Source: Cycloclasticus sp.
Lineage (GTDB): Bacteria; Pseudomonadota; Gammaproteobacteria; Methylococcales; Cycloclasticaceae
Length of the DNA stretch: 64,000 nt
Direction of reading: 5' to 3'
Assembly: GCA_002700385.1 (NCBI GenBank)
Contig: PADC01000008.1
Location: forward strand, 288,485-352,484
Both the position numbers and the translations under genes were made by a program. The notes beneath the pieces are model-generated. The model did no database searches. It was not told the origin of the DNA and worked only from the letters and a program-made list of their open reading frames with translations. The number at the start of each line of letters is the position of its first letter. Position 1 is the first letter of the stretch. Shown one piece after another: positions 1 through 64,000 of this stretch.

Positions 1-240
1 AGCCAAACGCCCGATTATATTGAGGCTCATCAAAAATTTATGAAATCAGCCCATCAACTCAAGGCAGCTCAATTTAACTTTTTTGATACATTCGCACATC
101 TGCTAGGTCTACCCTCTCAGCAAACCATGAATGACCTGCAAAAAGGCCTGCACACACTTAGAATTGAATTCGCGGAATATAAAGAACAAACCGAGGCCAC
201 AATCGATGAGCTACAACAAACTATCTGCCGATTAAAATAA
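1..240 (+). CDS. phaE: PHA synthase subunit PhaE, C-terminal end (partial)
   Basis: The reading frame is open from the first base of the window, so this is the last 79 codons of a gene that begins upstream; the ATG at 40 is internal. The residues are helical and polar and end in a likely coiled coil (roughly the last 35 residues, rich in Glu, Gln and Leu), as expected for the C-terminus of PhaE. PhaE is the non-catalytic partner that activates PhaC in class III polyhydroxyalkanoate synthases. The call rests mainly on position: the gene ends 11 bases before a class III-sized phaC on the same strand, the usual phaE-phaC order. Sequence similarity alone is too short to prove it. Confidence 0.6.
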   Translation, partial: SQTPDYIEAHQKFMKSAHQLKAAQFNFFDTFAHLLGLPSQQTMNDLQKGLHTLRIEFAEYKEQTEATIDELQQTICRLK

Positions 241-251
241 ATCTTCAACTC

Positions 252-1298
252 ATGCCAACAACAACTCAAGAAACCAATAACAGCTGGCAAAAGGATTTTA
301 TAACACTCATAAAGCAGTTAAGTCATACCGATAGGCAATCGCTTCCAGCAGTCGGCAGCAGCCCAAAAGAACTTATTTATAAAGAAAATAAGCTTCAATT
401 ATTTCATTACAAGCCATTGGGTGTTAAACAGAAAAAAACACCCATTTTGCTCACGTACGCACTGGTCAATCGACCTTATATTACTGATCTAGAACCCAAA
501 AGATCTTTAGTACAGGGTTTGTTAGAGCACGGTTATCCCGTTTATTTAATTGACTGGGGCTACCCAGACAGCAGCGATAAATTAACCCGTTTGAATGATT
601 ATATTAATGGCTATCTGCACCGATGTGTGCAGCACGTTAAACGGCATGCAAAAAGAAAAAAAATAGATCTGTTAGGAATTTGTCAAGGCGGTGTATTTTC
701 ACTGTGTTACACCGCTCTTCACCCCGATGAAATACGTAAACTCATCACGTTGGTGACGCCCGTTGATTTTCACGCACAGAACGGCCCTTTCAGTACCTGG
801 GCGGCCGACCTGGATCATCATAACTTACTGACTACTTGCGGCAATATACCCGGTCAACTGATCAACCAACTCTTTAAAACTTTAAAACCTTTTCAGTTAA
901 ACCGTGAAAAATACCGCCAATTTGATCACTTAGTAAACAAAAAAGAAAACTTGGATACCTTTCTTCGCATGGAACAGTGGCTGAACGATGCACCCGATTT
1001 AACCGGCTACGCAGCAAACGAGTTTTGGGTTAATTTTTATCAACAAAATTATTTACATAAGGGCAAGCTAGAGATAGACGGCCAACCCGTTAAACTATCC
1101 GCTATCACTTGCCCAGTCCATAATGTATACGCGACCAAAGACCATATTGTTCCACCTAAATCAACGCGTGCACTGAGCCAACACATTAAACCCTCTCTTT
1201 ACAGTGAATGCGCTCTAAACGGAGGGCATATCGGCGCATTTATCAGTTTAAAAACTCAACAAGCGCTTATTAAATCACTGCACCACTTTATTGGCTAG
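252..1298 (+). CDS. phaC: class III poly(3-hydroxyalkanoate) synthase subunit PhaC
   Basis: This enzyme polymerises (R)-3-hydroxyacyl-CoA, mainly 3-hydroxybutyryl-CoA, into storage polyester on granules. It has 348 residues, the size of class III PhaC (about 355) and far shorter than class I/II enzymes (about 560-600). It has an alpha/beta-hydrolase fold with the synthase version of the lipase box, G-I-C-Q-G-G, at residues 142-147. The nucleophile is Cys144; Asp297 (in ATKDH) and His326 (in NGGHIG) complete the triad. All three lie at a constant offset from the Allochromatium vinosum residues (149, 302, 331). It follows the presumed phaE by 11 bases and probably shares its transcript. Its end converges on a DUF6489-like gene only 5 bases away. 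Confidence 0.95.
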   Translation: MPTTTQETNNSWQKDFITLIKQLSHTDRQSLPAVGSSPKELIYKENKLQLFHYKPLGVKQKKTPILLTYALVNRPYITDLEPKRSLVQGLLEHGYPVYLIDWGYPDSSDKLTRLNDYINGYLHRCVQHVKRHAKRKKIDLLGICQGGVFSLCYTALHPDEIRKLITLVTPVDFHAQNGPFSTWAADLDHHNLLTTCGNIPGQLINQLFKTLKPFQLNREKYRQFDHLVNKKENLDTFLRMEQWLNDAPDLTGYAANEFWVNFYQQNYLHKGKLEIDGQPVKLSAITCPVHNVYATKDHIVPPKSTRALSQHIKPSLYSECALNGGHIGAFISLKTQQALIKSLHHFIG

Positions 1299-1303
1299 AA
1301 CGA

Positions 1304-1570
1304 CTATTTTTCATTTTCCTCAGTCGGTAAAGTCACGCCCTTCATCATCGCATCCCACATCGTTTTTTGAAACCCTTCCATGACTGACAGTTGATCAGGC
1401 ATCGGCATATACAGTTTCATCAATTCAGATAGATCATTTGATTCTATGCCCGCCATTATTTTTTCTCGAACTTTCTCTAAAGCCTCTTGTTGTAGACTTT
1501 GCACATCTGGCAAACCAAACAACTGCCTCATTTCTTGAGGCGTTGCATCAATTTCAATTGTCGCTTTCAT
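1304..1570 (-). CDS. DUF6489-like small protein linked to PHA genes
   Basis: This is an 88-residue acidic, soluble protein with no signal peptide or membrane segment. The N-terminus (KATIEIDATPQEMRQLFGLPD) resembles the DUF6489 family: a short beta strand, then 'TPxExRxxxGLPD' and a helical remainder. The family has no established function that I know of. A good ribosome-binding site (GGAAGAG) precedes the ATG at 1570. It lies 68 bases downstream of the phasin gene with no visible terminator between, so the two are probably co-transcribed, and it is tail to tail with phaC. Position between synthase and phasin suggests a role at PHA granules or in acyl-CoA supply; this is inference only. Assignment to DUF6489 is from memory of the motif. 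Confidence 0.7.
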   Translation of the reverse strand: MKATIEIDATPQEMRQLFGLPDVQSLQQEALEKVREKIMAGIESNDLSELMKLYMPMPDQLSVMEGFQKTMWDAMMKGVTLPTEENEK

Positions 1571-1638
1571 CCCACTCTCTTCCTACATACTGGTCATCAA
1601 CATTATTAGAGCGCCTAGAACCTATCTAAAGCAACCCG

Positions 1639-2298
1639 CTACTTTTTAGCATCACCTTCTGTCACCGGACGGCCTGATGGTTTCGGCATCTGCAAACTTG
1701 TCTGCGTGGGCTTTGGCTCAGCTTTCTTAGCGACCGGTTTCGGCGCAGCTTTCTTAGCGGCCGGTTTCGGTGCAGCTTTCTTAGCGACCGGTGTCGGTGT
1801 AGCTTTCTTAGCGGCCGGTTTCGGTGCAGCTTTCTTAGCGACCGGTGTCGGTGTAGCTTTCTTAGCGACCGGTGTCGGTGTAGCTTTCTTAGCGGCCGGT
1901 GTCGGTGCGGCTTTCTTAGCGACCGGTTTCGGTGCGGCTTTTTCAGACTCTTTCTTTGTAACCACCTCCGGTATGTCTGCCAGACCATCGCTAATGAGTT
2001 CACCCATTGCTTTTTTGGTCTCCATCGCAACCTTGACTGACTGTTGAGCATTCTCCAACACTTTCTCAGAAAGTTCCTTGTACAAAGTAGATTGTAAATT
2101 CATCAGTTCAGCCACTGATGAGACTTTATTGACTGAGGAGACCTTCTTGATACTGCCTTCCAAACAACTCGACACCAAATCCATTTGTAATTTGGTCAGT
2201 TGCTTTATAGATTGAGTATTTAAAGTATTAATTTTCTTTAACGATTCATTGGCTTTCTTACTTAACTGAGCCCATTGCTTAATTAGGTCATTTTGCAT
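1639..2298 (-). CDS. phaP: phasin with Lys/Ala/Pro repeat tail (PhaP/PhaF-like)
   Basis: Residues 1 to about 115 are an amphipathic helical phasin domain (Phasin_2-like, with NAQQSVKVAMETKKAMGEL near its end). Phasins coat PHA granules and control their size and number. The rest is a basic, low-complexity tail of about eight 9-residue units, KKA(A/T)P(K/T)P(A/V)A, encoded by a 27-bp tandem repeat. The composition is histone H1-like, recalling Pseudomonas PhaF and Ralstonia PhaM, whose tails bind DNA and help partition granules. The start is taken as the ATG at 2298, nine bases after an AGGGG ribosome-binding site; an upstream GTG at 2307 overlaps that site. The gene has its own promoter candidate after the phaB terminator and probably continues into the DUF6489-like gene. 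Confidence 0.88.
   Translation of the reverse strand: MQNDLIKQWAQLSKKANESLKKINTLNTQSIKQLTKLQMDLVSSCLEGSIKKVSSVNKVSSVAELMNLQSTLYKELSEKVLENAQQSVKVAMETKKAMGELISDGLADIPEVVTKKESEKAAPKPVAKKAAPTPAAKKATPTPVAKKATPTPVAKKAAPKPAAKKATPTPVAKKAAPKPAAKKAAPKPVAKKAEPKPTQTSLQMPKPSGRPVTEGDAKK
1712..1943 (-). repeat. 27-bp tandem repeats inside the phasin gene
   Basis: About eight in-frame copies of a 27-bp unit encode the Lys/Ala/Pro tail of the phasin. Copies differ at a few positions that switch A/T and K/T residues (APKP versus TPTP types), and the order of types is irregular, as expected from slippage or unequal crossing-over. The repeat also opens long artefactual frames on both strands (Gly/Ala-rich on the plus strand, Arg/His-rich on the minus strand), which should not be annotated. 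Confidence 0.9.
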
Positions 2299-2342
2299 TT
2301 TCACCACCCCTTAAATTAATTAATAATAAAAGTCCAAACCTA

Positions 2343-2370
2343 GTCATACCATTCTTTAACCGCTTGTCAA
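2343..2370 (-). promoter_or_regulatory. candidate sigma-70 promoter for the phasin gene
   Basis: On the minus strand a perfect TTGACA (-35, at 2365-2370) is followed after 16 bases by TATGAC (-10, at 2343-2348), about 45 bases before the phasin ATG. It sits directly downstream of the phaB terminator, so phaP appears to have independent transcription. The -10 matches only four of six consensus bases. Confidence 0.5.
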
Positions 2371-2372
2371 TT

Positions 2373-2401
2373 AAAAAGGCGATCATAATGACCGCCTTTT
2401 T
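2373..2401 (-). terminator. Rho-independent terminator after phaB
   Basis: An A-tract, then GGCG at 2378-2381 pairing with CGCC at 2393-2396 (the A and T tracts extend the stem), then a T-tract. It is symmetrical, so it could work in both directions. It separates phaB from the phasin promoter. Confidence 0.7.
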
Positions 2402-2433
2402 AATCATACCTTTCTATTTCACTGAAAACTTCA

Positions 2434-3180
2434 TTAGAAACTGGTAAACAAACCACCGTTAACAGGAATATTTGCCCCCGTTATGTAATCGGCCTGATCA
2501 GATGCCAAAAAGCCAACGGTATTAGCAATTTCTGTCGGTTTACCCAAACGTTGCATTGGAATTTGGGAAATCAATTCGTTACGGATCCCTTCGTCTATTT
2601 TCATCACCATTTGAGTCGCAACATAACCTGGGCTAACAGAGTTAACTGTAATCCCTTTACGTGCAACTTCTTGCGCAAGAGCCATCGTAAAACCATGCAT
2701 TCCCGCTTTGGCAGCAGAATAATTGGTTTGGCCAAACTGTCCACGTTGACCATTTACTGAAGAAATGTTGATAATACGACCAAACCCTCTGGATAACATA
2801 GGCTCCAGAACATTTTTAGTCATGTTAAAGACACCATCCAAGTTTGTGGATAACACAGCATCCCAATTAGACTCGTCCATGTTTTTTAAAAAACCGTCAC
2901 GGGTAATACCCGCACAGTTAACTAATACATCAATCGGCCCTACATGATCTTCAACACGCTGAACCATGGCAGCACAATCATCAAAACTGGTCACATCAGC
3001 TTCTTCAACTAAAAAGTTAAACCCTTCTTCCTTTTGAGCAGCGACCCACTCATCAGCCTTTTCTACCTCTTTGTCAAAGGTTGTCGCAACAACTGTATAA
3101 CCATTCTCAGATAATTTTTTTGAAATTTCTGTGCCAATACCACCTAAACCACCTGTTACTAAAGCTATCGACTTACCCAT
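2434..3180 (-). CDS. phaB: acetoacetyl-CoA reductase PhaB
   Basis: This NADPH-dependent enzyme reduces acetoacetyl-CoA to (R)-3-hydroxybutyryl-CoA, the monomer used by PhaC. It is a 248-residue short-chain dehydrogenase/reductase. It shows the cofactor motif TGGLGGIG (residues 9-16), the NAG motif as NCAG (88-91), a catalytic serine at 140/141, and the Y-x-x-x-K motif with Tyr154 and Lys158. The C-terminus, IPVNGGLFTSF, is typical of PhaB-type reductases. The open frame extends upstream to 3240, but the ATG at 3180 is chosen because it follows a GGAG ribosome-binding site and begins the Rossmann strand (GKSIALVTGG) at the normal place; the extra 20 residues look like leader translation. A terminator follows. 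Confidence 0.93.
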   Translation of the reverse strand: MGKSIALVTGGLGGIGTEISKKLSENGYTVVATTFDKEVEKADEWVAAQKEEGFNFLVEEADVTSFDDCAAMVQRVEDHVGPIDVLVNCAGITRDGFLKNMDESNWDAVLSTNLDGVFNMTKNVLEPMLSRGFGRIINISSVNGQRGQFGQTNYSAAKAGMHGFTMALAQEVARKGITVNSVSPGYVATQMVMKIDEGIRNELISQIPMQRLGKPTEIANTVGFLASDQADYITGANIPVNGGLFTSF

Positions 3181-3422
3181 TTTTAAATCTCCAAAATAAT
3201 AAAAACAACAACTTATTGCATTGCAGTATAAAGAGTCCATTTAGACTAGTCAATTTTACATCATGCCTAGCCACACTAAAATATAAGTGAAAATAACTGT
3301 CTGGGCGTCTTCAATCTCTATCATCCAAGAAAACTAATGGATAGAATGAAAGCGATTCAGTATACAAAACTTCCCTGCAACACCGTACAATATAATTCAA
3401 ACTCTAAAACCACTGAGTAAAA

Positions 3423-4199
3423 ATGATTTTTGTTATCTCTCCTGCGAAAACCTTAGACTACGAAACAGCCCCCAGTACTCAACAATATTCTCAACCGGAT
3501 TTTCTTGCTGACTCTGGCGAACTGATTGACCAATTAAAAAAGCTTTCTCCATCAGAAATTTCATCACTGATGGGTGTCAGTGATAAATTAGGTCTATTGA
3601 ATAGTAATCGATTCATTAAATGGCAGGCTCCTTTCACGCCGGACAATAGCAAACAAGCCATCCTTGCCTTTAAAGGTGATGTTTATGAAGGCCTCTCGGC
3701 CAGCAGCTTATCCGAAGACGATTTAGTTTGGGCTAACGGTCACCTACGAATTTTGTCGGGACTCTATGGCTTATTGAAACCTTTGGATTTAATGCAAGCT
3801 TATCGTCTGGAAATGGGCACCCGTTTTAACAATAAACGCGGTAAAAACCTTTACGAATTTTGGGGCGATACCATCACCAACACGTTAAACCAGGAGCTGG
3901 CTAAACAAAAAAGCCCTGTTCTGATTAACTTGGCATCTAACGAATACTTTAAATCGATTAAACCCGCCTTATTAAATAGCCAAATTATCACCCCCGTTTT
4001 TAAAGACTGGAAAAATAATCAGTACAAAATGATCAGTTTTTATGCAAAAAAGGCGCGTGGCATGATGAGCGCTTATATCATTAAAAACCGGATAGAAGCA
4101 CCTAACGATCTTAAGCAATTTAATACAGCTGGCTATGCGTTTTGTGCTGAGCAATCAACAGACAATGACTGGGTCTTTTTGCGAAAAGAAACCCCCTGA
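3423..4199 (+). CDS. yaaA: peroxide stress protein YaaA (UPF0246)
   Basis: YaaA limits intracellular free iron and so protects DNA and proteins from peroxide in Escherichia coli; the fold is DNA-binding. The protein has 258 residues, the same length as the E. coli protein. It starts with the family signature [14 protein letters not shown] and contains [13 protein letters not shown] and [12 protein letters not shown], which are diagnostic of the family. It is transcribed alone, divergently from phaB across about 240 bases. That interval holds a TATAAT at 3391-3396 as a possible -10, without a good -35. A terminator follows at 4253-4281. No oxidative-stress operator (OxyR type) was recognised. 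Confidence 0.93.
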
Positions 4200-4252
4200 T
4201 TATTCAGTATTTTTAGTAAATTTATCTCTTTTTTATACAACCCAAACGATTT

Positions 4253-4281
4253 AAAAAGGCGCCTTGAATAGGCGCTTTTTT
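4253..4281. terminator. bidirectional Rho-independent terminator between yaaA and rapA
   Basis: GCGCC (4259-4263), a seven-base loop and GGCGC (4271-4275) form the stem, flanked by AAAAA and TTTTTT. It lies between convergent yaaA and rapA and can serve both. Confidence 0.8.
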
Positions 4282-4359
4282 ATATTAAGCCGTTGGATAA
4301 GAGCCCTAAAACCTATCACGATTTTTTGCGCTATTTACCAAAGTTGTGCGGAGCAAATG

Positions 4360-7215
4360 CTATGCGTCGGTGGTCAATATGACTCGAATCGCATCTAATT
4401 TAAATGAAGCACGCTCTATGTACCCACTTAAACTCTCTATTTTATTTTTTTGCTGCTCAATTTCAATCTCACGAATATTAGAATTCACCTTTGATAGCGC
4501 CACTAAACGATCTAAATTGGCTGTTTCATGTAAACGCATCTCGTCAATACTCTCTTTAACAAGAGCCTCTTGATGCGCAACAACTAACCCCTCGGCTTTT
4601 GTTATCAGTGCTTTAATCGCTTCTTGACCATGTTCAATAATATTCAGGGCTACTGCCTTTTTGACAAAACTTAATCTTGCCGCAATGTGCTCGGCTTTCA
4701 AAATATCGCTCATATCCAGTCCATTAGAGCCCACAACTATTCGCTTCACCGTTTTAGGCAAATAACGTTGCAGCTGTAGTCGCTTAGGTGCTGGGCAATG
4801 GGTGGTAAAAATTGCCTCGAGTATGACCGTTCCTGCCGGGATAGGAGGCAAGGCCATTGTACAAAAAGTTGAATTACCCAGTTCACTGTTAAGAATGTGC
4901 TCCATGGCTCCCGTGACCATTGGATGTTCCCAAGTTAAAAATTGAAAATCTTCACGTGACAAAGCAATCTTCCGATTGTAAGTCGCTGTTAAGCCCTCTT
5001 CATTCAAGTTAGGGAAAACATCACCTTGCATATGACTACTGGGTTTAATAACGATACTGTCTTCACTGTGGTATTGCGGGTCAATGCCATAACATTCAAA
5101 TACTTTTTCCATGTATTGAGACAGTTCAAGGTGACTCGATGACAAACTGATCTCATCAATAATCGCCTGTGCTTCATCTTTTTTACAAGAATTGAGCTCC
5201 AACATTAAATCTCGCCCTGCGTGCATCTCGTTAATGCTCTGTTGCATTAAGGCGTTGGTTTTAGCAATTAATGCATCAAAGTCATCCTGTGCCGAATGAT
5301 CTATTAATGCTTCTTTTAACTCGGCCTTGACTGCCGCATACACATGATGCCCCGTTGAGCAAACGTGGCTAAAGGCATCTAACCCTTTATCGTACCACTG
5401 CATTAAACGCTGTTGACCGGACCCTTCTATACCCGGCACATGGAGATGCACTGTGTCTGTTTGACCAATACGGTCTAATCGCCCAATGCGTTGTTCTAAT
5501 AAATCCGGATTTAACGGTAAATCAAACAAAATCAAGTGATGAGCAAATTGAAAATTTCGCCCTTCACTGCCAATTTCCGAACAGATTAAAATTTGAGCCC
5601 CATCTTGCTCATCCGAAAAGTAAGCCGCTGTCCTATCGCGCTCAACAAGGCTCATGCCTTCATGAAAAACGCCGGAAATGTAGACCGTCCGCATTTTTAA
5701 ATAGTCGTGTAGCTCTTCAGCTGTTTGTTGTTGAGCACAAATCAGCAAAACTTTTTCGTTTTTATGCGTTTCCAGCCATTCCATCAACCACTTGATACGC
5801 GGATCTCTATTTAACCAGTCTTCGCCCAGCAACATCTCGGGCAATAACGCCTTTGCCAATGCAAGATCGTTATCTAACTCTAATGTCTGCCCAACGTTTA
5901 AAGGTGGCAGCGAATAGGTATGCAACTGCCTGTATGAAAATACCTCTATGTTGTCACGTGTGTTTCTGAACAGCACGCGACCCGTACCATGCCGATCAAG
6001 CAACGCGTCAATAAGCGATGACAAAGTTACCCCTTTTGCTGATACGGTGTTTTCACCTAGCAGATCAACCAGTTGTTGGGTCAATGTTTCATCAGCTAAT
6101 ATTGCTTCAACAGAATCAGCCTGTAATAACGACCTGATCAATTCATTTATGCCGTGGTAACCCGATTGCTCGGCTTTAAAAACATCCAAATCATAATAGC
6201 GGCCAGGGTCTAATAAACGTAAACGTGCAAAATGGCTTGTAACACCCAGTTGCTCGGGTGTTGCCGTCAACAACAATAAACCCGGTATTCGATTCGCTAA
6301 TGCTTCAATACAGCGATACTCATTACTGACATTGTGCTCATTCCAAAACAAATGATGCGCCTCATCAACGATCATTAAATCCCACGAAGCCTTTAGCGCT
6401 GCCTCATGATAATTTGCGTTTTCAGATAAAAAAGATAACTGACAAAGTACTAATTGCGCCGTTTCAAATGGGTTTACATCACCTTCTTCTTTAATTGCAT
6501 CACAACGTTCGTGATCCAAAATGGTGAATGACAAATTAAATCGGCGCAATAACTCAACCAGCCATTGGTGAATCAAGGCATCGGGAACCACGATGAGAAC
6601 CCGATCAATAGCTCCCGTCAATAATTGCTGATGAAGGATCAACCCGGCTTCAATCGTTTTACCGAGGCCAACCTCATCGGCTAATAAAACCCGCGCAGCA
6701 TGGCGCTCGGTGACTTTTTTGGCAATATAAAATTGATGCGGCAACAGCTGTACTCGAGGCCCTGATAAGCCAAACCCGTTGAATTGATCGAGCTTTCTTT
6801 GAAAATCAAGCGTTTTAAGGCGAAGATCAAACAACTTATTCTTATCAATTTGTCCGGTAAATAAACGGCTTTGCGGTTTATTAAACGCCCCTATGCTATC
6901 GAGATCCACCTCATGCAACACAACCTGCTCGCCCTGCTCATCTAAACATAAATAGATCATGCAGTTATTGTGCTCTTGCATTTGCTCAACCGTTAGCATA
7001 ACACCCTTGTTATGGCTCACTTTATCACCAATGCTATAAAGCACTCGGCTCAAAGGGGCATTATCCACAGCGTATACTCGAGTTTCCTCAACTGCAGGAA
7101 AAAATAAAGTCACGTGCCGTCCCTCTATCACCTCAACCGTGCCTAAACCTAAATCTGTTTCAGAATAACTTACCCAACGCTGACCGGGTTGAAAAATATG
7201 CTGACTCCTAGACAA
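4360..7215 (-). CDS. rapA: RNA polymerase-associated ATPase RapA
   Basis: RapA is a Swi2/Snf2-family ATPase that binds core RNA polymerase and recycles it after transcription. The 951-residue length is close to E. coli RapA (968). The order is an N-terminal Tudor-like region (residues 10-110), a helicase lobe with Walker A GLGKT (183-187) and DEAH box (284-287), then a second lobe with CSEIGSEGRNFQFA and QRIGRLDRIGQ, and a RapA-specific C-terminal part with WEHPMVTGAMEHIL. Similarity to E. coli RapA runs end to end. The start is TTG at 7215, behind GGAGAG; no ATG lies near, and the N-terminus aligns from GQRWVSYSE. It lies downstream of ppsR on the same strand. Confidence 0.95.
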   Translation of the reverse strand: MSRSQHIFQPGQRWVSYSETDLGLGTVEVIEGRHVTLFFPAVEETRVYAVDNAPLSRVLYSIGDKVSHNKGVMLTVEQMQEHNNCMIYLCLDEQGEQVVLHEVDLDSIGAFNKPQSRLFTGQIDKNKLFDLRLKTLDFQRKLDQFNGFGLSGPRVQLLPHQFYIAKKVTERHAARVLLADEVGLGKTIEAGLILHQQLLTGAIDRVLIVVPDALIHQWLVELLRRFNLSFTILDHERCDAIKEEGDVNPFETAQLVLCQLSFLSENANYHEAALKASWDLMIVDEAHHLFWNEHNVSNEYRCIEALANRIPGLLLLTATPEQLGVTSHFARLRLLDPGRYYDLDVFKAEQSGYHGINELIRSLLQADSVEAILADETLTQQLVDLLGENTVSAKGVTLSSLIDALLDRHGTGRVLFRNTRDNIEVFSYRQLHTYSLPPLNVGQTLELDNDLALAKALLPEMLLGEDWLNRDPRIKWLMEWLETHKNEKVLLICAQQQTAEELHDYLKMRTVYISGVFHEGMSLVERDRTAAYFSDEQDGAQILICSEIGSEGRNFQFAHHLILFDLPLNPDLLEQRIGRLDRIGQTDTVHLHVPGIEGSGQQRLMQWYDKGLDAFSHVCSTGHHVYAAVKAELKEALIDHSAQDDFDALIAKTNALMQQSINEMHAGRDLMLELNSCKKDEAQAIIDEISLSSSHLELSQYMEKVFECYGIDPQYHSEDSIVIKPSSHMQGDVFPNLNEEGLTATYNRKIALSREDFQFLTWEHPMVTGAMEHILNSELGNSTFCTMALPPIPAGTVILEAIFTTHCPAPKRLQLQRYLPKTVKRIVVGSNGLDMSDILKAEHIAARLSFVKKAVALNIIEHGQEAIKALITKAEGLVVAHQEALVKESIDEMRLHETANLDRLVALSKVNSNIREIEIEQQKNKIESLSGYIERASFKLDAIRVILTTDA

Positions 7216-7275
7216 AAAAACTCTCCGCTCGATTAAAAGGCGTGGATAATAAAAGTTATCGCTATTATCTGCAAT

Positions 7276-8097
7276 TTAAAATTGCCGCACATCGAACTCA
7301 CGTGTCAGGCGAATTTGTGCCGCAATTTCTTCAATAGAAATAGACGTTACATTCAAAAAGGGAATATTTTCTAAATGGAATAGTTCCTCTACTTGCGACA
7401 CTTCACGTTGACAATTTCGTAATGATGCATAAGGGCTTCCGGGTCGTCGCTCTTCTCGAATACGACTGAGTTGCTCGGCTCCGATTGTTAATCCAAATAG
7501 TTTTTTTCTGTAAGGCTTTAAAGCTCTGGGCAAGCTGCAATTATCCAGATCACTATCTGTAATTGGAAAATTGGCTGTAAAAATCCCATATTGAAGCGCT
7601 AAATAAAGCGAGGTTGGCGTTTTACCAGTCCGTGACACGCCAACCAGGATAACATCTGCTTGCTGGTAATGATCAAGGCGTGCACCATCATCATTGACCA
7701 GCGCATAATTAACCGCCCTGATGCGCGATTCATAAGAACTGATATCAATCATACCATGACTTTTACCTGCTTCATGTGATGACTCTTGCCGAAGGTCCCT
7801 CTCCATTCTTTCAATATAATCATTAAATAAATCATAAAAAATACAATCACTTTCGGCGACTATTGAACGTAGCTTATCATCTGTGAATGTACTAAAAACA
7901 ATAGGACGACCTTCATTGACAGTATACGAATCGTTAATCTTTTCTTTCACTGCCTTTGCCCTCGATTCCGTATCAATAAATGGAATCACATGCCGTTCAC
8001 GTTCAACGCCTTCAAACTGAGTCAGTAAACTTTTACCCAATGTCTCTGCTGTAATGGCTGTTCTATCGGATATAAAAAAGATTGTTCTGTTTTTCAT
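7276..8097 (-). CDS. ppsR: PEP synthase regulatory protein (bifunctional kinase/pyrophosphorylase)
   Basis: PpsR (DUF299) inactivates PEP synthase by ADP-dependent phosphorylation of the threonine beside the catalytic histidine, and reactivates it by phosphate-dependent dephosphorylation. The protein has 273 residues, the family norm, and carries the P-loop GVSRTGKT at 153-160. The family N-terminus (FFISDRTAITAETLG) and the C-terminal LREV-type region are also recognisable. It diverges from its target gene ppsA across 121 bases, a classic arrangement. The threonine it should modify is present in that PpsA (Thr416). No signal for co-regulation of the divergent pair was clearly identified. Confidence 0.95.
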   Translation of the reverse strand: MKNRTIFFISDRTAITAETLGKSLLTQFEGVERERHVIPFIDTESRAKAVKEKINDSYTVNEGRPIVFSTFTDDKLRSIVAESDCIFYDLFNDYIERMERDLRQESSHEAGKSHGMIDISSYESRIRAVNYALVNDDGARLDHYQQADVILVGVSRTGKTPTSLYLALQYGIFTANFPITDSDLDNCSLPRALKPYRKKLFGLTIGAEQLSRIREERRPGSPYASLRNCQREVSQVEELFHLENIPFLNVTSISIEEIAAQIRLTREFDVRQF

Positions 8098-8218
8098 TGA
8101 ATAATAAAGTAATTTTTTTGTTAAAATGTTGGATTAATTCGAATTTTAAACTAAATGGTAGTGACTCTGGCATAAAAGACTTGTCATAATCTGACTATCA
8201 AAAAGAGAGGATCGTAAG

Positions 8219-10594
8219 TTGGAAGAATATATTGTTTGGCTCGACTCAACAGGCATGGATGACGTAGAACATGTTGGTGGCAAAAATGCTTCTTTAGGTG
8301 AAATGATTAGCAACCTGGCGTCAGTGGGCGTGGATGTTCCCGGCGGTTTCGCAACAACGGCTTCAGCTTTTAGAGACTTTCTTTCTCAAAGTGGTATCGA
8401 CGATAGAATTAACGAAAAACTAAATACTCTCGATGTAGATGATGTCAATGCGTTAGCAGCCGCTGGCAAAGAAATACGCCAATGGGTCATTGAGACCCCT
8501 TTCCAAGCACCTTTAACAAAAGCTATCGAAGAAGCCTATGCCAAAATGCAAGCGGATGCGAACAGTGAATTTTCCGTAGCTGTCCGTTCATCCGCAACCG
8601 CTGAAGACTTACCAGATGCTTCTTTCGCGGGACAACAGGAAACTTTCTTAAACGTCGATGGTATCGACAATGTCATGCACGCCATCAAAGAAGTTTTTGC
8701 CTCATTATTTAATGACCGCGCTATTTCGTATCGTGTGCATCAAGGCTTTGAGCACAGCGGTGTTGCGCTTTCTGCTGGTATTCAACGTATGGTCCGTAGC
8801 GACATCAGTGCCTCGGGCGTTATGTTTACACTCGATACCGAATCAGGCTTCCGCGATGCCGTGTTTATCACATCAAGCTATGGTCTTGGCGAAATGGTTG
8901 TGCAAGGCGCGGTGAACCCTGATGAATTCTACGTACACAAGCCAACACTAGAAGCTGGCCGCCCTGCTGTATTGCGCCGTAATTTGGGTAGCAAACTGAT
9001 CAAGATGGTATATAACGACGAACCCGGCGCATCCGATCCTGTCAAAGTCATCGACACTGAGCCTGAATCACGCCTTGTTTACTCTTTAACTGATGCCGAA
9101 GTTGAAAAACTGTCAGAAATAGCCATCACCATCGAAAAACATTATCAGCGCCCCATGGATATTGAATGGGCTAAAGATGGCTTAGATGGCCAGCTTTACA
9201 TTGTTCAAGCCCGTCCTGAAACAGTGCAAAGCCGTGCAGGCAAAGAAATTGAGCGTTATGCACTGAACGAAACATCAGCCGTACTTGTTGAAGGGCGAAG
9301 TATTGGTCATAAAATTGGCTCTGGCCCCGCTCGTGTTATCAACAGTATTGCTCAAATGGACCAAGTCCAAGAAGGCGATGTACTCGTTACCGACATGACA
9401 GACCCCGACTGGGAACCGATCATGAAGCGTGCCTCCGCCATCGTCACTAATCGTGGTGGAAGGACCTGCCATGCGGCGATTATCGCCCGTGAATTAGGTA
9501 TTCCTGCCGTTGTAGGATGTGGAGATGCGACAGACCACATTACCCAAAACCAAGACGTGACCGTCTCATGTGCCGAAGGCGATACAGGATTTATTTATGA
9601 AGGCTTACTCGACTTCCAAATCGACACCGTAAACCTCGATTCCATGCCTGAGATTCCAGTCAAGGTTATGATGAACGTTGGCAACCCAGATCGCGCTTTC
9701 GATTTCGCTGCTCTACCGCACGAAGGGGTTGGTCTAGCGCGTTTAGAATTCATCATCAACCGTATGATTGGCATTCACCCAAAAGCACTGTTAGAGTTTG
9801 ATCAATTACCGGCGAACCTGAAAGACATTATTAGCAAACGTATTTCATGCTACGACAGCCCAAGAGATTATTATATCAAGCGCTTAGTAGAAGGTGTAGC
9901 AACCATTGCGGCGGCTTTTTCGCCTAAATCCGTTATCGTTCGGATGTCCGACTTCAAATCGAACGAATACGCCAATTTGATTGGTGGCGAGCGATATGAA
10001 CCTGAAGAAGAAAACCCGATGCTGGGCTTTAGAGGTGCCTCTCGTTATATCTCTGACTCATTCCGCGACTGTTTCGATATGGAATGCGAAGCCCTTAAAT
10101 TTGTCCGTGATGAGATGGGACTCACCAATGTCTGGGTGATGATTCCGTTTGTTAGAACCTTAGATGAAGCCAGACAAGTGACTGAGTTACTAAAAGCGAA
10201 CGGTATCGAAAGCGGCAAAAATGGCCTTAAACTCATTATGATGTGTGAATTACCTTCTAATGCCCTATTAGCAGATGAATTTTTAACATATTTTGATGGC
10301 TTCTCAATCGGCTCAAATGACTTAACACAATTAACACTAGGACTTGACCGTGACTCAGGTTTAATTGCCTCTTTATTTGACGAGCGGGACCCTGCTGTTA
10401 GAAAACTATTGTCAATGGCGATTCAGGCGTGCCGAAAACAAAATAAATACATTGGTATTTGTGGTCAAGGACCCTCTGATCATCCAGATCTAGCCAAATG
10501 GCTGATGGAACAAGGCATTGAAAGTGTTTCTCTCAACCCTGATACGGTCATTGAAACATGGATGTTTATGGCTGGACAAACCATAGAAGGGTAA
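8219..10594 (+). CDS. ppsA: phosphoenolpyruvate synthase
   Basis: This enzyme converts pyruvate, ATP and water to PEP, AMP and phosphate, the entry to gluconeogenesis from three-carbon acids. The 791-residue protein has an N-terminal ATP-grasp-like domain ([20 protein letters not shown] at 121-140), a central swivelling phosphohistidine domain (GGRTCHAAI; His418 catalytic, Thr416 the PpsR target) and a C-terminal TIM barrel. The barrel includes [16 protein letters not shown] and an ICGQGPSD loop. The start is TTG at 8219, eight bases after AGAGAGG; there is no better in-frame ATG. It is followed 6 bases later by an aminotransferase gene, so the two are probably one operon. Confidence 0.96.
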
Positions 10595-10600
10595 AAGAAC

Positions 10601-11782
10601 ATGGGCATCACAACCTTTAACCCACCGGTTCGTACATTGATGGGCCCCGGCCCCTCAGATGTTCACCCGCGTGTTTCATCGGCTTTGGCGCGCCCAACAA
10701 TTGGTCACTTAGACCCCAGTTTTAGCGTGATGATGGATGAACTGAAAGCCTTGCTGCAATATGCTTTTCAAACAGACAACCAGCTCACCTTCCCCGTTTC
10801 AGCCCCGGGTTCTGCTGGCATGGAAACCTGTTTTGCCAACTTGTTAGAAGCCGGCGACACCGTTATCGTTTGCCAGAATGGCGTGTTTGGTGGCCGCATG
10901 AAAGAAAATGTTGAACGGTGTGGCGCTACGGCCGTTATGGTTCAAGATGACTGGGGCAAAGTCGTTGACCCTCAGAAAGTTGAAGATGCACTTAAAGCAC
11001 ACCCCGAAGCCAGCATATTGGCCTTTGTTCACGCCGAAACATCAACCGGGGCTTTATCTGATGCGAAAACGCTTTGCGCATTAGCCCACCAATACGATTG
11101 TCTTTCAATCGTTGATGCCGTCACCTCGCTTGGTGGCTCGGAATTACGCGTAGATGACTGGGGTATTGATGCCATTTATTCTGGCACACAAAAATGCCTC
11201 TCATGTGTACCCGGTTTATCGCCGGTCAGCTTCAGCGAACGCGCCCAAGAACGCGTTAAAGCTCGTAAAGAACGCGTGCAAAGCTGGTTTTTAGACTTAA
11301 GCCTTGTGATGGGTTATTGGGGTAGCGATGGGGGACGTTCGTATCATCATACAGCACCAGTTAATAGTCTATACGCATTGCATGAGTCGCTATTAATGTT
11401 ACAAGAAGAAGGGTTAGAAAAAGCTTGGGCGCGGCACAAAACGCTTCATCATGCCTTAAAAGCAGGTCTTGAAGCGATGGGACTGAGTTTTATTGTTCCA
11501 GAAGGTTCTCGTTTAGCACAACTGAACGCGGTTAGCATACCTGAGGGCGTTGATGAAGCTGTACTAAGAAAACGCTTATTACACGAATATGATCTGGAAA
11601 TAGGCGCAGGGCTAGGCACACTGGCTGGAAAAGTCTGGCGTATAGGACTCATGGGGTATTCCGCAAATGCCAGTAATGTCATGTTTTGCCTTGCCTCACT
11701 AGAATCTGTGTTAAGTGATATGGATGCAACAATCAATACTGGTGTTGCACTACCTGCGGCGCAACAAGCCCTCCCTAAATAA
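10601..11782 (+). CDS. class V aminotransferase, alanine/serine-glyoxylate aminotransferase type
   Basis: A PLP enzyme of the AGXT/serine-glyoxylate aminotransferase family, likely moving an amino group from alanine or serine to glyoxylate to make glycine. It has 393 residues. It opens with the family motif MGPGPSDVHPRV, has the phosphate-binding region GSAGMETCFANL, the HAETSTG segment, the cofactor-contacting Asp172 (SIVDAVTS) and the Schiff-base lysine in SGTQKCLS (Lys198). The donor cannot be decided from sequence. It lies 6 bases behind ppsA and 10 bases ahead of psd. Coupling of a glyoxylate aminotransferase to PEP synthase suggests use of glyoxylate or serine carbon, but no other serine-cycle gene is nearby. 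Confidence 0.85.
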   Translation: MGITTFNPPVRTLMGPGPSDVHPRVSSALARPTIGHLDPSFSVMMDELKALLQYAFQTDNQLTFPVSAPGSAGMETCFANLLEAGDTVIVCQNGVFGGRMKENVERCGATAVMVQDDWGKVVDPQKVEDALKAHPEASILAFVHAETSTGALSDAKTLCALAHQYDCLSIVDAVTSLGGSELRVDDWGIDAIYSGTQKCLSCVPGLSPVSFSERAQERVKARKERVQSWFLDLSLVMGYWGSDGGRSYHHTAPVNSLYALHESLLMLQEEGLEKAWARHKTLHHALKAGLEAMGLSFIVPEGSRLAQLNAVSIPEGVDEAVLRKRLLHEYDLEIGAGLGTLAGKVWRIGLMGYSANASNVMFCLASLESVLSDMDATINTGVALPAAQQALPK

Positions 11783-11792
11783 CGGTTTCCTT

Positions 11793-12644
11793 ATGACTAA
11801 ACTCTTTATTCTACTTCAACATATTTTACCGAAACATACGCTATCGGCGCTAATGCACAAGCTAGCTCGCTGCAAAACGCCTTGGGTAAAGACGTTTATT
11901 ATTAACACTGTTATCAAACGGTTTAAGGTCAACATGGCTGAAGCGGCTGAGCCAAACCCTGATGTCTATGAAAGTTTTAATGCTTTTTTTACACGTGAAT
12001 TGCGTGACGATGCACGCCCTCTTGAACGTGGCCGCACGACTATTTCTTGCCCCGTTGATGGGACCATTAGCCAAATTGGCCGTATTGATAACGGTGAAGT
12101 CTTTCAAGCCAAAGGAAAATCGTTTAACTTATCGGCCCTATTGGGTAATGATGCGCTAGCCAGTGAATTTGAAGACGGTCAATTCACGACCATTTATTTA
12201 TCGCCAAAAGATTACCACCGGATTCATTTTCCTATTGGTGGCACTCTTAAGAAAATGGTCCACGTACCCGGCGATCTATTCAGCGTTAACCCAACGACCG
12301 TTGCTGCTATCGACGAATTATTTGCTCGCAATGAACGTGTCATTGCTTTTTTCGATACACCTGCCGGGCCCATGGCCATGGTTATGGTGGGTGCCATTTT
12401 TGTTTCTAGCATCGAAACCGTCTGGTACGGTGAAGTCACACCACCACGTCATAATCAAATTCGCCATTGGTCGTATCAGGATAAAAAATTAAAATATAAA
12501 AAGAATGAAGAAATGGCGCGTTTCAATATGGGGTCAACCGTTGTTTTACTGTATGGAAAAGATAAAGTGACTTGGGCGGAGGGATTAGCCGCTGGAGACA
12601 CTGTTCAACACGGTCAAGTCATCGCTAAAATGAATAAGCAGTAA
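11793..12644 (+). CDS. psd: phosphatidylserine decarboxylase proenzyme
   Basis: Psd makes phosphatidylethanolamine from phosphatidylserine at the inner membrane. It is a self-cleaving pyruvoyl enzyme: the G-S-T motif here reads M-G-S-T, and Ser248 becomes the pyruvoyl group of the small alpha chain. Asp89 (CPVDGT) and the histidines of DYHRIH (142, 145) form the processing and active-site set known from E. coli. The frame is open from 11715 inside the aminotransferase gene, but the ATG at 11793 gives a normal 283-residue protein beginning MTKLFILLQHILP, a match to family N-termini. No strong ribosome-binding site precedes it, so coupling to the upstream gene is likely. Confidence 0.94.
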   Translation: MTKLFILLQHILPKHTLSALMHKLARCKTPWVKTFIINTVIKRFKVNMAEAAEPNPDVYESFNAFFTRELRDDARPLERGRTTISCPVDGTISQIGRIDNGEVFQAKGKSFNLSALLGNDALASEFEDGQFTTIYLSPKDYHRIHFPIGGTLKKMVHVPGDLFSVNPTTVAAIDELFARNERVIAFFDTPAGPMAMVMVGAIFVSSIETVWYGEVTPPRHNQIRHWSYQDKKLKYKKNEEMARFNMGSTVVLLYGKDKVTWAEGLAAGDTVQHGQVIAKMNKQ

Positions 12645-12759
12645 AGATAACGAAACGATAGAAAACCCACGGCTATTGCTGAGAAAAACCAATCGATATG
12701 ATGTTTGCGCTTATTTTTAAAAGCGCCCTCTTCACCGTATTGCTCTACACGATAAATAA

Positions 12760-13734
12760 TTACGCTCTATCGATAGGAAACGTTAACACATCATCAATTG
12801 ATTTTGCATCGGTCATGAGCATTAACAAGCGATCTAACCCCAAGGCAACCCCCGAACAATCAGGCAATCCATGGGCCAATGCTGCTAATAAATTCTCATC
12901 CATCGGCACGTTAGCTAAGCCCACTTGCTGCCTTTCCGTCAGTTCATCTTGAAAACGTTTTTTTTGCTCAACGGCATCCGTTAGCTCTTCATAACCATTG
13001 GCTAATTCAACGTTATTAAAGTACACCTCAAACCGATTTGCCGTGACCGGCTGAGTGCCACTTAATTTAGACAGCATCGCCATGCATTCAGGGTAATCGG
13101 TAACAAAATAAACGATTTCCTTTTTAAGTTTGGGCTGAACATACTGACTGAATACATAATCCAAGCCATTCGATAGTTTGCCATCACAAATAGTAACCGC
13201 CTCAGGATGCCCTTGATTTGCTGCATATTCCATCAACTCGCTTAGCGTTGCTCGATGAGGATTCAAGCCCGTTAACTGCTGAACTATTTGTTGATAAGTC
13301 ACTGTCCTAAAGGCCAAATTTTGTCCAAAACAAAGCATCAGCAACTCGACCATTTCTTCCATCAAATCAGGTAAACTAAATCCCACTCGATACCATTCCA
13401 ACAAGGTGAATTCTGGATTATGAAAACGCCCCCGTTCAGATTGCCTAAATGATTTAGCGATTTGATAAATAGAGCCGGAACCTGCAGCTAACAAACGTTT
13501 CATCGCAAATTCAGGGGAAGTTTGCAGGTACATCAACTGATCAGCGACACACATTGTGCTAAAGCTTTCTAAATTAAGATCACAACTGGCTGCTGCCGAC
13601 AAAACAGGTGTTTCAACTTCTAAAACGTTTTTCTCTGCGAAAAACAGTCTAATGGTCTGATATAACTCGGCTCTTGTTTGCAAAAAAGCCACCGTGCAAG
13701 TCGGTGGCCATTGCTTTTTGTCATGCTCGTTCAA
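12760..13734 (-). CDS. epmA: elongation factor P--(R)-beta-lysine ligase EpmA
   Basis: EpmA (GenX/PoxA/YjeA) attaches (R)-beta-lysine to a conserved lysine of EF-P. It is a truncated class II lysyl-tRNA synthetase without the anticodon-binding domain; 324 residues matches E. coli (325). Motif 2 is seen as FRQSERGRFHNPEFTLLEWYR, and motif 3 as the C-terminal GVALGLDRLLML. The start is TTG at 13734, 8 bases after the efp stop; no in-frame ATG lies near and the N-terminus aligns well from there. It shares a transcript with its substrate gene efp, and epmB diverges upstream, so the full modification pathway is in one place. Confidence 0.94.
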   Translation of the reverse strand: MNEHDKKQWPPTCTVAFLQTRAELYQTIRLFFAEKNVLEVETPVLSAAASCDLNLESFSTMCVADQLMYLQTSPEFAMKRLLAAGSGSIYQIAKSFRQSERGRFHNPEFTLLEWYRVGFSLPDLMEEMVELLMLCFGQNLAFRTVTYQQIVQQLTGLNPHRATLSELMEYAANQGHPEAVTICDGKLSNGLDYVFSQYVQPKLKKEIVYFVTDYPECMAMLSKLSGTQPVTANRFEVYFNNVELANGYEELTDAVEQKKRFQDELTERQQVGLANVPMDENLLAALAHGLPDCSGVALGLDRLLMLMTDAKSIDDVLTFPIDRA

Positions 13735-13742
13735 TGAAAGAA

Positions 13743-14312
13743 TTAACTTTTAACCCGTGCAGAATACTCGCCTGTACGCGTGTCTACCTTAATCATTTCG
13801 CCGATTTGCACAAATAAAGGAATCCGTACAACCGCACCGGTTTCTAACGTTGCCGGCTTACCGCCTCCGCCTGAGGTATCTCCTTTTAAACCTGGATCCG
13901 TATCGGTTACTTCAAGCTCCACAAAGTTTGGCGCAGCCACTAAAATAGGCTCTCCATTCCATAGGGTTACTGTGCATTTATCTTGATCCTTGATCCACTT
14001 TGCCGCATCACCCACCGCGGTTGCGTCACCAGACACCTGCTCAAACGTTTCGTCATCCATAAAATGCCAGAATTCGCCATCGTTGTACAAATAAGACATT
14101 TCTTTTTCCATGACATCCGCCGCGTCAACCGTTTCGCCCGACTTAAATGTACGATCAATGACACGACCTGTTTTAAGGTTACGAATCCTTACACGGCTGA
14201 ACGCGGGGCCTTTACCAGGCCTGACAAATTCATTTTCAACAATCGTGCAAGGTGCATTGTCCAACATGATTTTCAATCCGCTTTTAAAGTCATTAGTGCT
14301 ATAAGTCGCCAT
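13743..14312 (-). CDS. efp: translation elongation factor P
   Basis: EF-P rescues ribosomes stalled at polyproline stretches. The 189-residue protein has the KOW-like domain I followed by two OB domains. Lys34 in the loop PGKGPAF is the residue modified by EpmA and EpmB. The C-terminus ends in the typical GEYSARVKS. Overlapping divergent promoter-like elements lie between this gene and epmB (53 bases). Downstream, epmA follows with an 8-base gap. Several proteins in this window contain proline-rich runs (for example the phasin tail), possible EF-P clients by inference. Confidence 0.97.
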
Positions 14313-14334
14313 ATAAATTCTCGTTAATAGTTAA

Positions 14335-14361
14335 ATTATAAAGTTCTTCAGATAATGTCAT
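14335..14361 (-). promoter_or_regulatory. candidate sigma-70 promoter for efp-epmA
   Basis: On the minus strand ATGACA (-35, 14356-14361) is separated by 15 bases from a perfect TATAAT (-10, 14335-14340), about 22 bases before the efp ATG. The spacing is two short of ideal. A second TATAAT faces the other way at 14362-14367 in front of epmB, so promoters overlap in this 53-base gap. Confidence 0.4.
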
Positions 14362-14365
14362 TATA

Positions 14366-15388
14366 ATGGTTCATATGATGAACGTAGAAAAAACTTCTTT
14401 AATTCCAAGCTGGCAGCAGGAAATGCAATCTGCGTTTACAAAAATTGATGATCTATTACAATTCTTAGCGCTGGATCTCGATGATTTGAGTCTTCATTAT
14501 AAAGCCGCTAAGGATTTCCCACTTTTAGTCACAAAAAGTTACGCAGATCGGATTGTAAAGTCTGACTGGCATGACCCCTTGTTGCTTCAAGTTCTACCAA
14601 CACCTAATGAACTGAAACGACATCCCGATTTTTTAAATGATCCTGTCGGGGATGGCCAAGCACTTGTCTTACCCGGCCTGCTCCATAAATATCACGGCCG
14701 TGTCTTACTCATTACCACTGCTGCTTGCGCTATACATTGCCGCTATTGTTTTCGTCGTGAATTCCCCTATTCCGATAACAGCGCCCACCGCTCGCAAAGT
14801 GAATTAATCAAACAATATCTAATCAACCACCCCGATGTTTCAGAAGTGATCCTCAGTGGTGGGGACCCTTTAATGCAGAGTGACGAAAAGCTTCAGCATT
14901 TATTCGACTTATTTGAAGAACTAGCACCCATCAAACGCATAAGAATTCATACCCGTTTACCGGTTGTGTTACCCAGTCGCATCACAAATCGTTTTTTAGA
15001 CATCCTCTCTAAGACAAGCAAAAAAGTGATTATAGTTATCCACGCCAATCACCCAAACGAGCTCAACAGCGAGGTCGCCAACACCTTGCTTTTACTCAAA
15101 AAAATCCACGTGACCCTATTAAATCAATCTGTACTTTTACAGGGCATCAACGATCATGCAGAAACACTCGTAACGCTCAGTCATCGTCTCTTTGAGTGCC
15201 ATACCTTACCTTATTATTTACACGTCCTTGATAAAGTAACCGGCGCACAGCACTTTGACTCCCCAAATAAAATGATTTTTGACCTTTATCGACACATGCA
15301 AGAAAACCTTCCCGGTTATTTATTACCTAAACTTGTTTGTGAAGAATCCGGCAAAGCGCATAAAACTTTAATCGCTACAGCGCGCTAG
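14366..15388 (+). CDS. epmB: EF-P beta-lysylation protein EpmB (lysine 2,3-aminomutase)
   Basis: EpmB (YjeK) is a radical-SAM, PLP-dependent enzyme that turns (S)-alpha-lysine into the (R)-beta-lysine used by EpmA. The 340-residue protein has the iron-sulphur motif C-x3-C-x2-C at Cys121, 125 and 128 (AACAIHCRYCFRRE), the GGDPL motif of aminomutases (LSGGDPLM), and a C-terminal GKAHK segment likely carrying the PLP lysine. It is shorter than the clostridial lysine 2,3-aminomutase (about 416), as is usual for EpmB. Three in-frame ATGs (14366, 14375, 14378) lie at the start and none has a ribosome-binding site; a TATAAT at 14362-14367 overlaps the first, so a later ATG on a nearly leaderless mRNA is possible. 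Confidence 0.93.
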   Translation: MVHMMNVEKTSLIPSWQQEMQSAFTKIDDLLQFLALDLDDLSLHYKAAKDFPLLVTKSYADRIVKSDWHDPLLLQVLPTPNELKRHPDFLNDPVGDGQALVLPGLLHKYHGRVLLITTAACAIHCRYCFRREFPYSDNSAHRSQSELIKQYLINHPDVSEVILSGGDPLMQSDEKLQHLFDLFEELAPIKRIRIHTRLPVVLPSRITNRFLDILSKTSKKVIIVIHANHPNELNSEVANTLLLLKKIHVTLLNQSVLLQGINDHAETLVTLSHRLFECHTLPYYLHVLDKVTGAQHFDSPNKMIFDLYRHMQENLPGYLLPKLVCEESGKAHKTLIATAR

Positions 15389-15485
15389 ACATATTAACTT
15401 TTTTAATAATAAGGCGCATAATTAAACCTTCTTATTTCAAAACGTCTGGATTACACATTAATCAAATAATAACAAAGAGCTCAAT

Positions 15486-17225
15486 ATGGACATACATCAA
15501 GAGTTTACGGATAGAATTAGACCTACGGTCGACAAACCTCACGTAGATCTTCCGTTCAAGCCAAATATTAATTCATGTCAAGAGTGGTCTGACTCGCTAC
15601 CTATATTAAATCCGCAAACAACAGCTGAAATGATGTCCGACGCAGCACAAGGTTTATTATCAATAGACATTGACGGTATCAAAAAATTTGATCTATTAGA
15701 AACGATCAAACCCGTCATCACCAAACTACTCTCAACGTGCATCGAAGCAACAGAAAATGCCAACTTGCCTCTAATTAACAAGCTCTCTGAGCTTTCCTCA
15801 ACAACCCTGCAAGTTCTGTCGAATACTCTTTCCGTTTATATAGAGATTGCTTGTTCACCAAATTTTGTTATAGAAGATACGCCTAAAAGAAAAGTAGGTT
15901 CAAAAAAGTTGCTTTCCAGCAAACAAAAAGCAATAGTTCTTCATAGATCTATTGAACTACTCGGAATGATTCAACTGTTAAAGTCTTTACTTTATGTTCA
16001 AGTTGGCAATATTTTTTGGAATGAAACAAACGCCCTGTTTAGCCTTGCTGAAAAGTTAAACCTTCACCAAAATCAACAAGTTGCTTTTAATGGCAATACG
16101 ACAACTATTGAAGATGAATTTAAGAAAATTCATTTTTTTCATTTAGCGCAACCCAATCGTTTCAGGCAGCGTGATATCAACACTATTCAACGTATTTTAT
16201 CTCTGCACGTCGGCAATATTTCAATCTCTCATGTACATGAAAAGCTTGCCGGTTTTTATATTGATTTGTCATCCTCCTCTGGCATATCTATCGTACCCGA
16301 CTTATTATCCGATAATGGTCATTACCGTTTTCTAAACAACGGTGAACTTGTTTCATTTCTACAAAGTAACCAAGTTATTGCGCCCGAAAAGCAAAGTTCC
16401 ATCTCATTAGTTTCGGATAACCCTATCCTACCGAAACAAACGATTAATCAATTATTACCCAGCTGGAGTATACCGAAAAACCGAAAAACACCGAGACATG
16501 ATCAAACTGAAGAAATTCTTGTCTACCCCGGTTTCAACAGCATCTTGAAGGCCTTAATTCTCAAAAAAAATCCTGATTATTTTAATAAAGAGAATATTCT
16601 AAACTCCTTTGATATAGAAAACCTAGATTTAGTCCCTCTTGATGAGCATCAACAAAGTAAGTCTCTCGCCAGTGAATTTGACATACACAGAGCCTTCAAA
16701 GCAACCGCCAAAAAGCCACTATCTTCAAACGACATCTGGGAAAATAACAGCAGTATAAAGCACGGAGAAAAAGGGGAGATGATGGAGGCTGAGTCGAGCA
16801 ATGCGAGCCTGCAAGGGTTATGCTTTCAAGTATCCACCGATAACAAACCCCTTTTAAGAGCCAATGACCTTATAGGCACACAATCAAAAAACGGAACACT
16901 TCATCTGGCAATTATAAGGCGTCTTAATCGTGATAAAAATGGAGACATTACTGTAGGTGTGGAAGTGATGTCAGCAACTCCAAAGATTGCTTACATAACA
17001 TTCCACGATAAAGAACGTTCTCCAGTACCGGCCATCTTCATTCAAGGTGCACCTTCTGATAAACAATCTGACAGTATTATCACCCCACTGTTACTAAAAG
17101 GAATGTATGAAAATATCACGATAAAGTTGACGGATAAGACTAATAATTACCGAATTGATAGCATCTTTGAAACGAATTTAATATTTACCCGATATAACGT
17201 TTTAAAACTAGCGGGTATAGATTAA
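15486..17225 (+). CDS. uncharacterised 579-residue protein paired with FimX; possible PilZ-like C-terminus
   Basis: Function unknown. The protein is soluble, with no signal peptide or clear transmembrane segment. Residues 60-330 are mostly helical; 330-430 is a low-complexity linker. The last 140 residues (LQGLCFQVSTDNKPLLRANDLIG, then LAIIRRLNRDKNGDITVGVEVMS) are beta-rich and resemble the barrel of PilZ proteins, but the c-di-GMP motifs RxxxR and D/NxSxxG are not visible. It ends 26 bases before the FimX-like gene and surely shares its transcript. From memory, Pseudomonas aeruginosa also has a hypothetical gene between psd and fimX, so the pair seems conserved. It may be a structural partner of FimX in type IV pilus control; this is inference. 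Confidence 0.6.
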   Translation: MDIHQEFTDRIRPTVDKPHVDLPFKPNINSCQEWSDSLPILNPQTTAEMMSDAAQGLLSIDIDGIKKFDLLETIKPVITKLLSTCIEATENANLPLINKLSELSSTTLQVLSNTLSVYIEIACSPNFVIEDTPKRKVGSKKLLSSKQKAIVLHRSIELLGMIQLLKSLLYVQVGNIFWNETNALFSLAEKLNLHQNQQVAFNGNTTTIEDEFKKIHFFHLAQPNRFRQRDINTIQRILSLHVGNISISHVHEKLAGFYIDLSSSSGISIVPDLLSDNGHYRFLNNGELVSFLQSNQVIAPEKQSSISLVSDNPILPKQTINQLLPSWSIPKNRKTPRHDQTEEILVYPGFNSILKALILKKNPDYFNKENILNSFDIENLDLVPLDEHQQSKSLASEFDIHRAFKATAKKPLSSNDIWENNSSIKHGEKGEMMEAESSNASLQGLCFQVSTDNKPLLRANDLIGTQSKNGTLHLAIIRRLNRDKNGDITVGVEVMSATPKIAYITFHDKERSPVPAIFIQGAPSDKQSDSIITPLLLKGMYENITIKLTDKTNNYRIDSIFETNLIFTRYNVLKLAGID

Positions 17226-17251
17226 GGTAACAAACAATAAATGGCTGACTG

Positions 17252-19333
17252 ATGACTAAACGAACCGTTCTTACTGTTAACTTATCAACAAAAGAAACTC
17301 GGGTTTTAAAACAGGCCTTAAATAACGCTGATACGGATACCAATTTAACATCGGTAAACATCAACCAGTTTGATTCTAATAAAAATTCCTTTGCCGAGGT
17401 TGCCCTAATTTTAGTTAAATTGCTGGACAATGAGCTCGCCAATGACGAATTACTACAAAAAGCAAAACTACACTTCGTCCATTCCCCCATTATAATAATC
17501 ACCGAACGTGAATTCGAGGCCGGTATAATCAGTTGTTACGATGCCAAAAACGTCATTGATATTCGCCCTTTTAACCCCGTTTTCTTAGTCGTAAAATCCA
17601 TCAAGCGTGAAATAGAGTCCCAACATAATAAAAACTTACTCCATCAACTTGATTCACAATTTAAAAATGAAACGTATCGATTTGATTCTTTTATAAGACA
17701 TACAGAAGATGGCGTCGCCCTTATTCATGATAACCAATATATAACCACTAACTCAGCCTATAAACGTATTTTTAACATACCGGCCGATGAAAACATCGTT
17801 GGCTCTTCTGTTCGTGAATTTAGCAACCCAAATTCTCACACTTCCAGCGAAAATTTATCAGAAAGAAACTTAAATACCTCCTTAGATACGCTACCTGACG
17901 AAGCTGTTTTGTCTGTCCTGATTCAAACTCGAAATGGGGATTCATTTGTTACCACCCTCTATAAAACGCATTGCTTTGTTAATGATCAACTGTGCACTCA
18001 AATCCTTATTCATAATCCAGATGCTTGGAGTAATGTTGACAAGGGATTTACAGATTTAAGGACCTTTGACCATGAAACAGGCTTTTATAACAAACGATTT
18101 ACAGTTGAATACATCGATAAAGAATTAACCAATCAAGAGCCCTTTGGTTCATTAGCCATCATTCTAATTGATGATTTTCGCCATAGACGAGAGCAGCATA
18201 GTATTAATTATATTGATGAAGTTATTCGTTCAGTCGGAAACCTTATCTGTGATGCCTCCAGCCAAAATAACATACTCGCACGATATGGAGATGCTGTTTT
18301 CACCCTATTCTCCAATAGCTTGAGCCGTTCCGACTTTTTATTGAACTGCCAGCAAGTGCTTACCGAGGTCAATAACACCTTATTTGGAGATGATAGCCAA
18401 TACATTAAATTGACATTAAGTATTGGTGTCAGCTTTATTGATCCTAGAGTCACCACCTCTAAACAACTGATCTCTCAGGCCGACAAAGCCTGTGATAAAG
18501 CCTGCGCCAATGGTGGTAATCAGATTCACGTTTTTGACTCCGTCACAACCCCATTAACCGTGATTATCGATGAAGAAAAAAACACCCGCTTAATACAATC
18601 GGCCTTAAAAAAGAATAGATTACAACCCTTATACCAACCCATTGTTGACCTTTCTGAAAAAACAACTGAAAACTATGCGGTTCTGTTGCGCATTTTAGAT
18701 GATAACGATGTGCATATAGCGCCTGATCACTTTATTCTGACCGCTGAAAAAACGGGACTCATCAGCCAGTTGGATGAATGGGTTTTATCTAACACAATTA
18801 AGCAAATTAGAGAAGCCTCACGCCAAGGTCTTCAACGAAGGTTCTTTATTTCAGTTTCAAATATTACTTATCGCCATACCACTTTTATAGAAACGCTGGT
18901 TAATGAACTAAAATTTTACAATATTGATGCTAGTTTATTAGTCTTCCAAATCAGTTTTTCTGACGTAAAAATAGAACCTGCTCTTTTGAAAAACTTCATT
19001 GGTGTCATCAAAAAAGAGTGTGGCTGCCAAGTTGCTCTTGACCAAATCGGCTTCAGCCAAATCACGGATACCATCTTGAACGATTACTCTGTAGATTATT
19101 TAAAGATTGACGGGAGCTTTAGCCAAAATTTAAATAATAACGAAGATTCTCAAAACGTTATCCGGGAACTTGTTGAAGTCAGCCAGAGAAATAATGTGAA
19201 AACGATTGCCAAGTCTGTTGAAAATGCTAATACGCTCGCACTTTTATGGAATATGGGCGTGAATGCAGTACAAGGGTATTTTTTACAGGAACCATCGGAT
19301 CGCATGCGATTTGATTTCGATCTTGATCACTAA
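17252..19333 (+). CDS. fimX: FimX-like degenerate GGDEF/EAL c-di-GMP receptor
   Basis: FimX governs type IV pilus assembly and twitching from the cell pole by binding c-di-GMP. This 693-residue protein (P. aeruginosa FimX, 691) has the same order: response-regulator-like domain (1-125), PAS (about 145-260), GGDEF (270-430) and EAL (445-690). Both catalytic motifs are lost: GGDEF is GDAVF (346-350) and EAL is AVL (476-478); the metal-binding DDFG is replaced by DQIG (597-600). The end keeps VQGYFLQEP, the EAL-domain signature. So it should be a receptor, not an enzyme. The N-terminal domain also lacks an obvious phospho-acceptor aspartate. It follows the 579-residue gene; its stop overlaps the converging nucleotidase gene by 4 bases. 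Confidence 0.85.
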   Translation: MTKRTVLTVNLSTKETRVLKQALNNADTDTNLTSVNINQFDSNKNSFAEVALILVKLLDNELANDELLQKAKLHFVHSPIIIITEREFEAGIISCYDAKNVIDIRPFNPVFLVVKSIKREIESQHNKNLLHQLDSQFKNETYRFDSFIRHTEDGVALIHDNQYITTNSAYKRIFNIPADENIVGSSVREFSNPNSHTSSENLSERNLNTSLDTLPDEAVLSVLIQTRNGDSFVTTLYKTHCFVNDQLCTQILIHNPDAWSNVDKGFTDLRTFDHETGFYNKRFTVEYIDKELTNQEPFGSLAIILIDDFRHRREQHSINYIDEVIRSVGNLICDASSQNNILARYGDAVFTLFSNSLSRSDFLLNCQQVLTEVNNTLFGDDSQYIKLTLSIGVSFIDPRVTTSKQLISQADKACDKACANGGNQIHVFDSVTTPLTVIIDEEKNTRLIQSALKKNRLQPLYQPIVDLSEKTTENYAVLLRILDDNDVHIAPDHFILTAEKTGLISQLDEWVLSNTIKQIREASRQGLQRRFFISVSNITYRHTTFIETLVNELKFYNIDASLLVFQISFSDVKIEPALLKNFIGVIKKECGCQVALDQIGFSQITDTILNDYSVDYLKIDGSFSQNLNNNEDSQNVIRELVEVSQRNNVKTIAKSVENANTLALLWNMGVNAVQGYFLQEPSDRMRFDFDLDH

Positions 19334-20229
19334 CTCTCATTCGCCACACCATGAGGCACATGCCCTGTTGCAACATGCTCTTGTGCTGATTCGCAATGTA
19401 CCGTTTGATCATCAAAGAAAATATCGGCCCCAAATGATTTTAAAAACTCTCCTTTCGGCAAACCGCCCAAAAAAAGCGCTTCATCAATTCTAATCCCCCA
19501 AGTACGAAGCGTACGTACAACCCGCTCATGTGCCGGAGCTGAACGAGCCGTCACTAAGGCCGTTCGAACAGGGGATACCTCCTCCGCGAATTGACTTTGC
19601 AAATTATGCAACGCAGACAAAAATGATTTAAACGGCCCACCCGTCATCGGTTCTTTCGCCGCTAACTGCTCATTTTCAGTAAAGGCATCGAGGCCTTTTT
19701 CTTTATAAATGCGCTCAGACTCATCTGAAAAAATAACTGCATCACCGTCAAACGCTATTCGTAATTGATCATTATCTGCATCATTGCCTTTGCCCGATAA
19801 AATGGTTGCAGCAGCATGACCCGCTTCAAGGGCCCTGCTAACATCTTCCGGTGATGTGGAAAGAAACAGATCTGCTTCAAAAGCGGAAATATAACTGAAA
19901 GGGGAATAACCGCTAGTAAAAGCCGCGCGTTTAATATCCAAATCATGCTCTCGAATCGAATTAAATACCCTCAGTCCTGTATCGGCACTGTTTCTTGATA
20001 ACAAAATCACTTCTACCAATGCCTCTGGCAAACGCCGGTTTAACCCCAACAGTTTTTTAACCAGTGGATAGGCCACCCCAGGAGCAAGGCTTTCCTCTTC
20101 ACGAGCAATTTGATAAGCGCAGTACGCTTCCTTGCCTTCCGTTTCAAAAATTCTATTCGATTCAACAAGATCAAATAAAGCCATTGAGGAAATACCAATT
20201 GTTAATTTTTTTTTATCTGAAGACGACAT
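19330..20229 (-). CDS. 5'-nucleotidase, cytosolic type I family
   Basis: This family (PF06189, related to mammalian cN-I) dephosphorylates nucleoside 5'-monophosphates in the cytoplasm. The protein of about 299 residues shows LTIGISSMALFDLVESNRIF at the N-terminus, the segment RIAFDGDAVIFSDESE with a catalytic-type DGD, EPMTGGPFKSFL, ALVTARSAPAHERVVRTLR, and the late acidic motif GADIFFDDQTVHCES. The first in-frame start is a TTG at 20238, but the ATG at 20229 is chosen; neither has a strong ribosome-binding site. It is tail to tail with fimX, overlapping by 4 bases, and stands alone otherwise. Substrate preference cannot be read from the sequence. Confidence 0.85.
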   Translation of the reverse strand: MSSSDKKKLTIGISSMALFDLVESNRIFETEGKEAYCAYQIAREEESLAPGVAYPLVKKLLGLNRRLPEALVEVILLSRNSADTGLRVFNSIREHDLDIKRAAFTSGYSPFSYISAFEADLFLSTSPEDVSRALEAGHAAATILSGKGNDADNDQLRIAFDGDAVIFSDESERIYKEKGLDAFTENEQLAAKEPMTGGPFKSFLSALHNLQSQFAEEVSPVRTALVTARSAPAHERVVRTLRTWGIRIDEALFLGGLPKGEFLKSFGADIFFDDQTVHCESAQEHVATGHVPHGVANES

Positions 20230-20456
20230 ACTTATCAAGACTCGAATTATGCTGCTTTATGATAAGGCATTTAAATAAGAAATACTCCAATGGCAACCCT
20301 CCATTCAATATAACCAAAAGAAAACCCAGTGGATCGATCATGAAATTATTCATTTGCCAGTGCCCCTTACTCTGGATTTTTAAGTGATAAAACGGTTAAA
20401 CACCTTTGTCACAGCGACCAGTAAACTCATTACTCCAACCCTTTACATAAACTTTC

Positions 20457-21647
20457 TCAAACAGAACTGACACCTTCACCCGTTGCCTCAAGGTCCTCAT
20501 CATTGTTTTTCTCAACCCAAATCCAAGCTACTAAAAAAGCAATGGCGCTTAACAAAGCGGCCATACTAAAAACCCATTCAGCGCCGAAAGCATCCCACAA
20601 TAACCCAGCAATTAACCCGCCTAACATGCCGCCTGCACCGTAGCCAACGCTGCTATATAGAGCTTGGCCCTTTTCCTGCATCGCGCCTTTAAAATACCGA
20701 TGTGTCAACTGAATACCCACAACATGAAAAGCGCCAAATGAAGCCGCATGAAGGAATTGAGCGACTACCAAAATGATCAAATGATCGGCCAACCAAGCAA
20801 TCATTAACCACCTGATCACCGTCAACAGCAAGCTCAGTAACAAAATAAAACGTAACGAAAGGTGATGAAACACCCGTTGAATAACAAGAAATAACACAAT
20901 TTCTGCCAGCACACCCAACGACCAGAGTTGACCTATCTCAATCTCACTGTAATTAAGCTTGTCTAATAATATAGAAAAGAATGCGTAGTAAGCTCCGTGT
21001 GAAGCCTGCAGTAAGAAAACCACAAAAAAGAACGCGATAATGGTTTTTTGCTTCAACAATAAGCCCATAACGGAACCACGTTTGGCCGGTTTAACCCGGC
21101 CTTTTTCACTCAGCGTTAGACTGGCGATTAAAATCATCAGCAAGCATACACTGACCAATAAAGGCCATTCATTTAGGCTCGTTTTCGTCAATACATAACC
21201 AACGCCAGAAACAGTGGCAATAAAACCAATAGAACCCCATAGTCTTATACCGCTGTATAAACCGGTTTGTTGGCCAAGCTTTGTCAAGGTAATTGCTTCA
21301 AACTGTGGCAACATCGCATTCCAGCAAAAACTGAAAACAAACACAATCAATAAAATACCTAAGAAATCGGGATCAGACAGTAAGCAGGCATAAGCCATGA
21401 CTGATAAAAAAGAGGCCAATTGCACCAATTGCATTCGGTTGTTCAATCGCGCAGACAACAAGGCCAACAAACCAGGTGAAACCAATTTAGTTCCCTGCAT
21501 GACGGCAAACACCAGGCCAACCTGCGCCGCCACATAACCCAGGGACTTAAGGTACAAGCCCAAGTAAGGCATGAGCGCACCCAATGATGCAAAATAAAAG
21601 AAGTAAAAACCTGATAAGCGCCAATATGGCAGCTTTTGATTACTCAA
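20457..21647 (-). CDS. MFS transporter, HcaT/LacY-like (MFS_1_like)
   Basis: A 396-residue inner-membrane transporter with about 12 hydrophobic segments and a short charged C-terminal tail (EKNNDEDLEATGEG). The N-terminus (LSGFYFFYFASLGALMPYLGLYLKSLG) and the RLWGSIGFIATVSGVGYVL segment are characteristic of the family containing E. coli HcaT (3-phenylpropionate transporter) and relatives of LacY. The substrate is unknown; the gene is often found alone in gammaproteobacteria and no catabolic genes flank it here. It lies 44 bases downstream of aroC on the same strand, perhaps in one transcript. The 218 bases behind it, up to the nucleotidase gene, hold no gene or clear terminator. Confidence 0.85.
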   Translation of the reverse strand: MSNQKLPYWRLSGFYFFYFASLGALMPYLGLYLKSLGYVAAQVGLVFAVMQGTKLVSPGLLALLSARLNNRMQLVQLASFLSVMAYACLLSDPDFLGILLIVFVFSFCWNAMLPQFEAITLTKLGQQTGLYSGIRLWGSIGFIATVSGVGYVLTKTSLNEWPLLVSVCLLMILIASLTLSEKGRVKPAKRGSVMGLLLKQKTIIAFFFVVFLLQASHGAYYAFFSILLDKLNYSEIEIGQLWSLGVLAEIVLFLVIQRVFHHLSLRFILLLSLLLTVIRWLMIAWLADHLIILVVAQFLHAASFGAFHVVGIQLTHRYFKGAMQEKGQALYSSVGYGAGGMLGGLIAGLLWDAFGAEWVFSMAALLSAIAFLVAWIWVEKNNDEDLEATGEGVSSV

Positions 21648-21691
21648 TTAAATAAACTCGTTCTAAGAAGACTGATAATAAGCGACTCGCC

Positions 21692-22789
21692 TCAGGCCTC
21701 AGGTGGAAGAGTAGGAACCCTCGAGTTTACGTCGCAATTCTGCCCTCGATGTCGAAGCAAATGATCCATCAGTGTAATGGCCATCATCGCTTCAGCAATC
21801 GGTGTTGCTCTAATACCGACACAAGGATCATGGCGACCTTTGGTAACGACTTCAATTGGCTCACCCAGTGTGTTGATCGACCGACCCGGAATTCGAAGGC
21901 TTGAGGTTGGCTTTAGCGCAATACTCGCGGTAATCGTTTGCCCAGTCGAAATACCGCCCAAAATACCCCCTGCCTGATTGCTCAGAAAACCGTCAGGGGT
22001 CATTTCATCCCGAAAATCAGTACCCAATGCTTCAACACACGCAAAACCACCGCCTATTTCCACACCTTTAACCGCATTAATGCTCATTAAGGCATGTGCT
22101 AAATCAGCATCCAGCCGATCAAAAATTGGCTCACCCAGGCCAACCGGCACGCCCATTGCGCTAACATTAACACGCGCTCCAATTGAATCACCCGACTTTC
22201 TTAACGCATCCATATAGGCTTCTAATTCATCTAGCTTATTGGGGTCAGGGCAAAAAAATGGATTATTGTGTGTCACCGCCATATCAACAACATCCATCTC
22301 AATAGGGCCTAATTGTGCCAAATAACCTTTAATTTCAACACCCAACCTTTCGCGCAAATACTTCTTAGCAATACCGCCAGCGGCGACTCGCATTGCTGTT
22401 TCACGAGCGGAAGAACGCCCTCCACCGCGGTAATCACGAAAACCATATTTTTGCTGATAACTATAATCTGCGTGTCCCGGTCTAAAGGTATCCTTGATAT
22501 TAGAATAATCCTTAGAGCGCTGATCTGTATTTTCGATTAACAAACCAATGGAGGTGCCGGTTGTTTTTCCCTCAAATACACCGGATAGAATTTTAACCTC
22601 ATCGGCTTCACGGCGTTGCGTTGTATGCCTGGACGTTCCGGGTTTTCTTAAATCAAGGTCGCCCTGCAAATCTGCTTCACTCAACTCTAATCCTGGAGGG
22701 CAACCATCGACGATGCACCCAATAGCCGGACCATGGCTTTCACCAAAACTGGTCACTGTAAAAATTTTTCCTATCGAATTTCCTGACAT
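21692..22789 (-). CDS. aroC: chorismate synthase
   Basis: The last enzyme of the shikimate pathway: it removes phosphate from EPSP to give chorismate, needing reduced FMN. The 365-residue protein has all three family signatures: [18 protein letters not shown] near residue 17, the central [23 protein letters not shown], and the C-terminal [20 protein letters not shown]. Length is normal (E. coli 361). It lies 21 bases downstream of prmB, the same arrangement as in many gammaproteobacteria, including E. coli, where prmB and aroC are neighbours. No regulatory element was seen. Confidence 0.97.
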
Positions 22790-22810
22790 ATCTATATTGT
22801 TACCATCAAA

Positions 22811-23734
22811 TTATTGCGTTAGTTTAGCTTGAAATAAGGGTCGATATTCCAATAACTGTTCTTTAGTTAACATAAAAACACCATGCCCACCGTATTCAAA
22901 ATCTTGCCATAGAAAGGGCACCTCAGGGTAACACGCTTGCAGAACCTCGTCTGTGTTTCCAACCTCCACATAAAGAACCCCCTCATCGTTTAAATAGGTG
23001 GCGGCCTCAGCGAGAATTTTGTGAACCAGATCTAAACCGGACACGCCCCCATCTAAACCGAGTTGAGGCTCCAGATAATACTCTTCAGGCAAGCCGGATA
23101 ATTCCTCATGCCCGACATAAGGCGGATTACTAACGATCAAATCATACGTTTCATCTGCCAACGCTTGGAATAAATCAGAGGCTATAGTTTTCACCCTTTG
23201 CGCTACCCCATGCCGCTGAATATTTTTTTTCGCAACCGCTAGAGCCGGCGTTGAAATATCAACTAAATCAACATGTACTGAAGGGAAGTATTTGGCGCAA
23301 GCGATACCGATACACCCACTCCCTGTACATAAATCTAAAATATTGTGTACTTTATCGACATGAACCCAAGGCGAAAAAGACTCGCTAATCAGTTCTGCAA
23401 AAGGTGATCGTGGAATTAAAACGTCCCGATTAACAAAAAATGCTAGCCCCGCAAACCACGCCTCTTCCAATAAATAGGCTGCTGGAATCTTCTCTTTGAT
23501 TCTACGTTGAAAAATATCCAGAATTTTTTTCGCCTCGACCGTGCTGACCTCATGAGAAAAAACGGTTTCATCTTTCATCGGCAATTTTTTTGTCACACTC
23601 AAGACAATATAAACAACTTCATCGACTAAATTATCAGTTCCATGCCCAAAATAAAGAGGCGCGCCTTCAAATAATGTCACCCCATGAGCAATTAACTCGC
23701 TAATTGTATTTTTTTTCTTTAATTTAATTGTCAT
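22811..23734 (-). CDS. prmB: ribosomal protein uL3 glutamine methyltransferase PrmB
   Basis: PrmB methylates a glutamine of ribosomal protein L3 using S-adenosylmethionine. The 307-residue protein has the helical N-terminal PrmB/HemK domain (VEAKKILDIFQRRIKEKIPAAYLLEEAWF), the SAM-binding motif ILDLCTGSGCIGIACA, and the catalytic NPPY (in DLIVSNPPYVGHEEL). The RSPFAELISESFSPWV segment and linkage to aroC favour PrmB over the release-factor methyltransferase PrmC, which usually accompanies prfA. It diverges from the cNMP-HDOD gene across 98 bases. No good ribosome-binding site precedes the ATG. Confidence 0.93.
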   Translation of the reverse strand: MTIKLKKKNTISELIAHGVTLFEGAPLYFGHGTDNLVDEVVYIVLSVTKKLPMKDETVFSHEVSTVEAKKILDIFQRRIKEKIPAAYLLEEAWFAGLAFFVNRDVLIPRSPFAELISESFSPWVHVDKVHNILDLCTGSGCIGIACAKYFPSVHVDLVDISTPALAVAKKNIQRHGVAQRVKTIASDLFQALADETYDLIVSNPPYVGHEELSGLPEEYYLEPQLGLDGGVSGLDLVHKILAEAATYLNDEGVLYVEVGNTDEVLQACYPEVPFLWQDFEYGGHGVFMLTKEQLLEYRPLFQAKLTQ

Positions 23735-23832
23735 GAAGCACTAGAAAGGACTATATTTAAACCAATACATGAGTTAATCATTATAAGTGAAGATTTTAAC
23801 TCAAATGAATAACTTACAAAGCACTTTAAACG

Positions 23833-25077
23833 ATGTCTATTAGAAAGCTAACAAACGAAGAAGTTGACTCCCTGTTTCCCATCAGAAACTTCTCTGATAA
23901 CAGTAAACAACAATTACAAGAAATGGTAGAAACAACTCACTTTGATGCAAATAGCATCTTATTTTCAGCCGGTGATACCGATGAACATCAAATCTATATC
24001 TTAAACGGCAAAGTTCAGCTAACTTTAGGTGGCAGCAAAGAAAGAATTGTTGAAGGGGGGCAAATAGAAGCCCGATTCCCTCTTGATAACAACTCACCTC
24101 ATCAAGCCACTGCAATGGCTTTGAACGAAGTAACTGTTTTATCAGTGAAACGTTCCACATTAGATGATTTATTAAACGAGGTTGTACCCGGTGATACCGA
24201 CGCTATCGATGTTTTAGAGGAAAGCGAAGATTCTCTTCTGTATAACCAACTGTATTTTGAAGTCACCCAGGAGATGCAAGCTGATAAATTGGAATTACCC
24301 TCCATTCCTGAAACAGCAATAAAAGTACGCACCGCTATCTCGGACCCTCACGCAACCTCTAATACGATTGCACAAATAACTCAACAAGACCCCGCCATCA
24401 CCGCCCAATTAATTAAAGTCGCTAATAGCCCTTTATTTAGGGGGCGTGAAAGAATTGAGGCTTTGCCGCCAGCCATCACTCGCCTTGGGCTTAAAGCAAT
24501 CAGTAACCTTATTACCAGCTTCACCATGAGAATGGTTTTTAAAGCCAAAACCAAGGACGTTAAAGATCTTATTTCAACTTTGTGGCTGCATAGTCGAGAT
24601 GTCTCTGGAATTTGCGCCGTTTTAGCAAAAAAACTGAAAGGGTTTGATGTAGACAAAGCAATGTTAGCCGGCTTAATTCACGACATTGGTGCGATCCCCA
24701 TCCTTACACACGCAGACAAACACCCAAACCTCATCACGAATAAAACGGATGTGCAACAAACACTTAAAAAGCTAACACCCGTGATTGGAAAAATGGTTTT
24801 AGAAAAATGGAACTTTACTGAAGACTTCATTGAATTGGCTATTCATGCCGAAAATTGGTCGCGTAAAACCGACCAGCCCGCTAACTATACTGATTTGATC
24901 ATTGTTGCCCAGTTACTCAGTTTTAAAAACACACCACTGCAAGATAAATACCCAGAACCCTGGTCCGTACCAGCATACGATCGCCTCAGCAAACTACTGA
25001 GAGACCCTGACGATTCAATCGATATACTTGAAAGTGCACAGGAAGAATTAATGAATATAAAGCAACTATTCAATTAA
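23833..25077 (+). CDS. cyclic-nucleotide-binding/HDOD domain regulator
   Basis: A 414-residue soluble signalling protein. Residues 15-125 look like a cyclic nucleotide-binding beta-roll (ILFSAGDTDEHQIYILNGKVQL, and VTVLSVKRSTLDDLL), though the phosphate-binding cassette arginine is not evident. Residues 148-345 are an HDOD domain (LPSIPETAIKVRTAISDP, AQLIKVANSPLFRG, MLAGLIHDIGAIPIL), related to HD-GYP but without their full metal set. HDOD proteins act as scaffolds in motility and stress control, not as proven enzymes. It is followed after 14 bases by a FliK-like gene and then a FlhB-like gene, which suggests a role in flagellar regulation; that link is inferred from position. Confidence 0.82.
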   Translation: MSIRKLTNEEVDSLFPIRNFSDNSKQQLQEMVETTHFDANSILFSAGDTDEHQIYILNGKVQLTLGGSKERIVEGGQIEARFPLDNNSPHQATAMALNEVTVLSVKRSTLDDLLNEVVPGDTDAIDVLEESEDSLLYNQLYFEVTQEMQADKLELPSIPETAIKVRTAISDPHATSNTIAQITQQDPAITAQLIKVANSPLFRGRERIEALPPAITRLGLKAISNLITSFTMRMVFKAKTKDVKDLISTLWLHSRDVSGICAVLAKKLKGFDVDKAMLAGLIHDIGAIPILTHADKHPNLITNKTDVQQTLKKLTPVIGKMVLEKWNFTEDFIELAIHAENWSRKTDQPANYTDLIIVAQLLSFKNTPLQDKYPEPWSVPAYDRLSKLLRDPDDSIDILESAQEELMNIKQLFN

Positions 25078-25091
25078 GCAGTGGCTTAACT

Positions 25092-26396
25092 TTGGAAATA
25101 CCCAGCAACGCCACTAGCCTCATCTTACAAGCCAAAGAGTCCGCTTTGGCTATTGATAAACTACAAACTGGCCGATCTTTAAACGTAACGATCATCGATC
25201 AACTTCCTACTAAAAATGAGGTCATTGTTCGCATAGGTCATCAAATAATTCAGGTAAAAAGTGACATGCCTGTGGCTATTGGGCAAACACTTAATGTGTT
25301 GATAGAAAAAACAAAAACCGAACTGATTCTTAAGGCTAAGCCCCCACCTCAACAGAACATCCCCTTCAATGCCACCTTGCGTCAATTACTCCCAAAGCAA
25401 ACACCTGTTAATGACTTTCAACAACCGCTTATTACACTTTTCAAAAACATTAACCAACAGGCAATAAAAGACTCTTCAGCCCAAAACTCCGAATTAAGAG
25501 CACAGATCAACCTATTGAAACGTGTAACAAGTCAAATCCTTCAATCCCTCCCAAGACAGCAAACTATAACAACAGCGGAGGGACTAAAAAATGCCGTACA
25601 ACATTCAGGGGTGTTTTTAGAACCCAAAGTTCAACAAGCAATTACTGAGAGTAAGGCACTCTTGAGCGCAAATAACACCGCGGCTAAGATAGCCCACCAT
25701 CAATCAGGCGAACATGTCATGGCTAAACCCCACCAACAGGCCTTAGATTTCTCTCGTGTTGATGTAAAAGCAAATTTGGCTAGACTCATAAATGTATTAA
25801 ATGCATGGCCAAAAAACTTCACTGCTCCTACAACCTTGAACAACAAAAGCATTTCAAACCCCAAGATGGCACAATCGCTCTTATCTTCTCAAGTAGCACC
25901 CCATTTAACTCAATTATTGAGCGGACAAATCAAAGAACTCATCACCAAAGCCGAAGGAGCTCTCTCTAAAATAACACTGAATCAGTTAGCCAGCACAAAT
26001 GCTGAGCCTGGGGGTTCACGGCAAACCTTACACATTGAAATTCCTTTTCTGAATCAACACGTATCTGAGTCTGTTTATTTAATTATTGAACGCGAGAAAC
26101 CTACTAGCAAAGAACAAAAAGATAGCGAAACATTATGGAGCGTTTCTCTTGAAATGAATCCACCTAAACTGGGGCTGATCAAAAACAAATTAACCTGCTC
26201 AAGCCAGCGAATAAATACGAGTTTTTGGGCGGAAAAACCTGAAACAGAAAATTTAATTGAACAGCACTTGGACTTACTTCGAAAGAAATTTGAGCAAGCT
26301 CATTTACAATCAGAAAAAATTCAATTACAAAGAGGTTCAGAACCCATCATACAAACTCATCACCCGGCCGAATCCATTCTAAGTGAAAAAGCCTAA
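25092..26396 (+). CDS. second FliK-like flagellar hook-length control protein
   Basis: A 434-residue, Gln- and Thr-rich protein without signal peptide. Residues 310-420 (LHIEIPFLNQHVSESVYLIIE, LWSVSLEMNPPKLGLIKNKLT) match the pattern of the FliK C-terminal domain, where the 'NPPxLGxI/V' type segment corresponds to 'LxPxxLGxVxV' in true FliK. The N-terminal 100 residues carry a small beta-rich region. The start is TTG at 25092 with no good ribosome-binding site, suggesting coupling to the HDOD gene. Its stop overlaps the next ATG (TAATG). In Pseudomonas a comparable FliK-like/FlhB-like pair lies near the DUF2802 gene. The canonical fliK is separate, at 39749, so this one is an extra copy of unknown role. 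Confidence 0.7.
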   Translation: MEIPSNATSLILQAKESALAIDKLQTGRSLNVTIIDQLPTKNEVIVRIGHQIIQVKSDMPVAIGQTLNVLIEKTKTELILKAKPPPQQNIPFNATLRQLLPKQTPVNDFQQPLITLFKNINQQAIKDSSAQNSELRAQINLLKRVTSQILQSLPRQQTITTAEGLKNAVQHSGVFLEPKVQQAITESKALLSANNTAAKIAHHQSGEHVMAKPHQQALDFSRVDVKANLARLINVLNAWPKNFTAPTTLNNKSISNPKMAQSLLSSQVAPHLTQLLSGQIKELITKAEGALSKITLNQLASTNAEPGGSRQTLHIEIPFLNQHVSESVYLIIEREKPTSKEQKDSETLWSVSLEMNPPKLGLIKNKLTCSSQRINTSFWAEKPETENLIEQHLDLLRKKFEQAHLQSEKIQLQRGSEPIIQTHHPAESILSEKA

Positions 26397-26680
26397 TGAC
26401 AGATGTAATTAACCCTGCCGATATTGCAGTCGCTTTAAGATATGACGGTGAAAATACTCCTACCGTCACTGCAAAAGGCAGAGGAGACCTCGCGCAAGAG
26501 ATTATCGACCTTGCCCTTGCTAATGAAATCCCATTGGAGAATAACCCAGAGCTGGTAAAACTTCTAAGTACCATCCCCCTGGGGAATGAAATTCCTGAAA
26601 CCTTATATATTGCCGTGGCTGAGGTAATTGCCTTTGCTTACTTGCTCTCCGACAAAGTGCCTGACGGCTTTAACAAATAA
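26396..26680 (+). CDS. free-standing FlhB C-terminal domain homologue (FlhX/FhlB type)
   Basis: A 94-residue protein corresponding to the cytoplasmic export-switch domain of FlhB (residues 270-360) with no membrane part. It aligns through NPADIAVALRYDGENTPTVTAKG, matching FlhB's NPTHFAVAIKYD...VVAKG, then ...NEIPETLYIAVAEVIAFAY matching ...EVPRGLYLAVAQVLAYVY in the FlhB of this window. The autocleavage motif N-P-T-H is N-P-A-D here, so self-cleavage is not expected; the protein resembles the half left after cleavage. It overlaps the FliK-like gene by one base (translational coupling), so the two products probably interact. Family members (Helicobacter FlhX) can stand in for cleaved FlhB. It converges on the DUF2802 gene with a 5-base gap. 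Confidence 0.85.
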   Translation: MTDVINPADIAVALRYDGENTPTVTAKGRGDLAQEIIDLALANEIPLENNPELVKLLSTIPLGNEIPETLYIAVAEVIAFAYLLSDKVPDGFNK

Positions 26681-26685
26681 AACGA

Positions 26686-27078
26686 TTAGGGCTTGTGAAG
26701 CCGAATCAACAACTCTGCCTCATCAACGGTTAAATGACACCTTTCAACAATTTCTTCAATCTCTGCCCCTTTCGTGGCCAATTCAATGGCTTCTTGAAAT
26801 GCTTGCAAGTGCTCAAATGTTTCACTTTCTTCTAGTTCTTCTATACGTTCCATCAAACTTCGTACCCGCCGCTCAGCTCCACCAACACGTTCATCAACAC
26901 CCAACCCACTTGCAGATAAAGCCGAAATGTCCTGCTGCACAATTTCAAATTTGTGACTAATTCTTGACACTGTTGCCTCTAAAGATTTAATCAAACGTTG
27001 CTGTTTCACCACAAATAGACACAGTACAGCGACTATCATTATCAACACTACCAACATTAAGGAGACATATATTTCCAT
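26686..27078 (-). CDS. DUF2802 membrane-anchored protein
   Basis: A 130-residue protein with one N-terminal transmembrane segment (about residues 5-24, VSLMLVVLIMIVAVLCLFVV), a coiled-coil middle (30-90) and a C-terminal helix-turn-helix-like end (LATKGAEIEEIVERCHLTVDEAELLIRLH) typical of DUF2802. The C-terminal segment resembles the 'A..G.s..eIA...gls..EAeLl..l' pattern. Function unknown. In Pseudomonas this family sits at the end of the motCD-cheW cluster, as here. Its ATG overlaps the stop of the 60-residue gene (TGATG), so the two are translated together. Confidence 0.85.
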   Translation of the reverse strand: MEIYVSLMLVVLIMIVAVLCLFVVKQQRLIKSLEATVSRISHKFEIVQQDISALSASGLGVDERVGGAERRVRSLMERIEELEESETFEHLQAFQEAIELATKGAEIEEIVERCHLTVDEAELLIRLHKP

Positions 27079-27260
27079 CAGATCCTTTCATCTATGTGGT
27101 TAGCTTGAGTTCCCTCAGGATTATCTTTCGTACCGTCTTTTGGCAACGACTTTCCTACCTCTTCATTATGTTTTTTTTCCACAGTCGGCATCGGTTTTTT
27201 ATCATCGGGTTTAATAGGTCGAATGACTTTACTTGGCGTTATTTTATTAATTCCAACCAT
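27078..27260 (-). CDS. 60-residue polar protein coupled to DUF2802 gene
   Basis: Unrecognised small protein. It is rich in Lys, Pro, Asp and Glu, probably disordered, with no membrane segment or cysteine. The N-terminus MVGINKITPSKVIRPIKPDDKK could be a short linear motif. Support for it being real: it fills the gap between motD (17 bases away) and the DUF2802 gene, it has a purine-rich GGGGG upstream of the ATG, and its stop overlaps the next start by one base. Against: low complexity and short length. It could deliver a peptide partner for DUF2802 or the stator; no function is proposed with confidence. Confidence 0.6.
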   Translation of the reverse strand: MVGINKITPSKVIRPIKPDDKKPMPTVEKKHNEEVGKSLPKDGTKDNPEGTQANHIDERI

Positions 27261-27277
27261 AAATTTGGCCCCCCATT

Positions 27278-28291
27278 CTAATTTAAGAACTTATTAAATC
27301 GACTGCTTTTAGCTTTTTCAAGTTTTTCTATTTTGTCAGCTATTGACTCATCGGGGTCATCGGCATTCTCTTCCGGAAACGCAATCGCTTCTTGCAACTC
27401 TACAGCTTTCTCCTCAACAATGTTTGGCTTTTCCTTTATGTTATCTGTTGTTTTTCTTTTTTCTGCAAAACGAGAAATGGCATTCGATTGAATGACGATG
27501 ACAACCCGTCTGTTCCTTTCACGACCTTCCGGGGTACTATTATCTTCAATGGGGTGATATTGCCCATAGCCAACAGCAGCCAAACGCTCGGGATTAATAC
27601 CGTATTTTGCAAATAAATGCACAACACTGGCTGCACGAGCCGCTGATAACTCCCAGTTGGAAGGGTATTCATACGAATTAATGGGAATGTTATCGGTGAA
27701 CCCTTCAACTTGCACCGCGTTATTCAATTTCCGTACAGGCTTAGCGACCTTCCATAGCACCCTTAAAGCTTCGTCTGATAACGTCGCATTACCGCTACCA
27801 AACAGCATACTGCTATTTAGTTCGATCTCAACCCATAGGTCATTCTTCTCTACAGACACAAGGTCTCTATCAATCTGTGAAGACAAAGCTTTTTCTAAGG
27901 TGTTAGCCAATTGGCTTAACACTCGCTTTTCATTGACGTTTTGATTTGCGTTGACATCTTGATCAACCATTTGGGCCGTTTGTTGCGGCTTCGCCTCAGA
28001 AAACAGATCGGGAATCACCTGATCACCTCCATTCTCAGACTTCATCAATTCTTCAATCAGTTCTTTGTTTTGCAAAATTTCGCCAATCTCAATCGGGCTC
28101 ATGGTTCTTGACTCACCCTTAAAGGCACCGTCCAGCGTGCTGGATAATACTCGATATTTCCCTTCGTTAACCGAAGAAACAGAATACATCACCACAAAAA
28201 AAGCAAACAAAAGCGTAATAAAATCGGCATAAGAGACCATCCACCTTTCATGGTTTTCGGGCTCTTCAACTTTTCGTTTTCGCCTGGCCAT
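27278..28291 (-). CDS. motD: flagellar motor protein MotD (MotB family)
   Basis: Stator subunit that anchors the motor to peptidoglycan and conducts ions. It has 337 residues: a cytoplasmic Arg/Lys-rich N-terminus, a single membrane segment with the essential aspartate Asp23 (WMVSYADFITLLFAFFVVMY), a linker and plug region, then an OmpA-like domain (VEGFTDNIPI; SNWELSAARAASVVHLF; GRERNRRVVIVI), and a long polar tail of about 65 residues after the OmpA domain. It follows motC by 3 bases. With motC it forms the second stator type known from Pseudomonas; no motAB is in the window. The extended C-terminal tail is longer than in MotB. Confidence 0.92.
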   Translation of the reverse strand: MARRKRKVEEPENHERWMVSYADFITLLFAFFVVMYSVSSVNEGKYRVLSSTLDGAFKGESRTMSPIEIGEILQNKELIEELMKSENGGDQVIPDLFSEAKPQQTAQMVDQDVNANQNVNEKRVLSQLANTLEKALSSQIDRDLVSVEKNDLWVEIELNSSMLFGSGNATLSDEALRVLWKVAKPVRKLNNAVQVEGFTDNIPINSYEYPSNWELSAARAASVVHLFAKYGINPERLAAVGYGQYHPIEDNSTPEGRERNRRVVIVIQSNAISRFAEKRKTTDNIKEKPNIVEEKAVELQEAIAFPEENADDPDESIADKIEKLEKAKSSRFNKFLN

Positions 28292-28294
28292 TAT

Positions 28295-29032
28295 TTACAA
28301 ATAACCCTGTAGCTTTATCTCAACATTACGCGGATTTTCGCCTTCGGCAATCGCCGCAATGCCTTCTATTAACATTTCCCTTGATTGAGAATAAGCATGA
28401 ATTTGAGACTTCAGTTTAGCCGCGACGGGTATAAAAAATAAATTCGCTAACCCCACTCCATAAATCGTTGCAACAAAGGCCGTCGCAATACCCGCACCTA
28501 ATTTACTTGGGTCGGATAAGTTTTGCATGACATGAATCAACCCCATAACAGCACCAATAATACCGATAGTGGGCGCATAACCGCCCATTGATTCAAAAAC
28601 TTTTGCACTGTGAAGCTGTTTTGACTCAAGCGCTTCCAATTCAACCATTAAAATATCTCTGATAATTTCGGGCTCTGCACCATCGACTAATAACTGCATT
28701 CCTTTTTTTGCAAACGCATCCTTTTCTTCATCCACAACAATTTCGAGACCCAGAAGACCTTCTCGCCTTGCTATCTCACTCCACTCAGTTATTCTATCAA
28801 TGGTATCCTTCATTTTGAGATTAGGTGGAAATAGCACCCACGTTAATAACTTCATCGCACCTAAAAATATTTTGGCTGGGGATTGCAACAACGCCGCACC
28901 AAAGGTTCCGCCTAGTACAATTAAGGCAGCTGGTCCATTTAATAAAGCGTCAAGATGACCGCCATCCAAGAAATTCCCACCCAGAATAGCGCCGAATCCA
29001 ATAATGACGCCCAAAATAGTCAAGATATCCAA
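28295..29032 (-). CDS. motC: flagellar motor protein MotC (MotA family)
   Basis: The 245-residue stator subunit with four membrane segments: near residues 3-22, 33-53, 150-170 and 180-200. Between the second and third is the large cytoplasmic loop that touches FliG. MotA-family signatures are GGTFGAALLQSP near residue 42 and ESMGGYAPTIGIIGAVMGLIHVMQNLSDPSKLGAGIATAFVATIYGVGLAN, whose two prolines/threonines line the ion path. The start is TTG at 29032, eight bases after GGGAG. It lies between fliA and motD; the chemotaxis genes normally found between fliA and motC in Pseudomonas are missing. Confidence 0.92.
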   Translation of the reverse strand: MDILTILGVIIGFGAILGGNFLDGGHLDALLNGPAALIVLGGTFGAALLQSPAKIFLGAMKLLTWVLFPPNLKMKDTIDRITEWSEIARREGLLGLEIVVDEEKDAFAKKGMQLLVDGAEPEIIRDILMVELEALESKQLHSAKVFESMGGYAPTIGIIGAVMGLIHVMQNLSDPSKLGAGIATAFVATIYGVGLANLFFIPVAAKLKSQIHAYSQSREMLIEGIAAIAEGENPRNVEIKLQGYL

Positions 29033-29082
29033 ACCACAATCTCCCTAACCCGTGATCTTTTGAAATAAATATAAAAATACAC

Positions 29083-29128
29083 CATAGCGCCCTGTTTTAT
29101 AAAAACATTTGTATATCAAAGCGCTATG
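29083..29128 (-). repeat. 8-bp inverted repeat at the end of fliA
   Basis: CATAGCGC (29083-29090) and GCGCTATG (29121-29128) are perfect inverted copies around an AT-rich 30-base loop. One arm covers the fliA stop codon and the other lies 50 bases before motC. There is no T-tract, so it is not a simple terminator; an mRNA hairpin that limits motCD expression or protects the fliA 3' end is possible. Confidence 0.5.
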
Positions 29129-29840
29129 ACGTTGAGGGTGCATAATTTAGCAGACGGGATTTCAATCGAAGCATCGCCTGATTATTGATTTGGCAAGCGC
29201 GTGACTCACTCACCCCTATCACATTCCCAATTTCTTTTAAATTTAGCTCTTCATCATAATACAACGAGACCACCATTTGCTCTCTTTCAGGCAGGCTGGA
29301 AATAGCTTCCATTAATGCAACTCTAAAATCATCCTCGTTGATATTCTCCAAAATGTTTTCAGAGGATGCCTGGTGGTCGTCATTGTCTAGCTCATCGGTG
29401 CTAAACAAACGACAACACGTGCTATCTTGTAATATTTTATGATATTCCTCTATCGTAATCTCAAGTAAAGCGGCTATTTCAGTATCACGAGCATCGCGCC
29501 CGGTTTCTTGTTCAATTTGCTGCATCACTTGAGTGATTTGACGTGCTTTCCTATGAACAGACCGAGGTGTCCAATCTGTCCGCCGGACATCATCCAACAT
29601 AGCCCCGCGTATGCGAATACCTGCATAGGTTGCAAAACTGGCTCCTTGCTGATCATTGTAGTTACTCGAGGCTTCTAATAAACCCAACATACCCGCCTGA
29701 ATAAGGTCTTCAACCAAGACGTTATCAGGTAGTTTTGCGAGCAAATGGTAGGCTATCCTTTTTACCAGTGGCGCGTGTGTAGCAACCAGTTCCCCAGCCG
29801 TCTTTGCTTGAAGATTGGTATACATCGCAATGCCATTCAC
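29124..29840 (-). CDS. fliA: flagellar sigma factor FliA (sigma-28)
   Basis: RNA polymerase sigma factor for late flagellar genes. The 238-residue length matches E. coli FliA (239). Region 2 is seen in HAPLVKRIAYHLLAKLPDNVLVEDLIQAGMLGLLEA and GIRIRGAMLDDVRRTDW, which recognises the -10 element; region 4 is in LPEREQMVVSLYYDEELNLKEIGNVIGVSESRACQIN. The start is taken as GTG at 29840, overlapping the fleN stop, because AGGAG lies eight bases upstream; an ATG at 29825 is the alternative. No FlgM anti-sigma gene is in the window. I found no clear sigma-28 promoter (TAAAGTTT-N11-GCCGATAA type) nearby. Confidence 0.95.
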   Translation of the reverse strand: MNGIAMYTNLQAKTAGELVATHAPLVKRIAYHLLAKLPDNVLVEDLIQAGMLGLLEASSNYNDQQGASFATYAGIRIRGAMLDDVRRTDWTPRSVHRKARQITQVMQQIEQETGRDARDTEIAALLEITIEEYHKILQDSTCCRLFSTDELDNDDHQASSENILENINEDDFRVALMEAISSLPEREQMVVSLYYDEELNLKEIGNVIGVSESRACQINNQAMLRLKSRLLNYAPSTS

Positions 29841-30673
29841 CCCGTCGACTCCTCCATTTGACTGGATTGAATAAGCCGCTCGACAAAAAACTCTAAATAA
29901 CCCGCGGCGCCGCGCTGTACAGGCCAGCTGTTTATTTTTTTTGCAAGGTGCTTAATCGCTATTGAAACTTGGCTATTGGGTGAAGACTCAACAACGGCTT
30001 GTTGTTTTTGTACTGATTTTCGTAAGGTTTTGTCAAAGGGTACAGCCCCGGTAAAATACAAAGCTACTTCTAAATATTGATCAGTCACTTTACAAAGTTT
30101 TTGGTACAACGCCTGACCATGTTGAAGAGATTCAACCATATTTGTAACCACGTGGAAACGATTGAGCCCATGGTCACGGTTTAACAGTTTAATTAACGCA
30201 TACGCATCGGTTAATGATGTAGGCTCGTCACAAACGACGACAATAACCTCCTGACACGCTCTTGCAAAATTGACCACGCCCCCATGTATGCCAGCCGCAG
30301 TATCAACCAATAATAAATCAATGTCTTCTTGAAATTCACTAAACGCATTGATAATGCCAGCTTGTTCCATCGTACCCATTTCGGCCATATGCTGAACTCC
30401 TGAAGAGGCCGGGATGACTTTTAAACCACTGGGGCCTTCAACCACAATATCATCTAAGCTTTTCTCGCCACTCAGCACATGTGTCAGGTTATAGTTAGGG
30501 TGCAATCCAAGTAAAATATCGACGTTGGCTAACCCCATATCGGCATCAAGCAAGGCCACCTTCTGCCCCAATTTACAAAAAGAGATACCAAGGTTTACAG
30601 ACAAATTCGTCTTCCCCACACCTCCTTTACCACTTGCTATTGCAATGACCCTGACAGGCTTTTTGTTTTTCAT
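29837..30673 (-). CDS. fleN: flagellar number regulator FleN/FlhG (MinD-like ATPase)
   Basis: FleN limits the number of polar flagella, in part by opposing the sigma-54 activator FleQ and by acting on FlhF. It is a ParA/MinD-type ATPase with the deviant Walker A KGGVGKT at about residues 16-22, VALLDADMGLANVDILLGL (switch I region) and LLVDTAAGI (switch II). The open frame starts at 30721 inside flhF, but ATG 30673 is chosen: it follows AGGA by nine bases and gives 278 residues, close to P. aeruginosa FleN (280). The order flhF-fleN-fliA is the standard one for monopolar flagellates. No FleQ-type regulator gene is in the window. Confidence 0.93.
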   Translation of the reverse strand: MKNKKPVRVIAIASGKGGVGKTNLSVNLGISFCKLGQKVALLDADMGLANVDILLGLHPNYNLTHVLSGEKSLDDIVVEGPSGLKVIPASSGVQHMAEMGTMEQAGIINAFSEFQEDIDLLLVDTAAGIHGGVVNFARACQEVIVVVCDEPTSLTDAYALIKLLNRDHGLNRFHVVTNMVESLQHGQALYQKLCKVTDQYLEVALYFTGAVPFDKTLRKSVQKQQAVVESSPNSQVSIAIKHLAKKINSWPVQRGAAGYLEFFVERLIQSSQMEESTG

Positions 30674-30707
30674 ATGACTCATTCCTGATGCCTGATTTAC
30701 ACCCTCT

Positions 30708-32012
30708 TTAAACATTCGCATGCTGCGATGACTCGTCTAATAAAACATACAAGGCTATATCCTCTTCATCTGCAGGTATACCTGTTGGCTCAATAAACGT
30801 TGCCATTAAGTCGTTTGCCGAGGGGAAATGAAGGTCTTCAGGCACTCGTTGGCCGTCCGTTACAAAGCCCAATGGGAGTTGTTGCTCAATAATCGCTGAG
30901 AGCGCACTGCCTGGACAATCTGTCTCATCCAGTTTACTGAGAATACAACCCTTAGGTTCAACATCTTGAAAAGTTCTTATCACTTCTCGCATGGCTCGGT
31001 TTTCTGTTGTTGCAGAAATCACTAGGTAGTTATCTATTTCAAACTTATCATCTTGAAGCAATTTAAATTGCTCTGTCATACGAATATCACGTTGACTCAT
31101 TCCTGCTGTATCAATTAACACCAAACGTTTATCAACAAAATCGGTTAATGCATCCTGAAAGTCATTCTGTGTTGATGCAACACGCATAGGAACACCCAAA
31201 ATTCGGGCGAAATTACTCAGCTGTTCATGGGCACCAATTCTAAAATTATCTGTTGTGATTAAAGCCAGGGAATCGGGGCCGTGTCGCATTCTGAAGCGTG
31301 CAGCAATTTTTGCAATGGTCGTTGTTTTACCTACACCCGTTGGCCCCACTAAAGCAATTAAACCACCGTCATCCAATAGTGTGTTTTCCATAATAGGTAA
31401 CGAATTTGCGGCTAATTTAAGGCAATTTATCCATGCCGTTTCAAGCTCGGTTTCTGACGCCACCATTTCAGCTAATTTGACACTCAATTTTTTTGTAAAG
31501 CCCGTGTCCAGTAAACGTCGAATCACATCTATCCGCACAGGGTTTTGCTGCGTCTGGTCGGCCCAAGACAGTTCATTTAACACGGTTCTAAATTCATGTC
31601 TCATCATATCCAATTCGTGTTTAACGGCTGTTATAGCCGGGTCTTCAACCCATTGCTTTTTAATTTCAACCGCTGCTTTTTTTGCCACATGAGATTGACG
31701 AGGCTTTTTCTTTTCAACAACTTTCTGTTTGTTTGGCGTGTAGTCTTCCCTGTACGACTGTTTAATCGGTTTATCCCAGTCTATCGACACCTTATCTTTT
31801 TCTAGCTCTTCATCCAGTCGCGTATCCAGTCGCGTTTCTTTTTCATCTGCGGCCGCTCTAACAGCTTGCTCATCATAGTCTTTTGCCGCCACAATCTCGA
31901 CACCCTTATCCACTTTGCTATTAGATAAGATAACAGCGTCTGCGCCTAATTGTTCTTTGACTAATTTTAGTGCTTCACGCATGTCTGGAGCAAAAAACCG
32001 TTTAATTTTCAT
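30708..32012 (-). CDS. flhF: flagellar pole-placement GTPase FlhF
   Basis: FlhF is an SRP-family GTPase that places the flagellum at the cell pole. The 434-residue protein has a basic N-terminal B domain (1-120), an N domain (about 125-210) and a G domain with the P-loop GPTGVGKT (223-230), TTDNFRIGAHEQL, LIDTAGMSQRD and a SKLDETDCPG guanine-specificity motif. A ribosome-binding site with GAGG precedes the ATG. It is 23 bases downstream of flhA and just upstream of fleN. Its presence with FleN predicts a polar flagellum. Confidence 0.95.
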   Translation of the reverse strand: MKIKRFFAPDMREALKLVKEQLGADAVILSNSKVDKGVEIVAAKDYDEQAVRAAADEKETRLDTRLDEELEKDKVSIDWDKPIKQSYREDYTPNKQKVVEKKKPRQSHVAKKAAVEIKKQWVEDPAITAVKHELDMMRHEFRTVLNELSWADQTQQNPVRIDVIRRLLDTGFTKKLSVKLAEMVASETELETAWINCLKLAANSLPIMENTLLDDGGLIALVGPTGVGKTTTIAKIAARFRMRHGPDSLALITTDNFRIGAHEQLSNFARILGVPMRVASTQNDFQDALTDFVDKRLVLIDTAGMSQRDIRMTEQFKLLQDDKFEIDNYLVISATTENRAMREVIRTFQDVEPKGCILSKLDETDCPGSALSAIIEQQLPLGFVTDGQRVPEDLHFPSANDLMATFIEPTGIPADEEDIALYVLLDESSQHANV

Positions 32013-32035
32013 AACATATACCCTCGTAAAGTCGA

Positions 32036-34126
32036 TTAACCATTTTGTCCAACACTGCCGACAACACGCACTTGCCGGTCCTCAGGGATTTCGTTATAAG
32101 ACAAAACATTTAACGTAGAAATAGAATGACGAACAAAATGGGCTAACCAAGGGCGTAAAAATCCTGACACTAGAAGCACCGCACTTTTCCCTTCCATTTC
32201 CAATTTTTGGGTACTTGCTTGTAATGCTTTTATCATTCTTTCTGCCAATCCTGGTTCCAATCCAGCGCTACCATCTTCTGACGCTTGCAGGCTTTGCTGC
32301 AATAACCGTTCCAAATCAGGATCTAGCGTAATGACTGAAAGTTCGCTGTCTAACCCACTGATTTTCTGGACAATTGAGCGTCCGAGTGCAATTCGAACTG
32401 AGGCCGTTAAAGCGCCAGCTTCTTGACTGATACGCCCGTGTTCAATCAATGTTTCCGCTATGGTTCGCATATCTCGGACCGGGATATTCTCCTGCAGCAA
32501 ATTTTGGAGAACTTTCACCACGGTGCCCAATGAAATAGTTTCGGGTACCAAGTCTTCAACCAATTTCGGCGCTGATTTTTTCAAGGTATCCAGCATTTGT
32601 TGAACTTCTTCATGCCCCAGTAACTCATGTGCATGCGTTTGTATTATTTGACTTAAATGGGTAGCCACAACGGTGCCGGGGTCAACGACGGTGTACCCCA
32701 TGGTTTGGGCTTGATCTTTTTGTACCGCTTCCACCCAAATAGCATCCAAGCCAAAAGCGGGGTCTTTTGTGGCAATTCCTTGAAGCTCACCAAACACTTG
32801 TCCGGGGTTAATGGCCAATTCTCTATCGGTATGAATCTCAACCTCGCCAATATTCACTCCCATCAAGGTTAATCGATAAACATTGGGCGCCAGATCTAAA
32901 TTGTCACGGATATGCACAGATGGGATTAGAAAACCTAATTCCTGCGATAATTTCTTACGAACCCCTTTTATGCGCGACATTAATTCACCACCTTGCGTTT
33001 TATCGACCAGTGGAATCAAGCGATAACCGACCTCTAGGCCAATCATATCGACTGGTGCCACATCATCCCAAGAGAGCTCCTTCGGTTCTTCGGGCAATGT
33101 TTGCACAGGTGATTCAGCTTCTGATGCCCTCGTTTCAGCCAGCATATGTTTCTTATGGACTGTGTAGGCAACGTACGCTAATGCACCAGCCAATGAGATA
33201 AATACTAAGTTCGGCATGCCGGGTATGAGCCCTAGCGAGCCTATTATGGCGGCAGAAATAGCCAATGCTTTCGGGTTATTTAAGACTTGCAATGAAACCT
33301 GCTCGCCCATATCTTGATTACTATTCACACGTGTCACAATAATGGCGGTTGCGGTCGAAAGCAGTAAACCCGGTATCTGAGCAACAAGGCCATCACCAAT
33401 GGTCAATAAGGTGTAATATTCCATGGCTTGAGAAAAATCCAAATCGTGTTGAATGACACCAACACTCAAACCACCGACAATATTAATTAATAAAATCAAA
33501 ATGCCCGCTATGGCATCTCCCCGAACAAATTTACTCGCACCATCCATAGAACCGTAAAAATCTGATTCCTGACTGATTTCTGCACGCCTGTCACGTGCTT
33601 CATCTTGAGTCAATATGCCGGCATTTAAATCTGCATCAATTGCCATTTGTTTTCCCGGCATCGCGTCCAGAGTGAATCGAGCACTCACTTCTGAGACCCG
33701 CCCAGCACCTTTTGTGACCACCACAAAGTTAATGATAATTAGAATACTAAACACAACCAAACCCACCGCGTAATTACCACCTATAACAAACGCACCAAAG
33801 GCCTCAATCACTTTACCTGCGGCATCTCCGCCGTTATGTCCTTCTAATAAAACGACGCGCGTAGAGGCCACGTTCAAACTCAGCCTTAACAAGGTTGCTA
33901 CTAATAAAAAACTGGGGAAAACAGCAAAATCTAAAGGGCGTAAGGCGTAAACAACTGCCAGCAAAACTATCAACGATAAAGCGATATTAAAAGTGAATAA
34001 AATATCCAAAAGAAAAGGAGGCAAAGGCAACACGAGCATCGCCAAAATCACCATTATCAATACCGGTGCTCCCAAGCCATTTCGCGCAAAATCTAATAAC
34101 ATTTTTGTAATTTCATTAAAATTCAT
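32036..34126 (-). CDS. flhA: flagellar biosynthesis protein FlhA
   Basis: FlhA is the large export-gate subunit; its cytoplasmic ring docks chaperone-substrate complexes. It has 696 residues (usual about 690-700): eight membrane segments within residues 15-330, the FHIPEP-family signature region SEVSARFTLDAMPGKQMAIDADLNAG with its charged FHIPEP loop, and a cytoplasmic domain from about 360. The C-terminal part VRRSHRP-like region appears as RPWLAHFVRHSISTLNVLSYNEIP. Part of the fliL-to-flhF gene run, 27 bases downstream of flhB. Confidence 0.97.
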   Translation of the reverse strand: MNFNEITKMLLDFARNGLGAPVLIMVILAMLVLPLPPFLLDILFTFNIALSLIVLLAVVYALRPLDFAVFPSFLLVATLLRLSLNVASTRVVLLEGHNGGDAAGKVIEAFGAFVIGGNYAVGLVVFSILIIINFVVVTKGAGRVSEVSARFTLDAMPGKQMAIDADLNAGILTQDEARDRRAEISQESDFYGSMDGASKFVRGDAIAGILILLINIVGGLSVGVIQHDLDFSQAMEYYTLLTIGDGLVAQIPGLLLSTATAIIVTRVNSNQDMGEQVSLQVLNNPKALAISAAIIGSLGLIPGMPNLVFISLAGALAYVAYTVHKKHMLAETRASEAESPVQTLPEEPKELSWDDVAPVDMIGLEVGYRLIPLVDKTQGGELMSRIKGVRKKLSQELGFLIPSVHIRDNLDLAPNVYRLTLMGVNIGEVEIHTDRELAINPGQVFGELQGIATKDPAFGLDAIWVEAVQKDQAQTMGYTVVDPGTVVATHLSQIIQTHAHELLGHEEVQQMLDTLKKSAPKLVEDLVPETISLGTVVKVLQNLLQENIPVRDMRTIAETLIEHGRISQEAGALTASVRIALGRSIVQKISGLDSELSVITLDPDLERLLQQSLQASEDGSAGLEPGLAERMIKALQASTQKLEMEGKSAVLLVSGFLRPWLAHFVRHSISTLNVLSYNEIPEDRQVRVVGSVGQNG

Positions 34127-34153
34127 GGTGTGTCGCCATCGTCAGTAAACGTG

Positions 34154-35299
34154 TTAATACGTCTTATTTGAATATTTTTTATATTCTTCTGGAATCGGAA
34201 TATCGCCAGGTGCTGCTGGTTTTCTCCATCGTTTTTCTTTCGCAATTCGCAACTGATAAACATAAGCCAAGACTTGAGCCACTGCTAAGTAGAGGCCTCT
34301 GGGTACTTCTTCATCAATCTCAGTTGTGAAGAACAATGCACGAGCTAACGGTGGCGCTGACACCAGAGTAATACCCTTGCCAACAGCAATGTTTCTGATT
34401 TGAGCCGCCATAAAATCGGCACCTTTAGCCACCACGATTGGCGCTCCGCTTCCACCTTCATCGTACTTTATCGCCACTGCAAAGTGAGTCGGGTTAGTGA
34501 CAATAACGTCTGCTTTGGGTACTTCCTCCAGCATCCTGCCTTGAGACAATTCTTGTTGTAATTGACGAACTTTACCTTTGACTTCAGGTCGTCCCTCCGT
34601 TTGCTTCATCTCATCTTTAACTTCTTGCAGCGTCATTTTTAACTTCTTTTTGTATTCCCATAAGCTAAATGGCACATCAATGGCCACCACAATTAATAAC
34701 GAGCAACACAAAATAACGAATGACACCGTCATAACATCACTGGCGCGAATCAGAGCCTCTACTAACGGTAATCGAGTCAGGTAAATAAATTCTGGCAAGT
34801 AAATCTCAACCAACAAAGCCATAATGCCGAGTATTAAGCCAAACTTAAGTAACGATTTAACAAGCTCTATTAAACTGCGTACGGCGAACATACGTTTAAA
34901 ACCTTCGATGGGGTTCATTTTACTGGCCTTAGGCGCAATGGCCTCAGCACTAAAAGACCAACCGCCCATTGAAATTGGCCCTGCTATAGCGGCAACAACC
35001 ATTGCAGCTAAAAAAGGCGCTACAAACACCAAGGCTTCCTGCATGGCCAGTTGTAAATTATTAACTGTCACCAAGGGGTCAAAGAGCTCATTTCTTTCAA
35101 TCTTGAAGGCACCTTCCATCACTTGCCACATCCCTTTAATGATTTGATCACCCGTCAGCCAGATCATAAATGAACCGACTATTAACACCATCACCGTATT
35201 CAATTCTTTAGAGCGTGCAATATCCCCTTTTTTTCGAGCATCTTGCTCCCGTTTCGCGGTGGGTTCTTCGGTTTTTTCCTGTCCGTTCTCATTTGCCAT
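34154..35299 (-). CDS. flhB: flagellar export switch protein FlhB
   Basis: FlhB switches export from hook to filament subunits after autocleavage. The 381-residue protein has a polar N-terminus (EKTEEPTAKREQDARKKGDIARSKEL), four membrane segments between residues 35 and 210, and a cytoplasmic domain with the self-cleavage motif Asn269-Pro270-Thr271-His272. The same numbering as in Salmonella is retained. It lies directly downstream of fliR (1-base gap). A paralogue of its C-terminal domain without the cleavage motif is encoded at 26396-26680. Confidence 0.97.
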   Translation of the reverse strand: MANENGQEKTEEPTAKREQDARKKGDIARSKELNTVMVLIVGSFMIWLTGDQIIKGMWQVMEGAFKIERNELFDPLVTVNNLQLAMQEALVFVAPFLAAMVVAAIAGPISMGGWSFSAEAIAPKASKMNPIEGFKRMFAVRSLIELVKSLLKFGLILGIMALLVEIYLPEFIYLTRLPLVEALIRASDVMTVSFVILCCSLLIVVAIDVPFSLWEYKKKLKMTLQEVKDEMKQTEGRPEVKGKVRQLQQELSQGRMLEEVPKADVIVTNPTHFAVAIKYDEGGSGAPIVVAKGADFMAAQIRNIAVGKGITLVSAPPLARALFFTTEIDEEVPRGLYLAVAQVLAYVYQLRIAKEKRWRKPAAPGDIPIPEEYKKYSNKTY

Positions 35300-35300
35300 A

Positions 35301-36089
35301 TCAACCCCCTATGCGTAAAAAACCACCAATCACACCGTAACTCTCCGCCAGTAAATTAGTGAAATTTTCGAGCACCGGTGACAATGTTACCCACATTAAA
35401 AGTGTGCCCAAAATTAATGTAATAGGAAAACCCACTGCAAAGATATTGAGTTGCGGGGCCGCTCTTGTCACCACCCCGAATGCAACATTCACCATCAATA
35501 ATGACGCAATAGCAGGCATTGCCATTAGCAAACCTGCAGAAAAAATTCTGCTTGACCAGGCAATGATCGACCAAATATCTGACCGTTCCATACCCGTAGC
35601 CCCGATGGGCAAGGTATTGAAACTATCAATCAACATTTCAATTAACACAAGATGGCCGCCCAACGTTAAATATAAGAGCGTTGATAAAACCAAATAAAAT
35701 TGACTGACAACGGGCACACTAACCCCTGTAGTAGGGTCAACCATGGACGCAAAACCCAACCCCATGCTATAAGCAATACCTTGTCCAGCAAAAATAATGG
35801 CACTAAATACCAGCTGTAGAACAAACCCCATTGAGAGGCCTATTAATATCTGCTGTAAACCCGTGATCACCCCTTCGTGGCTGAAGACCTCTATGGCTCG
35901 ATGATCAGGCAATAAAGGCAAGGTAAAAAAAGTAATCATCAACGAAGCACCCACCAAGATTTTACTGTCTACAAATCGACCGCTGAATACGGGTATAGCG
36001 ACAAACATGGCACTGATACGTAGAAGCGGCCAAAAGAAACCTGATGCCCACATCATGATTTGTTGCTCACTGTACATCAAACTGCTCAT
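35301..36089 (-). CDS. fliR: flagellar export protein FliR
   Basis: FliR is part of the FliP5Q4R1 export gate core. It is a 262-residue integral membrane protein with about six hydrophobic segments. Family features include FFWPLLRISAMFVAIPVFSG near the N-terminus, FAGQGIAYSMGLGFASMVDP in the middle and ITLILGTLLMWVTLSPV at the end. It is 6 bases downstream of fliQ and 1 base upstream of flhB, in the canonical fliPQR-flhB order. Confidence 0.96.
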   Translation of the reverse strand: MSSLMYSEQQIMMWASGFFWPLLRISAMFVAIPVFSGRFVDSKILVGASLMITFFTLPLLPDHRAIEVFSHEGVITGLQQILIGLSMGFVLQLVFSAIIFAGQGIAYSMGLGFASMVDPTTGVSVPVVSQFYLVLSTLLYLTLGGHLVLIEMLIDSFNTLPIGATGMERSDIWSIIAWSSRIFSAGLLMAMPAIASLLMVNVAFGVVTRAAPQLNIFAVGFPITLILGTLLMWVTLSPVLENFTNLLAESYGVIGGFLRIGG

Positions 36090-36095
36090 GGCGGT

Positions 36096-36365
36096 TTAGC
36101 TGATCAACCCTGGGATACTGAGATAGGTTTGGCGCGTAAAATTGATAATTAACCGTAACATCCAAGGGCCCGCCACCGACAAGACAACCACTGTTATCAA
36201 TAACTTAGGAACAAAACTTAAAGTTTGTTCATTAATTTGGGTAGCCGCTTGAAACATCGCCACCAAAAACCCGATAGCCAGCGCTGATAACAAAATCGGG
36301 GCCGATAGCAAAACCGTTACTTGCAATGCTTGTTCTCCAAAATTCATCACGCTATCCGGTGTCAT
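36096..36365 (-). CDS. fliQ: flagellar export protein FliQ
   Basis: FliQ is an 89-residue hairpin membrane protein of the export gate, at four copies per gate. Two hydrophobic segments (about 16-38 and 52-73) flank the conserved loop QAATQINEQTLSFVPKL. Length and sequence match E. coli FliQ (89). It lies 12 bases after fliP and 6 before fliR. Confidence 0.96.
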   Translation of the reverse strand: MTPDSVMNFGEQALQVTVLLSAPILLSALAIGFLVAMFQAATQINEQTLSFVPKLLITVVVLSVAGPWMLRLIINFTRQTYLSIPGLIS

Positions 36366-36377
36366 CGACTCAATCTC

Positions 36378-37109
36378 CTAGGTAAAAAAACTCGCCGCCA
36401 GGGTTTCCATAATAAGTGCCCACCCGTCCACTAAAACAAAGAGCATTAACTTAAATGGCAAGGATATAATCAGCGGCGATAACATCATCATTCCCATAGA
36501 CATCAAAATGCTGGCGACCACCATATCAATAATGAGAAACGGAATAAAAATCATAAAACCAATTTGAAAAGCCGTTTTCAATTCACTGGTTACAAAAGCA
36601 GGCAAGAGTAACGACAAAGGCACATCTGCAGCATCGACTATCGGTTCTGCACCAGAAATTCTGGCAAACATTTCTAAATCATCACGTCGAGTTTGGCGAA
36701 GCATAAACCCCCTGAAAGGCTCCATGGCTTTCGTTAATGCAATATCAGCGGAAATCTCATCGCTTAAATAAGGTTGTAACGCATCATCATTCGCTCTTTC
36801 CAATACCGGCGACATAATGAAAAAAGTTAAAAACAAGGCTAAGCCCAACAGAATTTGATTGCTCGGCGTTTGAGGTGTTCCCATTGCCTGCCGAAGAATG
36901 GCAAAAACGACAATAATTCGAGTGAATGAGGTCATCATAATTAACAAGCTGGGTAACACCGTCAACAGCGTCATCACTGCCAAAATTTGCAGCGTTACCG
37001 AATAACTTTTCCCATCACCGGCAATCGTTATGGCTTCTATGCCATTTGCTGCAAAACCCGTGTTTGGCATTAGCGCAAAGACAGTAACAATATAGCCCAG
37101 TGTTTTCAT
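36378..37109 (-). CDS. fliP: flagellar export protein FliP
   Basis: FliP forms the pentameric core of the export gate. The 243-residue precursor has a cleavable-type signal (about residues 1-21, ending NTGFAA) and the family sequence [48 protein letters not shown]. Membrane segments follow at 45-65, 88-106, 185-205 and 210-235. Its ATG overlaps the fliO stop by four bases (ATGA), indicating coupled translation. Confidence 0.96.
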
Positions 37110-37543
37110 TCTACGCCTTGTTTATTCATGACTTTTTTTAAATTCTCTTGAAAAAGATGAGGAATTTTTTCATTTTGCGTCTCTTCTGGTATTGCTCCTC
37201 TTTCAAACGTATGCAACGTAACAACACGGCCAGGCGCCACACCTAACAATAGATGCTGATTTCCTGCTTTGATTAAAACGGCTTTTTCTCGGCCACCTAA
37301 TGAGAGACCTGATAAAATTTTCAAATCACCTTTGTGGCTAGTCGATAACCCGGTAAACCGTTTACCAGCCCAAGCAGCAATAAAAATAATCAAAAGAATA
37401 AAGATCAGCCCAATCGTCCATTGCGTTAAATTTGCGGCCGATAAAGGTTCAGCACTATTCACCCCAATCACGTCAGGCGCCGCTGACGACACAACACCCG
37501 AGAAAAAAAACAACGGTAGACACAAGCAGATGAAACGACGCAT
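37106..37543 (-). CDS. fliO: flagellar export assembly protein FliO
   Basis: FliO helps the FliP ring assemble. The 145-residue protein has a signal-like N-terminus ([17 protein letters not shown]), one membrane segment at about 40-62 ([19 protein letters not shown]) and a cytoplasmic tail with [40 protein letters not shown], which is the conserved FliO domain. It overlaps fliN by one base and fliP by four bases, all consistent with one transcript. Confidence 0.94.
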
Positions 37544-37971
37544 TATTTCAGTTTTTTAACCCGTTCAGCCGGGCTGATAATATCTGTTAAACGTAGACCA
37601 AACTTATCGTTAACCACCACGACCTCGCCACGTGCAATCAAGGTTTTATTGACCAGGACGTCCATTGGCTCACCGGCTAAACGGTCTAATTCAATGACTG
37701 AACCTTGGTTTAGTTGTAATAAATTTCGAATGCTGATTTTGGTGTTTCCCACTTCCATCGACACTGTGACCGGCACATCCAGAATGACATCTAGATTAAT
37801 TTCGCTATCAGCGCCAACCGGAGCACTGGTATCTGAAACCGGTGCAAATCCGGCCGATTCTGCATTATCTTGATCATCAGATACTGCTTCCCAAGCTGCA
37901 TCATTTTCTGTTTCTTCAGCCTGTTGTTCTTCTTCTATCTCAGCACTGTCGTTATTTTCTTCATCACTCAT
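37543..37971 (-). CDS. fliN: flagellar motor switch protein FliN
   Basis: FliN forms the lower part of the C-ring with FliM and docks the export ATPase complex. The 142-residue protein has an acidic, disordered N-terminal extension (about 1-55, rich in Glu and Asp) and a C-terminal SpoA domain (LDVILDVPVTVSMEVGNTKISIRNLLQLNQGSVIELDR). Such acidic extensions are common in Pseudomonas-type FliN. It starts right after the fliM stop and shares a base with fliO. Confidence 0.96.
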   Translation of the reverse strand: MSDEENNDSAEIEEEQQAEETENDAAWEAVSDDQDNAESAGFAPVSDTSAPVGADSEINLDVILDVPVTVSMEVGNTKISIRNLLQLNQGSVIELDRLAGEPMDVLVNKTLIARGEVVVVNDKFGLRLTDIISPAERVKKLK

Positions 37972-38982
37972 CTATCGATCCCCTTCATTGACTATTGTCT
38001 TCACTTCATCACGCTCCATTTTTTCTTGAAGCTTTACAGCAAAATGGCCGTTACTTTCACCCAACTTTCCTCTGAAAAGCGGCATTTCACCGGATTCAAC
38101 GATGACCTGCTCAGGCAAGGTAATCGGCAAAATATCCCCTTTTTTAAAATTCAAAACGTCCTTTAAAGACACTTCCTGTTTTAGCAGCACACAATTAACA
38201 TCAATATCGGCTGTTTTAATATCCCCTCTTAAGGCAGACTTCCAACGCACATCAATATCTCCTCGGTCACTTTGGATTCCTGCATCTAATAGTTCACGAA
38301 TAGGCTCTAACATGCTGTATGGCAAACTAAATTGAATATCACCGCCTCTGCCATCAAGCTCTAGGTGAATCGTTGACACAACCATCACCTCTGTTGGACT
38401 GACAATATTGGCAAACTGTGGATTAACCTCTGAATTAATGTATTCAAAATCCAGTTTTAAAACAGGTTCCCAAGCCTTTGTTAAATCTTGAAAAACAATG
38501 TCGAGGACTAGCCGAATGACGCGGATTTCTGTCGCTGTAAATTCACGCCCTTCTGCTGTGTTCTGAAGTCTTCCTGTGCCACCGAAATACGCATCGACGA
38601 TTACAAAAACTAAACTAGGCTCTAAAACAAAAAGTGCCGAACCACGTAATGCTTTAATTTTTATGATATTTAAGTTTGTAGGAACAAAAAGGCTTTGAAC
38701 ATATTCAGAAAACTTCAGCATTTGAATACCTGACACTGAAACTTCTGTTGATCGCCTTAAAAAGTTGAATAAGCTGATACGGAAATAACGAGCAAAACGT
38801 TCATTGACCATTTCAAGCGTCGGCATTCTGCCTCGAACAATTCTGTCTTGGCTATTGAAGTCGTATGAGCTGACGCCACGCATGCCCATATCCACGCCTC
38901 TTTCTGTTTCAACCTCGCCTTCATCAACGCCCTGCAATAAAGCATCGATTTCCTCCTGCGACAGTAGATCTTCATCAGACAC
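37972..38982 (-). CDS. fliM: flagellar motor switch protein FliM
   Basis: FliM links FliG to the C-ring and receives the CheY-P signal. The 336-residue protein has the CheY-binding peptide LSQEEIDALLQG at residues 7-18, a middle CheC-like domain (about 45-230, with the GGxG-type motif AYFGGTGRLQN), and a C-terminal SpoA domain. The retained CheY-docking motif implies that chemotaxis genes exist elsewhere in the genome. It directly abuts fliL and fliN. Confidence 0.97.
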   Translation of the reverse strand: MSDEDLLSQEEIDALLQGVDEGEVETERGVDMGMRGVSSYDFNSQDRIVRGRMPTLEMVNERFARYFRISLFNFLRRSTEVSVSGIQMLKFSEYVQSLFVPTNLNIIKIKALRGSALFVLEPSLVFVIVDAYFGGTGRLQNTAEGREFTATEIRVIRLVLDIVFQDLTKAWEPVLKLDFEYINSEVNPQFANIVSPTEVMVVSTIHLELDGRGGDIQFSLPYSMLEPIRELLDAGIQSDRGDIDVRWKSALRGDIKTADIDVNCVLLKQEVSLKDVLNFKKGDILPITLPEQVIVESGEMPLFRGKLGESNGHFAVKLQEKMERDEVKTIVNEGDR

Positions 38983-39516
38983 TTATTGCATCACCAAATC
39001 TGTGAAAAACACGTCTTCAACCTTAGAAGACACTTTTCGTTCTGCCAACACCTTGTTAATTTCTTCTTTAATACTGGCTTGTAAAGCCTCTTTACTGTCC
39101 GTTGTCTTCAACATTTCTGGGTTCTGAGCAGATAACATCATTAAAATATTATTTCTTATCAACGGGTCATGCTTTTTTACTGCATCAATCACCTCATCTC
39201 CCTTCGCCATGACACTGATCGCTATTTTTAAAATTTTAATCCTTCCCTCTGAAAAATTGACCATAAATGGCGGCGTCATGTCATGGTAAATAGTCTCTCC
39301 CGCTTCACTCTCTCCCGCTTGTTCAGCAGACTCCGTGCTGTCAGATTCGGACAACTCAGCCGTTTCTGAAATTTTCTCCTCGTCAAAAAAACCACTGAAA
39401 TACAAGCCGGCGAAAGTCATGATCAACAACAACACTGCACCACCGACAATGATCAATAATTTCTTTTTGGAACCTGCTTTTTCTTCACTCGCGACATCTT
39501 CTTCTTGCTCTGCCAT
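38983..39516 (-). CDS. fliL: flagellar basal body-associated protein FliL
   Basis: FliL is a stomatin-like ring protein that stabilises the stators. The 177-residue protein has a polar cytoplasmic N-terminus, one membrane segment at 19-40 (KLLIIVGGAVLLLIMTFAGLYF), an acidic Ser/Glu linker and a periplasmic domain ending LVMQ. It is first in the fliLMNOPQR-flhBA run. A match to the sigma-54 consensus lies about 36 bases upstream, with GGATGTG as ribosome-binding site. Confidence 0.95.
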   Translation of the reverse strand: MAEQEEDVASEEKAGSKKKLLIIVGGAVLLLIMTFAGLYFSGFFDEEKISETAELSESDSTESAEQAGESEAGETIYHDMTPPFMVNFSEGRIKILKIAISVMAKGDEVIDAVKKHDPLIRNNILMMLSAQNPEMLKTTDSKEALQASIKEEINKVLAERKVSSKVEDVFFTDLVMQ

Positions 39517-39551
39517 AACACATCCTTAATGATTGCTTTAAACCCTATAAT

Positions 39552-39567
39552 AGCAATTGCTATGCCA
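39552..39567 (-). promoter_or_regulatory. sigma-54 promoter for the fliL operon
   Basis: Minus-strand TGGCAT-N5-TTGCT has the -24 GG and -12 GC elements ten bases apart, as the sigma-54 consensus requires. Transcription would begin near 39541, about 25 bases before the fliL ATG. One base (T for C) differs from the ideal TGGCAC. FleQ-type activator sites could not be identified. Confidence 0.8.
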
Positions 39568-39678
39568 TTAATTATTATCTTATTTATCAACATGTTAGGA
39601 TTAGAATCAACTAATGCGTCAAATTATGGACGACCTTTAAACCACACAATTCAGCTGGCCGCCAAAATTTAGTCGTGC

Positions 39679-39714
39679 AAAAAAAAGCCCAAGGTTTATC
39701 TAATACCTTGGGCT
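39679..39714 (-). terminator. Rho-independent terminator after fliK
   Basis: Minus-strand GCCCAAGG, a loop, CCTTGGGC and a run of eight T. The perfect 8-bp stem makes this the strongest terminator in the window; it ends the fliK transcript ahead of the fliL promoter. Confidence 0.92.
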
Positions 39715-39748
39715 GTGGACCCCATATAATTACGTGTTCCTTGGGTTT

Positions 39749-41029
39749 TCAGGCAAAATCACTGAACAAACCGCTATAAGCTCGTTGCTGTGAATCATCC
39801 TGATGCTCAAATACTGAACCCTCCATCTCCTTGTCAGATTCAGCCGCTTGAGCGGCTTTATTCTCATGTTCAGCTAACGTTTGTTGTTCGCGTTGCTCAG
39901 CAAACGAATGTTGTGATACATCCATCTCAACGACATTTACATTCTGCTCGTTCAGCATCTCTCGCAATCGAGGCAAGGCTGCATCAATCGCTTCTTTTGT
40001 GGCCGCGTGCTGCGCTGTAAATGATACTGTCGCCTGATCATTTTGCATTTGAATTCTGACTTCAACCGGCCCCATATGCTGTGGGTTTAATCGAATTTCA
40101 GCCCCGCTAACAGACTGATTAACTAGCCAGTGTATTCTCTGATTAAAGCTGTCTCCCCAACTGGTGTTATTAACGGGTGTATTGAGCTGAATAACTGGCT
40201 TATCGGTTAGTAACGGGGCCTTAAGCTCACTTCCGGGCGTTGAAGTTGTTAAATTCAGCCCTGACACATCAAGAGCACTGGATGCCTGAACAACGGGCCT
40301 GTCTACAACTGGCTTAGTCGTCGATGAAGCAGCAGGCGATTGTTTTTGCAACCGCTCTAGCGCGATCTCTAGCACATCACTCTTGCTTGCTGGTTCCAAC
40401 GACCCAAGAGGAGAGGATGATTTAAAGAAATCTGCCTTATCATTTTTTCCATCAAACCTTACTTTGTCTGAGGCAAAATGATTCGCGGTCAGTGTTGTCC
40501 TCTTCAACGGAGCCTCTTCAACATCACTTAGTGGATCAAATACAATGTCCTTAACCGGCTCCGTTAAATTGTCCAACTGTTCATTATTTAGCAAGGCACC
40601 CATGCCTGCCGCTGGTGGCAAACCCTTGCCGCTTGTTGTTGACTTCTCGAGGTTTCGCTTATCTTCAATCACACTGGCTGCGATAGATAAACCCGGTGCC
40701 TGTTGAAATGTTTCTGCATCAACCACTTCTTCCAAACCTTGCGGCAATCCTCCGCTTGCCTCGGGCACATCGCCTTCCTTAACTGCTAACGCATCCGAAC
40801 CGAACGATTGCTGCGTATCGTGCTCACTCTTTGTGTTACGGGGGCTTTCAGCTGTTTTTTTTATTTCTGTTGAAGATTCTGGACGATTATTCTCAAGTTT
40901 CTCAACTTTCGTTTTTAAATGGTTAGAAAAACCCTCTTGCCGAACACTGGCCTCTTCACTGGCCAGTAACTCCGAATTCGATGACGTAAAGTTTTCAGAT
41001 CGAGGTGTCAATAAAGCTGGTACATCCAT
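39749..41029 (-). CDS. fliK: flagellar hook-length control protein FliK
   Basis: FliK is the secreted ruler that measures the hook and triggers FlhB switching. The protein is about 426 residues, long, polar and mostly disordered, with the compact FliK C-terminal domain at about 295-400 (GAEIRLNPQHMGPVEVRIQMQNDQATVSFTA, with the LxPxxxGxVxV core). The open frame reaches 41167, but ATG 41029, six bases after GGGAG, is preferred; the ATG just before it (41032) is too close. The sigma-54-type promoter at 41068-41083 lies between the longer frame's start and this ATG, supporting the shorter start. It is monocistronic, ended by a strong terminator. Confidence 0.92.
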   Translation of the reverse strand: MDVPALLTPRSENFTSSNSELLASEEASVRQEGFSNHLKTKVEKLENNRPESSTEIKKTAESPRNTKSEHDTQQSFGSDALAVKEGDVPEASGGLPQGLEEVVDAETFQQAPGLSIAASVIEDKRNLEKSTTSGKGLPPAAGMGALLNNEQLDNLTEPVKDIVFDPLSDVEEAPLKRTTLTANHFASDKVRFDGKNDKADFFKSSSPLGSLEPASKSDVLEIALERLQKQSPAASSTTKPVVDRPVVQASSALDVSGLNLTTSTPGSELKAPLLTDKPVIQLNTPVNNTSWGDSFNQRIHWLVNQSVSGAEIRLNPQHMGPVEVRIQMQNDQATVSFTAQHAATKEAIDAALPRLREMLNEQNVNVVEMDVSQHSFAEQREQQTLAEHENKAAQAAESDKEMEGSVFEHQDDSQQRAYSGLFSDFA

Positions 41030-41067
41030 CATTATCTCCCAATGACTTTCATATTGCTTATGAATAA

Positions 41068-41083
41068 AGCAATTGATGTGCCA
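41068..41083 (-). promoter_or_regulatory. sigma-54 promoter for fliK
   Basis: Minus-strand TGGCAC-N5-TTGCT is a perfect match to the core sigma-54 consensus, with GG and GC ten bases apart. Transcription would begin near 41057, giving a leader of about 28 bases before the fliK ATG at 41029. Confidence 0.88.
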
Positions 41084-41205
41084 TAAAGAAAATAGTTTTG
41101 TGAAGCCGCTACATATATAGTCGATTAGTCGATATTCGCACCATGAGCGGCCTACTAAAGAAACCATTGTTTAAATAAGGCGCTCTTCCCCTTTTTATTG
41201 CGTCA

Positions 41206-44200
41206 TTACATGTTACGCCGGTATTGTCCACCAACTTCAAAAAACGTATCGGTTATTTGGCCTAACGAACAATAACGACCCGCTTCCATTAGTTCTTCGA
41301 AAACATTTGCATTATTTTGTACCGCTAATCGAAGGGCCTTTAACGCTTCTTGGGCTTTATCTTTGTTTGCCTCATGAACAACTTTTAAACGATTGAGCTG
41401 GCTTTGTTTTTCATCATCAGTTGAACGAGCTAACTCAATGCTTGTTTCTTCTTGCTCTTCGCTTGGGTTTTTGAAGGTATTAACACCAATAATTGGCAAT
41501 TCACCGGTATGTTTTAACATTTCATAATGCATGGATTCATCTTGTATTTTACCGCGCTGATAACCTGTTTCCATCGCACCTAATACACCACCTCGCTCAG
41601 AAATACGTTCAAATTCTCGCAAAACAGCTTCTTCTACCAAATCGGTCAGTTCATCAATAATAAAAGCGCCCTGTAATGAATTTTCATTCTTTGCTAAGCC
41701 ATACTCTTTATTAATAATCAGTTGAATCGCCATGGCACGACGAACAGATTCTTCAGTGGGCGTGGTAATCGCTTCATCGTACGCATTCGTGTGTAAACTA
41801 TTACAGTTATCGTTAATGGCGATTAAAGCCTGAAGCGTGGTTCGAATATCATTGAAATTCATCTCTTGCGCATGCAGTGAACGGCCTGAAGTCTGAATGT
41901 GGTATTTTAATTTCTGTGAACGCTCGTTTGCACCATATTTGAACCGCATAGCAACCGCCCAGATTCTACGTGCCACCCGGCCCATCACGGTATATTCTGG
42001 ATCCATTCCATTAGAAAAGAAAAATGACAGGTTTGAGGCAAAATCATCAATGTGCATACCGCGAGATAAATAGGTTTCCACATAAGTAAACCCATTGGAT
42101 AAGGTAAAGGCTAATTGAGAAATGGGATTAGCACCCGCTTCAGCAATATGGTAACCAGAAATAGAAACCGAATAGAAATTACGTACATTTTTTTTAATAA
42201 AATATTCTTGAATATCACCCATCATTTTTAGGCTAAATTCAGTTGAAAAAATACACGTATTTTGACCTTGGTCTTCTTTCAGTATATCTGCCTGGACGGT
42301 ACCTCGAACGTTTGCTAATGCTGAGTTTTTTATTTCGTTTCGTTCTTCCTCAGAAGGATAATGCCCTTTTTCTTTTTCAAACTGATCACATTGCTGATCT
42401 ATCGCAGTGTTTAAGAAAAAAGATAAAATAGTGGGGGCCGGCCCATTGATGGTTAATGAGACAGACGTCGTTGGGGCGCATAAATCAAAACCATCAAATA
42501 ATACTTTCATATCATCCAATGTTGCGATGGAAACTCCTGAATTACCGACCTTGCCGTATATATCTGGGCGTAAACCCGGATCATTTCCGTACAGTGTCAC
42601 TGAATCAAAAGCTGTCGATAAACGCGTTGCGTCAGAGTTTTCTGACAGCAATTTGAAACGGCGGTTGGTTCTGAACGGATCCCCCTCACCAGCAAACATA
42701 CGTGCGGGGTCCTCCCCTTCTCGTTTAAAACCGAACACACCAGCGGTGAATGGAAAATGACCGGGCACATTTTCCTTTAATAAGAAACGCAGTTGTTCTC
42801 CATCATCTTCATACACAGGTGTGGACACTTTAGGAATACGCGTACCCGATAAGGAATATGAGGCAATATTTGTCGTCAATGCTTTGCCGCGAACCGTGTT
42901 GACAAAGGTATCCTGTTTATAAGCGACTTTGGTTTCTTGCCAGACATCGAGTAATTTTTTACAACGAGGGTCGAGCAGGTCTTCCCGTTTTGCTATGTGT
43001 TTAGCAAAGGCATCATCGTTGGTGCTGTTCTCACCCAACATTCGCTGGGCTTCTTTCAACTGTTGACGTTCACGTGCGAGTGTTACCTGTTCTTTGATCG
43101 TTTTATGATAATCACGCACCGTTTCGGCAATTTCTGCCAAATACCGTTGACGCTCCGTCGCAATAATTGAGGTACTGGTTGTTGAACGTTTAACATCAAC
43201 AATCTCGAAAAAATCACCCTCCCACGTGTGCAACCTTTTTTGACCAAACGTGCTTAGCAACCCCTGATACAAGGCCGTCACCCCATCATCATTAAATTTT
43301 GACGCAATCGTGCCATAGACCGGCATATCTTCCATCGGTGTTGTAAACAATTCGTAATTACGCTGGTATTGTTTTCTTACATCGCGAAACGCATCTTCAC
43401 TGCCTTTTCGGTCAAATTTGTTAATCACAACCAAATCAGCAAAATCCAGCATGTCAATTTTTTCAAGCTGACTGGCTGCTCCAAATTCCGGTGTCATCAC
43501 GTACATGGAGGTATTAACGTAAGGTACGATACCTGCATCACCTTGCCCAATGCCCGGTGTTTCAACAATAATCAAATCAAATTGAGCTGCTTTACAGGCA
43601 TTGATAATATGAGGCAGCGCTTCAGGCACTTCACCTTTTGTATCACGCGTGGCTATAGAGCGGAAATAAATATTTGGATGATTAATTGCGTTCATGCGAA
43701 TACGATCGCCCAATAAGGCCCCTCCTGTCTTACGTTTGGTTGGGTCAATAGCAATCACTGCAATTTTTAAATGCTCCAGCTCTAAATTAAAACGCCTGAT
43801 CAGCTCATCAGTTAGCGATGACTTTCCCGCCCCACCGGTTCCTGTAATGCCTAAAACAGGTGTCTTATCAAACGCCTTAGCACACATAGAAATCTCTTCT
43901 ACCTGCTCTTTCGGCAATGTTTTTTCATCTAAAGCCGTAATCAGGCGCGATAGCTGTCTATATCCATGCTCTCTTAAAGCGTTTAAATCCGTTGGAATAT
44001 CTAAATGAGACAGGTCATAGTCAGCCGTTTCGACCATTTCATTAATTATGCCTTGCAACTGCATCGATTGGCCATCTGAAGGGCTAAAGATATGAGACAC
44101 GCCGTAGGCATGAAGTTCCGCGATTTCCTCAGGCACGATGACTCCACCACCCCCACCAAATACTTTAATATGGCCGGCGCCTTTTTCTTTAAGCAAATCA

Positions 44201-44481
44201 ATCATGTATTTAAAATATTCAACATGACCTCCTTGATAAGAACTAATGGCAATACCATGCGCGTCTTCTTGAATGGCTGCGTTTACCACTTCTTGCACAG
44301 AGCGGTTGTGCCCCAGATGAATGACTTCTGCACCGGTTGATTGAAGAATACGACGCATGATATTAATGGCCGCATCATGGCCATCAAATAAACTGGCTGC
44401 CGTTACAAACCGTACATGGTGTTTCGCTTTATATTTGGTGATGTTACTTGGGTCTATCATCGTATCTGGCACAACTGACAT
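41206..44481 (-). CDS. icmF: fused isobutyryl-CoA mutase IcmF
   Basis: A B12-dependent mutase that interconverts isobutyryl-CoA and n-butyryl-CoA, fused to its own G-protein chaperone. The 1091-residue protein has a cobalamin domain with DGHD (33-36, His35 the cobalt ligand) and GGGGGVI; a MeaI-type GTPase with P-loop GTGGAGKS (214-221), NKFD and ETPGIGQGD; and a mutase TIM barrel. Phe609 (TNRRF) and Gln740 (GQNTCIF) replace the Tyr and Arg of methylmalonyl-CoA mutase, the pattern of isobutyryl-type enzymes. A ribosome-binding site TTAGGAG precedes the ATG. It stands alone, transcribed toward fliK. It may link branched-chain acid breakdown to butyryl-CoA and PHA supply (inference). Confidence 0.93.
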
Positions 44482-44900
44482 TTTATGCTCCTAACCGTTT
44501 TGTCTTCACTCAATACGTCTATAATGTTTCCCGAGATAATTTTCGGCAACGACACAACATACCCGATTCAGCGCGCGTATTTATATACCGCGGTTCGTTC
44601 TTTCATGGTCGTTTGAATGTCACTTTAGCGTGTTCATCAATAACGCCAAAATCGAAAGTATTCCTCAGGTTTCTAGTTTAAGCAAGGATTCAACATTTTC
44701 ATCATGAGTCATATAGGTCAAATCCCCACCTCTTTAATTCTTATATTTATGACGATAGCTTAACATTTTCTAACACGGAGTCAAAAAAAAATCTAACGCC
44801 CGTTAAAAAACTTAACCCCTCAAAATCAATTGACTTAAAAGCAAAAAAAAGCCCCTATAAATTATCTTTATAGAGGCTTTGGAAATGATTTACCGGAAGA
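44482..44900. other. 419-bp intergenic region between icmF and purA
   Basis: No convincing gene. It holds the icmF leader, the purA terminator (44843-44880) and a short palindrome, TAACG-CC-CGTTA, at 44794-44805 in an A/T-rich stretch, which could be an operator for icmF. No B12 riboswitch signature was recognised. A 77-codon plus-strand frame (44448-44681) begins inside icmF and has no support. Confidence 0.5.
44843..44880 (-). terminator. Rho-independent terminator after purA
   Basis: Minus-strand AAGCCTCTATAAA, a short loop, TTTATAGGGGCTT and a T-tract: a 13-bp stem with one G-T type mismatch. It ends the hflK/hisZ-purA transcript about 20 bases after the purA stop. Confidence 0.88.
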
Positions 44901-46208
<1,308 letters not shown>

Positions 46209-46252
46209 CTAAATAAATATCTTATGAATTAAATTTTTGAAGCAAGTTAAGC

Positions 46253-47425
46253 CTATTCAGACACTTGCCACCGGCCACCAATTTTCTCAATGACCGCTGT
46301 ATGCTCAGGCTGTTTTTGATTACCCGGAAGTTCCTGAATCACAATATCACCTGACGCTCTTATGTCACGTATCACATTATGCAATTCCAGATCATCCGTG
46401 TCAGGTGCTAAAATGATACGTGCCGTATCATCCACTATCGCCGAACTTAAACGTGAAAGAACTTTAATATCGGCACTAAAGCCGGTTGCAGGTAAAGACG
46501 AATCCAATGGCTCTGTAAAATTATCATATCGACCTCCTCGAGCTACTTCGGAGCCAAAGCCCGGAACAAAGGCCGCAAACACTATCCCCGTTTGGTACTG
46601 GTAACAACGCAACTCACCCAAATCAAAATACAACGGCAAAGCCGGATAAATTGCTTGTATGAGTTCAGCCACTCTCTGAAGTTCCTCTATGGCTTGAATG
46701 ACCTCTGCGCCCCCTATGGCCAGTTTAGTTTTAGCTTCTTTTAATACAGAAATGTCACCATTAAGGTCCAATAGTAGGTGGAATGCTTTTTTCCAGGACG
46801 GTTCTAGATTAAATGACGTTAGTAAGTCATCCAGTTCCTCGGTTGCTTTACGTTGAATAACTTCAAATAACTCTGCTTCTTCGTCCTGAGTCATACCTGA
46901 CTTTTTTGCAAGCCCTCTAAATATAGCCACATGGCCCAAATCCAGATGGATTTCCTGTAAACCGGCTATCGCCAAGGTTTCAAGCATTAAACGTATAATC
47001 TCTATATCACTTCTAATATGCTGACTGCCATAGAGCTCGACGCCCACTTGAATAGGGCTGCGGGACTTTTCAATTTTTGCTCCACGCGCCTGCAATATAG
47101 AACCCAGATAACATAACCTTACAGGAGCCTCTGTATAAAGGTGATGCGATGCCATACGCGCCACTTGCGGGGTCATATCAGCTCTAATCCCGAGTGCTTT
47201 ACCACTGATTTGATCGGTTAAATTGAACGTTTGAAGCGCCAGTTCACTGCCCGTTCCTGTCAGCAATGTGTCGCGAAATTCAACCATCGGGGGTATCACA
47301 TATTGATAACCCCACGTTTGAAATAAGTCCAATAATTCACGTCTCATTTTTTCCAGGCGTGCGGCCTCATTCGGCAGTAAGGCATCGATGCCTTCTGGCA
47401 ACATCCAATTATTATCTTTGGCCAT
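46253..47425 (-). CDS. hisZ: ATP phosphoribosyltransferase regulatory subunit HisZ
   Basis: HisZ is a histidyl-tRNA synthetase-like protein without tRNA charging activity; with a short-form HisG it makes the first enzyme of histidine synthesis. The 390-residue protein shows class II-type motifs: WMLPEGIDALLPNEAARLE at the start, ALGIRADMTPQVARMASHH (motif 2 region), and the C-terminal LPATGFSADIKVL. Lack of the anticodon-binding domain and position next to purA support HisZ over HisS. Its presence predicts a short-form hisG elsewhere. Confidence 0.93.
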   Translation of the reverse strand: MAKDNNWMLPEGIDALLPNEAARLEKMRRELLDLFQTWGYQYVIPPMVEFRDTLLTGTGSELALQTFNLTDQISGKALGIRADMTPQVARMASHHLYTEAPVRLCYLGSILQARGAKIEKSRSPIQVGVELYGSQHIRSDIEIIRLMLETLAIAGLQEIHLDLGHVAIFRGLAKKSGMTQDEEAELFEVIQRKATEELDDLLTSFNLEPSWKKAFHLLLDLNGDISVLKEAKTKLAIGGAEVIQAIEELQRVAELIQAIYPALPLYFDLGELRCYQYQTGIVFAAFVPGFGSEVARGGRYDNFTEPLDSSLPATGFSADIKVLSRLSSAIVDDTARIILAPDTDDLELHNVIRDIRASGDIVIQELPGNQKQPEHTAVIEKIGGRWQVSE

Positions 47426-47439
47426 TTATTTACTTACCC

Positions 47440-47628
47440 TTAACGTACAAACGTTAGTAGGATGACACCCGCTATCATGCTAATTAATCCAGATAGGCGT
47501 ATCGCCTTATCATCCATCTCTACAAGACGTTGATAAGTTTTTCGTAACGCTTCAGGGCTAATAAAGGGAATCATTCCTTCTAGAATCAACACTAACGCCA
47601 CCGCTGCGAAAAACTCTTGCCACGCCAT
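47440..47628 (-). CDS. DUF2065 membrane protein (YjeT family)
   Basis: A 62-residue protein with two hydrophobic segments (about residues 5-24 and 43-61), joined by a conserved loop PEALRKTYQRLVEMDDKAIRLSGL. The family (E. coli YjeT) always lies beside hflC and purA, as here; its function is not established. The ATG at 47628 follows GAGGA by seven bases; an adjacent GTG at 47631 is less well placed. Confidence 0.9.
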   Translation of the reverse strand: MAWQEFFAAVALVLILEGMIPFISPEALRKTYQRLVEMDDKAIRLSGLISMIAGVILLTFVR

Positions 47629-47667
47629 CACGCAGTCCTCTTTATCTTTAACTACTAACCGAGTTAT

Positions 47668-48525
47668 TTATTGCTTTTTAAAATATTTAAAGAAATCTGA
47701 TGTAGGCTCTAAAACGATAAGGTCTTCTCCAGCCCCCATACTTTTACGATAGGCGTCTAAGCTACGGTAAAAGGCGAAGAACTCTTCATTTTTGTTGTAA
47801 GCGCTCGCATAAGTTTGAGCAGCTTCAGCATCACCTTTACCTCTTAGTTTCTGCGATTCCTCGTAGGCGGTCGCCAAAATAATTTCAGCTTGCTTATCAG
47901 CATCCGCCTTAATTCGTTCTGCGGCCTCTTTGCCCCTTGACCTAAAATCCCGGGCAACTCGCTCACGTTCAGACTCCATTCGTTTATATACTGATGAGCT
48001 TACTTCATCCGGTAAATCAATTCGCTTAATCCGAACGTCAATAATATCAATACCTAGACCTTTACCAAGTTCGTTAATATCTTTAATCAGCCCTAGACCA
48101 ATTTTATCTCTACCAACTGAAATAAGTTCTTTAATGGTTTGTTTGCTGAAAGCCGTTCTCATCCCTTCTTTTACGTACTGGTTCAACCGAGTATCAACTT
48201 GGCGAGGATCACCACCAACTGCACGGTAAAAATTACCAACATCAGATATCCTCCATTTCACAAACGTTTCAACAATCACGTTTTTCTTTTCTGATGTTAA
48301 GAATCGCTCAGGCCTGGAATCAAGTGTTTGAAGACGGCCATCGTACTTTCTCACATTATTAATAAATGGGAATTTAAAGTGCAGGCCTGGTGTCAGGTCT
48401 GTTCTGACAATCTCACCTAAACGAAAGACAATGGCCTTTTCTCGCTGGTCGACTGTAAATATACTACCCGAGCCAATGAAAAGAATGGCTGCTAAAGCAA
48501 CGAGTATAATCGGACTCACTTTCAT
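47668..48525 (-). CDS. hflC: FtsH protease modulator HflC
   Basis: HflC, with HflK, builds a cage in the inner membrane around the FtsH protease and modulates it. It is a 285-residue SPFH/band-7 protein with one N-terminal membrane segment (about 5-22) and the series SIFTVDQREKAIVFRLGEIVRTDLTPGLHFKFPFINNVRKYD. A charged coiled coil follows (about 180-240), ending ...EPTSDFFKYFKKQ. Its start overlaps the hflK stop by one base (TAATG). Confidence 0.96.
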   Translation of the reverse strand: MKVSPIILVALAAILFIGSGSIFTVDQREKAIVFRLGEIVRTDLTPGLHFKFPFINNVRKYDGRLQTLDSRPERFLTSEKKNVIVETFVKWRISDVGNFYRAVGGDPRQVDTRLNQYVKEGMRTAFSKQTIKELISVGRDKIGLGLIKDINELGKGLGIDIIDVRIKRIDLPDEVSSSVYKRMESERERVARDFRSRGKEAAERIKADADKQAEIILATAYEESQKLRGKGDAEAAQTYASAYNKNEEFFAFYRSLDAYRKSMGAGEDLIVLEPTSDFFKYFKKQ

Positions 48526-49730
48526 TATCTTCCCCTCTCTCTGTCTCTATAACTGGTATCTCGCCCAGTATTAACAGGTGTTGTTTTTTCCGGTGGTGTA
48601 ATAAAACGATTCTGCGTTGATGACGACTGATTTTCTGAAGATCTCATCAATTTATCAATCGGTAGATACATCAAATTATTACCACCTTTAACATCCATAA
48701 TTACTTTTTTAGAACTACCCAACACATCTTCCATCGTCTCTAAATAAAGTCGTTTACGCGTTACTTCTGGCGCTGCCTCATACTCAACAAGCAGTTGTCC
48801 AAAACGCGATGCGTCACCCTTTGCTTCAGAAATGACGCGCTGCTGATAAGCTTCTGCTTCTTGTACAATTCTGGAAGCCGAACCACGTGCTTTAGGGATA
48901 ACTTCGTTGGAATAAGCTTGAGATTCATTGATAAACCGTTGCTCATCTTCACGTGCACGAATCGCATCAGAAAAAGCTCCTTGAACTTCTTCAGGGGGTT
49001 GTGCTTCCACAAGGTTTACTGATGAAATAACAAGACCTGTCTTATAATCATCTAACATGGCTTGAAGGTTAGCCTCAACACTGGCCACTACCTCACTTCG
49101 ACCTTCAGTTAGCACAAAGTCCATTTTATTTTTACCAATAACTGAGCGCAGCGCGCTTTCAGCAGATTGTTTTAAGGTGACATCCGGCGATCTTACATTA
49201 AAAACATAATCTTGCGCACTTTTTACTTTATATTGCACGGCCAAACGAACATCGATGATGTTTTCATCTTCCGTTAGCATCAATGCCTCTTTTCTCACAC
49301 CACTCGCTGCTTGTTGATTGGCTCCGGAACGATAACCGATTTCTATGAATCGTTGCTGATCGACATTGACAATGATGGCACTGTCAATTGGGCTTGGAAA
49401 TCGCCAATGGGGTCCTGGTAGGGTTGTTTCATGGTACTGACCAAACCGTAAAATGACCCCTCTATTTCCTTCATCAACAATATAAATACCGGTAGCAAGC
49501 CAAATCAGTGCAGCAACCCCAATCAAAAGACCAATATTAGCGCCTGATGGGCCACTGGGTGATTTTTTGTCATTTGACCCTTTAGAACCGCCACCGCCGA
49601 ACAAACCACCAAACTTTTCCTGTAAAGAGCGCACTAACTCATCAAGATCAGGCGGGGATTGTTGCTCCTTTTTACGCCCGCTCCACGGATCTTTCTTGTT
49701 TTTATCTTTATCTGAGTCATCCCAGGACAT
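48525..49730 (-). CDS. hflK: FtsH protease modulator HflK
   Basis: The larger partner of HflC. The 401-residue protein has a Gly-rich cytoplasmic N-terminus (GGLFGGGGSKGSNDKK), one membrane segment at about 66-86 and an SPFH domain (YIVDEGNRGVILRFGQYHETTLPGPHWRFPSPIDS). The coiled coil is at about 240-320, and the tail is rich in Ser, Thr and Arg. It is translated together with HflC. The 89-base gap to hflX contains a small CTTGC-TTA-GCAAG hairpin without T-tract. Confidence 0.96.
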   Translation of the reverse strand: MSWDDSDKDKNKKDPWSGRKKEQQSPPDLDELVRSLQEKFGGLFGGGGSKGSNDKKSPSGPSGANIGLLIGVAALIWLATGIYIVDEGNRGVILRFGQYHETTLPGPHWRFPSPIDSAIIVNVDQQRFIEIGYRSGANQQAASGVRKEALMLTEDENIIDVRLAVQYKVKSAQDYVFNVRSPDVTLKQSAESALRSVIGKNKMDFVLTEGRSEVVASVEANLQAMLDDYKTGLVISSVNLVEAQPPEEVQGAFSDAIRAREDEQRFINESQAYSNEVIPKARGSASRIVQEAEAYQQRVISEAKGDASRFGQLLVEYEAAPEVTRKRLYLETMEDVLGSSKKVIMDVKGGNNLMYLPIDKLMRSSENQSSSTQNRFITPPEKTTPVNTGRDTSYRDRERGR

Positions 49731-49819
49731 AGTTAAAACCTCAATTTAATAAAATTATTCATTTCAACGGCTAATTCTAGGGTGCCTTGTCTTGCTAAGC
49801 AAGGAATTAAGCCCATTAA

Positions 49820-51094
49820 TTAGTCTTCAAGCACGTCCACATCATCCAGCAAATATTTATATTTATTCGGTAGGTTGATATCTATTATCCAGCAACCGTC
49901 TTCTCTATTTTCTTCCTTAAGAATCTGCGCCACTTGAAACAATTTTGCACGTAACTTAGCCTCTTGAGGCGTTAGGACAATCGTCGTATGTATATTTTCA
50001 TCATGACAATGCCTTGAGAGCGTTTCCAACAAAAGGTCGAGCCCTTTATCCGCCATGGCTGATAACCAAACGGCCTTGACATCACCCAATTCATCTTTCA
50101 CCACATGCGGCTCAACTGCATGCAGGCGGTCGATTTTGTTATAAATCATTATCTGAGGAATTTTATCGGCGCCGATCTGTTTTAAAACCGAATTCACTTC
50201 ATGAATTTGCTCTTGCCTGTTAGGGCTACTGGCATCAACAACATGCAGCAGCACATCGGCTTCAATTGTTTCTTGCAAGGTGGAACGAAACGCCGCCACT
50301 AATTCGTGAGGCAAATCTTGGATAAAGCCCACGGTGTCAGCCAAAACCAGTTGCCCATAATCGGGAAGTTTTACTTGGCGTAGTGTAGGGTCTAAGGTTG
50401 CAAATAGTTGGTCTGCCGCATAGATTGACGAATCCGTCAGCAAGTTAAACAAGGTGGACTTACCTGCATTGGTATAACCCACTAGGGACACTGTCGGCAC
50501 ATCGGCACGTTGGCGACTTCTTCGCCCTTGGTCACGTTGTTTATTGACTTTTGCTAAGCGTGTTTTAATTTGACGAATACGTTGTCCAATTAAACGCCGA
50601 TCGGTTTCCAGTTGCGTTTCGCCCGGACCACGTAAGCCAATTCCACCTTTTTGTCTTTCCAAGTGAGTCCACCCTCTCACCAAACGCGTTGATAAGTGCT
50701 GGAGTTGCGCTAATTCAACCTGCAGCTTGCCTTCAAAAGATTGTGCTCGTTGCGCAAAGATGTCAAGAATGAGATTGGTTCGATCCAGCACGCGAACGTC
50801 AAACTCTTTTTCCAAATTTCGCTGTTGGCTCGGACTGAGACTATGGTTAAACAAAACAACATCAGCACACGATTCATGCAATAAGTGCTTTATTTCTGCT
50901 AACTTGCCTTTACCAACAAAATATCTTGCATCAGGAGCACGTCGTGAACCGGTAACCGTTTCAACTGGATTCACATTGGCGGAAACAACTAACTGTATAA
51001 ATTCGTTCAGCAGATCTTCTGAGAAGCTTTCATTGATTGATAAATGAACAATGAGTGCTTTTTCCCCCGTACTCGGACGATCAAATAACTCCAT
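49820..51094 (-). CDS. hflX: ribosome-splitting GTPase HflX
   Basis: HflX dissociates stalled ribosomes under heat stress. The protein has about 424 residues: an N-terminal HflX domain with glycine-rich VTGSRRAPDARYFVGKGK, a linker helix and the G domain. The G motifs are GYTNAGKST (G1), DTVGFIQDLP (G3) and YNKIDRL (G4); ERQKGGIGLRGPGETQLETDRR is the family signature. The frame opens at a TTG (51106), but ATG 51094 aligns with the E. coli start (MFDRYDAGE); neither has a strong ribosome-binding site. It follows hfq as in E. coli. Confidence 0.95.
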   Translation of the reverse strand: MELFDRPSTGEKALIVHLSINESFSEDLLNEFIQLVVSANVNPVETVTGSRRAPDARYFVGKGKLAEIKHLLHESCADVVLFNHSLSPSQQRNLEKEFDVRVLDRTNLILDIFAQRAQSFEGKLQVELAQLQHLSTRLVRGWTHLERQKGGIGLRGPGETQLETDRRLIGQRIRQIKTRLAKVNKQRDQGRRSRQRADVPTVSLVGYTNAGKSTLFNLLTDSSIYAADQLFATLDPTLRQVKLPDYGQLVLADTVGFIQDLPHELVAAFRSTLQETIEADVLLHVVDASSPNRQEQIHEVNSVLKQIGADKIPQIMIYNKIDRLHAVEPHVVKDELGDVKAVWLSAMADKGLDLLLETLSRHCHDENIHTTIVLTPQEAKLRAKLFQVAQILKEENREDGCWIIDINLPNKYKYLLDDVDVLED

Positions 51095-51138
51095 TAAACT
51101 TGCCAACTCATCGTCACTAGCTCAAACAAATTTATTGC

Positions 51139-51372
51139 CTACTCTTCCTCGTCACTACGAGCCATATTAACGGCTCTTGCTGGTACGACCGTCGAAATGG
51201 CATGCTTATAAACCATTTGATTGATTGTATTCTTTAAAATAACGACATATTGATCAAAAGAGTCAATTTGCCCTTGTAGTTTTATGCCATTAACTAAAAA
51301 AATAGCAACAGGAATATGTTCCTTTCTTAACGTATTTAAAAAAGTATCCTGTAAGTTATGCCCCTTAGACAT
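51139..51372 (-). CDS. hfq: RNA chaperone Hfq
   Basis: Hfq pairs small RNAs with mRNAs. At 77 residues, it has the complete Sm core and a very short acidic tail (ARSDEEE) compared with 102 residues in E. coli. The N-terminal [25 protein letters not shown] and the Sm2 motif YKHAIST (Tyr55, Lys56, His57) are conserved; Gln8 is in place. A TATACT (51446-51451, minus strand) upstream may be the -10 of its own promoter in the 117 bases after miaA. Ribosome-binding site AAGGAG is good. Confidence 0.97.
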
Positions 51373-51489
51373 GTATATCTCCTTTTTATTATTGAACTTG
51401 AGATGCTCAATGTTAGACCAGCTCTCAATTCTTGCGATGCAACAAAGTATAACTTAAAAAATAATGCCTAAGCCATCAATCGTCACTAA

Positions 51490-52452
51490 TTAGTTAATTA
51501 GGGCATTCTGCTTTTTTTTCAAGTCAACCCGATTAAATTCTTCTACAACTTTCGCCAACGCCTGGTTATCGCCCATCTCGAATCTCATCGTATCGCTTTG
51601 CTGCCGTAACCAGGTAAATTGCCTTTTAGCAAGCTGTCGCGTTGCTATAATTGCTTTCTCACGAAACGTTGTTTCATCATACTTCCCTTCTAAATAAGAC
51701 CATGCTTGCCGATAACCTACCGATCTGATCGCTGGCATATTGGCGGCCAAATCGCCCCGTTCAAAAAGCAGGCGAACTTCATCTAAAAACCCGTTGTTCA
51801 GCATTAAATCCATTCTGAGCGAAATTTTATGGTGCAACTCAACTCGATTGCCCGGCACAATCGCAAACTTGACTGCATTAAAAGGTAACGGTTGTTTAGC
51901 CTGCTCTTCCAACCACGCCGACTGTGTCTTGCCTGACGCCCGATACACTTCAAGAGCCCGCTGAATTCTTTGAGTATCATTTTGATGAATACGGTTCGCT
52001 GCTTTAGGGTCAATTTTTCTAAGTTGCTCATGCAGGGCTTTCCAACCGCTTGACTTAGCCTGCTGGTCAATCTGTCGACGTATCGTATTATCTGCCTCAG
52101 GCAACTGGGCAATGCCATTTAATAACACATGAAAATACAGCATGGTGCCACCCACCAACACCGGTGTTTTTCCTCTTCTTGACACTTCATTAATGAGCTT
52201 TAGTGTTTGTTCACGAAACTGGCCAGCAGAAAAGCTTTCTGAAGGGTCTATGATATCAATTAAGTGATGCTTAATGCCCTGACGTTCTTCCATATCAGGC
52301 TTGGCTGTACCAATATCCATACCCCGGTAAACCAATGCCGAATCTACACTGATGACCTCACCCTTTAATGCTTTAGCAATCTCAATCCCTAGAGCTGTTT
52401 TTCCTGAAGCCGTTGGCCCCATTAATAAAACAACACGAGGTAAGATGGCCAT
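51490..52452 (-). CDS. miaA: tRNA dimethylallyltransferase MiaA
   Basis: MiaA adds the isopentenyl group to A37 of tRNAs that read UNN codons. The 320-residue protein has the P-loop GPTASGKT, the SVDSALVYRGMDIGTAKP segment, and the family sequence HLIDIIDPSESFSAGQFREQ. The frame opens upstream to 52530 inside mutL; ATG 52452 is chosen as it begins MAILPRVVLLMGPTASGK, lies 2 bases after the mutL stop, and has AGAGG nine bases before it. The mutL-miaA-hfq-hflX order is as in E. coli. Confidence 0.96.
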   Translation of the reverse strand: MAILPRVVLLMGPTASGKTALGIEIAKALKGEVISVDSALVYRGMDIGTAKPDMEERQGIKHHLIDIIDPSESFSAGQFREQTLKLINEVSRRGKTPVLVGGTMLYFHVLLNGIAQLPEADNTIRRQIDQQAKSSGWKALHEQLRKIDPKAANRIHQNDTQRIQRALEVYRASGKTQSAWLEEQAKQPLPFNAVKFAIVPGNRVELHHKISLRMDLMLNNGFLDEVRLLFERGDLAANMPAIRSVGYRQAWSYLEGKYDETTFREKAIIATRQLAKRQFTWLRQQSDTMRFEMGDNQALAKVVEEFNRVDLKKKQNALIN

Positions 52453-52454
52453 TC

Positions 52455-54242
52455 TTACTGACCTCTTAGAAACAGGGCATCGAGTTGCTTCACATTCAAC
52501 AGGACCCATGTAGGTCGACCATGATTGCATTGCCCGCTATTTTCCGTCTGCTCAATATCACGTAGCAACGCATTCATTTCCATTTCTGTTAATCTACGGT
52601 TGGCTCTAACCGCTCCATGACAAGCCATATTACCTAACACGGTATAACAGGCATCCTGAACACTTTGTGTCTCTCCTGTTTGAGTGAGGTCATTCAGTAA
52701 ATTTCGCACTAATTCTTCTGCATCATCTAGCGCCAATAACACAGGAATAGCGCGAATTAGCAAGGCGTTGGGTCCAGATAAACTCAAATCCAACCCCAAG
52801 CCATTTATTAACGTCTGATGTTGTTCAAATACCCGCGTTTCTTCATCCGACAACTGAATTTTTTGTGGTATTAACAACGGTTGTGAAGGCATTTCACCGG
52901 CATCGTATTGCTTTTTCATCTTTTCATACACAATACGCTCGTGAGCGGCATGGGTATCAACCAAAACCAACCCTTGCTCAGATTCTGCAAGGATATACGT
53001 ATTATGTAAATGAGCAATAGCATAGCCCAACGGAGCAGGCACACCTTCGGTTTGAGCTGTTACTGTACTTAAAGGCCCTGAAGCCGGTTGCGGATTGAGC
53101 TTTTCATAAGAAGGCCCTTTTCCATACGTTACCGTAGGCTCAGTTATCGACAATGGACTAAGAGGCTGCTGCATAGAACGGACACCTGATAAGTCTTTCG
53201 CTAAATCCCCATCTAAGGTTTTAATAGCATAATGATCAGAAGGCCGAACATCCGTTAATAATTGCTTAACCCGTCGATAAACAAAGTCATGTACTGCTTT
53301 GCTTTCTCTAAAACGCACCTCCAATTTAGCCGGATGCGCATTCACATCAACTAGGGTAGGGTCTATGCTCAAATACAAAACATAGACAGGGTGGCGCCCA
53401 TGAAATAAAACATCCTGATAAGCTAAACGAATTGCATGGTTGATGAGCTTATCTTTTATCAAACGGCCATTAACGTAAAAAAACTGCATATCCGCTTGAG
53501 ACCTAGAGTACGTTGGCAAACCGATCCAGCCCTGTAACCCCAGCTCCCCATTAACCACGTCTATTTCCAGCGATTCATGTGCAAAGCCATCACCACATAA
53601 CAAGCCAACTCGCTGCTCTTGCTCTTCAATATTTAAGGCCGGTTTAAGCTCCATCACTGGCCGTTGGTTGTGCTTAAGGCAAAAACCCACCTCAAATCGA
53701 CTCAGGGCCATCCGTTTAATCACTGTTTCAATATGGCCAAATTCAGTTTTATCGGTTTTAAGAAATTTTCGCCGCGCCGGCGTATTGTAAAAAAGATCTC
53801 GCAACTCTACGGTGGTTCCAACTGAGCGGGCTTGAGGAACAGGGTCTAACTCACTTTCAGTGCCATCGGCCTTAACACACCACCCTAATGTATCGTTTTC
53901 TTGCCGCGAAATAAGTGTTAATCGAGAAACCGAACTCATGCTGGGCAAAGCTTCCCCCCTAAAACCAAAGCTAAGCACAGATTCCAAATCCAATAACGAA
54001 CCGATTTTACTGGTTGCATGCCGGGATAAGGCTAAGCCCAAATCCGATTGACTGATGCCCTGCCCATTATCAATGACACGAATTAACCGCGATCCACCCT
54101 CTTCTATTTCTACTAAAATTTGAGTCGCACCCGCATCCAGAGCATTTTCAACTAATTCTTTAACAGCTGATGCAGGTCTTTCAATCACCTCACCTGCAGC
54201 AATCTGATTAATTAATTGCGGAGGAAGTTGTTTAATGGGCAT
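52455..54242 (-). CDS. mutL: DNA mismatch repair protein MutL, endonuclease type
   Basis: MutL couples mismatch recognition to strand removal. The 595-residue protein has the GHKL ATPase N-terminus (VENALDAGA, VIDNGQGI, GFRGEAL) and a C-terminal dimerisation domain. The C-terminus keeps the three motifs of nicking MutL proteins: D-T-H-A-x2-E-x4-E at 429-440 (Thr for the usual Gln or Met), ACHGAVRAN at 540-548, and CNHGRP at 572-577. E. coli MutL, which depends on MutH, lacks them. So this organism probably nicks without MutH, like Pseudomonas. It lies between amiB and miaA, the standard order. Confidence 0.95.
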   Translation of the reverse strand: MPIKQLPPQLINQIAAGEVIERPASAVKELVENALDAGATQILVEIEEGGSRLIRVIDNGQGISQSDLGLALSRHATSKIGSLLDLESVLSFGFRGEALPSMSSVSRLTLISRQENDTLGWCVKADGTESELDPVPQARSVGTTVELRDLFYNTPARRKFLKTDKTEFGHIETVIKRMALSRFEVGFCLKHNQRPVMELKPALNIEEQEQRVGLLCGDGFAHESLEIDVVNGELGLQGWIGLPTYSRSQADMQFFYVNGRLIKDKLINHAIRLAYQDVLFHGRHPVYVLYLSIDPTLVDVNAHPAKLEVRFRESKAVHDFVYRRVKQLLTDVRPSDHYAIKTLDGDLAKDLSGVRSMQQPLSPLSITEPTVTYGKGPSYEKLNPQPASGPLSTVTAQTEGVPAPLGYAIAHLHNTYILAESEQGLVLVDTHAAHERIVYEKMKKQYDAGEMPSQPLLIPQKIQLSDEETRVFEQHQTLINGLGLDLSLSGPNALLIRAIPVLLALDDAEELVRNLLNDLTQTGETQSVQDACYTVLGNMACHGAVRANRRLTEMEMNALLRDIEQTENSGQCNHGRPTWVLLNVKQLDALFLRGQ

Positions 54243-54311
54243 ATGACAGTCGAAACATAATAAATAACGGGTTACAGATAACCGCTATTGTATCGAAAAA
54301 TAACGAATGAG

Positions 54312-55655
54312 CTAACTCGGTATTTGAATAACCTGGCCAACGACAATTTTATTGCTTTGTAGGGAATTGGCCTTTTTTAATGTGACAAGGGAGATCCGAT
54401 GACGTTGCGCTATCGCTGATAAGGTATCACCTCTTTTAATTTTATACGTCGTCTTTGCTGTTCTCAATACAGGGGTAGCAGGCAAACCCTGATGAGCAAA
54501 ATAAGCCTTGACCCCTTTCATAATCGCTTTCGCAATTTTTGCTTGATGCGCAGAACTTCGAAGCTTTGCTTCCTCATGTTTATTTGAAATAAAAGCGGTT
54601 TCTACCAGAATTGAAGGAATATCGGGTGATTTAAGCACCATAAACCCTGCTTTTTGAACTTGTTTCTTATGGACATGACCAACCCCTTTCAGATTTTTTA
54701 ATACTTCGCCAGCCACTTTCGCACTCGCATCTTCAGTGTGGTTTTGCGACAAATCCAATAACACTGAGGCCAGCATATCATCCTTATCATCAAGGCTCAC
54801 ACCGCCCACTAAATCCGCTGCGTTTTCACTTTTCGCCAACCATCGAGCCGCCTCACTACTGGCGCCCCTGTTAGAGAGCACATAAACTGAAGAACCCCGC
54901 GCACGCTGGTCTTTAAAGGCATCTGCATGAATCGAAACAAACAAATCCGCTTTCGCTCGACGAGCTTTTTCCATCCGTTGCCGAAGCCCGATGTAATAAT
55001 CCCCTGTGCGCACCATATAAGCTTTCATATTTGGCTGCTCATTCACCAACGCCGCCAGTTTTTTAGCAATCGCTAGCACCACCACCTTTTCACGCGTTCC
55101 TCTGCGCCCCGTTGCACCCGGATCTTCACCGCCATGCCCCGCATCAATAGCAATAATCAACTTGTCATTTTTTACTGAACTGGCTGTTTTTTTTATGCTG
55201 ATAGCTTGTTTAGCAGCGACGTTCTGTTTAGGGTATAAATCAATGACTAGACGATGACCATAATCAGCGTTTGGTTTTAAGACAAAACTTTTTGCCCTTA
55301 CCGCTTTTTTAAGATCAATCACAATACGGAGATCTTTATCGTTTCGAGGTGCTTGGCGCATCAAATTAACAACCCGATGATCAGCCGGAAACACGGGCAG
55401 TTGCGAATGAAACTTAGTGTTACTGAGATCTAATACTAAACGAGGCGGGTTAGTGAGCGAAAACACCTTATGTTCAATAGATGACGAAGTCCCAAGCACC
55501 AAGCGTGTATGATCCGGCGCCGTCCAAAATCTAACCGATTCAATTTGCTGACTTGAGGCAACGGCCTCCATAGCACTGCCTGATAACACTAAAAAAGCTA
55601 GAACAAGCAATGATAAATGCTCTTTCAGTTTATAGTTATTCGAGAATAGTTTCAT
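54312..55655 (-). CDS. amiB: N-acetylmuramoyl-L-alanine amidase (AmiB/AmiC type) with LysM
   Basis: This periplasmic zinc amidase splits septal peptidoglycan at division. The protein has about 447 residues: signal peptide (1 to about 33), an AMIN domain (about 36-140) for septal targeting, a catalytic amidase_3 domain starting IAIDAGHGGEDPGATG (zinc His) with VRTGDYYIGLRQRMEKARRAKADLFVSIHADAF and LVETAFISNKHEE (zinc/catalytic Glu), and a C-terminal LysM (YKIKRGDTLSAIAQRH). E. coli AmiB has the same order. A TTG at 55661 is the first start; the ATG at 55655 is preferred. EnvC/NlpD activators are not in the window. Confidence 0.93.
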   Translation of the reverse strand: MKLFSNNYKLKEHLSLLVLAFLVLSGSAMEAVASSQQIESVRFWTAPDHTRLVLGTSSSIEHKVFSLTNPPRLVLDLSNTKFHSQLPVFPADHRVVNLMRQAPRNDKDLRIVIDLKKAVRAKSFVLKPNADYGHRLVIDLYPKQNVAAKQAISIKKTASSVKNDKLIIAIDAGHGGEDPGATGRRGTREKVVVLAIAKKLAALVNEQPNMKAYMVRTGDYYIGLRQRMEKARRAKADLFVSIHADAFKDQRARGSSVYVLSNRGASSEAARWLAKSENAADLVGGVSLDDKDDMLASVLLDLSQNHTEDASAKVAGEVLKNLKGVGHVHKKQVQKAGFMVLKSPDIPSILVETAFISNKHEEAKLRSSAHQAKIAKAIMKGVKAYFAHQGLPATPVLRTAKTTYKIKRGDTLSAIAQRHRISLVTLKKANSLQSNKIVVGQVIQIPS

Positions 55656-55678
55656 AACCAACTGTTTTTTATGAGTCT

Positions 55679-56086
55679 TTACGGTTTAGATATTAACAGT
55701 TCTCGCTGACTGCCGTAAATATTTATTTTAATTAATAAATCAGGTTCTGGTAACAAGCCTCCCGCTTTTTCAGGCCATTCAATAAAACAAATTGCCTGAT
55801 TATTTAAATAGTCACGCAAACCCATATATTCCAGTTCCTCTGCTTCAACCAGACGATACAAATCAAAATGAAAAACGGCTTGATCTTTGATGGTATAAGG
55901 TTCAACCAGGTTATACGTCGGGCTTTTAACAGCACCCGCATGCCCCAAACCATTCAGAACACCACGAACCAAAGTGGTTTTCCCCGCGCCTAAATCCCCC
56001 TCCAAATAAACCAACATGCCTGATTTTAGTTGTTTGGCAAGCTGCCTGCCGGCCTCAAGCATGCCCCGTTCATCTTTAATAATCAT
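55679..56086 (-). CDS. tsaE: tRNA t6A threonylcarbamoyl ATPase TsaE
   Basis: TsaE (YjeE) drives the TsaBD complex in threonylcarbamoyl-adenosine (t6A37) synthesis. The 135-residue protein has the Walker A GDLGAGKT (30-37), SPTYNLVEPY and a DLYRLVEAEELEYMG segment. It overlaps the end of nnrD by 11 bases and precedes amiB by 23, as in E. coli, so expression is coupled to the cell-wall and repair genes downstream. Confidence 0.96.
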   Translation of the reverse strand: MIIKDERGMLEAGRQLAKQLKSGMLVYLEGDLGAGKTTLVRGVLNGLGHAGAVKSPTYNLVEPYTIKDQAVFHFDLYRLVEAEELEYMGLRDYLNNQAICFIEWPEKAGGLLPEPDLLIKINIYGSQRELLISKP

Positions 56087-56918
56087 TTACTAACTCACGT
56101 ATTGCTTGCATCAAATCACTGGCTACCATACCTCTTTCACCGCTTCGAGCAGCTCGATCTCCCGCCATTGCATGAACAACGACGCCTAATGTCGCCGCTT
56201 CTAAACACGTTAGTCCTTGAGCAATTAAACCAGAAATAATCCCTGTTAAGACATCACCCATCCCCCCCGAGGCCATTCCTGGGTTCCCTGCCTTACACTG
56301 GTAAATATCGCCTACACCATCAAAAATTAAACTGCCCGACCCCTTTAAAACAACAACCCCACCGTACTCGTGTTGCAGTTTTCTCACCGCAGCTTGTCGA
56401 TCCAGTTGCACATCGGCAGTAGAATAATTCAGCAATCTTGCCGCTTCACCGACATGGGGAGTTAACACCCAGTTAGCACGCTTTTCTGGCATTTTTGCTA
56501 ATAAATTCAACGCATCGGCATCAACAACCATGGGTAAGCCAGACTCCATGGCACCGCTATATAAACAATGAGACCAGGCTGTCTGACCGAGCCCCGGCCC
56601 CAAACCGATAACCTGGCACTTCTGCATTAGATTACGTAAGCTACTTTGCTCGCTGACACCATGGCACATCACTTCCGGCCTTGACATCGTGAGACTCACC
56701 GCATGTTCCGCACGTGTCGCCACGCTAACCAAACCGCTGCCAACACGTAAAGCGGCTTCAGATGCTAACCGTATCGCTCCGCTAAAACCGGAATCGCCGC
56801 CAACCAATAAAGTATGCCCGTAATCTCCTTTATACGACTCTTTATTGCGGGGAGGCAGACATTTTATCAACTCTTTAAATAATAGTTGGCGATGTTTTGT
56901 TGGCTTACTTTCTGGCAT
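56076..56918 (-). CDS. nnrD: ADP-dependent NAD(P)H-hydrate dehydratase NnrD
   Basis: NnrD repairs hydrated NADH and NADPH. The 280-residue protein corresponds to the C-terminal half of E. coli Nnr (YjeF) and ribokinase-like fold: GDYGHTLLVGGDSGFSGAIRLASEAALRVGSGLV, VVDADALNLL and the catalytic GNPGMASGGMGDVLTG, with GSGSLIFDG for nucleotide binding. The epimerase half (NnrE) is missing, so epimerase activity must come from another gene. The frame opens at 56957, but ATG 56918 follows AAGGA by about five bases and is preferred. It diverges from queG across 59 bases. Confidence 0.92.
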   Translation of the reverse strand: MPESKPTKHRQLLFKELIKCLPPRNKESYKGDYGHTLLVGGDSGFSGAIRLASEAALRVGSGLVSVATRAEHAVSLTMSRPEVMCHGVSEQSSLRNLMQKCQVIGLGPGLGQTAWSHCLYSGAMESGLPMVVDADALNLLAKMPEKRANWVLTPHVGEAARLLNYSTADVQLDRQAAVRKLQHEYGGVVVLKGSGSLIFDGVGDIYQCKAGNPGMASGGMGDVLTGIISGLIAQGLTCLEAATLGVVVHAMAGDRAARSGERGMVASDLMQAIRELVNDY

Positions 56919-56977
56919 AGTCGTCCTTTTAATTTTAAGGCATAAACTTAATAACATTTTGATGTATCCTACCGCAG

Positions 56978-58045
56978 ATGGACTTAAACAGCACCGACTT
57001 ACAACAACTGGCGAAGCAGATTAAGCACCTGGGGCAATCTCTTGGCTTTCAGCAAGTTGGCATTACCGATACTGATTTATCTGATGCTGAAAAACAACTG
57101 AATAACTGGCTCAACGCCGGCCTGCATGGCGAAATGAGCTTTATGCAAAAACACGGTACAAAACGCACCCGGCCTCATGAGCTTCACGAAGGTACTATTC
57201 GCGTCATCTCATGTCGAATGGATTATTTACCTGAGCCAATGGAACGCACGAACAGCCTCATGAAGGACCCTTTGCGAGCCTATATTTCACGTTATTCACT
57301 CGGTCGTGATTATCATAAATTAATCAGAAAAAAATTGCAGACGTTGGCGCACCAGATTGAAGAAATCATTGGGCCTTTTGGTTATCGTGCATTTGTCGAT
57401 AGCGCACCTGTGATGGAAAAGGCAATAGCTGAAAAGGCAGGCTTGGGCTGGATTGGAAAACACAGCAATGTGCTCAACAAGGATGCAGGATCATGGTTTT
57501 TTTTAGGCGAGTTATACATTGATTTGCCATTACCCATTGATCAAACCGCTGAAGAACATTGTGGCCGGTGTACCGATTGCATTGATGTTTGCCCAACTCA
57601 AGCCATCATCGCTCCTTATGTCGTCGATGCAAAACGCTGCATCTCCTATTTAACCATTGAATTAAGAGGTTCTATCCCCGAAGAATTTCGCTCAGCTATG
57701 GGCAATAGAATCTACGGTTGTGATGACTGTCAACAAGTCTGTCCGTGGAACCGATTTGCCAATCTGACCGATGAAAAAGACTTCATGGCACGCCAGCATT
57801 TAGATACCGCCAGTCTCATTGAATTATTTTGCTGGGATGAGCCAACTTTTCTAAAAAATACGGAAGGGTCTGCCATACGCAGAATTGGCTATGAAAGCTG
57901 GATTAGAAATATTGCTATTGCTTTAGGCAATGCCCCTCGCTCGAAACAAGTCATCAACTGTTTGCGCACAAAGCAAGATGACACAAACACCGTCATTCAA
58001 GAACATGTTCGATGGGCTCTCCAACAACAGAACCCGTCAAATTAA
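56978..58045 (+). CDS. queG: epoxyqueuosine reductase QueG
   Basis: QueG (YjeS) uses cobalamin and two iron-sulphur clusters to reduce epoxyqueuosine in tRNA to queuosine. The 355-residue protein has a cobalamin-binding N-terminal domain (LGFQQVGITDTDL, GLGWIGKHSNVL), a ferredoxin-like part with C-x2-C-x2-C-x3-C (CGRCTDCIDVCPT) and a second (GCDDCQQVCPW), and HEAT-like C-terminal repeats. It diverges from the nnrD-tsaE operon, as does its E. coli homologue near yjeF. No strong ribosome-binding site is visible. A terminator follows at 58092-58114. Confidence 0.96.
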   Translation: MDLNSTDLQQLAKQIKHLGQSLGFQQVGITDTDLSDAEKQLNNWLNAGLHGEMSFMQKHGTKRTRPHELHEGTIRVISCRMDYLPEPMERTNSLMKDPLRAYISRYSLGRDYHKLIRKKLQTLAHQIEEIIGPFGYRAFVDSAPVMEKAIAEKAGLGWIGKHSNVLNKDAGSWFFLGELYIDLPLPIDQTAEEHCGRCTDCIDVCPTQAIIAPYVVDAKRCISYLTIELRGSIPEEFRSAMGNRIYGCDDCQQVCPWNRFANLTDEKDFMARQHLDTASLIELFCWDEPTFLKNTEGSAIRRIGYESWIRNIAIALGNAPRSKQVINCLRTKQDDTNTVIQEHVRWALQQQNPSN

Positions 58046-58091
58046 CAACAAGGCTAACTTGGTGGCAATGCAGAGTGTCGTTCGGGGAAAC

Positions 58092-58114
58092 ACCGCTTGT
58101 TAGCGGTTTTTATT
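58092..58114 (+). terminator. Rho-independent terminator after queG
   Basis: ACCGCT, loop TGTT, AGCGGT, then TTTTT-A-TT: a perfect 6-bp stem with tetraloop, 47 bases behind the queG stop and just touching the end of the converging VOC gene. Confidence 0.85.
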
Positions 58115-58538
58115 CAATGACTAAGCTTCCATCCTCGTTAAACGCCCAGCAGTCACCATAGGCTACCTCCCATAAATGGCCGTCAGGATCAGAGAAATAA
58201 CCACTGTAACCGCCCCAAAATACTTCTTGAGCTGGCTTTTCAATTTTTGCACCCGCTCTTTTTGCTAAGCCTAAAACGGTATCGACTTCAGCTTTTGATG
58301 TTGTATTGTGGGACAACGTAACACCTGAAAATCCAGAACGGTTTGAATCAAAATCAGGCGATACATCTTTTGCCAACGCTTCCAGAGGATATAGAGCCAG
58401 ACACACGCCAGCCGTTTTGAAAAACACGATGCCATCTTCTGGTGTTTTGGAAGAAGGAAAACCAAGTGCCGTATAAAACTGGTAGGATTTTTCGAGACTT
58501 GATACGCCTAATGTGATGATACTGATACGTGGTTCCAC
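58110..58538 (-). CDS. VOC family (glyoxalase/bleomycin-resistance-like) protein
   Basis: A 142-residue protein with two beta-alpha-beta-beta-beta repeats of the vicinal-oxygen-chelate fold: ISIITLGVSSLEKSYQFYTALGF at the start and SGYFSDPDGHLWEVAYG at the end. A likely metal-binding Glu (WEVAYG) is present. The reaction is unknown; the 'FWGGYSGYFSDPDGHLWEV' ending matches a widespread single-gene subfamily. It is transcribed alone, 80 bases downstream of orn, and converges on queG. Confidence 0.87.
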   Translation of the reverse strand: MEPRISIITLGVSSLEKSYQFYTALGFPSSKTPEDGIVFFKTAGVCLALYPLEALAKDVSPDFDSNRSGFSGVTLSHNTTSKAEVDTVLGLAKRAGAKIEKPAQEVFWGGYSGYFSDPDGHLWEVAYGDCWAFNEDGSLVIE

Positions 58539-58618
58539 TTCTCTGCTCCCTATCTAAAATTTCGACTCAAGAGCCCTAGACTCTGCTTTTTATCATTCAT
58601 CTGCCTTGGTTATACCGC

Positions 58619-59167
58619 TTATGGAAGATGGATAAAGTGCTCCCTGTAATATTTCAATTCTTCAATAGACTCAATAACATCCTCTAGCGCCTGATGAGTT
58701 GCTTTTTTCTTGAACCCTTGCATCAACGCCGGCGCCCAACGACTTGCCAGTTCTTTTAATGTACTGACATCAAGGTTTCTATAATGAAAAAAGTCTTCTA
58801 AAGCAGGCATATGATTAGCCAAAAAACGACGATCCTGACAAATACTGTTACCGCACATTGGTGAAGCGCCTTTAGGCACCCATTGCTCTAAAAACGTAAT
58901 CGTCTGCTGTTCAACCTCTTTTTCGGTGAACGGGCTTTCTAAAACACGATCAATCAAACCGGATTGACCATGGTGTTTCTGATTCCAATCATCCATCGCA
59001 TCCATGGTAGCCTTTGCCTGATTAACAGCCAGTACAGGACCCTCCGCAAGCACATTAAGCTCTTTATCCGTCACAACAGTCGCTATTTCAATGATAGAAT
59101 CCGTTGCAGGTTCTAAACCCGTCATTTCAAGGTCGATCCATATTAAATTTTGTTTGTCTTGAGACAT
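58619..59167 (-). CDS. orn: oligoribonuclease Orn
   Basis: Orn removes 2-5 nt RNA remnants, including pGpG left from c-di-GMP hydrolysis. It is a DEDDh 3'-5' exonuclease; Asp12 and Glu14 are in the motif [11 protein letters not shown], with the middle motif [14 protein letters not shown] and the final HQALEDV segment supplying His and Asp. The 182 residues match E. coli (181). It diverges from the M48 protease gene across 57 bases. Clearing pGpG connects it to the c-di-GMP receptor FimX in this window only indirectly. Confidence 0.97.
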
Positions 59168-59224
59168 GTTATTACCTCTATAAAATTAGAAAAACGACTA
59201 ACGCAGCAATATACCAATAAAACC

Positions 59225-60478
59225 ATGAATGAATTTAGCTATCTTTTTTTATTTTTTTTAACGGCATCCATGTTACTAAATCTATGGCTAAATAAGCGAC
59301 AAATTCAACACATCAAGCTTCATCGGCATCAGGTTCCCGATGATTTTAAAGACAAAATCGACCTACCAGAACATCAAAAAGCCGCAGATTACACGATAGC
59401 TAAAACTAAAATAGACACTATTCATCATGTACTGGGGGGGCTCATTTTAATTGCGCTAACATTGGGCGGACTCATTAATTTCATTCTTCAAACAAGTCAA
59501 ACTCATATCACCCACGAGATTTTCAGTGGTATCTTGCTTATCCTATCGGTTTTTATCATCACCCACCTTATCGAACTTCCCATCAGCATCTATCAAACAT
59601 TTAATATAGAGCAGCGTTTTGGATTCAATAGAACCACTGTTAAACAATTTATAAAAGACCAGTTATTACAACTGGCCTTAATGATTGCCCTTGGCGTTCC
59701 TCTTTTATACGCCTTACTTTGGGTTATGGGCAAAACAGGTGAATATTGGTGGCTTTACGCGTGGTTACTCACCATCACCTTCACTTTTTTTATGACCTGG
59801 TTAGTGCCCACTGTGATCGCCCCTTTATTTAACAAATTTACTCCGCTTGAAGATGACGCCCTGAAATCTCGAATCACCCATTTATTTGAGCGCTGTGGTT
59901 TTAATAGCAAAGGCATTTATATCATGGATGGATCAAAGCGCTCTGGCCATGGAAACGCTTACTTCACCGGCATTGGCAACAATAAGCGTATCGTCTTTTT
60001 TGACACCCTCATCGACTCTCTCAATACCGACGAAATCGAGGCTGTACTGGCTCACGAACTCGGTCACTTCAAATGTAAACATATTACAAAACAAATGATC
60101 GTTTCCACCGTTATGACCTTACTCGGCTTTGCTCTTCTTGGCTGGCTAATACAACAACCTTGGTTTTTTGAAGGGCTGGGCGTACATGACGTCAGTAATG
60201 CCGTTGCCCTTCTGCTTTTCCTTATCGTCACCCCTGTATTTACCACTTTCTTACAACCCTTAAGCCGTTATTTTCAACGTACATTTGAATTTGAGGCCGA
60301 TGCATTTGCCAGCACAATGGCTAAACCAGAACACCTGATTCAGGCCCTGGTAAAGCTATATCGTGAAAATGCCAGCACCCTCACGCCAGACCCTCTTTAT
60401 TCAAACTTTCACCATAGTCACCCCCCTGCCGGAATCCGGGTTAATCATTTAAAAACCACAGCAATCCAAGATTCTTAA
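59225..60478 (+). CDS. M48 family membrane metallopeptidase (Ste24-like)
   Basis: An integral membrane zinc protease of about 417 residues. It resembles Ste24 CAAX proteases: about seven hydrophobic segments, an N-terminal region with VLGGLILIALTLGGLINF, the catalytic H-E-L-G-H at 277-281 (EAVLAHELGHFKCKH) and a third ligand in FEFEADAFAS. The frame opens at 59150 inside orn, but ATG 59225 gives the normal start MNEFSYLFLFF. No ribosome-binding site is obvious. Such proteins lie between orn and rsgA in several gammaproteobacteria; they probably degrade or quality-control membrane proteins, as the bacterium has no CAAX prenylation. Confidence 0.88.
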   Translation: MNEFSYLFLFFLTASMLLNLWLNKRQIQHIKLHRHQVPDDFKDKIDLPEHQKAADYTIAKTKIDTIHHVLGGLILIALTLGGLINFILQTSQTHITHEIFSGILLILSVFIITHLIELPISIYQTFNIEQRFGFNRTTVKQFIKDQLLQLALMIALGVPLLYALLWVMGKTGEYWWLYAWLLTITFTFFMTWLVPTVIAPLFNKFTPLEDDALKSRITHLFERCGFNSKGIYIMDGSKRSGHGNAYFTGIGNNKRIVFFDTLIDSLNTDEIEAVLAHELGHFKCKHITKQMIVSTVMTLLGFALLGWLIQQPWFFEGLGVHDVSNAVALLLFLIVTPVFTTFLQPLSRYFQRTFEFEADAFASTMAKPEHLIQALVKLYRENASTLTPDPLYSNFHHSHPPAGIRVNHLKTTAIQDS

Positions 60479-60487
60479 TACGCTGCT

Positions 60488-61417
60488 TTGAAAACCTCTC
60501 CATCTCTCTATCGAGCCAAAAAAGAATCCAGCCGCCAACTTAAGGGGCGCCTTGTCGCCCATTTAGGTAAAGCCCTTATAGTAGAAGATGAAAATGGGCT
60601 CACTTATCGTTGTCAAAAACGAACACAACTAGAACAACCTGCCGTTGGTGATGATGTCGAATGGATAAAAACAGAAGCCAATGCCGGACGTGTCGAGAAA
60701 GTGCTTGATCGCAAATCTTTACTTTCAAGGCCCGCTAAGAAGGGTCAGACAAGGCCGGTAGCCGCTAATTTAGATCAAATAGTGATTATTATTGCCGTCA
60801 AGCCTGCTATAGACCCTCTACTACTCGACCAATACCTGATCGTTTGTGAATTCCAAAAAATCACCCCTCTCATTGTCTTAAATAAAATTGATCTGTTAGA
60901 TGATCAGACAAGACAAAACACCAGCGAACTCACTTCACTGTATCAGCACCTCGGCTACGAAGTGATCGAAGTGAGTGCGGCTAAAAAGAAAGGGTTAGAC
61001 ACATTACGAACGCGGCTAAGAAATGAATCCAGCATTTTAGTGGGGCAATCTGGCGTGGGAAAATCCACTATCACGAATGCCTTATTACCTGATCTAGACC
61101 TTCAAACAAAAGCGCTCTCCAAAACATCCGGGCTGGGCAAACACACAACCACCTCATCAACGTTATACAAGCTGCCTGAAGGGGGCGATATTATTGATAG
61201 CCCGGGCGTTAATATCTTTGGATTAGCGCATATCACAGAACAAACTCTGGCTTATGGATACCGTGAAATTAATCAATTGGCTGATCAATGCAAATATGCC
61301 AATTGCCAACATTTAAAAGAACCTAACTGTGCAGTTAAAGACGCTGTCGATAAGGGTGCCATTTCAAAACAGCGCTATTTAAGGTACCTGAAATTACGCG
61401 ACAAATTGGTCTATTAA
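60488..61417 (+). CDS. rsgA: ribosome small subunit-dependent GTPase RsgA
   Basis: RsgA checks late 30S assembly. It is a circularly permuted GTPase of 309 residues: N-terminal OB fold (about 18-75), G4 NKID (132-135), then G1 GQSGVGKS (186-193), G3 DSPG, and a zinc knuckle with C-x5-C-x-H-x5-C (CKYANCQHLKEPNC). The start is TTG at 60488, 9 bases behind the M48 stop; no in-frame ATG exists near, and no ribosome-binding site is visible, so it may be coupled to the upstream gene. Its stop overlaps the converging HIT gene by four bases. It is shorter than E. coli RsgA (350) at the basic N-terminus. Confidence 0.94.
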   Translation: MKTSPSLYRAKKESSRQLKGRLVAHLGKALIVEDENGLTYRCQKRTQLEQPAVGDDVEWIKTEANAGRVEKVLDRKSLLSRPAKKGQTRPVAANLDQIVIIIAVKPAIDPLLLDQYLIVCEFQKITPLIVLNKIDLLDDQTRQNTSELTSLYQHLGYEVIEVSAAKKKGLDTLRTRLRNESSILVGQSGVGKSTITNALLPDLDLQTKALSKTSGLGKHTTTSSTLYKLPEGGDIIDSPGVNIFGLAHITEQTLAYGYREINQLADQCKYANCQHLKEPNCAVKDAVDKGAISKQRYLRYLKLRDKLVY

Positions 61418-61758
61418 CCCGGCGGCCACTTCATCTTCCGACCGCCAAGCAAGTGAAGATGAATATGATAAACTTCTTGGCCCGCGTCTTGTTTACAATT
61501 AAAAACCGTCCGATACCCCGACTCTGCTATCCCCTCTATCTCTGCGACTTTTTTCGCAACCAGCATGATCTCACCCATCAGCAACACATCCTCTTCAGCC
61601 ATATCGGCTAGTGTTTCTATGTGCTTTTTAGGAATAATTAATACATGAGTAGGTGCTTGTGGATTAATATCCCTAAAGGCTAACACTGTCTCTGTTTCAT
61701 AAACAATATCTGGTGTGATTTCACCACTGACCATTTTACAAAATAAACAATCACTCAT
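61414..61758 (-). CDS. hinT: histidine triad (HIT) purine nucleotide hydrolase
   Basis: HinT-type protein that cleaves adenosine phosphoramidates. The 114-residue protein has CLFCKMVSGEI with the Cys-x2-Cys of the zinc-containing subfamily, FRDINPQAPTHVLIIPKKHI, and the HIT motif H-I-H-L-H-L-L (His98, 100, 102). Length is that of E. coli HinT (119). The last four bases overlap rsgA tail to tail. It lies 11 bases after recR, so it is probably the last gene of dnaX-ybaB-recR-hinT. Confidence 0.95.
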   Translation of the reverse strand: MSDCLFCKMVSGEITPDIVYETETVLAFRDINPQAPTHVLIIPKKHIETLADMAEEDVLLMGEIMLVAKKVAEIEGIAESGYRTVFNCKQDAGQEVYHIHLHLLGGRKMKWPPG

Positions 61759-61769
61759 TGCAAACTCCT

Positions 61770-62366
61770 TTAAACTTCACTACGCCCACTAAAAGCGTGC
61801 GACAACGTTCCACTATCAATATACTCCAACTCTCCGCCCAGTGGCACCCCATGGGCAATACGTGTTGCCTTAACACCTTTGCTCTTTGCCATCTCACTGA
61901 TGTAGTGAGCCGTTGCTTCACCTTCAACCGTTGGGTTCGTCGCGAGAATAATTTCTTTGATAACACCTGTTGTTAATCGCTCTGCCAGCTTATCAAGACC
62001 AATTTCTTTCGGCCCAAGGCCATCAAGGGGTGATAAACGACCATTAAGAACAAAATACATGCCTTTAAATCGTGTTGCACCTTCTATCGCTAGTACATCT
62101 GCGGGTGTTTCTACTATACATAACACGTTCTGATCACGCCGCTCATCTGAACATAGAATACAAACTTCCGATGAGGATAATGCCCGGCAAACAGAACAGT
62201 GGCCTATTTTATCCACTGCGTCAGCCAGGCTTTTAGCTAAGGTAAACGCTCCTTGACGATCGCGCTCCAGCAGATGAAATGCCATCCGCTGTGCAGACTT
62301 TTGACCGACACCCGGCAAGCAGCGCAAAGCTTGCATCAAGTCTTGAAGAATCGGTTCTAATTGCAT
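61770..62366 (-). CDS. recR: recombination mediator RecR
   Basis: RecR works with RecF and RecO to load RecA onto gapped DNA. The 198-residue protein has a helix-hairpin-helix (LRCLPGVGQKSAQRMAFHLL), a four-cysteine zinc motif (CSVCRALSSSEVCILC) and a Toprim domain (CIVETPADVLAIEGA; EIILATNPTVEGEATAHYI), plus the C-terminal Walker B-like end. Its start overlaps the ybaB stop (TAATG). The ybaB-recR pair is conserved throughout the gammaproteobacteria. Confidence 0.97.
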   Translation of the reverse strand: MQLEPILQDLMQALRCLPGVGQKSAQRMAFHLLERDRQGAFTLAKSLADAVDKIGHCSVCRALSSSEVCILCSDERRDQNVLCIVETPADVLAIEGATRFKGMYFVLNGRLSPLDGLGPKEIGLDKLAERLTTGVIKEIILATNPTVEGEATAHYISEMAKSKGVKATRIAHGVPLGGELEYIDSGTLSHAFSGRSEV

Positions 62367-62692
62367 TAAAACGGCAATTTAAAGCCTGGTGGCAATGGAA
62401 TCCCTGCGGTCATGCCTGCCATGCTTTCTTTATTTTCGTTTTCCACTTTGCGAACAGCATCGTTAATTGCTGACACAATCAGGTCTTCGAGCATCTCTTG
62501 ATCTTCGTCTTTCAATAAACTGGGGTCTATCAATAATCGTTTAGCTTCGTGTTTACCCGTCAACACCAACTTCACAAGACCGGCTCCAGATTCCCCTGTC
62601 ACTTCTAATTCCGCCAACTTTTGCTGCGCTTCTTGCATTTTCTCCTGCATTTTTTGCGCTTGCTGCATTAAGTCACCTAATTGGTTCTTCAT
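62366..62692 (-). CDS. ybaB: nucleoid-associated protein YbaB/EbfC
   Basis: A small DNA-binding protein, 108 residues, with coiled-coil N-terminus ([35 protein letters not shown]) and the family [18 protein letters not shown] and [18 protein letters not shown]. Length and gene position (dnaX-ybaB-recR) match E. coli YbaB (109). Translation is coupled to recR by one shared base; dnaX ends 23 bases upstream. Confidence 0.97.
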
Positions 62693-62715
62693 TTTTATCT
62701 CCGTACACTTTTTAA

Positions 62716-64000
62716 TTAATCGATCGGCTTAATCGAACCTTCTGCAATTTTAGCGTCAAACAACGCGATTATTTGCTTAACGATCGGGCTGTTCTCTATT
62801 TCTTGTTCTGCTTGACGTTGCCTATCAGCGACTTTCTCATTCGCAATACTGTTAGGCGTGACAAGGTCCTTCGCCCCTTCGGTTAGAATCAGTTTTAACT
62901 TTCTTCCATAGTGCTCCGACAACGCCTGCTCTAGCTTAAGTTCCGATTTTTTATTCAGCGACACATGCCCACCCACCAACAACAACTCACACTCATGGTC
63001 ATCTAACCTTAATAAGGTGGCATTATTCGCTAGCTGAAGTGCCATCGGATCTAAACTCAGCGTTGGCACAAGCTCATGCCAAGGCTTATCTGAAGTTACT
63101 GCCACCTTAGCCGGTGTATCCAACTCTGGTTTTTCTGCCAACGTTGAGACGTTAACCGCCTCAGCTAGAGGCGCTCTTCTCGGCTCTATATTTTTAAGTG
63201 TTTTTTTTTCAGGAATAACTAATTTGGGTGCTTTCTTCGCTTGCTCTGGTGGCCTGTTCGGCTCAGCCCTGTTTTTTACAGCGGGTTCCGTCGTTTGCGT
63301 GTTCAACCGCGGACTCGATGTTTGGGGTTTTATTACCGATTGAGTTTTCGGTTGCTTAAAATGATTCTGCTGCGTTTCATTGTCTGCAGGTGAAAAAGCT
63401 AACATCCGCAATAACACCATCTCAAACCCTATTTTAGGCGTGGGCGCTAATGGCAGGTCTTTTTGCCCCATCAAGGCAATTTGATAATACAGCTGCACTT
63501 CTTCTTTACCCAGCTTCTCGGCTAATTGCGCTAAAGACTCATCTTCAGTTTGATGACCCATCAGTTGACACACCGCGATTTGATGCAAGTACATTAACAA
63601 TGATTGGAGCACCTCAGCATAATCTGGCGCAAATTCATCCAACGCCTGGATACTGTCTAATACGGCAGCACCCTGCTGCGTTAACAACGCATTCAGCAGG
63701 TCAAGTACTGGCTCTCTAGCAACACTGCCCAGCATGTCGATAACATCAACTTCATTCAGCACACCGTTACCATGCACAATCGCCTGATCCAACAGGCTCA
63801 AGCCATCCCGCATACTCCCATCAGCTGCTCGCGCTAACAGCTCAGTCGCTTTTTGTTGATATTCAATACCCTCACTTTCTAAAATCAGTTTAAATTGACC
63901 TTCTATTTGATCCGGTACTAAACGTTTAAGATTAAATTGCAAACATCGGGACAGTACCGTTACCGGCATTTTTTGTGGGTCTGTCGTCGCTAACAGGAAT
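62716..64000 (-). CDS. dnaX: DNA polymerase III subunit tau/gamma (partial, 5' end outside window)
   Basis: The frame stays open to the end of the window; the ATG at 63969 is internal, as ten upstream codons ([10 protein letters not shown]) are also DnaX. Seen here are the end of the clamp-loader ATPase lobe (sensor 1 [15 protein letters not shown]), domain III (about the next 180 residues), a Pro/Lys linker and the tau-specific C-terminal domain. A run of nine adenines (63201-63209, minus strand) in the linker could generate a short gamma-like product; see the separate entry. It heads the dnaX-ybaB-recR-hinT group. Confidence 0.95.
63200..63210 (-). other. A9 slippery tract in dnaX, candidate site for gamma-type product
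   Basis: On the minus strand the linker reads G-A9-C, coding Glu-Lys-Lys-Thr. One added A (or -1 ribosomal shift) leads to Asn-Thr-stop (AAC ACT TAA); one lost A leads to TAG after four codons. The site falls near codon 416 of the whole gene by comparison with E. coli, whose gamma ends near 430. A 6-bp hairpin (63157-63173) lies 27 bases after it. No upstream Shine-Dalgarno-like stimulator is seen. Confidence 0.6.

Follow-up and report, generated by a model that had tools for sequence, protein, structure and literature searches.

A conserved nine-adenine run in dnaX of Cycloclasticus is a candidate slippage site for a gamma-like DnaX protein

INTRODUCTION

The clamp-loader gene dnaX of Thermus thermophilus undergoes transcriptional slippage on a run of nine adenines (A9) (PMC1088944, PMC5009743), and a drop in run counts beyond a certain length has been taken as a sign of selection against slippage (PMC1088944). 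Placed in Escherichia coli, the Thermus run reportedly shifts in both directions, with insertions predominating, while for E. coli RNA polymerase slippage is reported to be weaker on poly(A) than on poly(T) and to require more than 7 A (PMC6260861). The heptamer A AAA AAG is described as much more shift-prone, slippage is said to accompany the presence of two Lys tRNAs, and in Caulobacter gamma results from proteolysis of tau (PMC5009743).

Two further sets of dnaX genes are close to the case described here. Antonov (2013) reported two-ORF dnaX genes in 12 genera, in which 12 of 17 genes carried a poly(A) tract of 7–10 and for which transcriptional realignment was proposed (PMC3711429). Blochmannia, like the organism considered here, is a gammaproteobacterium with a homopolymer tract in dnaX, and its frameshift is possibly corrected by slippage; however, it is an endosymbiont, its frameshift lies downstream of the gamma site and the tract is not read there as a gamma-making device (PMC3017870). 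The importance and the making of gamma have so far been argued mostly from E. coli and a few other species. Among the matches listed in our search of the open literature (titles and abstract openings, with few subscription journals), we found no description of A-run slippage as a gamma-making device in a free-living gammaproteobacterium. The mechanism itself belongs to a recognised type; for its spread in Gammaproteobacteria we found no account in the open literature searched.

MATERIALS AND METHODS

The window is a stretch of 64,000 nucleotides from a Cycloclasticus genome (contig PADC01000008.1). A family search yielded 18 genomes, all of one genus, with a dnaX match in 17, from which 16 complete genes were kept; G013 (87% complete) gave no match. 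One further gene (L017, from G003) breaks off at a contig end directly behind its A run; it was left out of all genus counts except codon usage. For the class survey, 167 genomes were drawn evenly from Gammaproteobacteria; 166 had a match, and we retrieved 148 of the dnaX, either as loci or as regions. With 13 order-level loci added and one truncated and two unparsed loci removed, 158 were used, 5 of which were cut by contig ends. In family f131, 31 genomes were searched and 28 loci were readable (27 plus L221 on a short contig), the other three being fragments or paralogues.

Synonymous shuffles preserved each protein and its codon counts and treated genomes as independent; since the genus genomes are related, the shuffle figures should not be read as formal probabilities.

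RESULTS AND DISCUSSION

An A9 run between domain III and the tau-specific part of DnaX

The features of the locus are as follows (coordinates in the window).
62716–64000, minus strand: dnaX, tau reading frame, which continues beyond the window; full length in the genome 578 codons (L001); NCBIfam TIGR02397 above cut-off in G000
63397–63753, minus strand: DnaX domain III (PF12169, aa 234–352), common to tau and gamma; Pfam, with coordinates derived from amino acid positions
63133–63396, minus strand: variable linker, aa 353–440, with a conserved island; genus alignment
63201–63209, minus strand: A9 putative slippery run, codons 415–418 (GAA AAA AAA ACA); GAA, AAA and AAA in 16/16 complete genus genes
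63194–63196, minus strand: TAA that would end translation if one A is gained or the ribosome shifts by −1, predicted product 419 aa; stop here in 16/16 complete genus genes
63186–63188, minus strand: TAG met after one lost A (predicted product 421 aa) or two extra; in the genus, within 5 codons in 14/16 and within 8 codons in 16/16
63157–63173, minus strand: 6-bp hairpin 27 nt 3′ of the A9 run, judged to lie outside the device; no hairpin of similar stability in the other 15 genus genes
62731–63132, minus strand: tau domain V (PF12170, aa 441–574), absent from the predicted short product; Pfam

The coding strand reads GAA AAA AAA ACA CTT AAA at the run. Because Pfam domain III lies before the run and tau domain V after it, the A9 falls within the linker in which the C-terminus of a gamma form is expected. 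The first-pass annotation had placed it in this linker, near codon 416 and at a position matching the gamma end of E. coli, and had predicted an early stop upon gain or loss of one A. All of this holds: the run starts in codon 415 of 578, the E. coli slip site is at codon 428, and translation of the shifted frames predicts a protein ending in PEKKNT after one extra A and in PEKKHLKI after one lost A. Directly upstream of the run, at 63211–63237 of the minus strand, the genus alignment shows the island KAPKLxIP, conserved at the protein level in an otherwise variable linker.

The locus shares with T. thermophilus a sense A9 between the common and the tau parts, a tau encoded by one ORF and nearby stops in both other frames. 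It differs in that the host is a gammaproteobacterium, and in that slippage and a 1:1 ratio were measured in Thermus, whereas here they are predicted. With E. coli it shares the gene, a near-equal place, the kind of short product and a close −1 stop.

Conservation of the run and of the shifted stops in the genus

A lone A9 in one gene is unremarkable. The window holds 3 A9 against 8.7 in window shuffles, the 2.5-Mb genome contains 77 overlapping A9 words, and 10 A9 runs were found in 305 crudely called genes in 400 kb of the same genome. As a single A9 is not rare, the evidence must come from relatives. In the same 400 kb, sense runs of A6–A8 in genes exceeded expectation (597 observed versus 475 expected), whereas sense runs of at least nine A were depleted (10 versus 21.5) and runs of at least nine T were absent (0 versus 7.1). 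This avoidance step from length 9 is the pattern taken elsewhere to indicate selection against slippage (PMC1088944).

In all 16 complete genus genes the site is GAA-AAA-AAA, as A9 in 14, A10 in one and A8 in one, followed by ACA in 10 genes, ACT in 2, AGT in 2, AAC in the A10 gene and GCA in the A8 gene. The codon after this one encodes Leu, Pro, Thr or Phe, yet it ends in T in 16/16 (CTT, CCT, ACT, TTT), and with the AAA, GAA, GAG or GAT that follows it creates the shifted stop in every gene. An invariant third-position T occurs in just 2 of 522 ungapped codon columns of the genus alignment. The A10 gene has, by eye, one T fewer just after the run, so that frame and stop are retained; in L014, the A8 gene, another A9 follows 14 codons later, and a second linker A9 is also present in L005, L010 and L015. 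The genus-wide pattern is that anticipated by the first-pass annotation, with the run kept at A8–A10 and the nearby stops preserved in 16/16 while the flanking linker changes, and none of the 16 genes has AAG in place of AAA at either lysine.

The codons at the site are uniform although, in genus dnaX, AAG accounts for 26% of Lys codons, GAG for 40% of Glu and CTT for 12% of Leu, and the median codon identity at four-fold residues shared between genus members is 0.35, which indicates that synonymous sites are near saturation and close to randomised. Uniform AAA is not peculiar to the site: of 22 conserved Lys columns, 5 have AAA in every gene, including the two here, and of 22 Glu columns, 2 have GAA in every gene, including the one here.

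We compared these features with synonymous shuffles. A run of at least nine A was present in 15/16 genes versus 4.4 expected (maximum 11, 2000 shuffles), and a −1 stop within 2 codons in 16/16 versus 3.8 expected (maximum 9, 1000 shuffles). The +1 stop alone was not enriched among the 16 genes (within 5 codons, 14 versus 11.2; within 2 codons, 0 versus 7.0). We read this as Leu codons able to close the +1 frame at once having been sacrificed for CTT. With the codons through the −1 stop held fixed, a +1 stop within 8 codons was found in 16/16 versus 8.3 (maximum 13, 2000 shuffles), and independent selection of the +1 stop is unsupported unless the −1 stop is fixed in this way. Conservation of the run in the genus thus exceeds chance, and the nearby stops in both shifted frames go beyond what synonymous shuffling produces, the +1 stop only with the −1 stop fixed. 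Judged from these sequence patterns, the A9 run is very probably a selected frame-switching site.

We considered L017 as a possible gamma-only gene, since its A11 is followed by an immediate stop. Only about 16 nt separate this A11 from the end of its contig, and the tau part was found on a different one; we set the gene aside, as it may represent either an assembly edge or a real gamma-only frame.

Recurrence of A runs in gammaproteobacterial dnaX linkers

Across the 158 dnaX of the class survey, 19 runs of at least nine A were found in 49 kb of linker, in 19 loci, versus 6.9 expected (maximum 12, 500 synonymous shuffles), and 1 in the 214 kb of dnaX sequence outside the linkers (0.5 expected); a 20th run (L139) lay just beyond the linker border. 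No runs of at least nine T occurred in the 158 genes. The motif had been regarded as unexpected for this group, a view contradicted by its recurrence in dnaX linkers of other gammaproteobacterial families. In a FastTree phylogeny built from the N-terminal parts of 175 DnaX, the A9 state requires at least 16 changes. The genus forms one clade of 16, and its nearest group consists of 14 run-less loci of the same order, with low support (36) for the joining branch.

In two of the 19 loci (L044, L093), the zero frame is closed and a shifted frame open. Among the other 17 (one of which, L042, is cut by a contig end), both shifted frames are closed within 8 codons in 12, versus 4.5 expected (maximum 10, 2000 shuffles). 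For 70 control runs of A5–A7, no excess of both-frame closure was observed (14 versus 10.8). One family with a genus-like A9 context, f122 (G174), was followed up separately: A9 or A10 was present in 4 of its 29 loci (five cut by contig ends), and the run is not generally kept there.

Mode of frame switching and alternative explanations

We consider it likely that the run is a selected slippage site for a gamma-like DnaX, with slippage by RNA polymerase as the main mode. In this model, RNA polymerase would stutter on the run, and a share of dnaX mRNAs would carry 10, 8 or other numbers of A. Messages with 9 or 12 A would encode tau, and the other numbers would lead to a stop a few codons on, giving a product of about 419–421 aa with domains I–III and without tau domain V. 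Insertion of a single A would be the main event, because the stop in the insertion frame shows the strictest conservation; the excess of insertions reported for the Thermus run fits this stricter stop (PMC6260861). As E. coli polymerase reportedly slips less readily on poly(A), the slippage yield may be low. Ribosomal slipping on A AAA AAA may contribute.

The main alternative is a ribosomal origin of the short form, by programmed −1 frameshifting on A AAA AAA without the usual stimulators. The heptamer is correctly phased for this, and of all features of the site the −1 stop is kept most strictly (16/16). However, a ribosomal heptamer needs 7 A, where 15/16 genus genes have nine or more, and the +1 frame is closed too. 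The in-frame heptamer is A AAA AAA in 16/16 genus genes, none having A AAA AAG, although the latter is reportedly much more shift-prone (PMC5009743).

Stimulators point in the same direction. In the E. coli control (L253), which has A AAA AAG at codon 428, the Shine-Dalgarno (SD) pairing energy was −7.4 and that of the downstream fold −19.1 kcal/mol, the fold having a z-score of only −0.9 against shuffles. The genus means (n = 16) were −0.6 for SD energy, −6.7 kcal/mol for the downstream minimum free energy (MFE) and −0.4 for the fold z-score; with E. coli as the control, no conserved SD sequence or hairpin was found at the run in the 16 genes, and a downstream z-score of −2 or below was reached in 2/16 (L001, L004). 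The hairpin 27 nt downstream in the window, noted by the first-pass annotation, does exist, and the MFE of the 50 nt downstream is −13.4. The next most stable among the other 15 genus genes is −10.1, and we rejected the hairpin as a stimulator, as it is not conserved in the genus. The genus is thus unlike E. coli dnaX, with its −1 ribosomal frameshift on A AAA AAG, in having neither AAG nor SD sequence nor conserved hairpin. Slippage in Thermus is not known to need an SD or hairpin stimulator; the genus resembles the Thermus type here in the lack of both, and this likeness compares absence only.

The same contrast appeared in the class survey. Outside runs of at least nine A, four in-frame A AAA AAG sites were found, each with a strong SD sequence (−7.4 to −10.3) and only two with a −1 stop within 3 codons, whereas at none of the 19 loci with at least nine A did an SD energy fall below −5.9. 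Stable downstream folds of about −23 kcal/mol were present at two of these 19 (L068, L179), which is in favour of ribosomal shifting there.

Lysine tRNAs bear on both modes. A CTTTTAA site with an identical tRNA-like sequence was found in 10/10 genus genomes by a loose pattern search, and the five of these sites scanned with ARAGORN, the window's genome included, were all tRNA-Lys(UUU). A stricter Lys tRNA pattern matched only GTT-anticodon (Asn) sites in the genus, ARAGORN found no tRNA at two CTCTTAA sites (G015, G004), and no CUU Lys tRNA was found in the 10 genomes by this pattern search, which is not a full census. That the only Lys tRNA found reads UUU, as in E. coli, agrees with ribosomal shifting, and it speaks weakly against the proposed link between slippage and two Lys tRNAs in this genus.

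Overall, the absence of stimulators and of AAG, a run of at least nine, the closure of both frames and the avoidance of A runs in the genome favour transcriptional slippage, to the extent that sequence features can discriminate. Ribosomal frameshifting as the source of gamma appears unlikely, and the first-pass preference for a Thermus-like over an E. coli-like site is probably right.

A different possibility is that the run is a by-product of the conserved PEKK motif and of a bias towards AAA codons, any slippage being noise. The motif continues upstream as KAPKLxIPEKK with free synonymous change, and because this island is conserved as protein, a protein motif might explain part of the run. 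Three of the all-AAA Lys columns are elsewhere in the gene, and since shuffles alone yield 6.9 of the 19 class runs, about a third of those could be by-products of lysine-rich linkers. Against this, the codon choice at Glu, Lys and Lys and the T that follows go beyond the synonymous null, and runs of at least nine A in genes are otherwise under expectation in the 400 kb of this genome. We regard the by-product explanation as improbable. A further alternative is that proteolysis of tau yields gamma, as reported for Caulobacter (PMC5009743), with the run irrelevant. In its favour, the longest linker A run is 7 among 34 dnaX from the other families of the order (L018–L030, L154, L274–L293), and the species concerned must either lack gamma or produce it in some other way. 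Proteolysis leaves the conserved run and stops unexplained, and is very improbable in this genus.

Retention of the run and of both shifted stops despite free synonymous change suggests that selection favours the production of a truncated DnaX.

Swapped frame roles in family f131 and other two-ORF genes

In family f131, A9 was present at the site in 28/28 readable dnaX (L044, L194–L218, L220, L221). Thirteen of these genes encode tau in a frame that continues uninterrupted across the run, and gain of one A brings in a stop. In another 14 (15 with L221), the zero frame is closed directly behind the run, and the open frame beyond requires one extra A. The open shifted-frame tail was tau-like in 13/14 (the exception, L198, is cut short), and Pfam searches of the shifted frames of two such genes detected tau domain V in each (8e-18 and 6e-16). 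As the tau part lies in a shifted frame in about half of f131, a shift is needed to reach it; judged by these reading frames, the frame roles are swapped within the family. About half of f131 is thus of the two-ORF type of Antonov (2013), in which the shift yields tau, whereas in the window it would yield gamma (PMC3711429); an A run in dnaX is common to both. The run of the 13 one-ORF f131 genes ends in an in-frame A AAA AAG, so that ribosomal shifting is possible there. The tau part behind the A9 in the two-ORF genes of f131 can be reached only by a slip of polymerase or ribosome, which makes this family a natural test.

With somewhat less than even confidence, we tentatively propose that across Gammaproteobacteria poly(A) slippage is a commoner route to two DnaX proteins than the A6G ribosomal shift, that it has been gained or lost many times (at least 16 changes on the tree), and that in one family the frame roles have been swapped, tau being reached only via a shift at A9. 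dnaX genes that seem truncated or frameshifted in this class may be real.

In a third lineage (G097; L093/L191), an A11 is present, the zero frame stops at once and a shifted frame is open for 208 codons, in which no Pfam match was found. Outside the class, an A10 occurs in dnaX of four flavobacteria (L034–L037, Allomuricauda/Flagellimonas); the frame ends after the run in L037 and continues in the other three.
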